Origin: a virus
DNA: 40,416 nucleotides
IMG/VR virus record: IMGVR_UViG_3300044622_000496
Span: 1-40,416 of that record
Strand: one strand, 5' to 3'
Part shown: positions 1 through 40,416 of the stretch, one piece after another
Layout: every line of letters starts with the position of its first letter
How positions within the stretch are numbered: the stretch's first letter is position 1
Made by a program: the position numbers and the translations under genes
Notes under the pieces: model-generated
The model's input: only the letters and a program-made list of their open reading frames with translations
What the model was told of the DNA's origin: nothing
The model's database searches: none

Positions 1-143
1 CACAGGGGCATCGACAGCATCGGCAGCGAGGACAAACCTCGGCCTCGCTATCGGCACGGACGTGCAGGCCTTTGACGCGGGGCTGCTTTCGATTGCGGGC
101 CTGACCACGCTGGCAGATCGCAGCATCTACACGACGGCGTCTG
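1..143. repeat. Left copy of the terminal direct repeat (contig closure)
   Basis: Bases 1-143 match 40274-40416 at every position except 127 (C here, T at 40400). The reading frame of the tail-fibre gene runs unbroken through the join. The simplest reading is that the contig is a circular or circularly permuted genome of about 40,273 bp, opened by an assembler inside the tail-fibre gene. The single mismatch could be a population variant or an error. A second reading is that the two ends are two copies of a repeat module of a longer fibre gene, since that gene does carry internal repeats. Confidence 0.85.
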
Positions 144-1378
144 ATACGTACGCTGTCTATACGCTGACGGCTGCTGGCAGGGCGATCCTCGACGACGCTG
201 ACGCTACAGCGCAGCGCACGACGCTTGGGCTGGGCAACCTCGCAACGGTCACCGCCTCGGCCTTTGCCTTGACGATCCTCGACGACGCTGACGCAGCCGC
301 TGTTCGCACCACGATTGGAGCGGGCACGGGCGACATGCAGAAATCCGAGAACCTGTCGGGGCTCGCAAACTACACCACCGCGCGGAGCAATATGGGGCTG
401 GCCATTGGCACAAACGTACAAGCGTATGATGCCGGTTTGCAATCAATCGCTGGTCTGACCACTGCTGCTGACACGATGATCTACACGACGGCGTCTGATA
501 CGTACGCCACGGCGACCCTGACAGCTTTTGGCCGGTCTCTGATTGACGACGCCAACCAAGCCGCTGGCCAGACCACGCTGGGTTACACTGCTGCGGACGT
601 GCTGGCCAAGCTGATCACGGTGGACGGCGCGGGCTCAAACCTTGACGCGGACCTGCTGGACGGCGTGCAGGGGAGTTCTTACGCGCGTCTTGATCTGGCA
701 AACACTTTCGCCGGAACAACTACATCAGACGCCCGCGTAGGCATGCGCCGGGGCGGGAACAACTACGAGTGGGGCCATCCGACTGCTGCTTACGTAGCAA
801 CCCTCGGAGCCGAAGCCGGAAGCGGCGCGCCCTTCTGGCTGGTCGGCGGTGAGGCTGGCACGACCTCGAATACGTATCGCACGCGCGGTATTCTCGCAGC
901 GGGCGCGAGAGGAAATAATTTAGGAGGAATAATCTGGTTCACGTTGACGAACAGCAACGCTGACAACCAGTCGCCGACCGACCGGATGACGCTGCTTGCA
1001 TCGGGAGAACTTCAGCTCACGGACGTTGGCCCGACATCAACGCTCGCTGGCGGCACAAAAGCCGTCGTCCGTAACCGTCAGGACAGCTCCTATACGCTCG
1101 TGCTGGCAGACGCCGGTAAAAGCATTGTGGGCTACGGCAGCACTGCATCACAGACGTGGACTATCCCGGCTAACGGCTCGGTCGCCTACCCAATCGGCAC
1201 GAGCATAACCTTCATTAATTTGCGTTCCGTCTCGTGTTCGGTCGCCTGCACCACCGACACGATGTATCTCGCCGGAGCTGGCACGACAGGCACACGCACG
1301 CTCGCCTCTTATGGCTGGTGCACAGCGGTAAAAACCGACACGACCAACTGGATCATCGGCGGTACGGGCCTCACATGA
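2..1378 (+). CDS. Tail fibre protein, 3' part (continues from 40128)
   Basis: This is the main part of a phage receptor-binding tail fibre; the N-terminus lies at the other contig end, and joining the two gives about 507 residues. The frame is open from base 2, so an ATG at 62 would be only an internal methionine. The protein has Ala/Thr/Gly-rich repeats: the segment with SIAGLTT and YTTASDTYA occurs twice, and an ILDDADxxAxRTTxG motif occurs three times in variants. These are followed by an LDADLLDG motif often seen before fibre beta domains, then a beta-rich C-terminal domain with a Cys-containing tip. Repeats at DNA level (125-153 with 479-507; 183-204 with 273-294) suggest module duplication. 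The product would trimerise at the distal tail. Host target is not predictable. Confidence 0.85.
   Translation, partial: TGASTASAARTNLGLAIGTDVQAFDAGLLSIAGLTTLADRSIYTTASDTYAVYTLTAAGRAILDDADATAQRTTLGLGNLATVTASAFALTILDDADAAAVRTTIGAGTGDMQKSENLSGLANYTTARSNMGLAIGTNVQAYDAGLQSIAGLTTAADTMIYTTASDTYATATLTAFGRSLIDDANQAAGQTTLGYTAADVLAKLITVDGAGSNLDADLLDGVQGSSYARLDLANTFAGTTTSDARVGMRRGGNNYEWGHPTAAYVATLGAEAGSGAPFWLVGGEAGTTSNTYRTRGILAAGARGNNLGGIIWFTLTNSNADNQSPTDRMTLLASGELQLTDVGPTSTLAGGTKAVVRNRQDSSYTLVLADAGKSIVGYGSTASQTWTIPANGSVAYPIGTSITFINLRSVSCSVACTTDTMYLAGAGTTGTRTLASYGWCTAVKTDTTNWIIGGTGLT
125..507. repeat. Internal DNA repeats of the tail fibre gene
   Basis: A 29-base stretch at 125-153 recurs exactly at 479-507, and a 22-base stretch at 183-204 recurs at 273-294. 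Both encode repeated fibre motifs (YTTASDTYA and ILDDADA). The near-perfect DNA identity, against a more diverged background, points to recent duplication or gene conversion between modules, a usual way for fibres to change length. Confidence 0.75.
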
Positions 1379-1791
1379 CAGGCATCATGCAGGCCATTAT
1401 CGGGTCTCTCAGCGGCGACCGGATTACCCTGTCGGGCGTCGGCGTATCTTCGACCGGCACCGGAACACAGACAGCCACATACACGCTGGAAAGCGACGGC
1501 GATGTCATCACGGCCACAACGCCCGGCGGCTCGGTAGATGCGGGTGACTGGATCGTGCCTAAAGCGTCGGCGCCAAGCGATTACGAGGTACGCGCGACAC
1601 TTGTGTCGGGCACGTTGTCTACAGGCACCACCGGGTCATGGCTTGCTCTCAGCAGTAACCGAACCTGGACGCTGCAACAGGTCGTCGTCGGAACAGCCAC
1701 GCAAGTCACGTTGACCATTGAAATCCGCAAAGGCTCAGGCGTAGCCCTCGCCAGTGCTACCGTAACCCTCGACGCCCAACGCACATCATAG
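1375..1791 (+). CDS. Small beta-rich tail-associated protein
   Basis: This 138-residue protein begins at an ATG that overlaps the fibre stop (ATGA), so translation is probably coupled to the fibre gene. It is rich in Thr, Ser, Gly and Val with alternating strand patterns (TLTIEIRKGSG near the end) and has no membrane segment or catalytic motif that I recognise. Its place directly after the fibre suggests a virion role such as a fibre tip, a fibre chaperone or a second fibre-associated beta domain. A longer frame opening at 1234 would run through the fibre gene in a different frame and is rejected. Family unknown. Confidence 0.75.
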   Translation: MTGIMQAIIGSLSGDRITLSGVGVSSTGTGTQTATYTLESDGDVITATTPGGSVDAGDWIVPKASAPSDYEVRATLVSGTLSTGTTGSWLALSSNRTWTLQQVVVGTATQVTLTIEIRKGSGVALASATVTLDAQRTS

Positions 1792-1800
1792 GAGCTACCC

Positions 1801-2244
1801 ATGACCATCCCCACAGAAATCCTCGCGTTCGCGCGCGGCATGCGGACGTTTATGTCCGAAGCACGAGTTCATGCCGAAACGCTTACACGCATGAGCGAAC
1901 AGGCCAGCGGTGTCGAAGCGGTAGGACATGCCGCGCTCGCGTCAGAGCTGGAGCAGGTCGGCAAGGTGCTTGGCAATTACATGCCGCGCGTCATGAAACA
2001 CGTCGGCGAAATCACTCCGCCAACGGAGGAAACACCGCAGGCGGTGATCGACCTGATGCGCGAAAACGAACCGCACGGAGAAGCACGAGAGCGTCTGTGG
2101 GCGCTGTTCCGCGAGGCGCAAAGCCTGATTGCGGACAACGGCCAGAACCTGCCAATGCCTACGTCCGAACATTACATGCTCTTCGCCCGCCTGTATCCGC
2201 ACCTCGGATGGCTGGCACGTTCGGGCGCCGTCGAAATCATCTAA
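1801..2244 (+). CDS. Hypothetical protein, mostly helical
   Basis: A 147-residue protein starting at an ATG preceded by a good ribosome site (GGAGC at about 1792). The sequence looks all-helical and rich in Glu, Ala, Met and Arg; no Cys, no membrane segment and no signal peptide. It lies between the fibre genes and two membrane protein genes in the same operon. I do not recognise the family, and nothing in the sequence fixes a function. Confidence 0.75.
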   Translation: MTIPTEILAFARGMRTFMSEARVHAETLTRMSEQASGVEAVGHAALASELEQVGKVLGNYMPRVMKHVGEITPPTEETPQAVIDLMRENEPHGEARERLWALFREAQSLIADNGQNLPMPTSEHYMLFARLYPHLGWLARSGAVEII

Positions 2245-2259
2245 CCTGCGGGGGCGGGC

Positions 2260-2625
2260 ATGGCAGATGAATATCACCGCGTCTTCGTCCGCATGGACGG
2301 AGAGGAGAAACACATCCTGATCCATACCACCGATCTGAAACACGGGCTTCAATCCATGTGGCTGAGCGACATGGATAAAGGCTGGACGCTGCTCGAAAGC
2401 CGCCTGCCTGCCTTGATGGCGGCGGCGATGGAGCGTCACGAGAGCGACAAGGCGAGGGCATTGGCGCAGGCCACGGCTGAATACCTTGAGCGAAACCCTC
2501 CGGCCCCGGTTAATCCGCTCAAGGATTTTATTGCTCGCAACTATGTCTGGGTGGCTGTCATCGTCATGCTCGTGATGGTATTGCGCCCCGATCTGGTGAA
2601 ACATGTCGGCATGTTTCTGTTCTAG
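2260..2625 (+). CDS. Hypothetical protein with one C-terminal membrane anchor
   Basis: A 121-residue protein. Residues 1-80 look soluble and partly helical; a short linker with prolines follows, then one hydrophobic stretch at about residues 94-107 (WVAVIVMLVMVL). The topology is that of a tail-anchored or single-span protein. It is followed after 9 bases by another membrane protein gene and then the lysozyme, so it may help control lysis or stay in the host membrane for exclusion. A holin role is possible but not shown: holins usually carry their spans nearer the N-terminus. Confidence 0.7.
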   Translation: MADEYHRVFVRMDGEEKHILIHTTDLKHGLQSMWLSDMDKGWTLLESRLPALMAAAMERHESDKARALAQATAEYLERNPPAPVNPLKDFIARNYVWVAVIVMLVMVLRPDLVKHVGMFLF

Positions 2626-2634
2626 GGGCTGATC

Positions 2635-4044
2635 ATGTCATTGCCATTTCTAAGGGCTGAGAGCGAGGAAACCGCTACTCAGGCGGCGGCGTTTATTGCC
2701 GTGTGCATCATCACGCTGGGCCTTGCGACCATGAACGTCATGGGCGTTCTGGCAGGCTCGCAGGGCTCGTCCGTGGGACAGTGGGTGATCCGCATCTCGC
2801 TTGCGGTCATTGTGTGCGGAGCAGAACTGCTCGGCGCGGTGATACTGGTGCGCGTCATGCTCGCACCGAACCGGCTCCGCAAGATTGTCGGTTCACTGAT
2901 TTTCCTCGGGGTGGCGTGGGCGTGCATTCAAAACGGCAAGCGCGCCGTGCATCTGATCTACCCGGAATTCTCTGAAAGCAGCGCCCTTCTGGAGGCGAAG
3001 GCGGGCATTGCCGGAGAGGAAGCCGCCCTCGTGTCCGAAGCGCGCGGCAAGGCGATTGACGCCACGCCGGAAGAGCTGGCGCGTGTACGGGAAGGCATCG
3101 CCGCGCTGAAGGCCGAACAGCAGCTGATGGCGTCTCAGTCGCCGGAGAAAATCAAAGAGGCGCAGAGCCTGCTGATCGCGCAGGGCAAATATTTTGGTCA
3201 GGTGGACGGCATACGACGTGAACTGACGGAAGCCGCAATGCGTTCGCGCGGCGAGGAGATTGCGCGTGAGCTGACGAACCTCGGCCTGCGCGAAGAAGCC
3301 CTTGCGGCTGGCGCAGTGACGGCAGCGGCAGGTGTAGCGGCGGGCATCAATCCAGCGGTCACACAGGCCGATCTGGCAGACCGGGCACGTAAGGCGCGCG
3401 AGGCAACGATCTGGCTGGAGATTATGCTCTGGGTTTTCGAGGCGGCGCGCTCGTTTGGCCTGTGGGCACTTGTGACGACGATTACCGCGAGGCGCAGGGC
3501 GCAACCTTCTGAGAGCCTGTCTGATGACCTGCCCGCCGGTCACGCGCGCTGGGAGGGGCCTGAGAGCGAGCTGGAGGCTATGCTCGACGCGATGCGCGTG
3601 CATGAAAACATCAAGGCTGGCGCCAAGAAGGGCGCGACGACGAGGCGGCGCGGCAACAAGATTGAGGCTTCGAATAGCTACTACCGGGACAAAATTGCTG
3701 ACTGGATGACGGATCATAACCGGGGTGTGCCGACGGTCACGATTGCGACCGGGGCTGGCATGACGGTCGCTCAGATGCGGACAACGTACGGCCCGCACAT
3801 GACGGTCGAGGAGCACGACGCGCTGTTTTTCTCGGACATACTGGCCGATCTGGACGCCATGTCTGACACGCCCGAAACCGAACCGGCGCCGGTTGCAGAA
3901 ACTCCCGAACCGGACAACACTCCGCCTGCGGAGGATGCACCGCCGGAGGCGCTGAAGAACGGCGCGCTGGCGATCTGGAAAGAAGCACCGCCGCCCGTTG
4001 TGGGCGACGAGGATGAAGGGGCAAAACGTGACGGGCTGGTTTGA
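2635..4044 (+). CDS. Large membrane protein with coiled coil and C-terminal cytosolic domain
   Basis: A 469-residue protein. Hydrophobic segments lie at about residues 17-40, 48-77 and 84-101; a long Glu/Ala/Lys-rich helical region follows (about 110-250), then a fourth span at about 262-285. The tail of about 180 residues includes a segment with SYYRDKIADWM and TIATGAGMTVAQMRTTYG that could form a helix-turn-helix, and ends in a Pro/Glu-rich stretch. The soluble helical region between spans is unusual for a phage lysis gene. It overlaps the lysozyme start by 17 bases. Possible roles are holin or antiholin partner, or superinfection exclusion; none is demonstrated. I do not recognise the family. 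Confidence 0.75.
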   Translation: MSLPFLRAESEETATQAAAFIAVCIITLGLATMNVMGVLAGSQGSSVGQWVIRISLAVIVCGAELLGAVILVRVMLAPNRLRKIVGSLIFLGVAWACIQNGKRAVHLIYPEFSESSALLEAKAGIAGEEAALVSEARGKAIDATPEELARVREGIAALKAEQQLMASQSPEKIKEAQSLLIAQGKYFGQVDGIRRELTEAAMRSRGEEIARELTNLGLREEALAAGAVTAAAGVAAGINPAVTQADLADRARKAREATIWLEIMLWVFEAARSFGLWALVTTITARRRAQPSESLSDDLPAGHARWEGPESELEAMLDAMRVHENIKAGAKKGATTRRRGNKIEASNSYYRDKIADWMTDHNRGVPTVTIATGAGMTVAQMRTTYGPHMTVEEHDALFFSDILADLDAMSDTPETEPAPVAETPEPDNTPPAEDAPPEALKNGALAIWKEAPPPVVGDEDEGAKRDGLV

Positions 4045-5002
4045 GACATCGCAGGCAGGCATCGATCTGATTAAACGGTTCGAAGGGTGCGAAAAGCGCC
4101 TGCCGAACGGCTTCCTCGCAGCGTACAAAAAGGCGGGCGATCCGTGGACAATCGGATGGGGGCAGACCGGGCGGATGCCGGACGGACGCCCGGTGGTGGA
4201 CGGACTGATTGTTTCGCAGGAGGAGGCCGACGCCGCTCTGCTGTGGTTCGTCCGCAATGTTGTGGACCCGCTGACCAGAAAGCATTTCAATGCCCAGACG
4301 CAGGCAGAATTCGACGCGCTGGCAAGCTGGGTTTACAATCTCGATCACGGCAAGCTGGAAGCAGGCAGATATTCGCTGCCGCAGCTGATCAACATCCGGG
4401 ACCGGGACATTGACGCGGTCATTGCCAAATGGGTGCAGTACGTCAACCCGGGTACGATATTCGAGCAAGGGCTCTACAGGCGCCGTCTGGCGGAGGTTTG
4501 CCTGTTTTTCGGCCTGCCGTGGCATTTTGCGCTGAGCGCCGTCCTGCGACGCTCTGGGGGCGTTATCGTGGACAGGACGGACCCGTGGTACGTGCTCGAA
4601 ATGGCAGAGGCAGCTGTGCCGGTCTACAGCGAGCCTGATCCGCCAAAACCTGCCGCGCCCGTCATCCCGGTCGAGGTGGCTCCGCTGCCGCCGGTCGCTC
4701 CCAAGGTGGACACGGCCCTGCCGCCAAAAAAAATGGAGGACAGCGACACGCACAGGGGACTGTCGAAAGCCGAAAGCGGCAAGGAGACCGCCATCGTCGG
4801 CGGCGTGCTGACAGGGCTTGGTGCAATGCTCCCGAATATTCAGGCGATCACGTCTTACCTCTCGCAATTCGACAGCGGCACGATCCTCGCCGCGCTCAGC
4901 GTGATCGGCGTCGGCGTTGTCGGCGTGGGTGCATGGCGCTGGTGGCGCGGTCGGATCATTGCCTACGAGGCGCGCCAGACCTCGACGCAGGCGAAAGTCT
5001 GA
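4028..5002 (+). CDS. Phage lysozyme (GH24-like endolysin) with C-terminal membrane segments
   Basis: The endolysin, which would cut the glycan strands of peptidoglycan. With the GTG start at 4028 (AAGGGGC just upstream) the protein has 324 residues; in-frame ATGs at 3998 and 4013 are alternatives. Residues 10-50 hold the GH24 signature: IKRFEG with the catalytic Glu at 19, and DPWTIGWGQTG with the catalytic Thr at 41. The position that carries Asp or Cys in T4-type lysozymes (two residues after the conserved Tyr) is Lys here (AYKKAGDPWT), which is odd. After a Pro-rich linker (about 200-240) come two hydrophobic segments (about 254-275 and 285-306), so the enzyme may be membrane-tethered at its C-terminus. 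No N-terminal signal-anchor is seen. Confidence 0.85.
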   Translation: MTGWFETSQAGIDLIKRFEGCEKRLPNGFLAAYKKAGDPWTIGWGQTGRMPDGRPVVDGLIVSQEEADAALLWFVRNVVDPLTRKHFNAQTQAEFDALASWVYNLDHGKLEAGRYSLPQLINIRDRDIDAVIAKWVQYVNPGTIFEQGLYRRRLAEVCLFFGLPWHFALSAVLRRSGGVIVDRTDPWYVLEMAEAAVPVYSEPDPPKPAAPVIPVEVAPLPPVAPKVDTALPPKKMEDSDTHRGLSKAESGKETAIVGGVLTGLGAMLPNIQAITSYLSQFDSGTILAALSVIGVGVVGVGAWRWWRGRIIAYEARQTSTQAKV

Positions 5003-5355
5003 TGCCCCAGAACAGCCCATATCGCAGAACCGTGGGGAAGCCTCGACCCGACACGGTGCGGGCTGACGGCTCGCTGAAAGGGCGCGGCTATCTCGGCCCG
5101 CTCAAAAACGCAGCAGGCCAGAGCATGACCGAGTACAGCATCGGCGTAGGCATCGACGGCCAAGAGACGGAAATCCCGACAATGGTCCCGACGCTGGCGC
5201 CCGGTGAAATCGAATACCTGCTCCAGATGCAGGACGGCATGCAGGTGCCGCAGGGCATCCAGCAGAAGGCGGTGGATCACGCGCTGATGCGGATGCGGCA
5301 GGGCTTGTCGCCGTTTCACGACAGCGGCCCAAATCACACAATAAGGCGATACTGA
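5002..5355 (+). CDS. Small protein with a conserved phage GxLGPLK/EIPTMVPT domain
   Basis: A 117-residue protein starting at an ATG overlapping the lysozyme stop (TGATG). Residues 20-110 hold a pattern I have seen in many phage proteins: DGSLKGRGYLGPLKN, a TEYSIGVGIDGQE strand and EIPTMVPTLAPGEIEYLL, then helices. Databases usually leave this domain unnamed; in other phages it also occurs inside larger virion proteins. Near the start it carries RRTVGKPR (residues 8-15), a motif repeated in two other proteins of this genome (39864-40106 and 34213-39819). A virion or ejection-linked role is therefore plausible. Confidence 0.75.
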   Translation: MPQNSPYRRTVGKPRPDTVRADGSLKGRGYLGPLKNAAGQSMTEYSIGVGIDGQETEIPTMVPTLAPGEIEYLLQMQDGMQVPQGIQQKAVDHALMRMRQGLSPFHDSGPNHTIRRY

Positions 5356-5669
5356 TGCCCCCCCCTTTTTATGCTTTTTGGTTGTGGCTCAAGGCAAACC
5401 CGGCGGCGCAGTGGGCGGCGGGGATTGGCGCAGCCTACGTGCTTTTCCGCATCTGGCTTGCCCGTAAGATCGGCGCTGCCCGGCAAGAGGCAGCAACCGA
5501 AGCCCGTGAAGAAGTCATCCAGCAAATAGAGGAACAGACCGACGATGCCATCCAACGTGTTGAAGACGAGCGTGCTGCTACTCGCGCTCTCAATGAGCAG
5601 CAGCTGCTCGACCTCGCCGCCAAAAGTCCGCACAACAGAGGCCGCCTGCGAGATACTGCGCCCGATTGA
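5355..5669 (+). CDS. Rz-like inner membrane spanin subunit (i-spanin)
   Basis: A 104-residue protein with one N-terminal hydrophobic anchor (about residues 17-35, AAQWAAGIGAAYVLF) followed by a long charged coiled-coil region (about 40-95). This is the layout of an i-spanin, which sits in the inner membrane and spans the periplasm to disrupt the outer membrane at the last step of lysis. Strong support comes from the gene nested near its 3' end in another frame, which encodes a small lipoprotein. ATGA overlap with the preceding gene. Confidence 0.85.
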   Translation: MPPPFYAFWLWLKANPAAQWAAGIGAAYVLFRIWLARKIGAARQEAATEAREEVIQQIEEQTDDAIQRVEDERAATRALNEQQLLDLAAKSPHNRGRLRDTAPD

Positions 5670-5790
5670 CTTCTATTTGTGCCGCGACGGCCTGCCGGAA
5701 AACGAACGCAATGAATGCGACACAGAGCGCACTGTGCTGGCCGTGGACGCCTTCAACCGTGATCTGGCTGCGTTATGCCCGCCCGCATAA
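5545..5790 (+). CDS. Rz1-like outer membrane lipoprotein spanin (o-spanin)
   Basis: An 81-residue protein beginning inside the Rz-like gene in a different frame and running 121 bases past it. It has a Lys at residue 7, a hydrophobic core (SVLLLALSM) and Cys at 21, the likely lipid-modified residue. The residues before Cys are Ser-Ser-Ser rather than the usual Leu-x-Gly/Ala, so the lipobox is atypical. The mature part has three or four more Cys (AACEI, YLCRDG, NECD, ALCPP), which could form disulfides. Embedded or overlapping i-spanin and o-spanin pairs are a hallmark of Gram-negative phages, so the host is Gram-negative. Confidence 0.8.
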   Translation: MPSNVLKTSVLLLALSMSSSCSTSPPKVRTTEAACEILRPIDFYLCRDGLPENERNECDTERTVLAVDAFNRDLAALCPPA

Positions 5791-6164
5791 CCCGGTCTGC
5801 ACGGCCCGCCCAGAGCCCGCACAAGCCGGGTTTCCCGATCCGCAAGCCTTCACTGGTCACGGCGGCTGATGCTGCGACGGTCGCGCCGATCAACGCAGGC
5901 CGCGTCAGGGCGCACTACGTGGGCCGGTTCGGCTATCACGCGATCTGGTGGGCGCAAAAGGTAGCGTTTTCCGCGCTGCTGCTGACGGCGATCTGGGGGG
6001 GGTTCGCGATCCACCGGACGCTCGCGCTGGCAGAGGTGGGCGAACTGACCTGCTCGGACACCTCAAGCCTGATGTGGGTGCGCGATACCCCAGACAGCAA
6101 TGTGCCGGTCCTCAATGACGAAGTGATGCTGCGATGCGCAAGGGCCTACCGCCCCTTTGAATAG
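5775..6164 (+). CDS. Hypothetical membrane protein, last gene of the lysis operon
   Basis: A 129-residue protein overlapping the o-spanin gene by 16 bases. A basic N-terminal stretch (residues 1-50) precedes one hydrophobic span at about residues 60-80 (VAFSALLLTAIWGGFAI). The C-terminal region has two Cys (LTCSD, MLRCAR) and would lie in the periplasm by the positive-inside rule. It ends three bases before the terminator hairpin. A part in lysis is suggested only by location. An ATG at 5775 is the first in frame after the overlap. Confidence 0.65.
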   Translation: MPARITRSARPAQSPHKPGFPIRKPSLVTAADAATVAPINAGRVRAHYVGRFGYHAIWWAQKVAFSALLLTAIWGGFAIHRTLALAEVGELTCSDTSSLMWVRDTPDSNVPVLNDEVMLRCARAYRPFE

Positions 6165-6166
6165 AC

Positions 6167-6200
6167 AAGCCCCGCCGGAGCGATCCAGCGGGGCTTTTCA
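6167..6200 (+). terminator. Rho-independent terminator after the lysis operon
   Basis: AAGCCCCGC (6167-6175) pairs perfectly with GCGGGGCTT (6188-6196) around a 12-base loop and is followed by TTCATTT. It lies just after the stop at 6164 and before the oppositely oriented gene ending at 6228, so it ends the long rightward late transcript and separates it from the leftward early genes. Confidence 0.85.
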
Positions 6201-6227
6201 TTTGGGGGTAGTAACTTCGCGAAGTTC

Positions 6228-6368
6228 TTACCCTTGACCTGTCGCTAATTTCTTCAGGCGATAATAGGCGCTGGTCCTGGGGCCTCCGCCCTGATCCCAA
6301 CGCCGGAGCAGATCGGCGGCCTGCTCCGGCGTGAACGGGATTGGCGGGGTCGGATTGTGATTGGTCAT
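6228..6368 (-). CDS. Small protein, 46 residues
   Basis: Read leftward from an ATG at 6368, with AAAGGAAAC as a good ribosome site just upstream; a frame extending to 6434 exists but has no such site. The protein begins with a Pro-rich stretch (PTPPIPFTPEQAADLL) and ends in a basic helix (YYRLKKLATG). The pattern PFTPEQAADLLRRW resembles a short helical DNA- or protein-binding motif, but I cannot name a family. It is the last gene of the leftward early operon. Confidence 0.6.
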   Translation of the reverse strand: MTNHNPTPPIPFTPEQAADLLRRWDQGGGPRTSAYYRLKKLATGQG

Positions 6369-6403
6369 GGTTCGTTTCCTTTCAATGCGGCAGGGCTGGT
6401 CAG

Positions 6404-6643
6404 TTAGAAGGGGATTTGATCCCATGACGGGCAATCGATTTTTGGCTCGCCATCGTATGCGTCGTCTTCGTCTTCCGGGTGGCGCTGCGGCGGACCCGCG
6501 TAATGCGGATTACGATACCAGACGTCACGGTCGCTTAGTATCCAGGCGTGATCCGCAAGAGCAGCGCCTTTATCGTAAGTGACGTAGCGATCAATCTCTG
6601 CGTCAGAAGCGTAGGTGAAACCTTCGTCGTCGGGGTGGATCAT
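6404..6643 (-). CDS. Small acidic protein, 79 residues
   Basis: Starts at an ATG at 6643 with GAGGAAAC six bases upstream; the longer frame to 6751 would read through the operator region and is not needed. The protein is acidic and rich in Asp, Tyr and Trp (DDEGFTYASDAEIDRY, HAWILSDRDVWYRNP). No membrane span and no known domain. It is the first leftward gene from the divergent control region 6644-6775, so it is probably expressed early and may be a DNA mimic or host-takeover protein; that is a guess from charge and place only. Confidence 0.65.
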   Translation of the reverse strand: MIHPDDEGFTYASDAEIDRYVTYDKGAALADHAWILSDRDVWYRNPHYAGPPQRHPEDEDDAYDGEPKIDCPSWDQIPF

Positions 6644-6775
6644 TGTGTGTTTCCTCTGTTGAGAACTAATATCTAGGATATCCGAGACAGCATGTAAACC
6701 CCGAAAAACAGAAAAGGATGCATTGCTCTCTAGGATATCCAATGCTAGCAAATCGGCCTATTCTGGAGACCGACC
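6644..6775. promoter_or_regulatory. Divergent control region with two identical 12-base operator candidates
   Basis: Between the leftward gene at 6643 and the rightward repressor gene at 6776. TCTAGGATATCC occurs exactly at 6672-6683 and 6729-6740, 57 bases apart; its last eight bases (GGATATCC) form a perfect palindrome. The region is AT-richer than its surroundings. On the minus strand TTTACA (6698-6693) is a fair -35 box, and the first palindrome falls in the spacer after it. These are good candidates for binding by the ribbon-helix-helix protein encoded next to them. Confidence 0.6.
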
Positions 6776-6955
6776 ATGCGAAAAACGTCTGAGGCGCAGC
6801 TGCGCGCTGTCCGTAAATACGATGCTACGAGGCCGAAGCGGCCTGTCAGTTTTCGTCTGGACGAGGACGAGATGGCCCAGCTCGACCGGGCGCGCGGAGA
6901 GCGGTCTCGCGCAGATTACGCGCTAAGCCTCGTCCTCGACGCTGTCAGGCGCTGA
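6776..6955 (+). CDS. Ribbon-helix-helix (Arc/CopG-like) transcription repressor
   Basis: A 59-residue protein starting at ATG 6776 with GGAG at 6765. After a basic N-terminus, residues 23-30 (RPVSFRLD) form the expected beta strand, then helix A (EDEMAQLDRAR) and helix B (SRADYALSLVLDAVRR), the layout of RHH repressors, which dimerise and put the strand in the DNA major groove. It lies next to two identical palindromic sites (6672-6683 and 6729-6740) and probably represses itself and the leftward gene at 6404-6643. Its last 33 bases overlap the end of the convergent gene 6923-7405. Confidence 0.7.
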   Translation: MRKTSEAQLRAVRKYDATRPKRPVSFRLDEDEMAQLDRARGERSRADYALSLVLDAVRR

Positions 6956-7405
6956 CGCATAGGGCGTAAAAATCCGCACAGTCGTGCGCTCGTCTGCGTC
7001 AATCAGCATGAGCGTGCCTTTGTGCGGGGCATCCTTTGCGAGAGCTGCGCGGGCGAACTCAACGAGCTGCTCGCGCGTCCAATCAACATGTGAAAGCGTG
7101 TTGTCAGCGTTGGCGACAATGCGCGATCCAAAAGCGATCACTTGCATATCCGCCTCCAGTCTCTCGACCCTATCCAGCAGTTCCGGCAGCGCGTTGATCG
7201 CGGCGACAATGAGGGCGGCGTCATGTGCTGGTTGTTCATACCATCCTTGCCACGGTTGTTGTGGTCCGCAACGCGCAATGATCGCGCCGATCATATTTGC
7301 GTCAGGCCAGATCGACATCGGGCCTTGAGCGTCACCCAATTCGTTGTGGCCGACATACCACGGCCCCGGCGTTGCGGCGGCAAGCAGTTTCTTCAGGTCT
7401 TCCAT
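6923..7405 (-). CDS. Ead/Ea22-like early protein
   Basis: A 160-residue protein from an ATG at 7405 with GGAGAAG upstream. It opens with LLAAATPGPW and contains a DAALIVAAINALPELLDRVE segment. This pairing of a TPGPW start with a DAxxIAxxxNALPxLL helix is typical of the widespread phage Ead/Ea22-like early proteins, whose role is not known. The C-terminal part (about 110-150) is less conserved. It overlaps the upstream HNH gene by 13 bases and ends convergently inside the RHH gene. Confidence 0.7.
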   Translation of the reverse strand: MEDLKKLLAAATPGPWYVGHNELGDAQGPMSIWPDANMIGAIIARCGPQQPWQGWYEQPAHDAALIVAAINALPELLDRVERLEADMQVIAFGSRIVANADNTLSHVDWTREQLVEFARAALAKDAPHKGTLMLIDADERTTVRIFTPYASAPDSVEDEA

Positions 7406-7770
7406 GTCACTTCTCCATTGAATTTCCGTGATCCAGCAAAGCCCCTGCCAGCAATAGGCCGGTGCTTGCCTTCAGCCTTCTTCTGTGCACGCCTGTCTGC
7501 CTGCGTTTTGCCTTGCTCGATGCGGCGGACCTTGGCGCGATCTGGGGCCTCTGCGCTTGTCTTAGGCTTGCTGCATTCGGACAGCCAAAGGGCGCGGTTT
7601 TCCAGTTCGTTCTTGCCGCCAGAAAAGAGGCTGTTCAGGTGTTCGTCCGTCACCAGCTTTGGCTTGGTAAAATCCAGCCGCTGCTTGCATCCACATCCGC
7701 ACAGGCAGTCCTGCTTGATGATGAGGAAGCCGAACTCGCGACGGGTGAGGGGGCGGCGTTTTTCGGTCAT
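7393..7770 (-). CDS. HNH-type putative nuclease
   Basis: A 125-residue protein starting at ATG 7770, which overlaps the stop of the gene upstream (ATGA). Residues 20-70 hold a Cys cluster (DCLCGCGCK) for metal binding, then TDEHL with the probable catalytic His at 44, and GGKNELENRALW with the Asn residues of an HNH motif, then a further Cys (SEC, 66). The C-terminal part is basic and Lys/Arg/Gln-rich. Small phage HNH proteins of this type nick or cut DNA in packaging, homing or recombination; here the neighbours are ERF and NinB, which favours recombination. Confidence 0.7.
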   Translation of the reverse strand: MTEKRRPLTRREFGFLIIKQDCLCGCGCKQRLDFTKPKLVTDEHLNSLFSGGKNELENRALWLSECSKPKTSAEAPDRAKVRRIEQGKTQADRRAQKKAEGKHRPIAGRGFAGSRKFNGEVTWKT

Positions 7771-8057
7771 TTGCGGCCTCGCTTTGAAAGAGCGCTTCCC
7801 AGCTTGACGGGGAGGGCAATCAGCACGATGGCGGCACCCGCCACGAGGGCCGGACCCCAAAACGCGGGCCAGAAAAGCGTAGACAGAACGCCGAAGAACA
7901 GGACGGCCCACCCAGATTCCTCGGGGCTGTCTTTGCCAGCAAACAAGAACCCCATGAGCGCGGAATAGATGCACAGCGTAAACGCGCTGATAGCTATGTA
8001 TTGCCACGAAGTCGGGTTATCCATCAGCCAGTTGAACTGCGCGATAACTTCTTGCAT
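7767..8057 (-). CDS. Small integral membrane protein
   Basis: A 96-residue protein with hydrophobic segments at about residues 20-40 (YIAISAFTLCIYSALMGFLF), 50-66 (WAVLFFGVLSTLFW) and 68-84 (GPALVAGAAIVLIALPV), and a basic C-terminus (SKRGRK). It lies in the leftward early operon between the HNH-type and NinB-like genes, with 4-base and 1-base overlaps. An early membrane protein may alter host uptake or exclude other phages. Family not recognised. Confidence 0.7.
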   Translation of the reverse strand: MQEVIAQFNWLMDNPTSWQYIAISAFTLCIYSALMGFLFAGKDSPEESGWAVLFFGVLSTLFWPAFWGPALVAGAAIVLIALPVKLGSALSKRGRK

Positions 8058-8434
8058 TACACCTCCTCCCTCAGATTCACGCCATGCCGTTCGGCAAAGC
8101 CCTCAATGATTTCCTGAAGCAACGTATGCTCCTGCTTTCCCAGCTTCGACGTGCTGCGCCCGATGGGGATCATCCCTCCGTCCTCTGACGGCATGAACCG
8201 GCCACCGTTCAGCAGATGGACAAAGTGGTCCTTCCAGTCCTCGGGGCTGTAGCGTTGCCCATGCCACACAAGCTGCGTGCTGATGGCTGTCAAAAGCACC
8301 CACATCCGCGAATTCTGATCCACCGTCCGCTTCGGCTCCTGAAACACGATCCGCCATCCCGTAGGGAGCGCCAGCAGCTTCTGCGCCAGCGTCTCCCGGT
8401 TGCCTTTGTGGATCACGAACTCGTAGCGCGACAT
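8057..8434 (-). CDS. ninB: NinB-like recombination mediator
   Basis: A 125-residue protein starting at ATG 8434, overlapping the ERF stop (TGATG); a GTG one codon earlier is the alternative. Residues 25-75 match the NinB (lambda Orf) pattern: WRIVFQEPKRTVDQNSRMW, then LLTAISTQL and YSPEDWKDHFVHLL. NinB proteins bind single-stranded DNA and replace bacterial RecFOR in loading or assisting recombination. Lying next to an ERF-like annealing protein, it completes a phage recombination module. The length is near that usual for the family (about 140). Confidence 0.8.
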   Translation of the reverse strand: MSRYEFVIHKGNRETLAQKLLALPTGWRIVFQEPKRTVDQNSRMWVLLTAISTQLVWHGQRYSPEDWKDHFVHLLNGGRFMPSEDGGMIPIGRSTSKLGKQEHTLLQEIIEGFAERHGVNLREEV

Positions 8435-9060
8435 CACACCAGCGCCTTCAGTTCATCGCGCCGGCGCTTGTAGGCGCCCCGCAGGCTCTCGTGCATGTCT
8501 TCCGGCAGGTTGTCCCGGTCGTCGGCGCTGATTTCCAGCCAGCCTTCCATATCGTCCAGCGTGCTGCAATTTGCCAGCATACGGGACAGGCGTTCATAGG
8601 CTTCCTTGATTTCCTTGTTTGTTTTGCCGTTGGCGTCCAGCGGGGCAACCGACACTGTAGGCACGTGACGCGGGGCAGCCTTGGCCGCTGCATTGCCGTC
8701 GTCGTCCTCTGGCGCGATGCCGGTCAGGCTTTCAAGGCCAATGCGTTTGGCGTAGGTCGTCGCTGATTTATAGCCTTGCATGTCCTGCTTGCCGATAATC
8801 AGCGGCACGTCACAAGCAATCTGGGTGTCACTGTCGCCATGTGCCAGGACTGTCCGCATGACGCGCTCCCCGTCTATGCTGGCAGGGACATGGTAAAACG
8901 CAATCCCGTGTGAATTAAGCGGGCCAGATACGGCAGACACTACGTCAGCCAGATCGGCATAGCGTGACTTAAAAGCCGGGTTCGTGCTGCCCTTTTTAAC
9001 TCCGCCCATTTCGGTCTGAGCGGCGGCAAGGGCGACGTGTATGTTTTTATGCTGGGTCAT
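8434..9060 (-). CDS. erf: ERF-family single-strand annealing protein
   Basis: A 208-residue protein from ATG 9060 (GAGGA upstream; a TTG at 9075 is a weaker choice). Residues 1-120 carry ERF landmarks: a start helix with AAAQTEMGGV, KSRYADLADV (31-40), PLNSHGIAFY, then GYKSATTYAKRIGLESLTG and the acidic APEDDDGNA. ERF proteins such as P22 Erf form rings on single-stranded DNA and anneal complementary strands, which can circularise phage DNA after entry. The C-terminal 80 residues look like a separate helical domain. Next to NinB-like and HNH-type genes. This suits a phage with terminally redundant packaged DNA. Confidence 0.85.
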   Translation of the reverse strand: MTQHKNIHVALAAAQTEMGGVKKGSTNPAFKSRYADLADVVSAVSGPLNSHGIAFYHVPASIDGERVMRTVLAHGDSDTQIACDVPLIIGKQDMQGYKSATTYAKRIGLESLTGIAPEDDDGNAAAKAAPRHVPTVSVAPLDANGKTNKEIKEAYERLSRMLANCSTLDDMEGWLEISADDRDNLPEDMHESLRGAYKRRRDELKALV

Positions 9061-9232
9061 TTTGTGTGTCCTCAATTGTCGGCCTGACGCAGGCCATGAT
9101 CCGTTCCTCGCGCGCGATCCGTTCGGCGCGTATTTCTGCCCATGCCAGCGACATCCGGCGGCGCTGGGCGTTCTCGATTTCGTCGAGCAGGGCTTTTAGC
9201 CTGGCTGTCTCGTGCGGGTGCTCAACGATCAT
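9047..9232 (-). CDS. Small helical protein, 61 residues
   Basis: Starts at ATG 9232, overlapping the stop of the gene upstream by 4 bases, and overlaps the ERF start by 14 bases. The sequence is a basic, Arg/Glu/Ala-rich helix (ARLKALLDEIENAQRRR, AEIRAERIAREERI) likely to be a coiled coil. No known family. The tight overlaps on both sides support it as a real gene. Confidence 0.6.
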   Translation of the reverse strand: MIVEHPHETARLKALLDEIENAQRRRMSLAWAEIRAERIAREERIMACVRPTIEDTQNDPA

Positions 9233-9399
9233 GCGTCGTCCTCCAGCAGCTTGCCTTCTAAATCCTCGATTGCCTCGGCCTCGGTGCGCCCAAAGCCCAC
9301 AACGTTGTCCGGCCCCATGTCGTCCTCGCCTACGATGTAAGCGGTCCAGCCGGGGAGGTTCGGGTATTCGTTTTTGCGGGCGTAAAGTTCGCGGCTCAT
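9229..9399 (-). CDS. Small protein, 56 residues
   Basis: ATG at 9399 overlaps the stop of the gene upstream, and its own stop (9231-9229) overlaps the next ATG; both are ATGA junctions. The protein reads MSRELYARKNEYPNL then GWTAYIVGEDDMGPD and a C-terminal helix with TEAEAIEDLEGKLLED. The layout beta strands plus GRTEAEAIEDL resembles the small HicB-like or phage 'GxTxxEAxxDL' strand-helix folds, but it is short and I do not assign a role. Confidence 0.65.
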   Translation of the reverse strand: MSRELYARKNEYPNLPGWTAYIVGEDDMGPDNVVGFGRTEAEAIEDLEGKLLEDDA

Positions 9400-9638
9400 G
9401 CCAGCCCCCGCGTCATGCGATAGCAGATTTCCTCTGCCACGCTGTCCATACGCTCGCGATAGTGCAGCGCGTTTTCGCGGTGATCTGCATCAACAGCGCG
9501 AGCGTATGCCTGCGAGTGATTTGTCAGCCATGTCACCAGCTGGTCAGGGCGCGCGGTGCTGAGCGTGACGGTTGGCAGGGAAGCGCGTGCGGCGTCGATG
9601 GCGGCGTCTTCGGGGTGGGGCTGGTGCCAGGGGCGCAT
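9396..9638 (-). CDS. Hypothetical early protein, 80 residues
   Basis: ATG at 9638 overlaps the stop of the upstream gene (TAATG). The protein is helical and moderately charged (PDQLVTWLTNHSQAYARAVDADH, RERMDSVAEEICYRMT). No membrane segment and no motif that I can name. Middle gene of the tightly packed leftward early operon. Confidence 0.65.
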   Translation of the reverse strand: MRPWHQPHPEDAAIDAARASLPTVTLSTARPDQLVTWLTNHSQAYARAVDADHRENALHYRERMDSVAEEICYRMTRGLA

Positions 9639-10069
9639 TATACAGTCTCCTCGGTTGTTGCTGGTTTCATGATGGAAAAATCGGCGACCGCGCGGCGCGC
9701 AATTTCAGCGGCTTGGGCGGGCGTAATATGGACAGTCAGGCTCTCGCTGTCGCGCGGGTAGACAGTCGTCGAGCGCACATCGACGAGATACCATGCAGAC
9801 GAGCGGCGCTCGACGTAAACGCAGGTTGATTTCGCCTCGTACTTGTAAGCGCGGGCTGACGGTCCTTCGGGGATGTACGATGCCTTGGCACCAGACCGAT
9901 CTGCCTTGGGCAGCATCGACAGACGCTTTTCAGCGCGCTCGGTGACACGTTGCACGTCCATAGCAGACCCAATTGTAAAACTGCTGGCTCGGCCATTGAC
10001 ACGGTCTAGCTCGGCGCGGATCGCGTCGTAGTTGGATGGGATGATCTTGATCGGTTTCATGGGCTTCAT
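9638..10069 (-). CDS. Hypothetical early protein, 143 residues
   Basis: ATG at 10069 with GAGGAAAC nine bases upstream. The N-terminal half is basic (KPMKPIKIIPSNYDAI, RVTERAEKRL); the second half has alternating strand patterns (STCVYVERRSSAWYLVDVRST) and a helix (TPAQAAEIARRAVADF). No catalytic motif is visible. First or second gene of the leftward early operon, so probably made soon after infection. Family not recognised. Confidence 0.65.
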   Translation of the reverse strand: MKPMKPIKIIPSNYDAIRAELDRVNGRASSFTIGSAMDVQRVTERAEKRLSMLPKADRSGAKASYIPEGPSARAYKYEAKSTCVYVERRSSAWYLVDVRSTTVYPRDSESLTVHITPAQAAEIARRAVADFSIMKPATTEETV

Positions 10070-10102
10070 GACAGTGTTTCCTCGTCTGACTAAATTGTAA
10101 AA

Positions 10103-10420
10103 TTAAACAGCGGCGGTCAGGTACGCAGCGCGCGCCAATTCCCACGCTTCGTTCCACACGGCGGTGTCCTCGTCGTTGTCTAGGTCCATGTCCCAACCGA
10201 TCTCAGTGTTGAAAGCGTCGAACATTACCATGTTGGCATCGCAGAAATCGTGGCTTGCGCAAAACCGGGCGTATTCTTCGGTGGCGTTGCGTGCGCAGAC
10301 TTCAGCGTAATCGTCATCGCCAATCTCGTCACGGAGCGCGTCTGCAAACGACAGGGCAAGGCGGGCAACAGCTGCGGCGCGGTACTCAGGGTTGCTCAAG
10401 TAGGTCGGCGGGTTGGTCAT
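10103..10420 (-). CDS. Hypothetical acidic early protein, 105 residues
   Basis: First gene of the leftward operon, starting at ATG 10420 with GAGGAGA upstream. The sequence is acidic and helical: an N-terminal helix (EYRAAAVARLALSFADALRDE), then GDDDYAEVCARNATEEYARFC and a very acidic DMDLDNDEDTAVW near the end. The high negative charge is typical of early phage proteins that act on host DNA-binding proteins, but no function can be assigned. The leader sequence CAGACGAGGA is shared with the next gene downstream. Confidence 0.65.
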   Translation of the reverse strand: MTNPPTYLSNPEYRAAAVARLALSFADALRDEIGDDDYAEVCARNATEEYARFCASHDFCDANMVMFDAFNTEIGWDMDLDNDEDTAVWNEAWELARAAYLTAAV

Positions 10421-10532
10421 GTCGGTGTCTCCTCGTCTGATGACTTGTTATGGCATAGGTGTTTCACGCCCGCAACAGAAAAATGTGCCTTGCACGAAAC
10501 ATTTTTTGTTTTATTGTGCGCGGCATGAAACA
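10421..10532. promoter_or_regulatory. Divergent early promoter region with GAAACA half-site repeats
   Basis: This gap separates the leftward early operon from the rightward replication operon. Three copies of C-R/T-x-GAAACA-like half-sites lie at 10460-10468 (inverted, TGTTTCACG), 10493-10501 (CACGAAACA) and 10524-10532 (CATGAAACA), spaced 33 and 31 bases. For the rightward side, TTGCAC (10490-10495) and TATTGT (10512-10517) with a 16-base spacer form a fair promoter whose start would fall near 10524, directly at the ATG of the Cro-like gene. The region is AT-rich around 10496-10515. The sites are candidates for binding by the Cro-like protein. Confidence 0.5.
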
Positions 10533-10731
10533 GCACATGACTTTTGATGAATGGTGCGAGCAGGACGGGCGCGGCCCCTCGGCTCTGGCGAGGGCTTTAG
10601 GTGTCAGCAGGACGACCCTGTGGCGGCTGCGGGTTGGCGACCACGCCATCCTGCCCCACACTGCCCGCCAGATCGATCTGGCGACCGGGGGCAAGGTGCG
10701 CGCTGCTCAGCTGCTGGGGCTCGACACATGA
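10525..10731 (+). CDS. Cro/YdaS-like helix-turn-helix regulator
   Basis: A 68-residue protein from ATG 10525 (ATG 10537 is possible). Residues 18-62 form a Cro-like helix-turn-helix: PSALARALGVSRTTLWRLRVGDH, then TARQIDLATGGKVRAAQLL, the typical end of YdaS/Cro family proteins (ERATGGxVxxxEL). No Shine-Dalgarno sequence precedes either ATG, and the best promoter places the transcript start at about 10524, so the mRNA may be leaderless, as for lambda cI made from its maintenance promoter. It would control the divergent region just upstream. It lacks the self-cleavage domain of CI-type repressors. Confidence 0.75.
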   Translation: MKQHMTFDEWCEQDGRGPSALARALGVSRTTLWRLRVGDHAILPHTARQIDLATGGKVRAAQLLGLDT

Positions 10732-10814
10732 AACAGGACAACGACTGGGGGCTCTTCTGGGCGATTGTAACGTGGATCACTGTAGCACTGACGGCGGGGC
10801 TGTGGAGAGCATGA
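10728..10814 (+). CDS. Single-span membrane peptide, 28 residues
   Basis: A short reading frame starting with ATGAAACAG at 10728 (overlapping the Cro-like stop) and ending in an ATGA junction with the methyltransferase start. The product is almost all one hydrophobic helix (WGLFWAIVTWITVALTAGLW). Both ends are tightly coupled to its neighbours, which supports translation. Its role could be only to couple translation, or a small membrane regulator. Confidence 0.45.
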   Translation: MKQDNDWGLFWAIVTWITVALTAGLWRA

Positions 10815-12055
10815 GATACGGTTCAGTCTGCTCTGGTATCGAAGCCGCTTCCGTCGCGTGGGAGCCTCTCGGCTGGCGGGCCTCGTTCTTGTCCGAGATC
10901 GAGCCCTTCCCGCGCGCCGTCCTTTCACATCATTACCCGGAGACCCCGCTTCATGGCGATTTCACGACGATCCGCAAAGACCAATACCAGGCAATCGACC
11001 TTCTGGTCGGAGGAACACCTTGCCAGTCTTTCAGTATCGCAGGCCTCAGAGGCGGACTGGCAGACGACCGTGGTAACCTGGCGCTCGAATATCTTAGGCT
11101 GGCTGACCGCCTGCGCCCCAGATGGCTGGTATGGGAGAACGTTCCCGGCGTCCTGTCATCGGCTGGCGGACGGGACTTTGGTGCCATACTCGGGGGCATG
11201 GTCGAGCTCGGGTATGGCCTCGCCTACCGAGTGCTTGACGCTCAGTACGTCCGAGTGGACGGCTTTGGACGGGCTGTCCCTCAAAGACGACGGCGTGTCT
11301 TCGCTGTCGGACATCTTGGAGACTGGCGACGTGCCGCAGCGGTATTATTTGAGCGAGAAAGCCTGTCAGGGCATTCTGCGCCGCGCCGCCAAGCGAGGCA
11401 AGGAGTTGCCGCCTGCATTACAGCGGGCTTTGGAACAGGTAGCGAAATGCACCCCGAAGGAGACATGAGCGGTCTGGTGCCGTCATGGCCCGCACAGGTG
11501 GCCCCGACCCTTAACGCGAAATTCGGCGACAAGATGGGCCTTGAGGACCAGCACGCCCTGAACGGCGCCGGGATGTTCGTGCCTGAAACCTTCGGCACGT
11601 TGACCACCAGGTCGATCTCCGCAATGGGCGCCCGCGATGTTGAGGAAGGCGTTCTCGTGCCAGAGGTTTCCTACACCCTCAATGCAGGCGGGCAGGCGCG
11701 CATGGACATCGGGAACGAGACCGTTGTTCCGGTAGCCTTTGACATGGCGCAGATCACCAACAAGGCAAACCGCACCCGGGTTGAAGCAGGCCTGCCAGCG
11801 TCAACACTGAACGCGGCCGGGCAGATGCACGTCGCCTACGGATGGCGCGTCCGCCGCCTTACCCCGACTGAGTGCGAGCGGCTTCAGGGTTTCCCGGATG
11901 GCTATACTGCAATTTCTTATCGCAACAAAACTGCGGACGATTGCCCTGACGGTCCACGCTACAAAGCCTTGGGCAACAGCATGGCCGTCAACGCCATGCG
12001 GTGGATCGGGCAGCGCATTGAGATGGTGGACGCAATGGAGACGGCACATGGGTGA
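10811..12055 (+). CDS. DNA (cytosine-5) methyltransferase
   Basis: A 414-residue enzyme of the C5 type that transfers a methyl group from S-adenosylmethionine to cytosine. Start at ATG 10811; the open frame to 10601 runs through the regulator gene and is rejected. Motifs in order: I GSVCSGIEAA (4-13), IV GGTPCQSFS with catalytic Cys 71, VI ENV (109-111), VIII QRRRR (158-162), a variable target-recognition region (about 175-340), IX ERLQGFP (356-362) and X GNS (388-390). All key residues are present. No restriction enzyme gene is near, so it is an orphan methylase, probably protecting phage DNA from host restriction. Target sequence cannot be read from the protein. Confidence 0.92.
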   Translation: MRYGSVCSGIEAASVAWEPLGWRASFLSEIEPFPRAVLSHHYPETPLHGDFTTIRKDQYQAIDLLVGGTPCQSFSIAGLRGGLADDRGNLALEYLRLADRLRPRWLVWENVPGVLSSAGGRDFGAILGGMVELGYGLAYRVLDAQYVRVDGFGRAVPQRRRRVFAVGHLGDWRRAAAVLFERESLSGHSAPRRQARQGVAACITAGFGTGSEMHPEGDMSGLVPSWPAQVAPTLNAKFGDKMGLEDQHALNGAGMFVPETFGTLTTRSISAMGARDVEEGVLVPEVSYTLNAGGQARMDIGNETVVPVAFDMAQITNKANRTRVEAGLPASTLNAAGQMHVAYGWRVRRLTPTECERLQGFPDGYTAISYRNKTADDCPDGPRYKALGNSMAVNAMRWIGQRIEMVDAMETAHG

Positions 12056-12371
12056 CCAGATTGACCTTGAGGATTGGCTATCGCGCCAGCCTAGCCCGCA
12101 GATTGGCGGCGAGACCTACGTGCCCAGCCTCGACCGGGAACGCCTTGGCGAGCAATACCTGCGCGTCTGGGATTTGATGATCGATGGCCAATGGCGCAGC
12201 CTGCGCCAGATCGCCGACAGCACGGGCGACCCGGAAGCCAGCATATCGGCCCGCCTGCGCGATGTGCGAAAGGACTGGGGCGAGGAGGCCATGCAGGCCC
12301 GCCGGGTGCCAGGCATTGATGGTCGGCGCGGGCACTGGCAGTACCGGATCAGGCTGGAGCAGCCGTCGTGA
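12048..12371 (+). CDS. Winged-helix-like small phage protein
   Basis: A 107-residue protein from ATG 12048, overlapping the methyltransferase end by 8 bases; a longer frame to 11898 is a shadow. Residues 40-80 (YLRVWDLMIDGQWRSLRQIADSTGDPEASISARLRDVRKDWG, in pieces) look like a winged helix: helix, helix-turn-helix with TGDPEASISARL, then a short hairpin (RVPGIDGRRGHWQYRI). Such proteins are common in phage early operons and may bind DNA as regulators; the target is unknown. Confidence 0.7.
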   Translation: MGDQIDLEDWLSRQPSPQIGGETYVPSLDRERLGEQYLRVWDLMIDGQWRSLRQIADSTGDPEASISARLRDVRKDWGEEAMQARRVPGIDGRRGHWQYRIRLEQPS

Positions 12372-12420
12372 ACAATTGTGAAGGTTGCCAGATTGTGACG
12401 CCTGGTTCATAAAGTGAGCG

Positions 12421-12447
12421 GGCGGGTCCGTGACAAGCGGCCCGCCC
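12421..12447 (+). other. GC-rich hairpin upstream of the initiator genes
   Basis: GGCGGGTCC (12421-12429) pairs with GGCCCGCC (12439-12446), with one bulged T, around a loop of about nine bases. No T-run follows, so it is a weak terminator at best. It lies in the 111-base gap between the winged-helix gene and the small frame at 12483 and could act as an attenuator or pause site, or be a target of the antiterminator encoded downstream. Confidence 0.35.
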
Positions 12448-12482
12448 AAGACAACCCGCGAAGACGTTGGAGGACGTGCGGC

Positions 12483-12596
12483 ATGCCTGAGACCCTATTA
12501 CCGTCTGTTTTTGTCGTGCGCAATACGCCGCGATACATCACGCTACCGTTCCGCACATCTCCATACACGTCCACGGGTGACCGCGATGTCGCGTAA
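12483..12596 (+). CDS. Small frame, 37 residues, coupled to the initiator gene
   Basis: ATG at 12483 with a strong ribosome site (TTGGAGGA at about 12467-12474) and a stop at 12594-12596, overlapping the initiator ATG at 12586 by 11 bases. The peptide (MPETLLPSVFVVRNTPRYI and on to DRDVA) has no recognisable domain. The initiator itself has only a weak ribosome site, so translation of this frame may feed ribosomes to it. It may also be a regulatory leader peptide. Confidence 0.4.
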   Translation: MPETLLPSVFVVRNTPRYITLPFRTSPYTSTGDRDVA

Positions 12597-13263
12597 ACTC
12601 GTCACGCTCGTGTATGAACGCCGCATCGGTTCGATGATGCGAAAGGCCGTCCTGGCCTACATGGCAGATCGCGCCAATGACGACGGGACCGGCATCTGGG
12701 TTTCGAAAAAACGGATCGCCCGCGAGATTGAGGCCAGCCGCAGCGGCGTCATTGTTGTCATCAAAAGCCTGGTTGCAGACGGAATTTTGCTCGACAACGG
12801 AATAATTAACGGTCGCTCGACGCACGATTATACAATCGACGTTAGGACGTTGCGCAACTTGCCGGTGGCAAATGAGGACGATCAGGGGTGTGCAGAAATA
12901 GACACCCCCCCTGTCCAGAAAACGACAGGGGGTGTCCACCCGGTAGACAGGGGGTGTCCACCCGATAGACACGAACCGTCCTTTAACCGTCCATTAACAT
13001 ACGGCGAACAGGCCGAAGCGAAGCGCCTTGCCGAACAGACCCTCAGCGCCATGAAGGCGCAGGGTCTGTCGTCTCCGGCGGGGAGGGAGGTAATGGCCGC
13101 GCTGATCGGCCTGCACAAGCGCGGCAAGGTCAGCCTGCGCGAAATCGATGAATTCAAAGCGGCTGTTCGGGGGTGTGCAGACGGCGGGCTCGTCCTGTCG
13201 GCCACCTACGCGCCGCCTGCCCCAATCGCAGACATCCTGACACCAACAAACGAGGAAACATGA
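12586..13263 (+). CDS. Replication initiator-like protein (helix-turn-helix, lambda O type)
   Basis: A 225-residue protein from ATG 12586. Residues 18-75 form a helix-turn-helix (RKAVLAYMADRANDDG, then WVSKKRIAREIEASRSGV and a recognition helix with KSLVADGIL), a pattern of phage replisome organisers that bind their own origin. The middle part, about residues 106-127, is encoded by two direct 22-base repeats plus an inverted copy (12901-12967), as lambda O contains ori. The C-terminal part (about 140-200) is helical. The gene for a DnaA domain IV protein follows. Function is inferred from architecture and from the repeats; no catalytic motif is expected. Confidence 0.65.
   Translation: MSRKLVTLVYERRIGSMMRKAVLAYMADRANDDGTGIWVSKKRIAREIEASRSGVIVVIKSLVADGILLDNGIINGRSTHDYTIDVRTLRNLPVANEDDQGCAEIDTPPVQKTTGGVHPVDRGCPPDRHEPSFNRPLTYGEQAEAKRLAEQTLSAMKAQGLSSPAGREVMAALIGLHKRGKVSLREIDEFKAAVRGCADGGLVLSATYAPPAPIADILTPTNEET
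12901..12967 (+). repeat. Iteron-like repeats, candidate replication origin
   Basis: Two abutting 22-base direct repeats lie at 12924-12945 and 12946-12967, beginning GACAGGGGGTGTCCACCC and differing at one base. A related inverted copy (GACACCCCCCCTGTCC) is at 12901-12916. Each direct repeat contains GGGTG-TC-CACCC dyad symmetry. Since 22 is not a multiple of three, the two copies are read in different frames, giving different peptides; the repeat is therefore kept at the DNA level, not for the protein. An AT-richer stretch (CTTTAACCGTCCATTAACAT) follows at 12981-13000. This fits iterons of an origin inside the initiator gene, as in lambda. Confidence 0.65.
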
Positions 13264-13264
13264 C

Positions 13265-13633
13265 GTGACGATATTGACTATACACACCCAGCCGGGGCGC
13301 AGGCAAATGGCAGAGGTTTGCGCCTCGACCGGCCTGACCCGCGATCAGCTGCGGGGCTGGCAAAAAACCCGCGACCGAGCACAAGCTCGACAGCAGCTGT
13401 TTTTCCGGCTGGTCGTGATCGAGGGCTGGAGCCTGCAACAGGCTGGCCAGCAGGCCCGCAAGCATCACACCACCGTGCTTTACGGCTACCGAACGCTGGC
13501 ACACCGCTGCCTCGGCACGCCGATCCGCGCTCGCAGGGAGGCCATTGTCGAGGCCTGGCAGGGCCTGCTGGTGGCATTGGAATTCGGGCGCCTGTGCTGG
13601 GCGTCAGATAGCATCATGGAGGAAGCAGCATGA
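13265..13633 (+). CDS. Stand-alone DnaA domain IV-like DNA-binding protein
   Basis: A 122-residue protein from GTG 13265 (GAGGA nine bases upstream; ATG 13307 is an alternative). Residues 17-85 follow the C-terminal, box-binding domain of bacterial DnaA: VCASTGLTRDQLRG, KTRDRAQARQQLFF, then WSLQQAGQQARKHHTTVLYGYRT, where HHTTVLYG (67-74) matches the DnaA signature (R)DHTTVLHA. The ATPase domain of DnaA is absent. It directly follows the initiator-like gene with its iterons, so it may bind DnaA-box-like sites in phage or host DNA to recruit or displace host DnaA. Its last bases overlap the next start (ATGA). Confidence 0.75.
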   Translation: MTILTIHTQPGRRQMAEVCASTGLTRDQLRGWQKTRDRAQARQQLFFRLVVIEGWSLQQAGQQARKHHTTVLYGYRTLAHRCLGTPIRARREAIVEAWQGLLVALEFGRLCWASDSIMEEAA

Positions 13634-14520
13634 ATACAGCATCAATAGCGGGGCTGAGCCCCAAGGCTAAACCGACAGCAGAGATTATCGCGCGCGCCTG
13701 CGAACGGTACGGTTTCGGCTGTCAATTCGGGACGGCCAACAAGCACCCGTACGCCGAAATCACCGTGAACCGGCAGACCCGGAAAATCTATTTTTCCAGC
13801 ACGCCATCCGATTACCGGAGCAGGCTGAATACGATTAGCGACCTAAAGAAAACGGCCCGCGCGCTGGGCTGGGAGCCGAACGCAAACATTAACGAGGACG
13901 AGGACACCGACATGACGCAGACCGTAAAATCACTGGCAGACCTGCCACGCCTGGGCGAGCCCGGCTGCCCGCCGCCGCCGGACCAGTGGGCTGGCAAACC
14001 GATCAGGGGCCGGATCAGGCACCCAGACTTGTTGGCGGCGTACGCGAAGCGAAACAGGTGGATCATGGAACAGCATCACGCAGGCATGAAACACAACGAA
14101 ATACTGGGACATCTGCGGACGGCAGGTTGGGACATTACCAGCAGCGGGGCGGTAGACATGGTCGTGTTCAAGGAAAAGAACGGCAAATATTCCAACGAGG
14201 AGGAACGCTACACAAATTACGCCGAGCAGCTGACTAACACGGACATGCCAAGGCTCCCAAGGCTCAGCACAACAAAGCGTCACGAGCGCGAGCTGACAGA
14301 AGCAGCGACCGACACGTCGTTTATATCGTCACGTCCGTTTGTGACCATGACGCCCGCGCCAGCGTCAGAGGGGCTTGACCCGCTTGTGCTAGCCATCGCA
14401 ACCGTCATTGCTCCGCTGATCCGCGAGCAGCTTGCGCAGCAGGCAAAACAGATGGAGACGTACAAGGCCAAGGCGGACAAATGGGACGCCATTGCCGGGC
14501 TCGTGAGGGACGACACATGA
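13630..14520 (+). CDS. Hypothetical protein with HicA-like N-terminal domain
   Basis: A 296-residue protein. Residues 15-80 (EIIARACERYGFG, HPYAEITVNRQTRKIYFSS and DLKKTARALGW) have the helix-strand-strand-strand-helix layout of HicA or dsRNA-binding-like domains. The middle part has Pro-rich loops and a helical region (RNRWIMEQHHAGMKHNEILGHL) that could be a helix-turn-helix. The C-terminus has a hydrophobic helix (LVLAIATVIAPLI, about 253-265) and a coiled coil (QLAQQAKQMETYKAKADKW). No toxin-antitoxin partner lies next to it. In the replication operon, function unknown. Confidence 0.65.
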   Translation: MNTASIAGLSPKAKPTAEIIARACERYGFGCQFGTANKHPYAEITVNRQTRKIYFSSTPSDYRSRLNTISDLKKTARALGWEPNANINEDEDTDMTQTVKSLADLPRLGEPGCPPPPDQWAGKPIRGRIRHPDLLAAYAKRNRWIMEQHHAGMKHNEILGHLRTAGWDITSSGAVDMVVFKEKNGKYSNEEERYTNYAEQLTNTDMPRLPRLSTTKRHERELTEAATDTSFISSRPFVTMTPAPASEGLDPLVLAIATVIAPLIREQLAQQAKQMETYKAKADKWDAIAGLVRDDT

Positions 14521-14711
14521 AGCTGGAAACCTGTCGCGGCGGCTGGCATCCATTCCGGCACGATGTGGAGGAGCGTCCGCAAGGCCCTGAAGGGGGGCAG
14601 GGCGTCATGGTCACGCGCGTCCACACCCAGTGCCGTTTTTGCGGCCAGCGGTTGGCGAGCAGGACGAAGCGTGTCATCCCGCAGGAGGATTACATTCGGG
14701 GCGCCAGATGA
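14517..14711 (+). CDS. Small zinc-ribbon-like protein
   Basis: A 64-residue protein from ATG 14517 (ATGA overlap) with an ATGA junction to the next gene. Cys at 5, CRFC at about 45-48, and His residues (GGWHPFRHD, RVHTQC) could bind one zinc ion. The C-terminal part is basic. Probably a nucleic-acid-binding accessory of the replication or antitermination region; no further assignment. Confidence 0.6.
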   Translation: MKLETCRGGWHPFRHDVEERPQGPEGGQGVMVTRVHTQCRFCGQRLASRTKRVIPQEDYIRGAR

Positions 14712-15226
14712 GCTATTACGCATTTACCGCGAGGCATGAGCCGAAAGCGGCAGCAGAACTGCGGGAGGCCGGATTTCCGGCCTTCTGCCTCATGCGTCTG
14801 GACCGGCGGCGAGTGCATCGTCACCGGGCCAAGGGGCCAGCAGCGACAAAGCAAAAACCCGTCGTCGCCTTGCGCGGCTACGTTTTTGCGGCTGTGGATC
14901 GCCCGCACCTCGTTCAGCACATGACGCATGTAGGCCAGGCCGTGCGGTTCTGCGGGCAATGGCAACCTATACCAGAACGCGAAATGCAATGGCTGCTGCA
15001 ACCGCCGGGCGACCTGTTCCATTGTACGGAGATACCCCGGTTCATGAACCGCCCCGAACCGCCAATCGTAAAACGGGGCGACATAGTGCGATTACGGCTC
15101 GCCTCTGAGCAGCATGACCTGCCGGTACTGAGCGTGGACGGCGCCATGCTGGTGGTCGCCATTCGCATGCTGGGCCGCGAGATCAGGACGCGGGTGCCGG
15201 TCGATCAGGTCGAGCTGGCCGCTTGA
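14708..15226 (+). CDS. NusG-like transcription antiterminator (NGN plus KOW)
   Basis: A 172-residue protein from ATG 14708. Residues 2-100 follow the NGN domain that binds RNA polymerase: YYAFTARHEPKAAAELREAG at the start, a basic loop (RVHRHRAKG, KQKP), LRGYVF at 55-60, and a helix before EREMQWLL. Residues 121-165 look like a KOW domain (KRGDIVRLR, then strands to TRVPVDQVEL). Relatives such as RfaH and NusG keep polymerase elongating through pauses and terminators. It is the last gene before the late operon, the position of a lambda Q-like late regulator, so late antitermination is the likely job (inference). Confidence 0.8.
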   Translation: MSYYAFTARHEPKAAAELREAGFPAFCLMRLDRRRVHRHRAKGPAATKQKPVVALRGYVFAAVDRPHLVQHMTHVGQAVRFCGQWQPIPEREMQWLLQPPGDLFHCTEIPRFMNRPEPPIVKRGDIVRLRLASEQHDLPVLSVDGAMLVVAIRMLGREIRTRVPVDQVELAA

Positions 15227-15464
15227 CTTTGCCAACGAACGACATCAACGCTCTGCCTGCCTGATCTGGACCCGCACGCAGCCCGTAGGGCCGAGCCGCG
15301 CAGATCACGCCAGGGGTGGGGCCTACGCGCAGCAAACGCGCCTCCGCACCCCGAGTGCTGCTGCATTGCCTGTCGATGAGCGCGCGCACAGTTTTTGTCC
15401 TCGCAAAACTGCTGGCCGACCCACAAGCCGCGCGCGCTCTTCAACACGCAACACGGAGCCCACA
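15227..15464 (+). promoter_or_regulatory. Gap between early and late operons, candidate late control site
   Basis: 238 bases, the longest gap in the genome, between the NusG-like gene and the first late gene. It holds a hairpin CAGTTTT (15389-15395) with AAAACTG (15405-15411), loop nine bases, and GC-rich repeats (GCGCGCGC at about 15379-15388 and 15430-15440). TTGACT at 15223-15228 is a good -35 box but no convincing -10 box follows. No T-run terminator is seen. A 30-residue frame occupies 15376-15468. This is where a late promoter or an antiterminator loading site would be expected. Confidence 0.4.
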
Positions 15465-15468
15465 ATGA
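15376..15468 (+). CDS. Possible 30-residue peptide before the late operon
   Basis: ATG at 15376 leads to a 30-residue frame (SARTVFVLAKLLADPQAAR and on) whose stop overlaps the next ATG in an ATGA junction. The frame remains open upstream to a GTG at 15316. No clear ribosome site precedes ATG 15376, and the hairpin at 15389-15411 lies inside. It may be a leader peptide or chance. Confidence 0.3.
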   Translation: MSARTVFVLAKLLADPQAARALQHATRSPQ

Positions 15469-15845
15469 CCGACACCCCTGCCGAAGTCGAAGCCGCCCGC
15501 GCACTGGTCGCGGCTTACGACGCCCTGAATTCACCGGACCATGCAGCAGACGCCCAGCGCCTGCGCGAGCTGTCCATCAGTGTTGCCGGGCGCGTCGAGG
15601 CCTACGCAGCTGCGCAGGCTGCATTGCACGCTGCCAACGCAGGCGCCTGTGCCAGCGGCGTTGCACCGGCTGACAACACTCAGGCCGAGCGGATGTTCAT
15701 TGGCCCCTACAGCGGCTGGGAAAAGGGCGTGCAGGGCGATCTGGAGGACCACGGTGTGGTCGATCTGACCGACCTGACGCACAGCTACGCCGACGACGAC
15801 GAGCATCAGACAGCCCGCGCCAATGGCGCTGACAGCAACGCATAG
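15465..15845 (+). CDS. Hypothetical protein, first late gene
   Basis: A 126-residue protein from ATG 15465 with GGAG upstream. It is Ala-rich and acidic: helices (EAARALVAAYDALN, ELSISVAGRVEAYAAAQAAL), then a segment with FIGPYSGWEKGVQGD and a very acidic end (YADDDEHQTA). No membrane segment or catalytic motif. First gene ahead of small membrane proteins and the terminase, so probably a late protein; a longer frame to 15366 lacks support. Confidence 0.65.
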   Translation: MTDTPAEVEAARALVAAYDALNSPDHAADAQRLRELSISVAGRVEAYAAAQAALHAANAGACASGVAPADNTQAERMFIGPYSGWEKGVQGDLEDHGVVDLTDLTHSYADDDEHQTARANGADSNA

Positions 15846-15854
15846 GAGGCCCAG

Positions 15855-16055
15855 ATGGCACAGATTAACGCTCCCGACACCGACACCATCGGCAACATCC
15901 TCGGCGGCATTGCGCTGGCATTCCTGCTCGACCGGGTGGCAATGAGCGGCGCAGTCACAAACACCCTGCCAGCCGAATTCGTTGCAGTCGTCGGCTACAT
16001 CATTTTCGCCGGAGCGGCCTACTACGGCTATCGGCAGCTGAAGAAGCTCAACTGA
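15855..16055 (+). CDS. Small membrane protein, holin-like
   Basis: A 66-residue protein from ATG 15855 with AGGAGG ahead. Hydrophobic stretches lie at about residues 12-27 (IGNILGGIALAFLLD) and 41-57 (FVAVVGYIIFAGAAYY), followed by a basic end (RQLKKLN). Two spans, small size and basic tail fit a class II holin, though the gene lies by the terminase and not by the lysozyme; holins may sit apart from endolysins in some phages. Unproven. Confidence 0.65.
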   Translation: MAQINAPDTDTIGNILGGIALAFLLDRVAMSGAVTNTLPAEFVAVVGYIIFAGAAYYGYRQLKKLN

Positions 16056-16135
16056 TGTTTCTTGCCGCTATCCTCGCCTGCCTCGGCCTCGGTTTTTTCA
16101 TCGCCATTGCCAGCGTCACATGGCCGGAAAACTGA
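16055..16135 (+). CDS. Single-span peptide, 26 residues
   Basis: ATG at 16055 overlaps the preceding stop (TGATG). The product is one hydrophobic helix (FLAAILACLGLGFFIAIASV) with a short tail. Its stop overlaps the next frame by 16 bases. Chained overlaps on both sides support translation; it may act with the holin-like protein upstream. Confidence 0.45.
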   Translation: MFLAAILACLGLGFFIAIASVTWPEN

Positions 16136-16293
16136 AAACCGAACGCGAGCGCCTAGAGGACGAGCTGATCCGCACAGACAGGACGCTGGCTCTGGATCGC
16201 AGGGAGCTGGCTGCATGGCAGGCTCAGGTCGATGCACTGGTCGAACATAGGCTGCGCATTGAACGCAAGCTGAGCGCGCTCGAGACAAAATGA
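16120..16293 (+). CDS. Small coiled-coil protein, 57 residues
   Basis: ATG at 16120 begins inside the 26-residue frame. The product is a continuous charged helix (KLKTERERLEDELIR, ALDRRELAAWQAQVD, LRIERKLSALE) with heptad spacing, so almost surely a coiled coil. Small coiled-coil proteins next to terminase genes can be oligomeric packaging or DNA-binding accessories, but this is conjecture. Confidence 0.55.
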   Translation: MAGKLKTERERLEDELIRTDRTLALDRRELAAWQAQVDALVEHRLRIERKLSALETK

Positions 16294-16327
16294 CCAATCT
16301 GACCGCTCAAACCGGCAGGAGGACCAG

Positions 16328-16600
16328 TTGAATAAACAAAGGGAAAATAAACCGCCCAGGAGCCGGGGTCGCCCAAAGGGCTCGCCGAACAAAACTACCG
16401 CGCTGCTGAAGGACGCCATCCTGCAAGCAGCTGAAAAGGCAGGCGGAAAGGGCGGCACAATTGCCTACCTGACGACGCAGGCAAAGGACAACCCGGTCGC
16501 ATTCATGGGCATGCTGGGCAAAGTGCTGCCAATGCAGGTCCAGGGCGCAGGCCCGACCGGCGAGCATGTGGTAGTGGTGCGCGTCGAGTATGTTGATTGA
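16328..16600 (+). CDS. Terminase small subunit-like protein
   Basis: A 90-residue protein starting at a TTG (16328) preceded by a strong AGGAGG at 16317-16322; no ATG fits as well. It opens with a basic PRSRGRPKGSPNKTTALLKDAI, followed by helices and NPVAFMGMLGKVLPMQV. This RGRPKGSPNK start and xGKVLPxQV end are common in the small proteins directly upstream of terminase large subunits, usually labelled small terminase; they would recognise phage DNA for packaging. It overlaps TerL by 11 bases. Shorter than most small terminases, so the DNA-recognition role is likely but not certain. Confidence 0.7.
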   Translation: MNKQRENKPPRSRGRPKGSPNKTTALLKDAILQAAEKAGGKGGTIAYLTTQAKDNPVAFMGMLGKVLPMQVQGAGPTGEHVVVVRVEYVD

Positions 16601-17960
16601 GCAGCCTTGGCGCATCTCGCGCACGTACGAACCGCTCAATCGCCCATCGCGCTACAAGGCGCTGTACGGCGGGCGCGGCGGCGGCAAGTCGCACCATTTT
16701 GCAGAGCGGCTGATCCTGCGATGCTCCGAAGCCAAGATCAGGGCAGCATGCATCCGCGAGGTTCAAGTCACGATCCGTGACAGCGTGCGCCAGCTGCTTA
16801 TCGACAAAATACAGAAGTTCGGTTTCGGGCACCTGTTCGAAGTTCACGCGAACGAAATTCGCGGCCACAACGGCTCGCTGATCGTTTTCAAGGGCATGCA
16901 AAGCTTCAACGCGGAGAACATCAAATCGCTTGAGGACTTCGATCTGGCATGGGTCGAGGAGGCCCAGACGCTAAGTGAGAAATCCCTGCGCCTGCTTCGC
17001 CCGACGATCCGCAAGGAGGGCAGCGAAATCTGGTTCAGCTGGAACCCGAGATACGAGAACGACGCCATAGACGATTTTCTCCGGGGAGCGAGCCCGCCTG
17101 AAGATGCCGTCGTCCTGAAAGTGAACCTGGAGCAGAACCCTTTCGCGACATCTGTGCTGCTCAAAGAGCGCGACGAGGACTATGCGCGCGACCCTGAAAT
17201 GGCTCGCCACGTGTGGGGCGGTGATTACGAGATTGTCTCTGAAGGCGCCTACTACGCGCGCCTGATCACGAAGGCCGAAGACGAAGGGCGCATCGGCAAT
17301 TTCCCACACGACCCGGCAATGCCTGTCCGCACCGCGTGGGACATCGGGGTCGATGACTATACCGCGATCTGGTTCATTCAGGACGACGGCATCCATCACA
17401 CCGCTGTGGACTATTACGAGGTGAGCGGACTGGGGGCAGAGGACATCGTCAGGCAGATCATGCCGGAGTTGCTCCCTGACCTACAGGAGCGCGCAGAACA
17501 GCGCCTGCTGCTCGACCGCAAGCACCCGTTCCGATACGCCGTCCACTACCTGCCGCACGACGTAGCGGTGCGAGAGTGGGGAGCAGGCGCCAGGACCAGA
17601 GCGCACACGCTCAACGGACTGGGCGTTAAACCTATCGATCCCGGCGTCAGGTCAGGGCCGGAAGACAGGATCAACGCAGCAAGGGCAATCCTGCCGCTGT
17701 TCAGGTTTCACCGCTCGCCGCGCGTCATGCTGGGCCTAAACCGGCTGAGACGCTACGCACGAAAACGAAATGACCAGATGAACATGTGGATGGGTCCAGA
17801 ACATGGACCGCACAGCCACGGCGCAGATGCTTTTGGCGAGTACGCGGTCAATCGCGGTCGCCACCTGCTCGAAGCAGCTGCCCCAAAAATTATCCAGCCG
17901 CGCGGTTCGATCATCCTCGAAGGCGCACCCAAACCACAAAAGGCCCGGCTCAAAGTCTGA
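16590..17960 (+). CDS. terL: Terminase large subunit (packaging ATPase-nuclease)
   Basis: A 456-residue protein that drives DNA into the capsid and cuts concatemers. The N-terminal ATPase has Walker A GGRGGGKS (27-34), Walker B DLAWVEEAQ (118-126) with the catalytic Glu, and FSWNP (149-153) as the coupling motif. The C-terminal RNase H-like nuclease has Asp 251 (AWDIGVDD), Asp 324 (YLPHDVAV) and Asp 413 (HGADAFGEY), the three acidic metal ligands. Length is typical. Directly follows the small subunit and overlaps the portal start by one base (TGATG). Family pattern resembles the terminase 3/6 group; packaging mode (headful or cos) cannot be fixed from this alone. Confidence 0.95.
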   Translation: MLIEQPWRISRTYEPLNRPSRYKALYGGRGGGKSHHFAERLILRCSEAKIRAACIREVQVTIRDSVRQLLIDKIQKFGFGHLFEVHANEIRGHNGSLIVFKGMQSFNAENIKSLEDFDLAWVEEAQTLSEKSLRLLRPTIRKEGSEIWFSWNPRYENDAIDDFLRGASPPEDAVVLKVNLEQNPFATSVLLKERDEDYARDPEMARHVWGGDYEIVSEGAYYARLITKAEDEGRIGNFPHDPAMPVRTAWDIGVDDYTAIWFIQDDGIHHTAVDYYEVSGLGAEDIVRQIMPELLPDLQERAEQRLLLDRKHPFRYAVHYLPHDVAVREWGAGARTRAHTLNGLGVKPIDPGVRSGPEDRINAARAILPLFRFHRSPRVMLGLNRLRRYARKRNDQMNMWMGPEHGPHSHGADAFGEYAVNRGRHLLEAAAPKIIQPRGSIILEGAPKPQKARLKV

Positions 17961-20392
17961 TGGACGACAAGACGAACGATACGCTGCCAGAAGACGACAA
18001 GACATCGGCCACGTCGATGCTGGCGAAGCCGTGGGCGGAGCTGATCAACGATGCGCAGAAGGTGTTCGCGCCCTGGCACGACCGCTGCGACCGGGCGAAG
18101 GAAAACTACGCCAGCCTCAAGAAGCTGGCGAACGAAAACGGCTCGCGTGAAATGCAGCTCATGTACGCCAACATGGAAGTGCTGAAACCGACCATTTACG
18201 CGCGCAAGCCGATCCCGGTCTGCAAACCGCGCTTCACCGACCGCAAGCCGGTGCCGCGCGCTGCCTCAGAGCTGATCGAACGCTGCCTGCTCGCCTCGTT
18301 CGATGCAGAGCGTGTGCATGACCGCATGCTGGGCGTGCGCGACGATGTGGTCCTCTACGGGCGCGGCGTGATCTGGGCGCGGTACAAGACGGAAGGCGGT
18401 GAGGGCCAGACGCCCGACACCAAAGTGGGCGACGACACGTACGGCGAGGCCTTCGGCGAGTACGTCTGCTATGACCACATCAACCGGAAGGACTTCCTGC
18501 ACGAGCCTGTGCGCGACTGGCTCGAGGTTGGCTGGGTTGCTCGCCGGGTATGGCTCACGGCGGAGAAGGGCCGGGCACGTTTCGGCGACCGCTGGAAAGG
18601 CGTCCACTATGTCAGTAGCGAGAACGACACTGACGACGAGTACAAAGTCGAGCGCAAGGCCGAAGTCTGGGAGCTGTGGCACAAGGGCAAAAACGTAGTC
18701 GTCTGGTTGCACCCAAAGGGCGAGGAGCTGCTCGACATGCGCGAGCCCTGGCTCACGCTGGACGGGTTTTTTCCATGCCCGAAACCGGCCTACGCCGTCT
18801 GCGAGCCCGAGACGCTGATCCCGGTGCCGGAATACTTGTTTTACCGCGATCAATTGGAAGAGGTGAACACGCTCACCGGGCGTATCGGGTCGCTGGCCGA
18901 AGCACTGCGGCTCAAAGGGTTCTACTCGGCTGGCGCGGAAGAAGTCGGCACGGCGGTCGAGAAAGCCTTTCAGTCCACGGACGATAACGCCATCCTGATC
19001 CCGGTTCCGACCGTCTCGGCCCTTGGTCAGGGGATGAAAGACGCGATCATGTGGATGCCACTGGTCGATGTGGCGAACACAATTCAGGCGCTGATCGCAC
19101 TGCGCAAACAGGTGATCGAGGACATCTACCAGATCAGCGGCATCTCCGACATCATGCGCGGCGAGACGCAGGCCAGCGAGACGGCGACGGCGCAGAACAT
19201 CAAGGCCCAGTTCGGCAGCGTGCGCGTGCGCTCACGTCAGGAGGAGATGATCCGCATCGCCGACGACCTGATGATGATCGCGGGCGAGATAATGGCGGAG
19301 AATTTCCAGCCGCAGACTATGGTGCAGATGGCGCAGATGGAAAAGCTGGTGCCCGCCCAGCTGATCCAGCAACACGAGGCCCTGAAGCGCCAGCAGGCTC
19401 AGCAGGCGCAGATGATGCAACAGGCACAGCAGCAGCCGCCACAACCCGGCCAGCCGCCTATGGCGCCGCCACAGATGCCGCCCCTGCCACAGCTGCCACC
19501 GCTGCCCCGTGAGGCCGTCGCAATTGAGGAAGTGTTCGGCCTGCTCCGCGACCAGAAGATGCGCCCGTTCGTCCTCCAGACCGCGAGCGACAGCACCATC
19601 CAGCCGAACGAGGACAACGAGAAGCAGCGCCGCAATGAATTCGCGCAGGCTGTCGGCAACCTGATGGTCTCTGCCGGTCCAATCGTGCAGGCAGCGCCGG
19701 AAGCGGCGACCCTTGTGGGCGAAATGCTGCGGTTCGTGTCAGGCGCTTACCGCGCCGGTCGCGACATGGAACAGACCATCGACGACTTCGTGGCGAAAGT
19801 CGCAGAGCGTGCCGCGCAGCCGCCGCAACCGCCGCCGCCTGATCCGAAGATTGAGTTGGCCAAGATGGACGCCGAAGACAAGAAGGCGGAGCGCGAGGCC
19901 AGGATGCAGGAGCGCCAGATGGCGATGCAGGCCAAGCAGCAGGAAGACGGGCTCAAGCGCCAGCAGGCGATGGAAGACCGCGCCATGAAGCAGGAAGACG
20001 CGCGCCTGAAGGCCGCTGAAGCCCAGCAAAAGGCGCAGAGCGACGCCATGATGAAAACGCTCGACCTGAAGCTCAAAGAGATCGACGTGGCCATGCGCCA
20101 GCTTGAGATTGTCGCGACCGCCGAACAGGCTGAGCAGACACGCCGGGTCGAGAGGGAGAAGGCAGAGCAGGACGAGTACCGCGAGGCAGAGCGCGGCATG
20201 ATGAGTGAGCAGAAGGAACGTCAGGCAACGGAGCAGTCAGCGCGGCGCGAGCAGGCGCAGGAGAATGCGCTGTCGATGGTCGCTGAAGGGCTCGCAGCCA
20301 TCGCAGACGCGCAGCGCACGCTGTCAGAAAGCCTGACACGTCCGAAAACGATCAAGTTCAATGAACAGGGAAGGCCGGTAGGTATCCAATGA
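17960..20392 (+). CDS. Portal protein (podovirus type)
   Basis: An 810-residue protein from ATG 17960; the longer frame to 17786 is a shadow of terL. It follows terminase and forms the dodecameric ring through which DNA passes. Residues 1-470 give the wing/stem/clip core, with YANMEVLKPTIYARKPIP and RDDVVLYGRGVIWARYKTEG typical of such portals. A Gln/Pro-rich segment (about 470-517) and a long Glu/Gln/Lys/Arg-rich coiled coil (about 627-790) make up the end, comparable to the helical barrel of P22 portal. At 810 residues it is larger than P22's (725). Good position and layout; sequence motifs are weak in portals generally. Confidence 0.88.
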   Translation: MDDKTNDTLPEDDKTSATSMLAKPWAELINDAQKVFAPWHDRCDRAKENYASLKKLANENGSREMQLMYANMEVLKPTIYARKPIPVCKPRFTDRKPVPRAASELIERCLLASFDAERVHDRMLGVRDDVVLYGRGVIWARYKTEGGEGQTPDTKVGDDTYGEAFGEYVCYDHINRKDFLHEPVRDWLEVGWVARRVWLTAEKGRARFGDRWKGVHYVSSENDTDDEYKVERKAEVWELWHKGKNVVVWLHPKGEELLDMREPWLTLDGFFPCPKPAYAVCEPETLIPVPEYLFYRDQLEEVNTLTGRIGSLAEALRLKGFYSAGAEEVGTAVEKAFQSTDDNAILIPVPTVSALGQGMKDAIMWMPLVDVANTIQALIALRKQVIEDIYQISGISDIMRGETQASETATAQNIKAQFGSVRVRSRQEEMIRIADDLMMIAGEIMAENFQPQTMVQMAQMEKLVPAQLIQQHEALKRQQAQQAQMMQQAQQQPPQPGQPPMAPPQMPPLPQLPPLPREAVAIEEVFGLLRDQKMRPFVLQTASDSTIQPNEDNEKQRRNEFAQAVGNLMVSAGPIVQAAPEAATLVGEMLRFVSGAYRAGRDMEQTIDDFVAKVAERAAQPPQPPPPDPKIELAKMDAEDKKAEREARMQERQMAMQAKQQEDGLKRQQAMEDRAMKQEDARLKAAEAQQKAQSDAMMKTLDLKLKEIDVAMRQLEIVATAEQAEQTRRVEREKAEQDEYREAERGMMSEQKERQATEQSARREQAQENALSMVAEGLAAIADAQRTLSESLTRPKTIKFNEQGRPVGIQ

Positions 20393-20820
20393 GTAAGGGC
20401 AATACATTCGAGAATGACCTGCTGCTGCTGATTTTTAACGGCACCGGCATCGCCAACATCGCCGACAACGCAGCCTCGTCGCCGCTGACGAACCTGCAAG
20501 TGTCGCTGCACTCGTCTGATCCCGGCGAGGCCGGATCGCAGACAACGAACGAGGTTGCGTACACGTCCTATGCGCGTGTCGCGGTCGCTCGCTCTGGCGT
20601 CGGCTGGACGGTGTCCGGCAATACGGTGACGAACGCTGCGCTGATCCAATTTCCTCAGTGTACGGGATCGAGCGTCACCGCGACCCACTTCGCCATTGGC
20701 ACGGCAGCGTCAGGTGCGGGCAAGATACTGTACAAGGGCGCGCTGAGTGCCTCGCTGGCCATCTCGTCCGGCATCCAGCCTCAATTCGGGGCCGGTGACC
20801 TCGACGGCACGGAAGACTGA
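20389..20820 (+). CDS. Virion protein of the TFENDLL family (often labelled tail fibre)
   Basis: A 143-residue protein with ATGA overlap. The pattern NTFENDLLLLIFNGTGIANI, LQVSLHSSDPGEAGSQTTNE, then a beta-rich part with TATHFAIGTAASGAGKILY and a final LDGTED is found in many podovirus-like phages, where annotation says 'tail fiber'. The true role is not clear to me; it lies in the structural block just after the portal, so a head-tail or capsid decoration role is equally likely. No catalytic residues. Confidence 0.75.
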   Translation: MSKGNTFENDLLLLIFNGTGIANIADNAASSPLTNLQVSLHSSDPGEAGSQTTNEVAYTSYARVAVARSGVGWTVSGNTVTNAALIQFPQCTGSSVTATHFAIGTAASGAGKILYKGALSASLAISSGIQPQFGAGDLDGTED

Positions 20821-20957
20821 TGCCGATCATCATCCACTATCGATGCCCCGAATGCGGGATCGAAGTGCGCGCCGAAGAAGGCGAGGCGCACCGGGCATGC
20901 CTGTGCGTGGGTGAATACGAGGCAGTGATCGAAACGCCGCCGGAGCCAGAAGAATGA
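20820..20957 (+). CDS. Small zinc-ribbon protein, 45 residues
   Basis: ATG at 20820 overlaps the previous stop and the stop overlaps the next ATG. The peptide has YRCPECGIEV and later HRACLC, four Cys in a pattern fit for one zinc ion, then an acidic tail (PPEPEE). Very short zinc ribbons of this kind occur between phage structural genes; role unknown. Confidence 0.6.
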   Translation: MPIIIHYRCPECGIEVRAEEGEAHRACLCVGEYEAVIETPPEPEE

Positions 20958-21823
20958 CCGGGTTCCTCAATCACCGTGAGCTGATCGAGGCCGTCGAGGG
21001 CGGGCAAAGTACCGTGTTCGGGTTTCGCAAGGCGCCGACGCAAGTGACGGGAACCAATATTTGGTTCGACCTGTCGATGTCGCCGGGTAATCCGAACCCA
21101 AACTATTACGCCGCGTCCCCGCTTGTGTCCAAGCGGCTGGCGCAATCAAGCGATGGCGGCATCTTCCACGGAGCATCGCCTGGGATTGGCAGGACCAAGC
21201 ACCTGCGCCGCCTGATGGCGCTGGTCTCGACGCCGACCACTGCTCTGCCGTTGCCCATGATCCTCTGCGATTACCTGCTGTATTATCCGTTCGTGGACAT
21301 GAGCAGCACGGACGCGCAGATCATGACGCAATCGGAGAGCCTGACGCGGTACACGGACGGTGCCGGGGTCCAGATGATGGCGGTTGAGGTGGCATCGCAG
21401 ATCGGCGGCGTACAGTTCAATGTGCAGTACACGAACAGCGCGGGTGTTGCTGGCCGGGTCACGCCGACCGTCCGGTGCAACACGCAAACGTCTGTGGGCA
21501 CGATTATCACAACGGCAGCGGCCACAGCGGGATGTGCGGGGCCTTTCCTGCCCCTCCAGGCGGGCGACACCGGGGTGCGATCCATCGAGGCCTGCACGTT
21601 CCTGACGGGCGATGTGGGGCTGGTGTCGCTCGTGCTGGTGAAACCGCTCGCAACGCTCGGGGTCTATGACCTGCAAGCCCCTGCGGAAAAGGACTTCGCG
21701 CTGGATAATCCGGCAACCCTGCCTCGGATCGAGGACGACGCATACCTGAACCTGATCTGCTTACCATCGGGATCAATCGCGTCGGGGCAGATATTGGGCA
21801 CAATCGAAACAGTTTGGAATTGA
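20954..21823 (+). CDS. Structural protein A of a tandem paralog pair
   Basis: A 289-residue beta-rich protein. Residues 157-289 (QYTNSAG, GPFLPLQAGDTGVRSIEA, PLATLGVYDL, ATLPRIEDDAYLNLI) align clearly with the C-terminal part of the next protein, so the two are paralogs. The N-terminal part (QSTVFGFRK, FDLSMSPGNPNPNYY) differs. It has no enzyme motif. It is probably a virion protein such as a capsid-vertex or head-fibre protein; in related phages similar genes are simply unnamed structural proteins. Confidence 0.7.
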   Translation: MTGFLNHRELIEAVEGGQSTVFGFRKAPTQVTGTNIWFDLSMSPGNPNPNYYAASPLVSKRLAQSSDGGIFHGASPGIGRTKHLRRLMALVSTPTTALPLPMILCDYLLYYPFVDMSSTDAQIMTQSESLTRYTDGAGVQMMAVEVASQIGGVQFNVQYTNSAGVAGRVTPTVRCNTQTSVGTIITTAAATAGCAGPFLPLQAGDTGVRSIEACTFLTGDVGLVSLVLVKPLATLGVYDLQAPAEKDFALDNPATLPRIEDDAYLNLICLPSGSIASGQILGTIETVWN

Positions 21824-21824
21824 A

Positions 21825-22985
21825 ATGGCTGGCTTTTCGTCTCTTGATAACCTGATCAGCAACGTCTCGAACAGCGGGAAATTCTTCCGTTCGGACTGGA
21901 ACAAGAACCACGCGACCGCTGGTACGGTCGTCGCAGGTTCATGGCAATCGCTGCTGACCGGCGCAGGCAACCCGCCTGCCAACACGCTGGTCGGTTCGGG
22001 TGTCACGCTTGTCGAGAAGCCGCTGTACGATTTTCAGGCAACGCATGGCAGCATCCAGCACGGCGGCGCAGTCGCAGCGGCGTACACGGATTACAAGGTT
22101 CTCCTGAATGCCAGCGCGTACAGCGCAGCGGCGACAACGATGCCAGCGGTGGCAATGCTGTGCGATTTCATCAGCACGACGACGTTGACGAACGCAACGA
22201 TCAGCACGACCGGCACGAAGACGCTGGCGAACACTGAGAACGTGACATTCTCGTCCTCGTCGGGCCTGCTGATGACGACCGTGAACGATTACGACACGTT
22301 CACGCCCGTCCGGTTCACGACAACGGGCGCGCTTCCTACGGGCCTTGCAATCAACACCACGTATTGGACAATTCGCGTCTCCGCGACGACATCCCGCCTT
22401 GCCACATCCCTGAGCAATGCCATTGCCAGCACAGCCATTGCGTTCACGGATGCGGGTTCGGGCACCAATACGCTGACGTTTTATAACCCGCGCTATGGTG
22501 ACGGGGCAGGCGTGCAAGCCTTCCTCGTGGCCAGCACGGCGGGCACAGCGGGCACGACGACGTTCCAGCTGACCTACACCAACTCGGCTGGCACAGGTTC
22601 GCGGACGACACCGTCCAGCCCTGCGCTGCCGACGAACAATGCGACGGCGCCGATCTTCGGCATTCCGTACAGCGGGACAGGCTCGGGCAAGTTTGGCCCG
22701 TTCATGCCGCTGGCTGCGGGAGATGGCGGCATCCGGTCGATCCAGAACATTATTCTGGCATCGTCTGGTGTCACGGGCGGCGTCTACAACCTCGTGAAGG
22801 CTCGTCCGCTGATGACGCTGCCCATGACGACGCTGGGCGTAGCGGCAGAGCGCGATCTGGTGAACCAGTTGCCATCGATGCCGCGCATCTATGACGGGGC
22901 ATGCCTTGGCTGGCTGATCTATGCCGGGTCGGCCATTCCGAACAACTCGGCGTTCTATGGTCACTTGGATTTCGGCTGGAGCTGA
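21825..22985 (+). CDS. Structural protein B of the tandem pair, with an inserted Ig-like module
   Basis: A 386-residue beta-rich protein. Residues 248-386 (TYTNSAGTGSRTTP, GPFMPLAAGDGGIRSIQN, PLMTLPMTTLGV, PSMPRIYDGACLGWLI) pair with protein A. Residues about 135-220 form an inserted module (VRFTTTGALPTGLAINTTYW, then TIRVSATTSRLATSLSNA and IAFTDAGSGTNTL), a pattern I know as an Ig-like or putative-Ig phage domain that binds carbohydrates or host surfaces on capsids and tails. Protein A lacks this insert. It begins one base after protein A ends. Confidence 0.7.
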   Translation: MAGFSSLDNLISNVSNSGKFFRSDWNKNHATAGTVVAGSWQSLLTGAGNPPANTLVGSGVTLVEKPLYDFQATHGSIQHGGAVAAAYTDYKVLLNASAYSAAATTMPAVAMLCDFISTTTLTNATISTTGTKTLANTENVTFSSSSGLLMTTVNDYDTFTPVRFTTTGALPTGLAINTTYWTIRVSATTSRLATSLSNAIASTAIAFTDAGSGTNTLTFYNPRYGDGAGVQAFLVASTAGTAGTTTFQLTYTNSAGTGSRTTPSSPALPTNNATAPIFGIPYSGTGSGKFGPFMPLAAGDGGIRSIQNIILASSGVTGGVYNLVKARPLMTLPMTTLGVAAERDLVNQLPSMPRIYDGACLGWLIYAGSAIPNNSAFYGHLDFGWS

Positions 22986-23794
22986 TGGCGCTGCTCGGCA
23001 ATTATACCCTCGCGTCAAAGTCTCCGGGCCGCTCGTTCGGGGGGAATTCGACAGCGCACGCTTCGGGGCTTGGGCAATTTACCCCGCAAGCCCCTTCGAT
23101 GTGGAGCAATGCAGGGCCTAGACGAAACTTCGCCTTGCAAAACATGGCGACGACGGCGCGGGTGCTGACATCAAGGCCCGAAGGTTACGCGGGCGCAGGT
23201 TACATGCTGCCCATCGCATCGGGCGGGGTTTCCTCGCACAACGCTGCCAACGGCGTCACAGCGTGGTCAGGAGCCATTGTAGCGGGCCGCAATATCGCGG
23301 GCACGTTTGACGGGGTCGCGGCGTTCACGGGCACAGGCGCGCTCGTGGTGTCCGGTGTCGGTGCATTTGCCGGGGTGGGTGCATTCACCGGCAACGTCAC
23401 GGCTGCGCTGAATGGCACAGCGGCGTTCGCGGGCATCGGAGCGTTCACCGGCACGCTGCTCGCGAGGGGCAACATGACCGGCCAGTTCGCTGGCGAAGCA
23501 ACCTTCACCGGCACAAAGCGCGGGGCTGGTTTCCTGTCTGGCACGTTTGCCTCGGCGGTCATCCTCGAGGCGCAATCGTTCTCGACGTACCTGCTCGACG
23601 CGGAAGACATCGAAAGCGGGCTGACCCTTAGACAGGCGCTGCGCCTCGTGGCGGCGGCGACGGCGGGCAAGATCAGCGGCGGGGGGTCATCGACGGTGAC
23701 GATCCGCAACGCGGTGGCTGACGGCGCAGACAGGATCGTGGCGACGGTGGACAGCCAGGGCAACCGAACAGCCATCACGTACACGCTGACATGA
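22985..23794 (+). CDS. Virion protein with GAFTGT repeats and a conserved C-terminal domain
   Basis: A 269-residue protein from ATG 22985 (TGATG). Residues 95-185 are a Gly/Ala/Thr-rich repeat region (variants of GAFTGT and AAFAGIGAF). The end, about 200-269, has the SFSTYLLDAEDIESGLTLRQALRL block followed by GKISGGGSS, TIRNAVADGADRIVATVD and RTAITYTLT, a widely conserved phage structural C-terminal domain of unknown role. Likely a virion surface or neck protein. It overlaps the next gene by 4 bases. Confidence 0.7.
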   Translation: MALLGNYTLASKSPGRSFGGNSTAHASGLGQFTPQAPSMWSNAGPRRNFALQNMATTARVLTSRPEGYAGAGYMLPIASGGVSSHNAANGVTAWSGAIVAGRNIAGTFDGVAAFTGTGALVVSGVGAFAGVGAFTGNVTAALNGTAAFAGIGAFTGTLLARGNMTGQFAGEATFTGTKRGAGFLSGTFASAVILEAQSFSTYLLDAEDIESGLTLRQALRLVAAATAGKISGGGSSTVTIRNAVADGADRIVATVDSQGNRTAITYTLT

Positions 23795-24408
23795 GCAACA
23801 TTTTTCAAGCTGAATTCTGGAGGGCGCTGTATTTCCGCGCGATGGGCGGGCAGGCATCTGCCTCCAACCCGAACGCGATGTCCGGCACGTTTACCGGCGG
23901 AGCTGCATATCAGGCAGGGCTGACGGGCCTTGCCACGATGTCGGGCACGTTCGCAGGCTCGTCTGCGTACGAAGGCGCGCTGACCGGCCCGGCGCCGACC
24001 GGCAATGAGCTGGTGGGCACTTTCGCTGGATCGGCAAGCTTCACCGGCACGCTGATCCCGCAGGCGCAGGTCGTCGAAGCGTTCGACACGCACGACGGCA
24101 GGAAACGCCAGCAGGTCTATGACCAGGACACGCTGCGCGCACTGGCACGCGCTGAAGACGAGGCCGACAAGGCCCGGCAGGCCAAGGAACGCAAGAGTAA
24201 GCTCGACCTGCGCCGCATCCTGGGCCGCGCGCTGGGCGAGCCTGAACCGCCACCGCCCAAACCAATCGCCCCGCCGGTCGCAATTGTAGCGGCTCCAGAA
24301 CCGCAACAACCCGCAACAAGCCGCAACAACCCGCAACAAGACGACGCGCTGGCCCTGAGACAGAAGGAAGACGACGATGCCATCATTATCCTGCTGCTGG
24401 CGGCCTGA
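23791..24408 (+). CDS. Virion protein with SGTFAG repeats and Pro/Gln-rich tail
   Basis: A 205-residue protein. The N-terminal 90 residues have the same kind of Gly/Thr repeats as its neighbour (SGTFTGGAAY, SGTFAGSSAY, VGTFAGSASFTGT), so the two may come from a common module. Then a charged helical region (DTLRALARAEDEADKARQAKERK, about 112-135) and a Pro/Gln stretch encoded by a 10-base DNA repeat (24301-24340). It ends in a hydrophobic AIIILLLAA. Function unknown; late structural block. Confidence 0.65.
   Translation: MSNIFQAEFWRALYFRAMGGQASASNPNAMSGTFTGGAAYQAGLTGLATMSGTFAGSSAYEGALTGPAPTGNELVGTFAGSASFTGTLIPQAQVVEAFDTHDGRKRQQVYDQDTLRALARAEDEADKARQAKERKSKLDLRRILGRALGEPEPPPPKPIAPPVAIVAAPEPQQPATSRNNPQQDDALALRQKEDDDAIIILLLAA
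24301..24340 (+). repeat. Four tandem copies of a 10-base unit
   Basis: CCGCAACAAC and CCGCAACAAG alternate four times in 24301-24340. Ten is not a multiple of three, so each copy is read in a different frame (PQQPATSRNNPQQ). It looks like a slippage expansion in a disordered part of the encoded protein; gain or loss of one copy would shift the reading frame near its end. Confidence 0.8.
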
Positions 24409-24411
24409 TCG

Positions 24412-24582
24412 ATGACCGCCACGCCCGTAGTTGTCGTCGCAGCTGGCGCCCGCCCGGTCGTCAACGCTCCCAGCTCCACACCGGCAACGGTGGTCACCAA
24501 TAATGGCGAGCCTGTCGTCATTGTCCTCGCTGGCGGCGAGCCCATGACCCTGCTGAACCCGAACGGAACGCCCTACCCATGA
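24412..24582 (+). CDS. Small Val/Pro-rich protein, 56 residues
   Basis: ATG at 24412, stop overlapping the next ATG (ATGA). The peptide has Val-rich strands (TPVVVVAAGARPVVNAP, PVVIVLAGGEPMTLLNP) and a short Pro end. No membrane or signal feature. It may be a small capsid or decoration protein, since it lies between virion genes; role unknown. Confidence 0.6.
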   Translation: MTATPVVVVAAGARPVVNAPSSTPATVVTNNGEPVVIVLAGGEPMTLLNPNGTPYP

Positions 24583-24944
24583 GGACGACATATCGCATCT
24601 GCAAGGTCTGCGGCGAGGTTCACGCGCTCAACGCATGGCCGGACAACCACCGCGAATGGGTGATCGACAACCGCTCCGATCTCGCTGCGCCCATGCTGAT
24701 CCGCGACAGCATGGATGCGGTCAAAAGCATGCTTGACGGCAAAATGTACGACAGCAAGCGCGGCCTGCGCCGGACGTACCGCGATGCCGGAGTGACGGAA
24801 GTCGGCGACGACAAGTCCTACACTGACCCCGAGTACATGCGGCGCCAGGCGCCATCGGAAGTGAAACGGCAGAAACAGCAGTCACGCAAGAAAGTCGAAG
24901 CGGCGGTCGGCAAGGCACTCAGCCAAGCCGGGTTCGGCGCGTAA
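24579..24944 (+). CDS. Hypothetical protein with N-terminal zinc knuckle, 121 residues
   Basis: Begins MRTTYRICKVCGEVHAL: two Cys (CKVC) and a His close by could bind zinc with further residues. The central part is helical with SKRGLRRTYRDAGV, and the end is very basic (RRQAPSEVKRQKQQSRKKVEAAV), fit for nucleic acid or acidic scaffold contact. It lies just before the scaffold and capsid genes. I have seen similar unnamed proteins in podovirus structural blocks; head assembly is a guess. Confidence 0.65.
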   Translation: MRTTYRICKVCGEVHALNAWPDNHREWVIDNRSDLAAPMLIRDSMDAVKSMLDGKMYDSKRGLRRTYRDAGVTEVGDDKSYTDPEYMRRQAPSEVKRQKQQSRKKVEAAVGKALSQAGFGA

Positions 24945-24961
24945 CATTCCCTCAGACGGAG
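24943..24961 (+). repeat. 19-base leader repeat, first copy (second at 27616-27634)
   Basis: AACATTCCCTCAGACGGAG is found exactly at 24943-24961, just before the scaffold ATG (24968), and at 27616-27634, just before the ATG at 27641. It ends in the ribosome site (GGAG). Exact repetition of 19 bases in front of two unrelated genes suggests a shared translation-control or RNA-processing element. Confidence 0.6.
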
Positions 24962-24967
24962 CAGAGT

Positions 24968-25990
24968 ATGGAAGACGAATTCAACTCAACAGACAGCATG
25001 CCGGACATCGCCATTGAGGCGCCGGTCGAAGCGCCTGCCAAAAGCGTAGGCGATGCGCTGGACGACGCACTGGACAACGTGTTCGCCGACGAACCGGAGA
25101 TGCAGTCTACGCGCGCCCGCGACGAGGCTGGCCGGTTCGCTGCGAAGAACCCCGAAGCCAAGCCCGTCGAGGTGAAGCCACAAAGCCCGCCAGAGGCCAT
25201 CAAGCCCGAAGCGGCACCGAAGGCCATCAACCCTGAAGAACCGCCCTCACGCCTCTCCGCAGAGGCTAAGGCTGCATGGCGCGCTGCTCCGCCTGCCATC
25301 AAGGCCGACGTGCATCGCGCGTTCTCGGAGATGGAACAGGGCATCGCCAAATATCGACCCGACGCGACCCGCTACCAGACCGAAATTGCGCCGTATGAAA
25401 ACCTGGCCCGGCAGTACGGCATGGACGTGAAGGGGGTGCTGGCCGACTATGAGGGCATGGCGCGGATGATGGCGACGGACCCGGTGTCGGTGTTCGACAC
25501 GCTCGCGAAGCGGCACGGGTTCACTTTGCAAGAAGTTGCAGCGCACGTCCTCCAGCAGGACCTCGACGAGTACGCGCAGGAAACAACCAACGAAATCAAG
25601 CGTTTGCAGGCCGAAAACGCCGAATTGCGGCGGCAGACGCAGGGATATACGCAAGCGCAAAGCACGCAGATACAGGGGTTCATTGCAGAATTTGCAGTGA
25701 AGAACCCGCGCTATGACGAGCTGGAACCACAGATTGCGGCCATCCTCCGCAGCGGCCTCGTGTCCGCGCAGGAGCCGAAAGCGAAATTGCAGGAAGCCTA
25801 TGACATGGCGATGCGGCTCAAACCCGCACCGCAACTGGCTCCGCAACAAACAAGCCGTCAGGCTCAGAACCTGAAAGGCCAACTGTCAGTAACCGGCGCA
25901 CCCGGCACGGGCTCAGACCCCGCACGCCGCAAAGCCCCGGCATCGGCCCGAGACGCGCTCGACAGGGCGTTTGACCAGTTCGGGATTTAA
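24968..25990 (+). CDS. Scaffolding protein
   Basis: A 340-residue protein directly before the major capsid gene. It is highly charged and without beta structure: an acidic, Pro-rich N-terminus (residues 1-100), a central helical region, a coiled coil (about 190-225, YAQETTNEIKRLQAENAELRR), and a C-terminus with basic residues (ARRKAPASARDALDRAFDQF) of the kind that binds capsid protein. This order and composition match scaffolds of P22-like and T7-like phages, which guide procapsid assembly and then leave. No protease is seen nearby. Confidence 0.82.
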   Translation: MEDEFNSTDSMPDIAIEAPVEAPAKSVGDALDDALDNVFADEPEMQSTRARDEAGRFAAKNPEAKPVEVKPQSPPEAIKPEAAPKAINPEEPPSRLSAEAKAAWRAAPPAIKADVHRAFSEMEQGIAKYRPDATRYQTEIAPYENLARQYGMDVKGVLADYEGMARMMATDPVSVFDTLAKRHGFTLQEVAAHVLQQDLDEYAQETTNEIKRLQAENAELRRQTQGYTQAQSTQIQGFIAEFAVKNPRYDELEPQIAAILRSGLVSAQEPKAKLQEAYDMAMRLKPAPQLAPQQTSRQAQNLKGQLSVTGAPGTGSDPARRKAPASARDALDRAFDQFGI

Positions 25991-26021
25991 CCCCTTTCAC
26001 ACATCAACATAGGAGACGGTC

Positions 26022-27035
26022 ATGCCCGCATTGACCTCTACAGAAAAGCTTCAGGAGGCCTTTTCTCTGGCCCTTGAAGATCGGTCTGCCGGTTACGCAG
26101 ACCTTGTCAGCAACGCAAACGCCATCCTCTCGGTCATGAAAAGCCGGGATCAGATGAAAACCTTCAGTGGTCCGACAATCCGCGAACGGCTGCTGTACAA
26201 TGAGAGCGGCACGTACGTCCGCTACAGCGGCTATCAGTTCCTGAACCCGTCGCCTGCCGAATTGTTCAATGACGCCGAGTTCACGGCTAAATTGGCAGCG
26301 GTCTCGGTTACGCTTTCGGGTGAGGACATCCTCAAGAACAGCGGACGCAACCAGCTCAAAAATATCATGGAAGAGCATATCTCCGCCGCTGAGACTGAGC
26401 TGACCGACCGTTTCGTCGAGGACATCCACTCCGACGGCACGGCCACCAACCAGATCGGCGGTCTCCAGCTGCTGATCCCGACGACGACCAACACCGGCAT
26501 CGTCGGCGGCATCTCCCGCGTGGACAATGCCATCTGGCGCACCACGACGTACGACGCCAACTCGCAGACCATCGCGGGCACGACGTACACCTCTGTCAGC
26601 TCGTCCTCGATCAAGCCGATTTTCGACAAGATCATGATCGAGCGCAGCCGTGGATCGAAAGGCCCTTCGCTGATCGCATGTGCATCTGATCACTACATCA
26701 GCTACACGGCGGCGACGACGGCGATCCAGCGCATCAATGACGAGAACGGTCTCGGCAAGCTGGGCTTCACCAGCCTGAAATACTACGGCGGCGGAAAATC
26801 CGTGGACGTAGTACTCGAAGGCGGCATCGGATCGGCAATGCCTGCTGGCGTGTCTTACTTCATCGACACCAGCGCGCTCAAGTTCCGCTACCACCCTGAT
26901 CGTAACTTCACGAAATTCGGCGGCAAGCAGACGCCGATCAACCAGGACGCCGTCGTCCAGCACATCGGTTTCTACGGCAACCTGACGATCAATAATCCGC
27001 TGCACTTTGCCAAGCTGTACGACAGCGCGCCGTAA
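26022..27035 (+). CDS. Major capsid protein
   Basis: A 337-residue protein with a strong ribosome site (TAGGAGA) and its own spacing, suitable for high expression. It follows the scaffold and precedes a small decoration-like gene. Sequence features typical of HK97-fold capsids: an N-terminal helix region, LLYNESGTYVRYSGYQFLNP, an IGGLQLLIPTT segment, PSLIACASDHYISYTAATTAIQRI (spine), and SYFIDTSALKFRYHPDRNF near the end. Length is usual for this group. The protein shell is built of several hundred copies. Confidence 0.88.
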   Translation: MPALTSTEKLQEAFSLALEDRSAGYADLVSNANAILSVMKSRDQMKTFSGPTIRERLLYNESGTYVRYSGYQFLNPSPAELFNDAEFTAKLAAVSVTLSGEDILKNSGRNQLKNIMEEHISAAETELTDRFVEDIHSDGTATNQIGGLQLLIPTTTNTGIVGGISRVDNAIWRTTTYDANSQTIAGTTYTSVSSSSIKPIFDKIMIERSRGSKGPSLIACASDHYISYTAATTAIQRINDENGLGKLGFTSLKYYGGGKSVDVVLEGGIGSAMPAGVSYFIDTSALKFRYHPDRNFTKFGGKQTPINQDAVVQHIGFYGNLTINNPLHFAKLYDSAP

Positions 27036-27076
27036 GCGTGACTGACGGCTGAAACCCAAAACAAAGGAACAGAAAT

Positions 27077-27568
27077 ATGACGTACGGAAGTGCAGAGAAC
27101 TCTCTGATCGGCCAGCCGATTGAAGAGGTTTCGACGGTAGCTCAGCACAGGCTCGGCGACCGTTTCCGCTGCTCGGACGCGACCTATGGTCCGGGTGAAT
27201 TCATCTACCTGCAAGGCGTCGCATCGACGGCAGTGGGCTCGTGGGTGACCTTTAACTCAGACGACGGCACCACCGCCCTGCTTGCCGCTAACGCGATTGG
27301 CCCGGTAGCGGTCGCCATGTCGGCATGCGTGGCAAACAGGTTCGGCTGGTATCAGATTTACGGCAAAGCCGTGGGTCTGGCTCTGGCGGGCTTTGTCGAT
27401 AACGCCAACGTGTACGCGACCGCCACTGCGGGCAGCGTGGACGACGCCGTTGTCGCAGGCGACCGCGTCAAGAACTGCAAGGGCGCGTCCGCAGTCGGCA
27501 CGCCCTCTGCCGGTCTCGCTGAATTCGAAATTCAGTATCCTGTCATGGATGACGGCCTCGCCGCCTAA
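27077..27568 (+). CDS. Capsid decoration or head-fibre-like protein
   Basis: A 163-residue beta-rich, Gly/Ala/Val-rich protein with its own ribosome site (AAAGGAACAG), directly after the capsid gene and ended by a hairpin. The sequence (GEFIYLQGVASTAVGSWVTF, AIGPVAVAMSACVANRFGWYQIYGKAV) resembles small beta-barrel capsid proteins that occur next to major capsid genes. Binding to the capsid surface is the likely role, by position and composition. Confidence 0.7.
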   Translation: MTYGSAENSLIGQPIEEVSTVAQHRLGDRFRCSDATYGPGEFIYLQGVASTAVGSWVTFNSDDGTTALLAANAIGPVAVAMSACVANRFGWYQIYGKAVGLALAGFVDNANVYATATAGSVDDAVVAGDRVKNCKGASAVGTPSAGLAEFEIQYPVMDDGLAA

Positions 27569-27577
27569 TCCTGATTG

Positions 27578-27609
27578 CCGGGGGCGAGGTTATTCCTCGC
27601 CTCCGGTTT
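27578..27609 (+). terminator. Hairpin after the capsid genes
   Basis: CCGG-G-GGCGAGG (27578-27589) pairs with CCTCGCC-T-CCGG (27595-27606), 12 pairs with one G-T, loop TTATT, followed by TTT. It is a good stem with a short T-run, so probably a partial terminator or an RNA-stabilising end that keeps capsid mRNA more abundant than that of the genes downstream. Confidence 0.65.
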
Positions 27610-27615
27610 CCTATC

Positions 27616-27634
27616 AACATTCCCTCAGACGGAG
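27616..27634 (+). repeat. 19-base leader repeat, second copy
   Basis: Exact copy of 24943-24961 (AACATTCCCTCAGACGGAG), here between the capsid hairpin and the ATG at 27641. It ends at the ribosome site of that gene. Confidence 0.6.
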
Positions 27635-27640
27635 ACGCAC

Positions 27641-28363
27641 ATGCGCGATACCTCACATCTTCACATCGAATTTTACGTGGCCACCGAAGAAGACGAGAAG
27701 GCCAGCCGCGAGACCGGCATGCCGAAATTCAAGGACACAGAAATGGTCCGCATCAAGTTCGTCGGCGACCGCAATCAGGAGATCGGCGCCCCGGCGCATA
27801 GTCTCAGCTTCGACCCGGACGAGCGCATGCAGATGACGTATGCTGAGCGGTTCCCCCGCCACTACGCCGCGTTCAAGGAAAACCGCGCAGACTACGTGGA
27901 CGGCACACCGCTCGACCAGCTGCCGGGCATCACCGGATCGAAAATTGCAGAATTCAAAGCCCAGAAGGTTTTCACGATTGAAGCCCTCGCCCAGCTCGAA
28001 GGCGGGGCGTTGACGAAGCTCGGCATGCACGCACGCGACTGGAAGAACAAGGCTGCGATCTGGCTCGAGCGCGCCAAGGACGGAGCCATCGAGGCCAAGC
28101 TGGCAGCGCAGAACGCCGACCTTCAGGCTCAGCTCGACGAAATGCGCAAGATGATTGCTGGCGCAGGCATGACCGGCGTTGTCTCCAAAGACACGCCCAA
28201 GATTGAAGTGGTTCAGCACGGGCCGTTTGCCGGTCACACTGCCAGCGACCTGCGCACATTCATCAAGGCGAAGGGCGGCTCGTGGAAGGGCAACCCCGGT
28301 TTGGAAACGCTGCTGGCAATGGCATCCGACATCATGTCGGCAGAAGAGGCCGCTAACGCATGA
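27641..28363 (+). CDS. Hypothetical protein with helix-hairpin-helix-like segment
   Basis: A 240-residue protein from ATG 27641 with CGGAG upstream. The middle (about 93-118: QLPGITGSKIAEFKAQKVFTI) has the shape of a helix-hairpin-helix, PGIxxxKxxxFxxxxVxTIExL, which binds DNA backbones or proteins. Then a coiled coil (about 147-170, AKLAAQNADLQAQLDEMRKMI). The N-terminus is a strand-rich domain (LHIEFYVATEED). In the structural block between capsid and adaptor; perhaps a head-tail or internal scaffold-related protein. Not recognised as a family. Confidence 0.65.
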   Translation: MRDTSHLHIEFYVATEEDEKASRETGMPKFKDTEMVRIKFVGDRNQEIGAPAHSLSFDPDERMQMTYAERFPRHYAAFKENRADYVDGTPLDQLPGITGSKIAEFKAQKVFTIEALAQLEGGALTKLGMHARDWKNKAAIWLERAKDGAIEAKLAAQNADLQAQLDEMRKMIAGAGMTGVVSKDTPKIEVVQHGPFAGHTASDLRTFIKAKGGSWKGNPGLETLLAMASDIMSAEEAANA

Positions 28364-29058
28364 CGACGCTGTCGATCATTCAGGACGCCTGCACAAGCGG
28401 GATCGCGCTCGAAAAACCTACGGCGGTTTTCGGCTCGGCGACCCGTGAGCATATCGAGCTGGCTTCGCTGATCAACGAAGCGGGCTACATGATTGCAGCG
28501 GCTCATGAATGGCAGATGCTCAACAAGATCGCGACCATTACCGGCGACGGATCAGACGAGACTTTCACGCTGCCAGCCGATTTCGACCGGATGCTGGAAA
28601 AATCCCAGCTCTGGTCGTCATCGCTGGAGACCCCCCTGACGCCGGTCTCCGACCGTGACGAGTGGCTATCGCTTGAGGTTCAGGCTTTCGACTTCGTGAT
28701 CAATGCGTGGATCATCTACGGCAACCAAATCCACGTAAAGCCTGCGCTGGCATCAGGCGTCACGGTGAAGTACTTCTACCAGTCGCATCACTGGGCTCAG
28801 ACAAGCGCGCTGGTGAACGTCGATGAATTCAGTGCGGACACTGACACATTCCGGCTGAATAACCGCCTGCTGAAGCTCGCGCTCGTATACAAATGGCGCG
28901 AGATGAAGGGCCTTCCGTATGCGGAAAATATGGCGGACTACCAGGACTTGCTTGCCAAGCTGATCAACCGCGACAAAGGCAGCAGGATCATCCGCATCGG
29001 CAGGGCGGCTATGCCGCGCGATGCAGTGTTCGCATATCCGCAGAACATCCTCGGATGA
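28360..29058 (+). CDS. Head-tail adaptor protein (tail tube A / P22 gp4-like)
   Basis: A 232-residue protein with ATGA overlap on both sides. Helical start (LINEAGYMIAAAHEWQML), a beta domain with DETFTLPADFDRMLE, then GVTVKYFYQSHHW, and a helical end (LALVYKWREMKGLPY, ADYQDLLAKLI). This order, with 'ExxWxxL' and 'LPxDFxRM', is typical of the adaptor rings that sit under the portal in podoviruses. It is followed by the tail hub gene, as in P22/T7-like phages. Confidence 0.8.
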   Translation: MTTLSIIQDACTSGIALEKPTAVFGSATREHIELASLINEAGYMIAAAHEWQMLNKIATITGDGSDETFTLPADFDRMLEKSQLWSSSLETPLTPVSDRDEWLSLEVQAFDFVINAWIIYGNQIHVKPALASGVTVKYFYQSHHWAQTSALVNVDEFSADTDTFRLNNRLLKLALVYKWREMKGLPYAENMADYQDLLAKLINRDKGSRIIRIGRAAMPRDAVFAYPQNILG

Positions 29059-30647
29059 GAATGGCGCTCCAACCTCGCGGGCGCAGGCCCCTTTTGCCGT
29101 CGCCTCGACAGGCGCGCCCGGTGACGTTTCCGGCGCCTGTGCGCGGCTGGGTAACGAACACAAGCCTTGCCCAGCCCGTCGATCAGGCGGCGTTGGTGCT
29201 GGACAACTGGTTTCCGACACAGACCGGCATCAAACTGCGCGGAGGGTGCGCAAAATACGCCACGCTGCCAGCTGCATGCACATCTGTTTTTGCCTACCAG
29301 TCCGGCACGACGGAGGCTTTGTTTGCAGCGACCGGCGTTGCCATTTACGACATAACAACGGTCGCCAACGTGAACGTGGCGCCCAGCGCAGCAGTGTCGA
29401 GCCTGACCGGCGGCGACTGGACGTTCGTTCAATTCCAGACCAGCGGCGGCGATTTCCTCGTCGGCTGCAACGGCGCTGACACGCCGCGCGAGTATGACGG
29501 ATCGGCATGGTCATCCAGCACCATGACGGGCTTGACCACTTCGCTGCTCAGCCATGTGTGGGCCTACAAGAACCGCCTGTTTTTCGTCGAAGGCGGATCG
29601 ATGCGGTTCTGGTATCTGCCGGTGGGGTCGAAGAGCGGCGCGCTGACAAGTTTCAGCCTTGCTGGCGTGTTCGGCAAGGGCGGCAGCATCCTGTTTGGCG
29701 CCACATGGTCGCTGGACGCAGGCGACGGTGTGGATGACCTGTGCGTGATCGTCTCGACGATGGGCGAGGTGGCGGTCTACCAGGGCACAAACCCCAGCGA
29801 TGCGAACGCATGGCAATTGTCGGGCCGTTACGAAATTGCAGCGCCGCTCGGTAAAAACGCGGTGGAGCGCGCAGGTGGCGAACTGCTGGTCGCGACGGTC
29901 GAAGGCATCGTGCCGATCTCGCAGGCCGTCAGCAAAGACCCGGCGGCGCTGAGCCTCGCTGCGGTGACGCGGGCCATCGAGCCAGACTGGACGACGGCTG
30001 TGCGCGACCGCGCGGGCCTGCCTTGGACGCTGAAGAAGTACAGCGAGCGAAACCAGATGATCGTGGGCATGCCCAGCCCGTCATCCTCGGTCGCCAAGCT
30101 GAGTTTTGTCTGCAACCTCGAAACCGGGGCATGGTGCAGGTTTACCGGGGCGCCGTTCGACATCCGTGGGCAAACGGTCCTGCTTGGCGTGCATTATGTC
30201 GGAACGGGCGAGGGATTTATCTACCAGACCGACAGCGGCGGCAGCGACAATGGCGCCACCTACGCATGCGAATATGTCGGGCATTTCAGCTATCTGGGCG
30301 CCGGTCCTGCGATCAAATCCGTAAACCTCGTGCGAGCCTCATTCCGCGCCACGCGGGCGTTCATTGCCAAGGTGTCGGGAAGCGTGGACTACGGCGTGAC
30401 GCTGCCAGCTGCGCCAAGCAGCGTGGCTAACTCCACGGTCACTGCGTGGGACAGCGGTCTCTGGGACACAGCGATCTGGGATGGCTCCGGCGGCGCCTTG
30501 AGCGTGACCAGCAACTGGCAATCGGTGGCGAAGGCCGGGTTCGTGTTCGCTCCGCAGGTGCAGGTGACGTGCGGCGTGACACCGAAGCCGGATGCGGAAC
30601 TGATGGCGTTCGACGTAATGTATGAGATCGGCGGAGTGGTTGTATGA
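29055..30647 (+). CDS. Tail hub / nozzle protein (T7 gp12 or P22 gp10-like)
   Basis: A 530-residue beta-rich protein from ATG 29055 (ATGA). N-terminal part has GWVTNTSLAQPVDQAALVLDNWFP, FPTQTGIKLRGG, found at the start of podovirus nozzle proteins; repeated strand blocks (WTFVQFQTSGGDFLVGCNG, LSHVWAYKNRLFFVEGG, FGATWSLDAGDGVDDLCVIVS) fit a beta-propeller. A C-terminal domain follows (about 400-530). It would form the six-fold hub or nozzle under the adaptor. Length is a little below T7 gp12. Confidence 0.82.
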   Translation: MRMALQPRGRRPLLPSPRQARPVTFPAPVRGWVTNTSLAQPVDQAALVLDNWFPTQTGIKLRGGCAKYATLPAACTSVFAYQSGTTEALFAATGVAIYDITTVANVNVAPSAAVSSLTGGDWTFVQFQTSGGDFLVGCNGADTPREYDGSAWSSSTMTGLTTSLLSHVWAYKNRLFFVEGGSMRFWYLPVGSKSGALTSFSLAGVFGKGGSILFGATWSLDAGDGVDDLCVIVSTMGEVAVYQGTNPSDANAWQLSGRYEIAAPLGKNAVERAGGELLVATVEGIVPISQAVSKDPAALSLAAVTRAIEPDWTTAVRDRAGLPWTLKKYSERNQMIVGMPSPSSSVAKLSFVCNLETGAWCRFTGAPFDIRGQTVLLGVHYVGTGEGFIYQTDSGGSDNGATYACEYVGHFSYLGAGPAIKSVNLVRASFRATRAFIAKVSGSVDYGVTLPAAPSSVANSTVTAWDSGLWDTAIWDGSGGALSVTSNWQSVAKAGFVFAPQVQVTCGVTPKPDAELMAFDVMYEIGGVVV

Positions 30648-31096
30648 AACTGGTGTGGGGGCATTCGGACGCGGTCGAGCAATTTGTCGCTGACCTGATC
30701 CCTCGGTGTGCTGAAGGTTTCGGCCCGTGCAACGCGGTGGGCATCATCAACCGGGAAGGCGCTCTCGTCGCGGGCTGGGTCTGGCACGGATGGGATGTCC
30801 CTGCACAGACAATAGAATTCAGCGGGGCGTCGATCACACCGAAGTGGATGACACGATCGATCCTGCATGAGCTGTTTTCGTATGCATTCGACCTTCTGGG
30901 CTGTCAGATGATCATGACACGGAACAGTGAACACAACACAAGACTGCACCGGCAATTGTCCGCCTACGGATTTACCCGCCATGACGTGCCGCGCCTGTTC
31001 GGCAGGAAAGAGGACGGCGTGGTCTGGTTCCTGACTGACGACCAGTGGCGAGCAGGTGCGTTTTACCAGAAGGAGCGTGAGCATGTCGAAGCCTAG
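30644..31096 (+). CDS. GNAT-like acetyltransferase fold protein
   Basis: A 150-residue protein with ATGA overlap. Middle and C-terminal parts (IINREGALVAGWVWHGWD, LHELFSYAFDLLGCQMIMTR, NTRLHRQLSAYGFTRHDVPRLFGRKEDGVVW, in pieces) have the shape of a GNAT domain: strand, helix, strand, then a helix with N-x-x-L-H-R-x-L ending in 'GF'. Such genes are common between the tail hub and internal protein genes of podoviruses; they may be inactive folds in the virion or may modify a host protein. The acetyl-CoA motif (Q/RxxGxG/A) is not obvious, so activity is uncertain. Confidence 0.65.
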   Translation: MKLVWGHSDAVEQFVADLIPRCAEGFGPCNAVGIINREGALVAGWVWHGWDVPAQTIEFSGASITPKWMTRSILHELFSYAFDLLGCQMIMTRNSEHNTRLHRQLSAYGFTRHDVPRLFGRKEDGVVWFLTDDQWRAGAFYQKEREHVEA

Positions 31097-32744
31097 ACCC
31101 CCAACCCCGCCGAACCCGCAAGAGGTTGCTGGCGCGCAGACCGGAACGAACGTATCGACCGCTATCGCCAACACAGCGATGGGGCAGGTCAATCAGGTCA
31201 CACCAGATGGCTCGCTGACCTATTCTGCGACCGGGCAGCACACATGGACCGACCCATCGACCGGCCAGACCTACACCGTTCCGCAGTACACCGCGACGAC
31301 GACACTGAGCCCCGAAGCGCAGGCAATCCGCGCCCAGAACAATGCCGCGAGCCTGAACCTTGCCACGCTCGCAGCAAACCAGTCTGGACGTGCTGATCAA
31401 CTGCTGTCGCAGCCGTTCTCGCTCGACAGCGTGCCAGCGGGCGCAGATCGCTCCGGTTTCGGGCCTGCGACCTACGGCGCCGATCTCAACGCCCCGCAGT
31501 TCAGCTCCACCGGCACGCCATTGCCGGGCATGTCGCAAGGCGCAATGGTGCCGGGCGCATCGCAGGGTACGGCTGGCCCGCAGTTCGGGGGGGTCGGCAC
31601 GAACGCAAACCTGCAAGACAGCTACACGCCGGAAGGCGGCTTCAGCGCAGATCGGCAGCGGGTCGAGGACGCGCTCATGGGCCGTCTGGAACAGCAGCGC
31701 GGGCGCGACATGGAAGGGCTGCGCACCCAGCTCGCCAATCAGGGCATCGGCATCGGCACAGAGGCCTACAGCCGCGCACTGCAAGATTTCGAGCGCACCA
31801 ACACCGACATGCGTACCAGCGCCATCCTCGGATCAGGACAGGAGCAAAGCCGCCTGCTGGGCGAGGCTCGAGGGGCGGCAGGGTTCACCAATGACGCGCG
31901 TCAGGCCGGGTTCCAGAACCAGCTCACGGGCACACAGTTTAACAACGCCAACAACCTGCAATCCTACCAGCTGGCAGAAGACCAGCGCCGGTATGGCGAT
32001 GCAATGGGCCTCCAGCGGTTCGGCATGGGCGAGGACATGCGCCGCTATGACGACGCACAGCGCGCGGGCCTGTTCGGCATGGCAGAGGACCAGCGCCGCT
32101 ACGGCGATGCGATGGCCCAGCAACAGTTCGGCAACCAGCAGGCGATCCAAGGCAGGGGCGATGCGATTGCTGACAGCCGGTTCGCTCAGCAGGCCAGCAT
32201 CTATGACGCGATGGACAATGCACGTATGCGCGCGATGCAGGAACAGCTCGCGCTCCGCAACCAGCCCATCAACGAAATCACCGCGCTCATGTCAGGTTCG
32301 CAGGTGCAGACCCCGCAGTTCGGGATTGCTCAGTCGGCCATGATACCGACCACGGACTATGCGGGGATCAGGCAGCAGGGCTTCAACAACCAGATGGCCA
32401 ATTACCAGCAGCAGAACGCGAACTATCAGGCAATGATGGGCGGACTGTTCAATCTGGGCGGTGCAGCAATCGGACAGGGCGGCTTGTTTGGGCGACCCAA
32501 CCCCCCTTCCTCCACCCCCGGCGGTGGCGGCTCAGATCGCCGCATCAAAGCCGACATAGAGCCTATGGGCCAGCGCAACGGGCACAACTGGTATAAATTC
32601 CGCTACGTGTGGGAAGAGCCCGGCACGGTCCACGAAGGCGTCATGGCACAGGAAGTCATGGAGACCCGGCCTGACGCGGTCAGCAAGCACCCGATAGGCT
32701 TCTACGTGGTCGATTATGCTGCGCTCGGACTGGAGATGGTGTGA
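31083..32744 (+). CDS. Virion internal or tail protein with C-terminal S74 chaperone domain
   Basis: A 553-residue protein from ATG 31083. The N-terminal part is Thr/Gln/Ala-rich (QVTPDGSLTYSATGQHTW); the middle is helical with three near-repeats of about 19 residues (EDQRRYGDAM, EDMRRYDDAQ, EDQRRYGDAM; residues about 298-353). The last 70 residues form an intramolecular chaperone of peptidase S74 type: SDRRIKADIEP with Ser 484 and Lys 489 as the catalytic pair, WYKFRYVW, HEGVMAQEVME and the end VDYAALGLEM. In fibres this domain helps trimers fold and then cuts itself off. Its presence on a coiled-coil protein beside internal virion genes is notable. Confidence 0.75.
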   Translation: MSKPRPPTPPNPQEVAGAQTGTNVSTAIANTAMGQVNQVTPDGSLTYSATGQHTWTDPSTGQTYTVPQYTATTTLSPEAQAIRAQNNAASLNLATLAANQSGRADQLLSQPFSLDSVPAGADRSGFGPATYGADLNAPQFSSTGTPLPGMSQGAMVPGASQGTAGPQFGGVGTNANLQDSYTPEGGFSADRQRVEDALMGRLEQQRGRDMEGLRTQLANQGIGIGTEAYSRALQDFERTNTDMRTSAILGSGQEQSRLLGEARGAAGFTNDARQAGFQNQLTGTQFNNANNLQSYQLAEDQRRYGDAMGLQRFGMGEDMRRYDDAQRAGLFGMAEDQRRYGDAMAQQQFGNQQAIQGRGDAIADSRFAQQASIYDAMDNARMRAMQEQLALRNQPINEITALMSGSQVQTPQFGIAQSAMIPTTDYAGIRQQGFNNQMANYQQQNANYQAMMGGLFNLGGAAIGQGGLFGRPNPPSSTPGGGGSDRRIKADIEPMGQRNGHNWYKFRYVWEEPGTVHEGVMAQEVMETRPDAVSKHPIGFYVVDYAALGLEMV

Positions 32745-34207
32745 TGCCCTACAACGTCTTCAACCGCTCCCGCATGCAGCCTCAAATGGCCGTTCCCGGC
32801 GGATCAATGCGTCAAGGCATTGTGGCCCCATATCGGATGGGTCCAGATCAAACCGTTGTTGATGGCGGTTCTATGCGGGACAATATCGTCAGCACACCAA
32901 CTATGCGCGAAGCCCTAGTGCAAACCCAGCCACAGCAGTCCGTCGCAGAAATCCTGTCCGAACCGCTCGGCGAGGTTTCGCCCAATTTAGGCAGGGTCTC
33001 GTCGGAAGCATCGCGTCAGCGCCAGATCGCGGACATGCTGCTCGAAGGCGCAAACAGCAGGCAGGCCACCGATCTCGTCACCGGGTTCAGCAAGCTGGGC
33101 GAAGCTTTCATTGCGCGCAACGCGGGCAAGCGGGCCGACGAGGCAGAAGCAAAAGCGCAGAGCGTTCAGTCAGCTCTGATGCAGCAGGCAATGCAAACCG
33201 GACCCGAAGGCAAGGCTGCGCTGGATCAACTTCTTGCCAATAATCAGGAATATGGAATTCAAGCTGCCATGCTGGCGCAGGCTCCTAAGACACCGCGCGA
33301 TCCATTGGTCGTCAATAACCGCGTCGTAAATCCAGATAATCCGGCGGAAATTTACGCTGATTACAGCGACCCGGCGCCGGTTGTGGAAACCTACGAAGAT
33401 TACGCGCCGGACGGTGCGCCGGGTGGATATTACCAAAGGAACACGGTGACCGGCAAGGTAGAACGGGTAGCAGGCCCAGAGAGGGCTCCAGAAAATGGCG
33501 TGACTGTTCTTCCGGACGGGACGATCATGGTTGGCGGACCTGCGGGTGCAGGTTCTATCTTCGGCAAGACGGGTGACAGTGCTGGTGCGTCCCTGTTCTC
33601 GGGCGCGCTCGAAGACGCAGATGTAACAGACACCACCTTGGGATATTTCAACCGCGCAGAAGAAATCTTGAACAGCGGCTATGACACGGGCGCGCTAGCC
33701 GAAATCAGAGGCAATGCCGGAGCAATTGCAAACGATCTCGGCTTAAAAGGGTTTGGTTGGAGTTCAGACAAATCCGTTGGCGATTACGAAGAGTTCAACA
33801 CGATCAACAAACAACTTGCCGCAAATATGCTGAAGCTGTTTGGCGGTTCAGACACTGAACGCGAACTAGCCATTGCCATCACGTCTAACATTGGACCGCG
33901 CATGGCGAATGAGACCAACAGGCGCATGATTACTGCCGGAAAACGGTTGATAGAAATTCAGCGCGCAAAGCCGGAATACATTGCACAATGGACGCGCCGT
34001 TGGCGGTCGGTGGACGCGATCAACCCGGAAACGGGCCTTGGTTTCCAAGCCACATGGGACCGCTACCTGGAAGAACAGGCGGCAGGGCTGACTGGCGCTG
34101 CCAACACGTCGCGCCAAGTCGCCGTGGAAGGTGCGGCGGCAGGCTGGACGCAAGAAAAAGAAGCGCGCCGCCTTGCCTTGGAAGCTATGCTGAACGGAGG
34201 TGAATAA
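32744..34207 (+). CDS. Internal virion (ejection) protein
   Basis: A 487-residue protein from ATG 32744 (TGATG overlap). It has a Met/Gln/Ser-rich start (VPGGSMRQGIVAP, DGGSMRDNIVS, two similar segments), long helices (RQRQIADMLLEGANSRQATDL, FSKLGEAFIARNAGKRADE), a short beta part and a helical C-terminus (AITSNIGPRMANETNRRMI). It lies between the S74 protein and the giant internal protein, the position of the mid-sized ejection protein of podoviruses (as T7 gp15 or P22 gp20). Role inferred by position and composition. Confidence 0.65.
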   Translation: MPYNVFNRSRMQPQMAVPGGSMRQGIVAPYRMGPDQTVVDGGSMRDNIVSTPTMREALVQTQPQQSVAEILSEPLGEVSPNLGRVSSEASRQRQIADMLLEGANSRQATDLVTGFSKLGEAFIARNAGKRADEAEAKAQSVQSALMQQAMQTGPEGKAALDQLLANNQEYGIQAAMLAQAPKTPRDPLVVNNRVVNPDNPAEIYADYSDPAPVVETYEDYAPDGAPGGYYQRNTVTGKVERVAGPERAPENGVTVLPDGTIMVGGPAGAGSIFGKTGDSAGASLFSGALEDADVTDTTLGYFNRAEEILNSGYDTGALAEIRGNAGAIANDLGLKGFGWSSDKSVGDYEEFNTINKQLAANMLKLFGGSDTERELAIAITSNIGPRMANETNRRMITAGKRLIEIQRAKPEYIAQWTRRWRSVDAINPETGLGFQATWDRYLEEQAAGLTGAANTSRQVAVEGAAAGWTQEKEARRLALEAMLNGGE

Positions 34208-34212
34208 CAGCC

Positions 34213-37200
34213 ATGACCCCGGAAGAACGCAAAAGACTTGAACTCGAACTCGAGCTGCTCAATCTCGAAAAAGAGAAAGCGCAGGCAACGCAGTCACGTC
34301 CACAGAGCCCCTTTCTGGCGCGCGGCTACGACATGGCAGCTAATGCTCAGTCAACGCCGCCACAGATGCGCGCCAGCCTTCCCGGCGCAACCGGCCCAGA
34401 CCGTATGACGAACCGCACAGACAGTGCTGTGCTGGCAAAGGCGCGCCAAGTCGAAGCGGACATTGCCAGCGCGACCCGCAAGGCGCGTGTGGCGCCCGTG
34501 GACAAGCGCGCAAACGCAGCAGCCGACGCGGCAATGGCCGAATTCGGCAAGAAGCTCGACAACCCATTTTTGATGGCAATGGGCGGCAACGCCATGCAGA
34601 TCGCCGGGCGTGATGCTGCTGAAAACGTTTACGAGCAAGAGGGCGTCGTGTCCTCGGCAACCGCGCATGAGGCCAACCTTCTCAATTCGATAGCATTGGG
34701 TCTTCCGGCTATCTTGAACAAGGACGCCCGGCAATTTCTCGCGCAGGCAACGGCAGATCGTCCGTTGGCGTCCTTGTCAGCGCAAGTAATAGGCTCGCTG
34801 GCGCCATTAAGCGGCATGTTTACCGCAGGCCGGGCCGGGGCTAACGCTGCGGCGCGCGGATTTAGCGTGCCTGTTCCGTTCACGGGCAAAACAATCACGA
34901 CGCCAAACCTCATTCCGCGCGGCGGAGACGCAGCGTCACGGTTAACACGTTACAGCGGTTCGCTCGCTAACGACGCGGGAAACACTGCTCTGGGCACTGC
35001 TACTTATCAGGCAATGATCAACGAGCCGATCCAATCGGCAGCGGAGGGCCGGGAGCTTACCCTGGGCAGCATGGGTGAAGCGGGGGCGCGTGGATTTACC
35101 GACCCGTTCAACCTGATACCCTTGGCCGCATCTGGCACTATGCGGACATGGAACGCGCTCACGTCAGGCGTTGCTACGCCATCTCCAAAAGCTGCGCAGA
35201 TGGTCAATCAGTACGGCGTCGGACCTCGTCAGACGCCGGGCTCAGCGGGCATTGCCCAGACGGCGCAGCAGTTTGGCGGGCGCGTCAGGCCGCAAGACAT
35301 CCGTGGTCTGACGAATATCGAGAACGCGCTCCGGTTCGCTCTCCGGGATGTGCCCGGCGTCAATGTGAACGCACGTATAGCAGACGGGTTCCAGCGCATT
35401 CGCCAGAGCCTGCCGCTCGTGGACGACCCGACGATGAACCTCGCGCGTCTCATAGAGCGTGAGTTTGCGGAAGATGCGCCTCAGATAAGAGCAATCATCC
35501 GTAACTTCCTCGGGAAAGTCGGCACGGACAGTTCTGCGGGCGAGACCATTGTGGGCGGCGCGGCTAATCAGATGCGTGGTGCGCAAGCGGATGTCCTCGA
35601 GCAGGAAGCGATGTCTGTTTTCGGCAATCAGCCGAAGCAGAACGCTAAGGAGGTTCTGGAGCAAAATCTAGAACTGCTCGGCGAGGAGACCTACGCGCCG
35701 ATCATGCGGGCAGCAACGTCGGCGCCCCCGCAGGCCCAGCAGCGCGCAGCAAGCTTGGTCAACCGGCGCCCCGAAGCGGACGACATTCTTTTCAACCGCG
35801 CCGACCGCGAAGGGCTGACGGTCGAAGATTACATCGCGCGCAACCCGCTTGAAGCATTGCACTGGGTCCAGTCTGATCTCGCCAAACAGGCGCGCGCTTT
35901 GCGGGCGGCCAACAATCCTGATACCGCCCTTGAGGGCGTGATCCAAAATATGAAGACGGTCCTGCGGGACAACGTGCCGAACTACCGTGAAGCAGACGCA
36001 CTTTATGCCTCCAACGCCCGCGCTCTGGGGCGCCTCGGGACGACGCGGGGGCCGGACGCCGGGGTCGAAGGTGAGCTGAAATATGATCCTGGCTTCGGCG
36101 AAGGCCTGCTTGGCCCTGGCGGTGCTGCCGGTCGCGCAGAAGGCCGTGCGACGGCCAGCAACGTCTATGAGGGCATGGACGAGCGCAGCCGCCGCGCTGC
36201 CGCCATAAGCGTTCGTGAGGTCATCCTCGACGATCTGAACAAAGCACGCGCCGCCGGTGACGAGCAGCGTTACGAAATTGCGGCAAGGTTCTCAAAACTG
36301 AACAGCGAAGGCGCCCTTCAGGCGCTGGTCGATGTCTTCGGTGACGAGGGGCGCCGTATCGTCAATCGCATCCGGCAGTTTGTGGATGCCAACGAATTCG
36401 CTCGCGACATTGATCCGATTACCGGGTCGAACACGAAAAACAAGTTCACGGCTGCGCAGACCGGCGCTCAGCCGTTTGCCGGTCCTATGGGCCAGGCCAC
36501 ACAGGGCATAGCAGGGTCGCTCGGCCAGAACGCAGTCGGCGATGCCTTCCTGATGGCGAGCGGCATCACAAGCGCACCAGTGATGTCCGCAATACGTTTT
36601 GCCCCGTTTCTGGCCGACAGGCTCCAGCCGGGCCGTCGGACGCAGCGCAACATCGCAGAGACGCTGCTCCGCCGGGGACAGATCGGCAGTCAGGTGCAGC
36701 CGCCTCCGCGCGGGCCGGGGCCGATAGAACCCCTAAATCCGACCACCCTGCCGGGCTATCGGCCACCGGGCGGCAGCGCGCCTCCGCAAGGCAACCCGCT
36801 TGCCAGCAATGGCGTCCACGCCAGCATCATGTCCGGCTTGATGCCATCGCGTCCGCCGTCATTTGTCAGCGCACCAGGGCAGGCAATGCGCAGCGCGCTC
36901 GCTGGCGGCGCTACGCCGCTGCCCGGCCCCGGCAACAAGCTCATCCCGCCAGCGCCAGCTGTAGGCCCCATCGGCAATCAAAGCGCAGAGGAAACATTTT
37001 TTTCAACCGCGCCGACAACGGCGCCTCCTCCTATTCGCGTCAAAGGCATGTCTAAAGCTGATGGCAACAAGCACGGCCTGATGCCTCACCTGCGCATGCA
37101 GACAAGCCAGCCGCCGACTGGCAAGGCAAAGCTCGTTCAGGACACGAATGCTGCTAACGCGCCTCGTCAGATCGCGGAGCTAGATGGCATCCTGAAGGCG

Positions 37201-39819
37201 CACCCTAACGCTCTCGAAAGCCCGCAAGGCTGGGCGAAGATGATGAGCGATGCTCTTGGCTCTGACGATGTGCCAGTCGCTCCTTACGCTTTTATTCGCG
37301 ACATGAAGGACGGCACCGCACAGAAAACCGTTCAAAGCCTTACGCCGGGCCAGATCGCCGACGCCGATCATGGATTTTCCAACGCCGCCAAGATGAAAGA
37401 GGTGTATATCTCTGGCCGCGCAAAGCCGTCAGACACCGGGTCTCTGTTTGCATGGGGCTTCTTGTCTCGTGGTGTCTCGCCTTACACACAAGAAAGCCTG
37501 TTTATTGATGCTTTTAACGGGCTGGGGAAGTGGATTGACGACGCCGCAAACGGCACATTCGACATTGACGCATACCTCAAGTGGGCAAAGACCGCCGCTC
37601 CGAAAGGCAGCAATCAGCCAGGCGCTGGCGCTTCACATAATCTAAACGCTTTCGGTTCGCTTTTCCTGCAGCGCATGTCCGAGATTATGCCGGGCACGAA
37701 CATCAGCAAGATGGAATACCTCCATAACCTGATGTCGGACCCCAACATGACCGGCCCGCAAATCCGCCGGGAATTTGCGCGCATCGGGCAAGGCGTCGGC
37801 ATTGACAACAAGGTTGTGTCCTTTACGCTTCTGGTTTCCGGTCGCGATGATGTCATGGTGCTTGACCGTGTGCAAATCCGCAAACTGTGGAACGATGGCC
37901 GGTTTGACGGCATAAACCTTTATGACGGTCACAAAGTGGACGGCGCCGTTGTCACGGGCTCTGCGCTAAGTAATCTGACTTACGGCGCTCGCGGCTTGCT
38001 CGTTTACGAAGCGATTGAGCGCCACCTCGCGAAGAACCTCAAGAATATCTACGCCGGATCAGGACGCGAGGCCAAAGCCAGCATTGGGCGCTACCACTGG
38101 GAAACCTGGGTCGCAGACAGCCAGCAGGAGGCCTCCCACGGCACCCTCGACGCAATCCTGAAACGCATGGTCGGCGATGAAGACCCAATGGCAGGCGTTG
38201 TCGCCAAGCAAGGCGAATACGGCTCCTACTCCTACGGTGCCCGATATGGCCGGGATGCAGCGGGTGCGCCGTTTATCGACTACCCAACCCCCTCCGGCGC
38301 CACCTATCGCATGACGCCGCAGGATTTCGCTGCGTTCAGGGAGCAAATGAAGAAGGCGTCCGCCGGAATTATTCCTCGCGGCAAGTTCAGCGTTAGTGAC
38401 GCAGGCGATCAACCTTGGTATAATAAGGAAGGTGTTAACAAATCTGCGCTAGACGATCTCGCGGCGCAGTACGGCAGGAGAACAGACAATGGAAGCGTTT
38501 CGGGAATTGATGGCGGGCCTGGCCAAGGTCAAGACTTTGCCAATGGACGACAAAATGATCTCTCCGGCGCTGCTGGCAAACAGCAAAAAGGCTCCGGGCA
38601 ATCTGCAGCAACCAAAGAACGACGCACAGTCGGAAAGCCCAAAAAACCCTCCAAAATAGGCACCCGCGCAGCAGACGCCGCCGCCATCGCAGCGGTGGTC
38701 GGCGCGCCTATCGCGGAAGCAGACACCGGCACATCAACGCCGGAGATGGACAAAGCCAACCAGCGTGTTGCGGTCGCCGAGAAAACAGTGGCAGACACGC
38801 AGGGCAGCATCACCAAACTGCAAAGCCAGCTGGAGATGTTGCAAGACCCTAATGGCGACCCGAAGCAAAAGCAGCGCGTCTTGATTGCCCGTGGGCACAA
38901 CCTTGGCACATATGGCGAAAAGGGCGATGGCGTTGACGGCGACCTGCGTCCGGGTGGCTATTCGTTCAACGCCATCAAGGCTGAAATGCAAAAGATCGAA
39001 GCCGAGATGGCCCGCACGCGCGGCGAACTTGAAAAGGCGCAGGCTGAAGAAGCGGCGGCGCGCAAGGCCGTCACGCGCGAACAGATGGCGCAATCGCTGA
39101 TGGAGGCAGAAAAGGGCATTGGGAGCCCGCTTTTCCAGACAGCCGCCGATCTCACATCTGGCGCTGCGTTCCTTGGCGGCGTTTATCTTGCCGGTCGCGC
39201 TCGTGGCGGCGCGGTAAAAGAATACGCCAAATCAGCCCGCACAGCTGCGACGAATGCAAACCGGCTGCTAAATTCCGGCAGGTATCGCGGAGACGCAACT
39301 GTCGGCCCCAACTCGTCCAACGTGCGCGCCGCGAACCTGAACGAATTCTGGAAGCAGGGCGGCGCGAAAAGCAGGGTGCCGTTCACCGCTGACGATGTCG
39401 GGCAACTGTCTGCACGCAAGGGCGCAAAAGAACCGTCCCAGCTGTTCAAGGCGCCGCGCTACATTGACAACGACAAGAAATTCATCATTGCGACCGCGAT
39501 TGAAAGCCAGGCAACAAAAGCCGCCGCTGACCATTTCGCCGAAGAGGCCGAAAAGGCGCAGAAGGAAATGGACGCAGCATATGCCGACAATGACCGGGTC
39601 GCCTACGATGCAGCCGTGAAGGCCCGCAACCTTGCCGCAGGCGGCGAAACCTTCTTCCGCGTTCTTGAACGTCTCGGATACGGTCTTGCCGCTGGCCGCG
39701 CGCTTTCGGGCTTGAAGAAGTACCCGGCGGTGAACGCAAACATCAAAGCCGCCGAAGCGGAGCGCAACTTAATCCTCCAGGGTCTGCAAAAGCAGAAAAC
39801 TGTAGGCGCCAAACCCTAG
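34213..39819 (+). CDS. Giant internal virion protein (1,868 residues)
   Basis: The largest gene. N-terminal coiled coil (TPEERKRLELELELLNLEKEK), then Ala/Gly-rich helices including a possible membrane-active stretch (about 193-214, ASLSAQVIGSLAPLSGMF). Residues 380-900 are helical. A compact domain at about 946-1416 (LMPHLRMQTSQP, VVSFTLLVSGRDDVMVLDRVQIRKLW, SQQEASHGTLDAIL) looks like an enzyme or DNA-binding fold; its VMVLDR element recalls DNA-glycosylase-like or polyvalent-protein domains, but I cannot confirm it. RRTVGKPK begins near 1470. Residues about 1555-1590 (GDGVDGDLRPGG) vaguely resemble a peptidoglycan-binding repeat. A hydrophobic helix lies at about 1645-1660. Such proteins are ejected with the DNA to form a channel. 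Confidence 0.75.
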   Translation: MTPEERKRLELELELLNLEKEKAQATQSRPQSPFLARGYDMAANAQSTPPQMRASLPGATGPDRMTNRTDSAVLAKARQVEADIASATRKARVAPVDKRANAAADAAMAEFGKKLDNPFLMAMGGNAMQIAGRDAAENVYEQEGVVSSATAHEANLLNSIALGLPAILNKDARQFLAQATADRPLASLSAQVIGSLAPLSGMFTAGRAGANAAARGFSVPVPFTGKTITTPNLIPRGGDAASRLTRYSGSLANDAGNTALGTATYQAMINEPIQSAAEGRELTLGSMGEAGARGFTDPFNLIPLAASGTMRTWNALTSGVATPSPKAAQMVNQYGVGPRQTPGSAGIAQTAQQFGGRVRPQDIRGLTNIENALRFALRDVPGVNVNARIADGFQRIRQSLPLVDDPTMNLARLIEREFAEDAPQIRAIIRNFLGKVGTDSSAGETIVGGAANQMRGAQADVLEQEAMSVFGNQPKQNAKEVLEQNLELLGEETYAPIMRAATSAPPQAQQRAASLVNRRPEADDILFNRADREGLTVEDYIARNPLEALHWVQSDLAKQARALRAANNPDTALEGVIQNMKTVLRDNVPNYREADALYASNARALGRLGTTRGPDAGVEGELKYDPGFGEGLLGPGGAAGRAEGRATASNVYEGMDERSRRAAAISVREVILDDLNKARAAGDEQRYEIAARFSKLNSEGALQALVDVFGDEGRRIVNRIRQFVDANEFARDIDPITGSNTKNKFTAAQTGAQPFAGPMGQATQGIAGSLGQNAVGDAFLMASGITSAPVMSAIRFAPFLADRLQPGRRTQRNIAETLLRRGQIGSQVQPPPRGPGPIEPLNPTTLPGYRPPGGSAPPQGNPLASNGVHASIMSGLMPSRPPSFVSAPGQAMRSALAGGATPLPGPGNKLIPPAPAVGPIGNQSAEETFFSTAPTTAPPPIRVKGMSKADGNKHGLMPHLRMQTSQPPTGKAKLVQDTNAANAPRQIAELDGILKAHPNALESPQGWAKMMSDALGSDDVPVAPYAFIRDMKDGTAQKTVQSLTPGQIADADHGFSNAAKMKEVYISGRAKPSDTGSLFAWGFLSRGVSPYTQESLFIDAFNGLGKWIDDAANGTFDIDAYLKWAKTAAPKGSNQPGAGASHNLNAFGSLFLQRMSEIMPGTNISKMEYLHNLMSDPNMTGPQIRREFARIGQGVGIDNKVVSFTLLVSGRDDVMVLDRVQIRKLWNDGRFDGINLYDGHKVDGAVVTGSALSNLTYGARGLLVYEAIERHLAKNLKNIYAGSGREAKASIGRYHWETWVADSQQEASHGTLDAILKRMVGDEDPMAGVVAKQGEYGSYSYGARYGRDAAGAPFIDYPTPSGATYRMTPQDFAAFREQMKKASAGIIPRGKFSVSDAGDQPWYNKEGVNKSALDDLAAQYGRRTDNGSVSGIDGGPGQGQDFANGRQNDLSGAAGKQQKGSGQSAATKERRTVGKPKKPSKIGTRAADAAAIAAVVGAPIAEADTGTSTPEMDKANQRVAVAEKTVADTQGSITKLQSQLEMLQDPNGDPKQKQRVLIARGHNLGTYGEKGDGVDGDLRPGGYSFNAIKAEMQKIEAEMARTRGELEKAQAEEAAARKAVTREQMAQSLMEAEKGIGSPLFQTAADLTSGAAFLGGVYLAGRARGGAVKEYAKSARTAATNANRLLNSGRYRGDATVGPNSSNVRAANLNEFWKQGGAKSRVPFTADDVGQLSARKGAKEPSQLFKAPRYIDNDKKFIIATAIESQATKAAADHFAEEAEKAQKEMDAAYADNDRVAYDAAVKARNLAAGGETFFRVLERLGYGLAAGRALSGLKKYPAVNANIKAAEAERNLILQGLQKQKTVGAKP

Positions 39820-39863
39820 CACCCACGCCGGTATCCAAAACAATAAATCCATAGGAGCCTCTC

Positions 39864-40106
39864 ATGGAAAACGAAGCCTTAGCGAACGAAATCCTTACAT
39901 CACTCCAGCAGATGCTTGAAGCAGCCGGGCCGGAGTGGACGGTGCAATACCTCCAGGCCGGGATGCAGGAAGCTGCTCAGATGGGCGGCGGGATGGAGCA
40001 GCAAATGATGCCACAGGGCGGCATGGGCGGTATGGGCGGTATGGGTGGCGGCATGGGCGCGATGCCGCCGCAAGGCCGCACTGTCGGCAAACCGCGCGGA
40101 ATGTAA
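39864..40106 (+). CDS. Small Gly/Met-rich protein, 80 residues
   Basis: ATG 39864 with TAGGAGC ahead. A helical start (ALANEILTSLQQMLEAAG) is followed by a Gly-Met run (MGGMGGMGGGMGAM) and a C-terminal GRTVGKPRGM. The last motif is shared with 5002-5355 (RRTVGKPR) and the giant protein (RRTVGKPK), with different codons. Small virion proteins of this composition occur next to internal proteins and tail fibres in podoviruses. Function unknown. Confidence 0.65.
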   Translation: MENEALANEILTSLQQMLEAAGPEWTVQYLQAGMQEAAQMGGGMEQQMMPQGGMGGMGGMGGGMGAMPPQGRTVGKPRGM

Positions 40107-40127
40107 TCCAGATAACAGGAGGCCACC

Positions 40128-40416
40128 ATGAGCCGCGACGGTTCGGGTACGTACAGTCTGCCAGCCAACACGCTTGCCGTGTCGGGCGACCCCATCAGTT
40201 CGACTAAATTCAATTCGCTCGTCCAAGACCTCGAAAGCGATGCAAACGTGGACCGGCCCATCGCGGCTGGCGGCACAGGGGCATCGACAGCATCGGCAGC
40301 GAGGACAAACCTCGGCCTCGCTATCGGCACGGACGTGCAGGCCTTTGACGCGGGGCTGCTTTCGATTGCGGGCCTGACCACGCTGGCAGATCGCAGCATT
40401 TACACGACGGCGTCTG
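40128..40416 (+). CDS. Tail fibre protein, 5' part (continues at base 2 of the window)
   Basis: ATG at 40128 with AGGAGG ahead; open to the window end. The start (SRDGSGTYSLPANTLAVSGD, ISSTKFNSLVQDLE) is the conserved virion-attachment N-terminus of many podovirus tail fibres. Bases 40274-40416 repeat 1-143, and the frame joins to give the fibre of about 507 residues. It ends here only because the contig was opened inside the gene. Confidence 0.85.
   Translation, partial: MSRDGSGTYSLPANTLAVSGDPISSTKFNSLVQDLESDANVDRPIAAGGTGASTASAARTNLGLAIGTDVQAFDAGLLSIAGLTTLADRSIYTTAS
40274..40416. repeat. Right copy of the terminal direct repeat
   Basis: Matches 1-143 with one difference (T at 40400, C at 127). 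See the left copy for its meaning. Confidence 0.85.

Follow-up and report, generated by a model that had tools for sequence, protein, structure and literature searches.

Phage genomes frequently carry stand-alone genes for DnaA domain IV (DnaA-IV), and these are usually annotated as replication initiators. One such gene lies in the 40,416-nt viral sequence analysed here (the window, meaning the whole stretch and not this feature alone), directly after a gene for an initiator. The question raised by this locus is whether the encoded protein takes part in replication of the phage, acts on the host or controls phage transcription.

A cellular precedent for control of transcription is GafY of Caulobacter, a stand-alone DnaA domain IV homologue that binds about 20 promoter regions and contacts region 3–4 of RpoD (PMC11150451, PMC9632790). 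GafY activates GTA transcription together with the antiterminator GafZ, whose proposed partners are NusA, NusG and NusE (PMC9632790, PMC11150451). The same parts are fused in GafA of Rhodobacter (RcGTA) (PMC9638019, PMC6363796), and promoter activation by GafA requires its DnaA-like N-terminus (PMC9638019). GafA homologues are also carried by roseophages (PMC6363796).

A stand-alone DnaA domain IV and its recognition helix

The open reading frame extends from 13265 to 13633 on the plus strand, as do the neighbouring features between 12586 and 17960 described below, and encodes 122 amino acids. Its GTG start codon lies 2 bases past the stop codon of the initiator gene, with a GAGG sequence about 9 bases upstream, and its stop codon shares the sequence ATGA with the start of the following gene. 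The gene belongs to the early right operon, in which the start of one gene overlaps the stop of the one before it or nearly does so. The following gene (13630–14520) encodes a 296-aa protein that matched no family above threshold save for a weak match to phrog_2089, which is of unknown function.

Pfam profile PF08299 (Bac_DnaA_C) matched residues 16–76 (13310–13492) over profile positions 6–67 of 69, with a score of 33.5 bits that exceeds the curated cut-off of 31.5 (E = 4.3e-8). The domain search identified domain IV alone; the ATPase and every other domain were absent, including the AAA+ domain III that accompanies domain IV in DnaA replication initiators. A phmmer search of the PDB returned a single match, the M. 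tuberculosis DnaA-DBD (3pvp/3pvv, E = 1e-4). As a single-sequence AlphaFold prediction was poor (pLDDT 47.8), we used an AlphaFold2 model based on an alignment of 19 phage proteins. The mean pLDDT of this model was 79.6, with residues 11–80 in blocks averaging above 90, and its top PDB matches were DnaA-DBDs with probabilities of 1.00 and modest E-values (3pvp, 3.5e-3; 1j1v, 0.16). An HMM built from DnaA only scored the protein at 25.5 bits, compared with 12.9 bits for the best of 2,000 shuffles of the same protein. No PHROG family was matched. As the Pfam, PDB, AlphaFold2 and shuffle results agree and the ATPase is absent, we conclude that this gene encodes a genuine stand-alone DnaA domain IV, which confirms the preliminary description on both its domain assignment and its missing ATPase. 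The protein is expected to dock on DNA via its helix-turn-helix.

The motif HHTTVLYG, previously noted as a helix, marks the start of the recognition helix, which comprises HHTTVLYGYR (residues 67–76; 13463–13492) in our alignments. Using E. coli numbering (R399, S400, T435, R442 and K443 after PMC9638019), H434, T435 and T436 of DnaA are kept, D433 is replaced by histidine and R399 by lysine. The ARQ motif of DnaA is also retained. Every DnaA that was compared has aspartate at the position of the first histidine of HHTT, a motif that the window protein shares with L047 and L050; most cellular GafY proteins have RDRTT at this position. D433 and H434 are base contacts in the 1J1V structure. The base-contact set of DnaA-box readers (R399, D433, H434, T435 and T436) is thus incomplete in the window protein. 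Because the base-contact residue D433 is replaced, binding to canonical DnaA boxes is doubtful. Judged by its recognition helix, the protein is neither a canonical DnaA-box reader nor a GafY. The window contains no perfect DnaA box, and the number of near boxes with one mismatch to TTATCCACA is not in excess (4 compared with 3.05 expected). An earlier proposal that the protein redirects host initiation by occupying DnaA boxes therefore finds no support in either the boxes or the recognition helix.

Relatives of the protein and of the neighbouring initiator

Searches with a generic domain IV (tblastn) identified stand-alone DnaA-IV genes in phages of Bradyrhizobium, Rhizobium, Leeuwenhoekiella and Microcystis and in other phages, and many more were found in viral contigs. 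Dozens of proteins in a structure library of viral proteins are labelled DnaA C-terminal. Stand-alone DnaA-IV proteins are thus common in phages and already known there, and the window protein appears from its sequence to be a divergent addition to them. Neither tblastn in phages and plasmids nor a scan of viral contigs for exact peptide patterns found a close relative. The nearest relatives were those of L047 and L060 (phmmer E = 1e-12; 42% identity over 81 residues). Matches of a window-like profile in alphaproteobacterial genomes were mostly host DnaA and were set aside as relatives. Full-length dnaA genes in some records filed as phage were likewise rejected as phage genes, their dnaA-dnaN-recF-gyrB context resembling host DNA. 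One such record, L015 (CAKLQH020000026.1), is filed as an Acinetobacter phage and reads rpmH-dnaA-dnaN-recF-gyrB, which looks like a host chromosome.

L110 is a third relative that carries DnaA-IV, and its C-terminal tail is closely similar to that of L047. The tails of these two proteins (L047 7696–8025; L110 3690–4061) have EIRVAYIAKSQQ in common while their domains have diverged; the shared tail could be an interaction motif or a product of recent exchange. In a weakly resolved tree of 93 columns, the window and L047 proteins paired (support 91/94) among phage proteins, and GafY formed a clade of its own (97/88) with the window protein outside it. With the same 93 columns, grouping the window and L047 proteins with GafY in one clade was not rejected (p-AU 0.23), and grouping them with DnaA was marginally rejected (p-AU 0.046).

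The gene upstream of DnaA-IV (12586–13263) encodes a lambda-O-like replication initiator (HTH_36; PHROG replication-initiation-O-like). Within it lie two 22-nt direct-repeat iterons (12924–12967) and a partial inverted copy (12904–12915), which upholds the earlier statement that DnaA-IV directly follows an iteron-bearing initiator gene. The same statement had been extended to a two-part initiator consisting of an HTH protein and a DnaA-IV protein. DnaA-IV, this initiator and its iterons do not stay together in the relatives: the three are parted in L004 and L047. The initiator of L004 is homologous to that of the window (51% identity over 135 residues), and its gene contains three repeats with 22-nt spacing at a place matching the window iterons. 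The aligned iteron DNA is in different reading frames (12895 is on a codon start, L004:2715 is not), so the likeness is not explained by the protein sequence. A DnaA-IV gene was not found within the 6.8 kb of L004 that were searched.

The reverse combination was observed in L047, a related phage contig that shares with the window the genes at window positions 8057 (93% identity) and 15855 (67%), the Cro-like gene (59%) and the NusG-like gene (39%). For replication L047 has a primase of the zinc-ribbon/Toprim type and a ResIII helicase; the tested iteron cores of the window are absent from it, and DnaA-IV is kept. In L110 DnaA-IV is kept with another HTH_36 initiator. From the comparison of L004 with L047 and L110, it appears that the iterons go with the initiator and that DnaA-IV does not. 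The Mu-like phage L029, which encodes MuA, MuB, Gam, GemA and Mor, also has DnaA-IV: two tandem stretches of the domain occur in one protein (4677–5222) just before GemA and the Mor-like activator. Mu-like phages replicate by transposition. Taken together, these sequence comparisons argue against a dedicated two-part initiator, although the protein may still serve as a general helper in replication, given that its gene comes directly after a replication gene in L047 and L110 as well as in the window.

Two further observations were made. In L002, an O-like initiator related to that of the window is followed, about 2.3 kb downstream, by a 224-aa protein (7311–7985) whose N-terminus resembles a divergent DnaA-IV. 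The cytosine methyltransferase region of the window (10838–11412) and Caulobacter phage DMCA are 82% identical at the level of DNA, which may point to a host among the alphaproteobacteria.

The NusG-like gene and a conserved RNA element

Downstream of DnaA-IV, the gene at 14708–15226 encodes a NusG-like protein. Its identification as a putative antiterminator is weak: the match to PF02357 (NusG) had an E-value of 7e-4 and 20.4 bits, below the cut-off of 22.2, and the match to a PHROG transcription antiterminator had an E-value of 2e-4. A profile of the NusG-like proteins had no match in the PDB; against an approximate E. coli NusG sequence it aligned collinearly and weakly (hhalign probability 2%, P = 0.024). 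The large terminase subunit (16590–17960; PF04466) is encoded further downstream, close to where the late genes begin.

Our search for a shared protein-binding motif in the intergenic region following the NusG-like gene led instead to an RNA structure, which accounts for the conservation of this region. The element (15258–15368) is conserved in seven contigs after the NusG-like gene, with one extra open reading frame between gene and element in L105, L108 and L109. Besides the window, it was located in L047 (9082–9187), L105 (1953–2047), L108 (6501–6611), L109 (7875–7981), L110 (5680–5775), L111 (3137–3233) and L118 (944–1045). Each of the six outer-stem pairs has changes on both sides, and pairing is preserved in every sequence. 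Covariation scored 0.577 compared with 0.228 in shuffles, for a structure derived from one of the seven sequences and at a small effective depth since L110 and L111 are near-identical; slid controls collapsed. Thermodynamic folding was not significant (z from 0.64 to −1.86), and thus the case for this element rests on covariation. A model built from the seven sequences recovered the element in L118, which had been held out, about 280 bases 3' of the NusG-like gene (E = 1e-11). The model had no credible match in the searched phage loci that lack the NusG-like gene, in L004, whose NusG-like protein is divergent, or in 385 genomes, the last being a search run without a positive control. No Rfam family matched.

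LoaP is a NusG paralogue that acts via a hairpin of the leader RNA, and has been called the only known case of specific pairing between a NusG-like protein and an RNA (PMC12691694). As LoaP works in this way, an antitermination signal is a natural guess for the element described here; by analogy, it could be an antitermination RNA or another regulatory RNA of the late genes. If it is an antitermination signal, it would represent a second pairing of a NusG-like protein with an RNA.

The terminase also led to a phage with a gene order of interest. Bradyrhizobium phage ppBeUSDA76-2, the phage with the best terminase match to that of the window, has the order DnaA-IV, DUF6456 (GafZ-type), terminase. 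DUF6456/GafZ (PF20057) had no match in the window record, and the window has its NusG-like gene in the interval between DnaA-IV and terminase where ppBeUSDA76-2 has DUF6456. DnaA-IV lies between a replication gene and the NusG-like gene in the window, L047 and L110, that is, with three replication modules: O-like initiator with iterons, ResIII helicase with primase, and HTH_36, respectively. In two other contigs the gene for GcrA was found 5' of the NusG-like gene (L108 1762–2214, E = 3e-19; L111 454–1161, E = 4e-11). A possible winged-helix protein occupies this side in L109 (6325–6894; Trans_reg_C, E = 0.12, which is not significant), and L108 also has a protein related to it. No DnaA-IV was found in the 28-kb record of L109, the terminase of which is 77% identical to that of the window. 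Some contigs with the NusG-like gene are fragments, and absence of DnaA-IV from those is weak evidence. In our reading, DNA-binding regulators are exchanged at this site 5' of the NusG-like gene.

Function of the DnaA-IV protein and comparison with known systems

The reading that we prefer, to which we give an even chance, is that the DnaA-IV protein belongs to a phage cassette for switching expression and is a regulator like GafY without being its orthologue; orthology is set aside because GafZ is missing and the recognition helix differs. The protein would be a small sequence-specific DNA-binding regulator of phage transcription, most likely helping to switch on a phage operon. It would bind sites other than canonical DnaA boxes in phage, and perhaps host, promoters and would contact RNA polymerase in the way that GafY contacts RpoD. 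Transcription would then be carried into the late genes by the RNA element together with the NusG-like protein. This reading is favoured by the GafY and GafA activators, by the gene order in ppBeUSDA76-2, by retention of DnaA-IV with three replication modules among contigs sharing the NusG-like gene, by the other predicted DNA-binding regulators upstream of that gene where DnaA-IV is absent (L108, L111 and L109) and by the tandem protein in L029. It is weakened by the lack of GafZ, by the separate clade and different motif of GafY, by the weak NusG and non-significant winged-helix assignments, and by L004 and L109, in which the NusG-like gene does without DnaA-IV. Moreover, DnaA-IV comes directly after the replication gene in all three of these contigs (window, L047 and L110), a position that a role in replication predicts as well. 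Such a role, in which DnaA-IV binds at or near an origin in the initiator gene and aids the origin complex of the O-like initiator, is the strongest of the alternatives, though an unlikely one. The 2-base spacing from the initiator gene fits it, as does the fact that several phages have DnaA-IV beside genes for replication (primosomal/DUF1376, O-like, primase and helicase), and the iteron core GTCCACC resembles part of the DnaA box. However, the homologous initiator and 22-nt-spaced iterons of L004 occur without DnaA-IV in 6.8 kb, DnaA-IV of L047 sits beside a helicase-primase module without the iteron cores, and a tandem DnaA-IV protein is present in a Mu-like phage.

Somewhat less probable again is a protein that binds either host DnaA sites or the regulators of DnaA themselves and changes initiation at the chromosome or genes under DnaA control. 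GafY was earlier named HdaB, and its overexpression affected chromosomal replication, although these effects were ascribed to GTA induction (PMC9632790). The kept H434, T435 and T436 are consistent with an HdaB-like action of this kind; the changes at D433 and R399 and the lack of DnaA-box enrichment in the phage speak against it. The least probable of the readings that we considered is a repressor or anti-repressor of early phage genes, which would use the same DNA-binding ability for negative control. Small DNA-binding proteins of early operons are often repressors, and nothing in the DnaA-IV sequence fixes the sign of regulation; against this, the window already has a Cro/YdaS-like regulator (10459–10731), and the characterised relatives GafY and GafA are activators.

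An extension of the GafY-like reading, which we offer tentatively and hold to be less likely than that reading itself, is a three-piece late-gene switch that is undescribed as a unit. It would consist of a DnaA-IV activator, a NusG-like antiterminator and the RNA at 15258–15368 for loading of the antiterminator, with relatives swapping DnaA-IV for host cell-cycle-type regulators such as GcrA. What is new here is the dissociation of DnaA-IV, initiator and iterons across relatives, together with the neighbouring RNA element. On account of this dissociation and the GafY precedent, we argue that the replication-initiator label misleads for some DnaA-IV genes and that proteins of this kind may regulate transcription. 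A regulatory role would connect the control of phage genes with GafA and GafY, the regulators of GTA.

Comparison with known systems places the locus as follows. The O/P module of lambda resembles it in having iterons inside the initiator gene, with a small gene coming next within the operon. The window differs in that no helicase loader was recognised and that the small gene is DnaA-IV, which does not go with the iterons from one relative to another. Bacterial DnaA has in common with the window protein domain IV, H434, T435, T436 and the ARQ motif; domains I–III are absent from the latter, and D433 and R399 are substituted. The phage proteins labelled DnaA C-terminal (A0A6J5MHG7 and A0A6J5KNY4 of uncultured Caudovirales, and those of Rhizobium phages RHph_N28_2 and RHph_TM3_3_3) are likewise small DnaA-IV proteins without the ATPase and often adjoin replication genes, although their identity to the window protein is about 15–33% and they have DHTT where the window and L047 have HHTT. 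GafY differs from the window system by its association with DUF6456 and by its clade (97/88), most members of which have RDRTT. Nonetheless, GafY/HdaB and the N-terminus of GafA share with the window protein the character of a small DnaA-IV DNA-binding protein that is found together with an antitermination factor.
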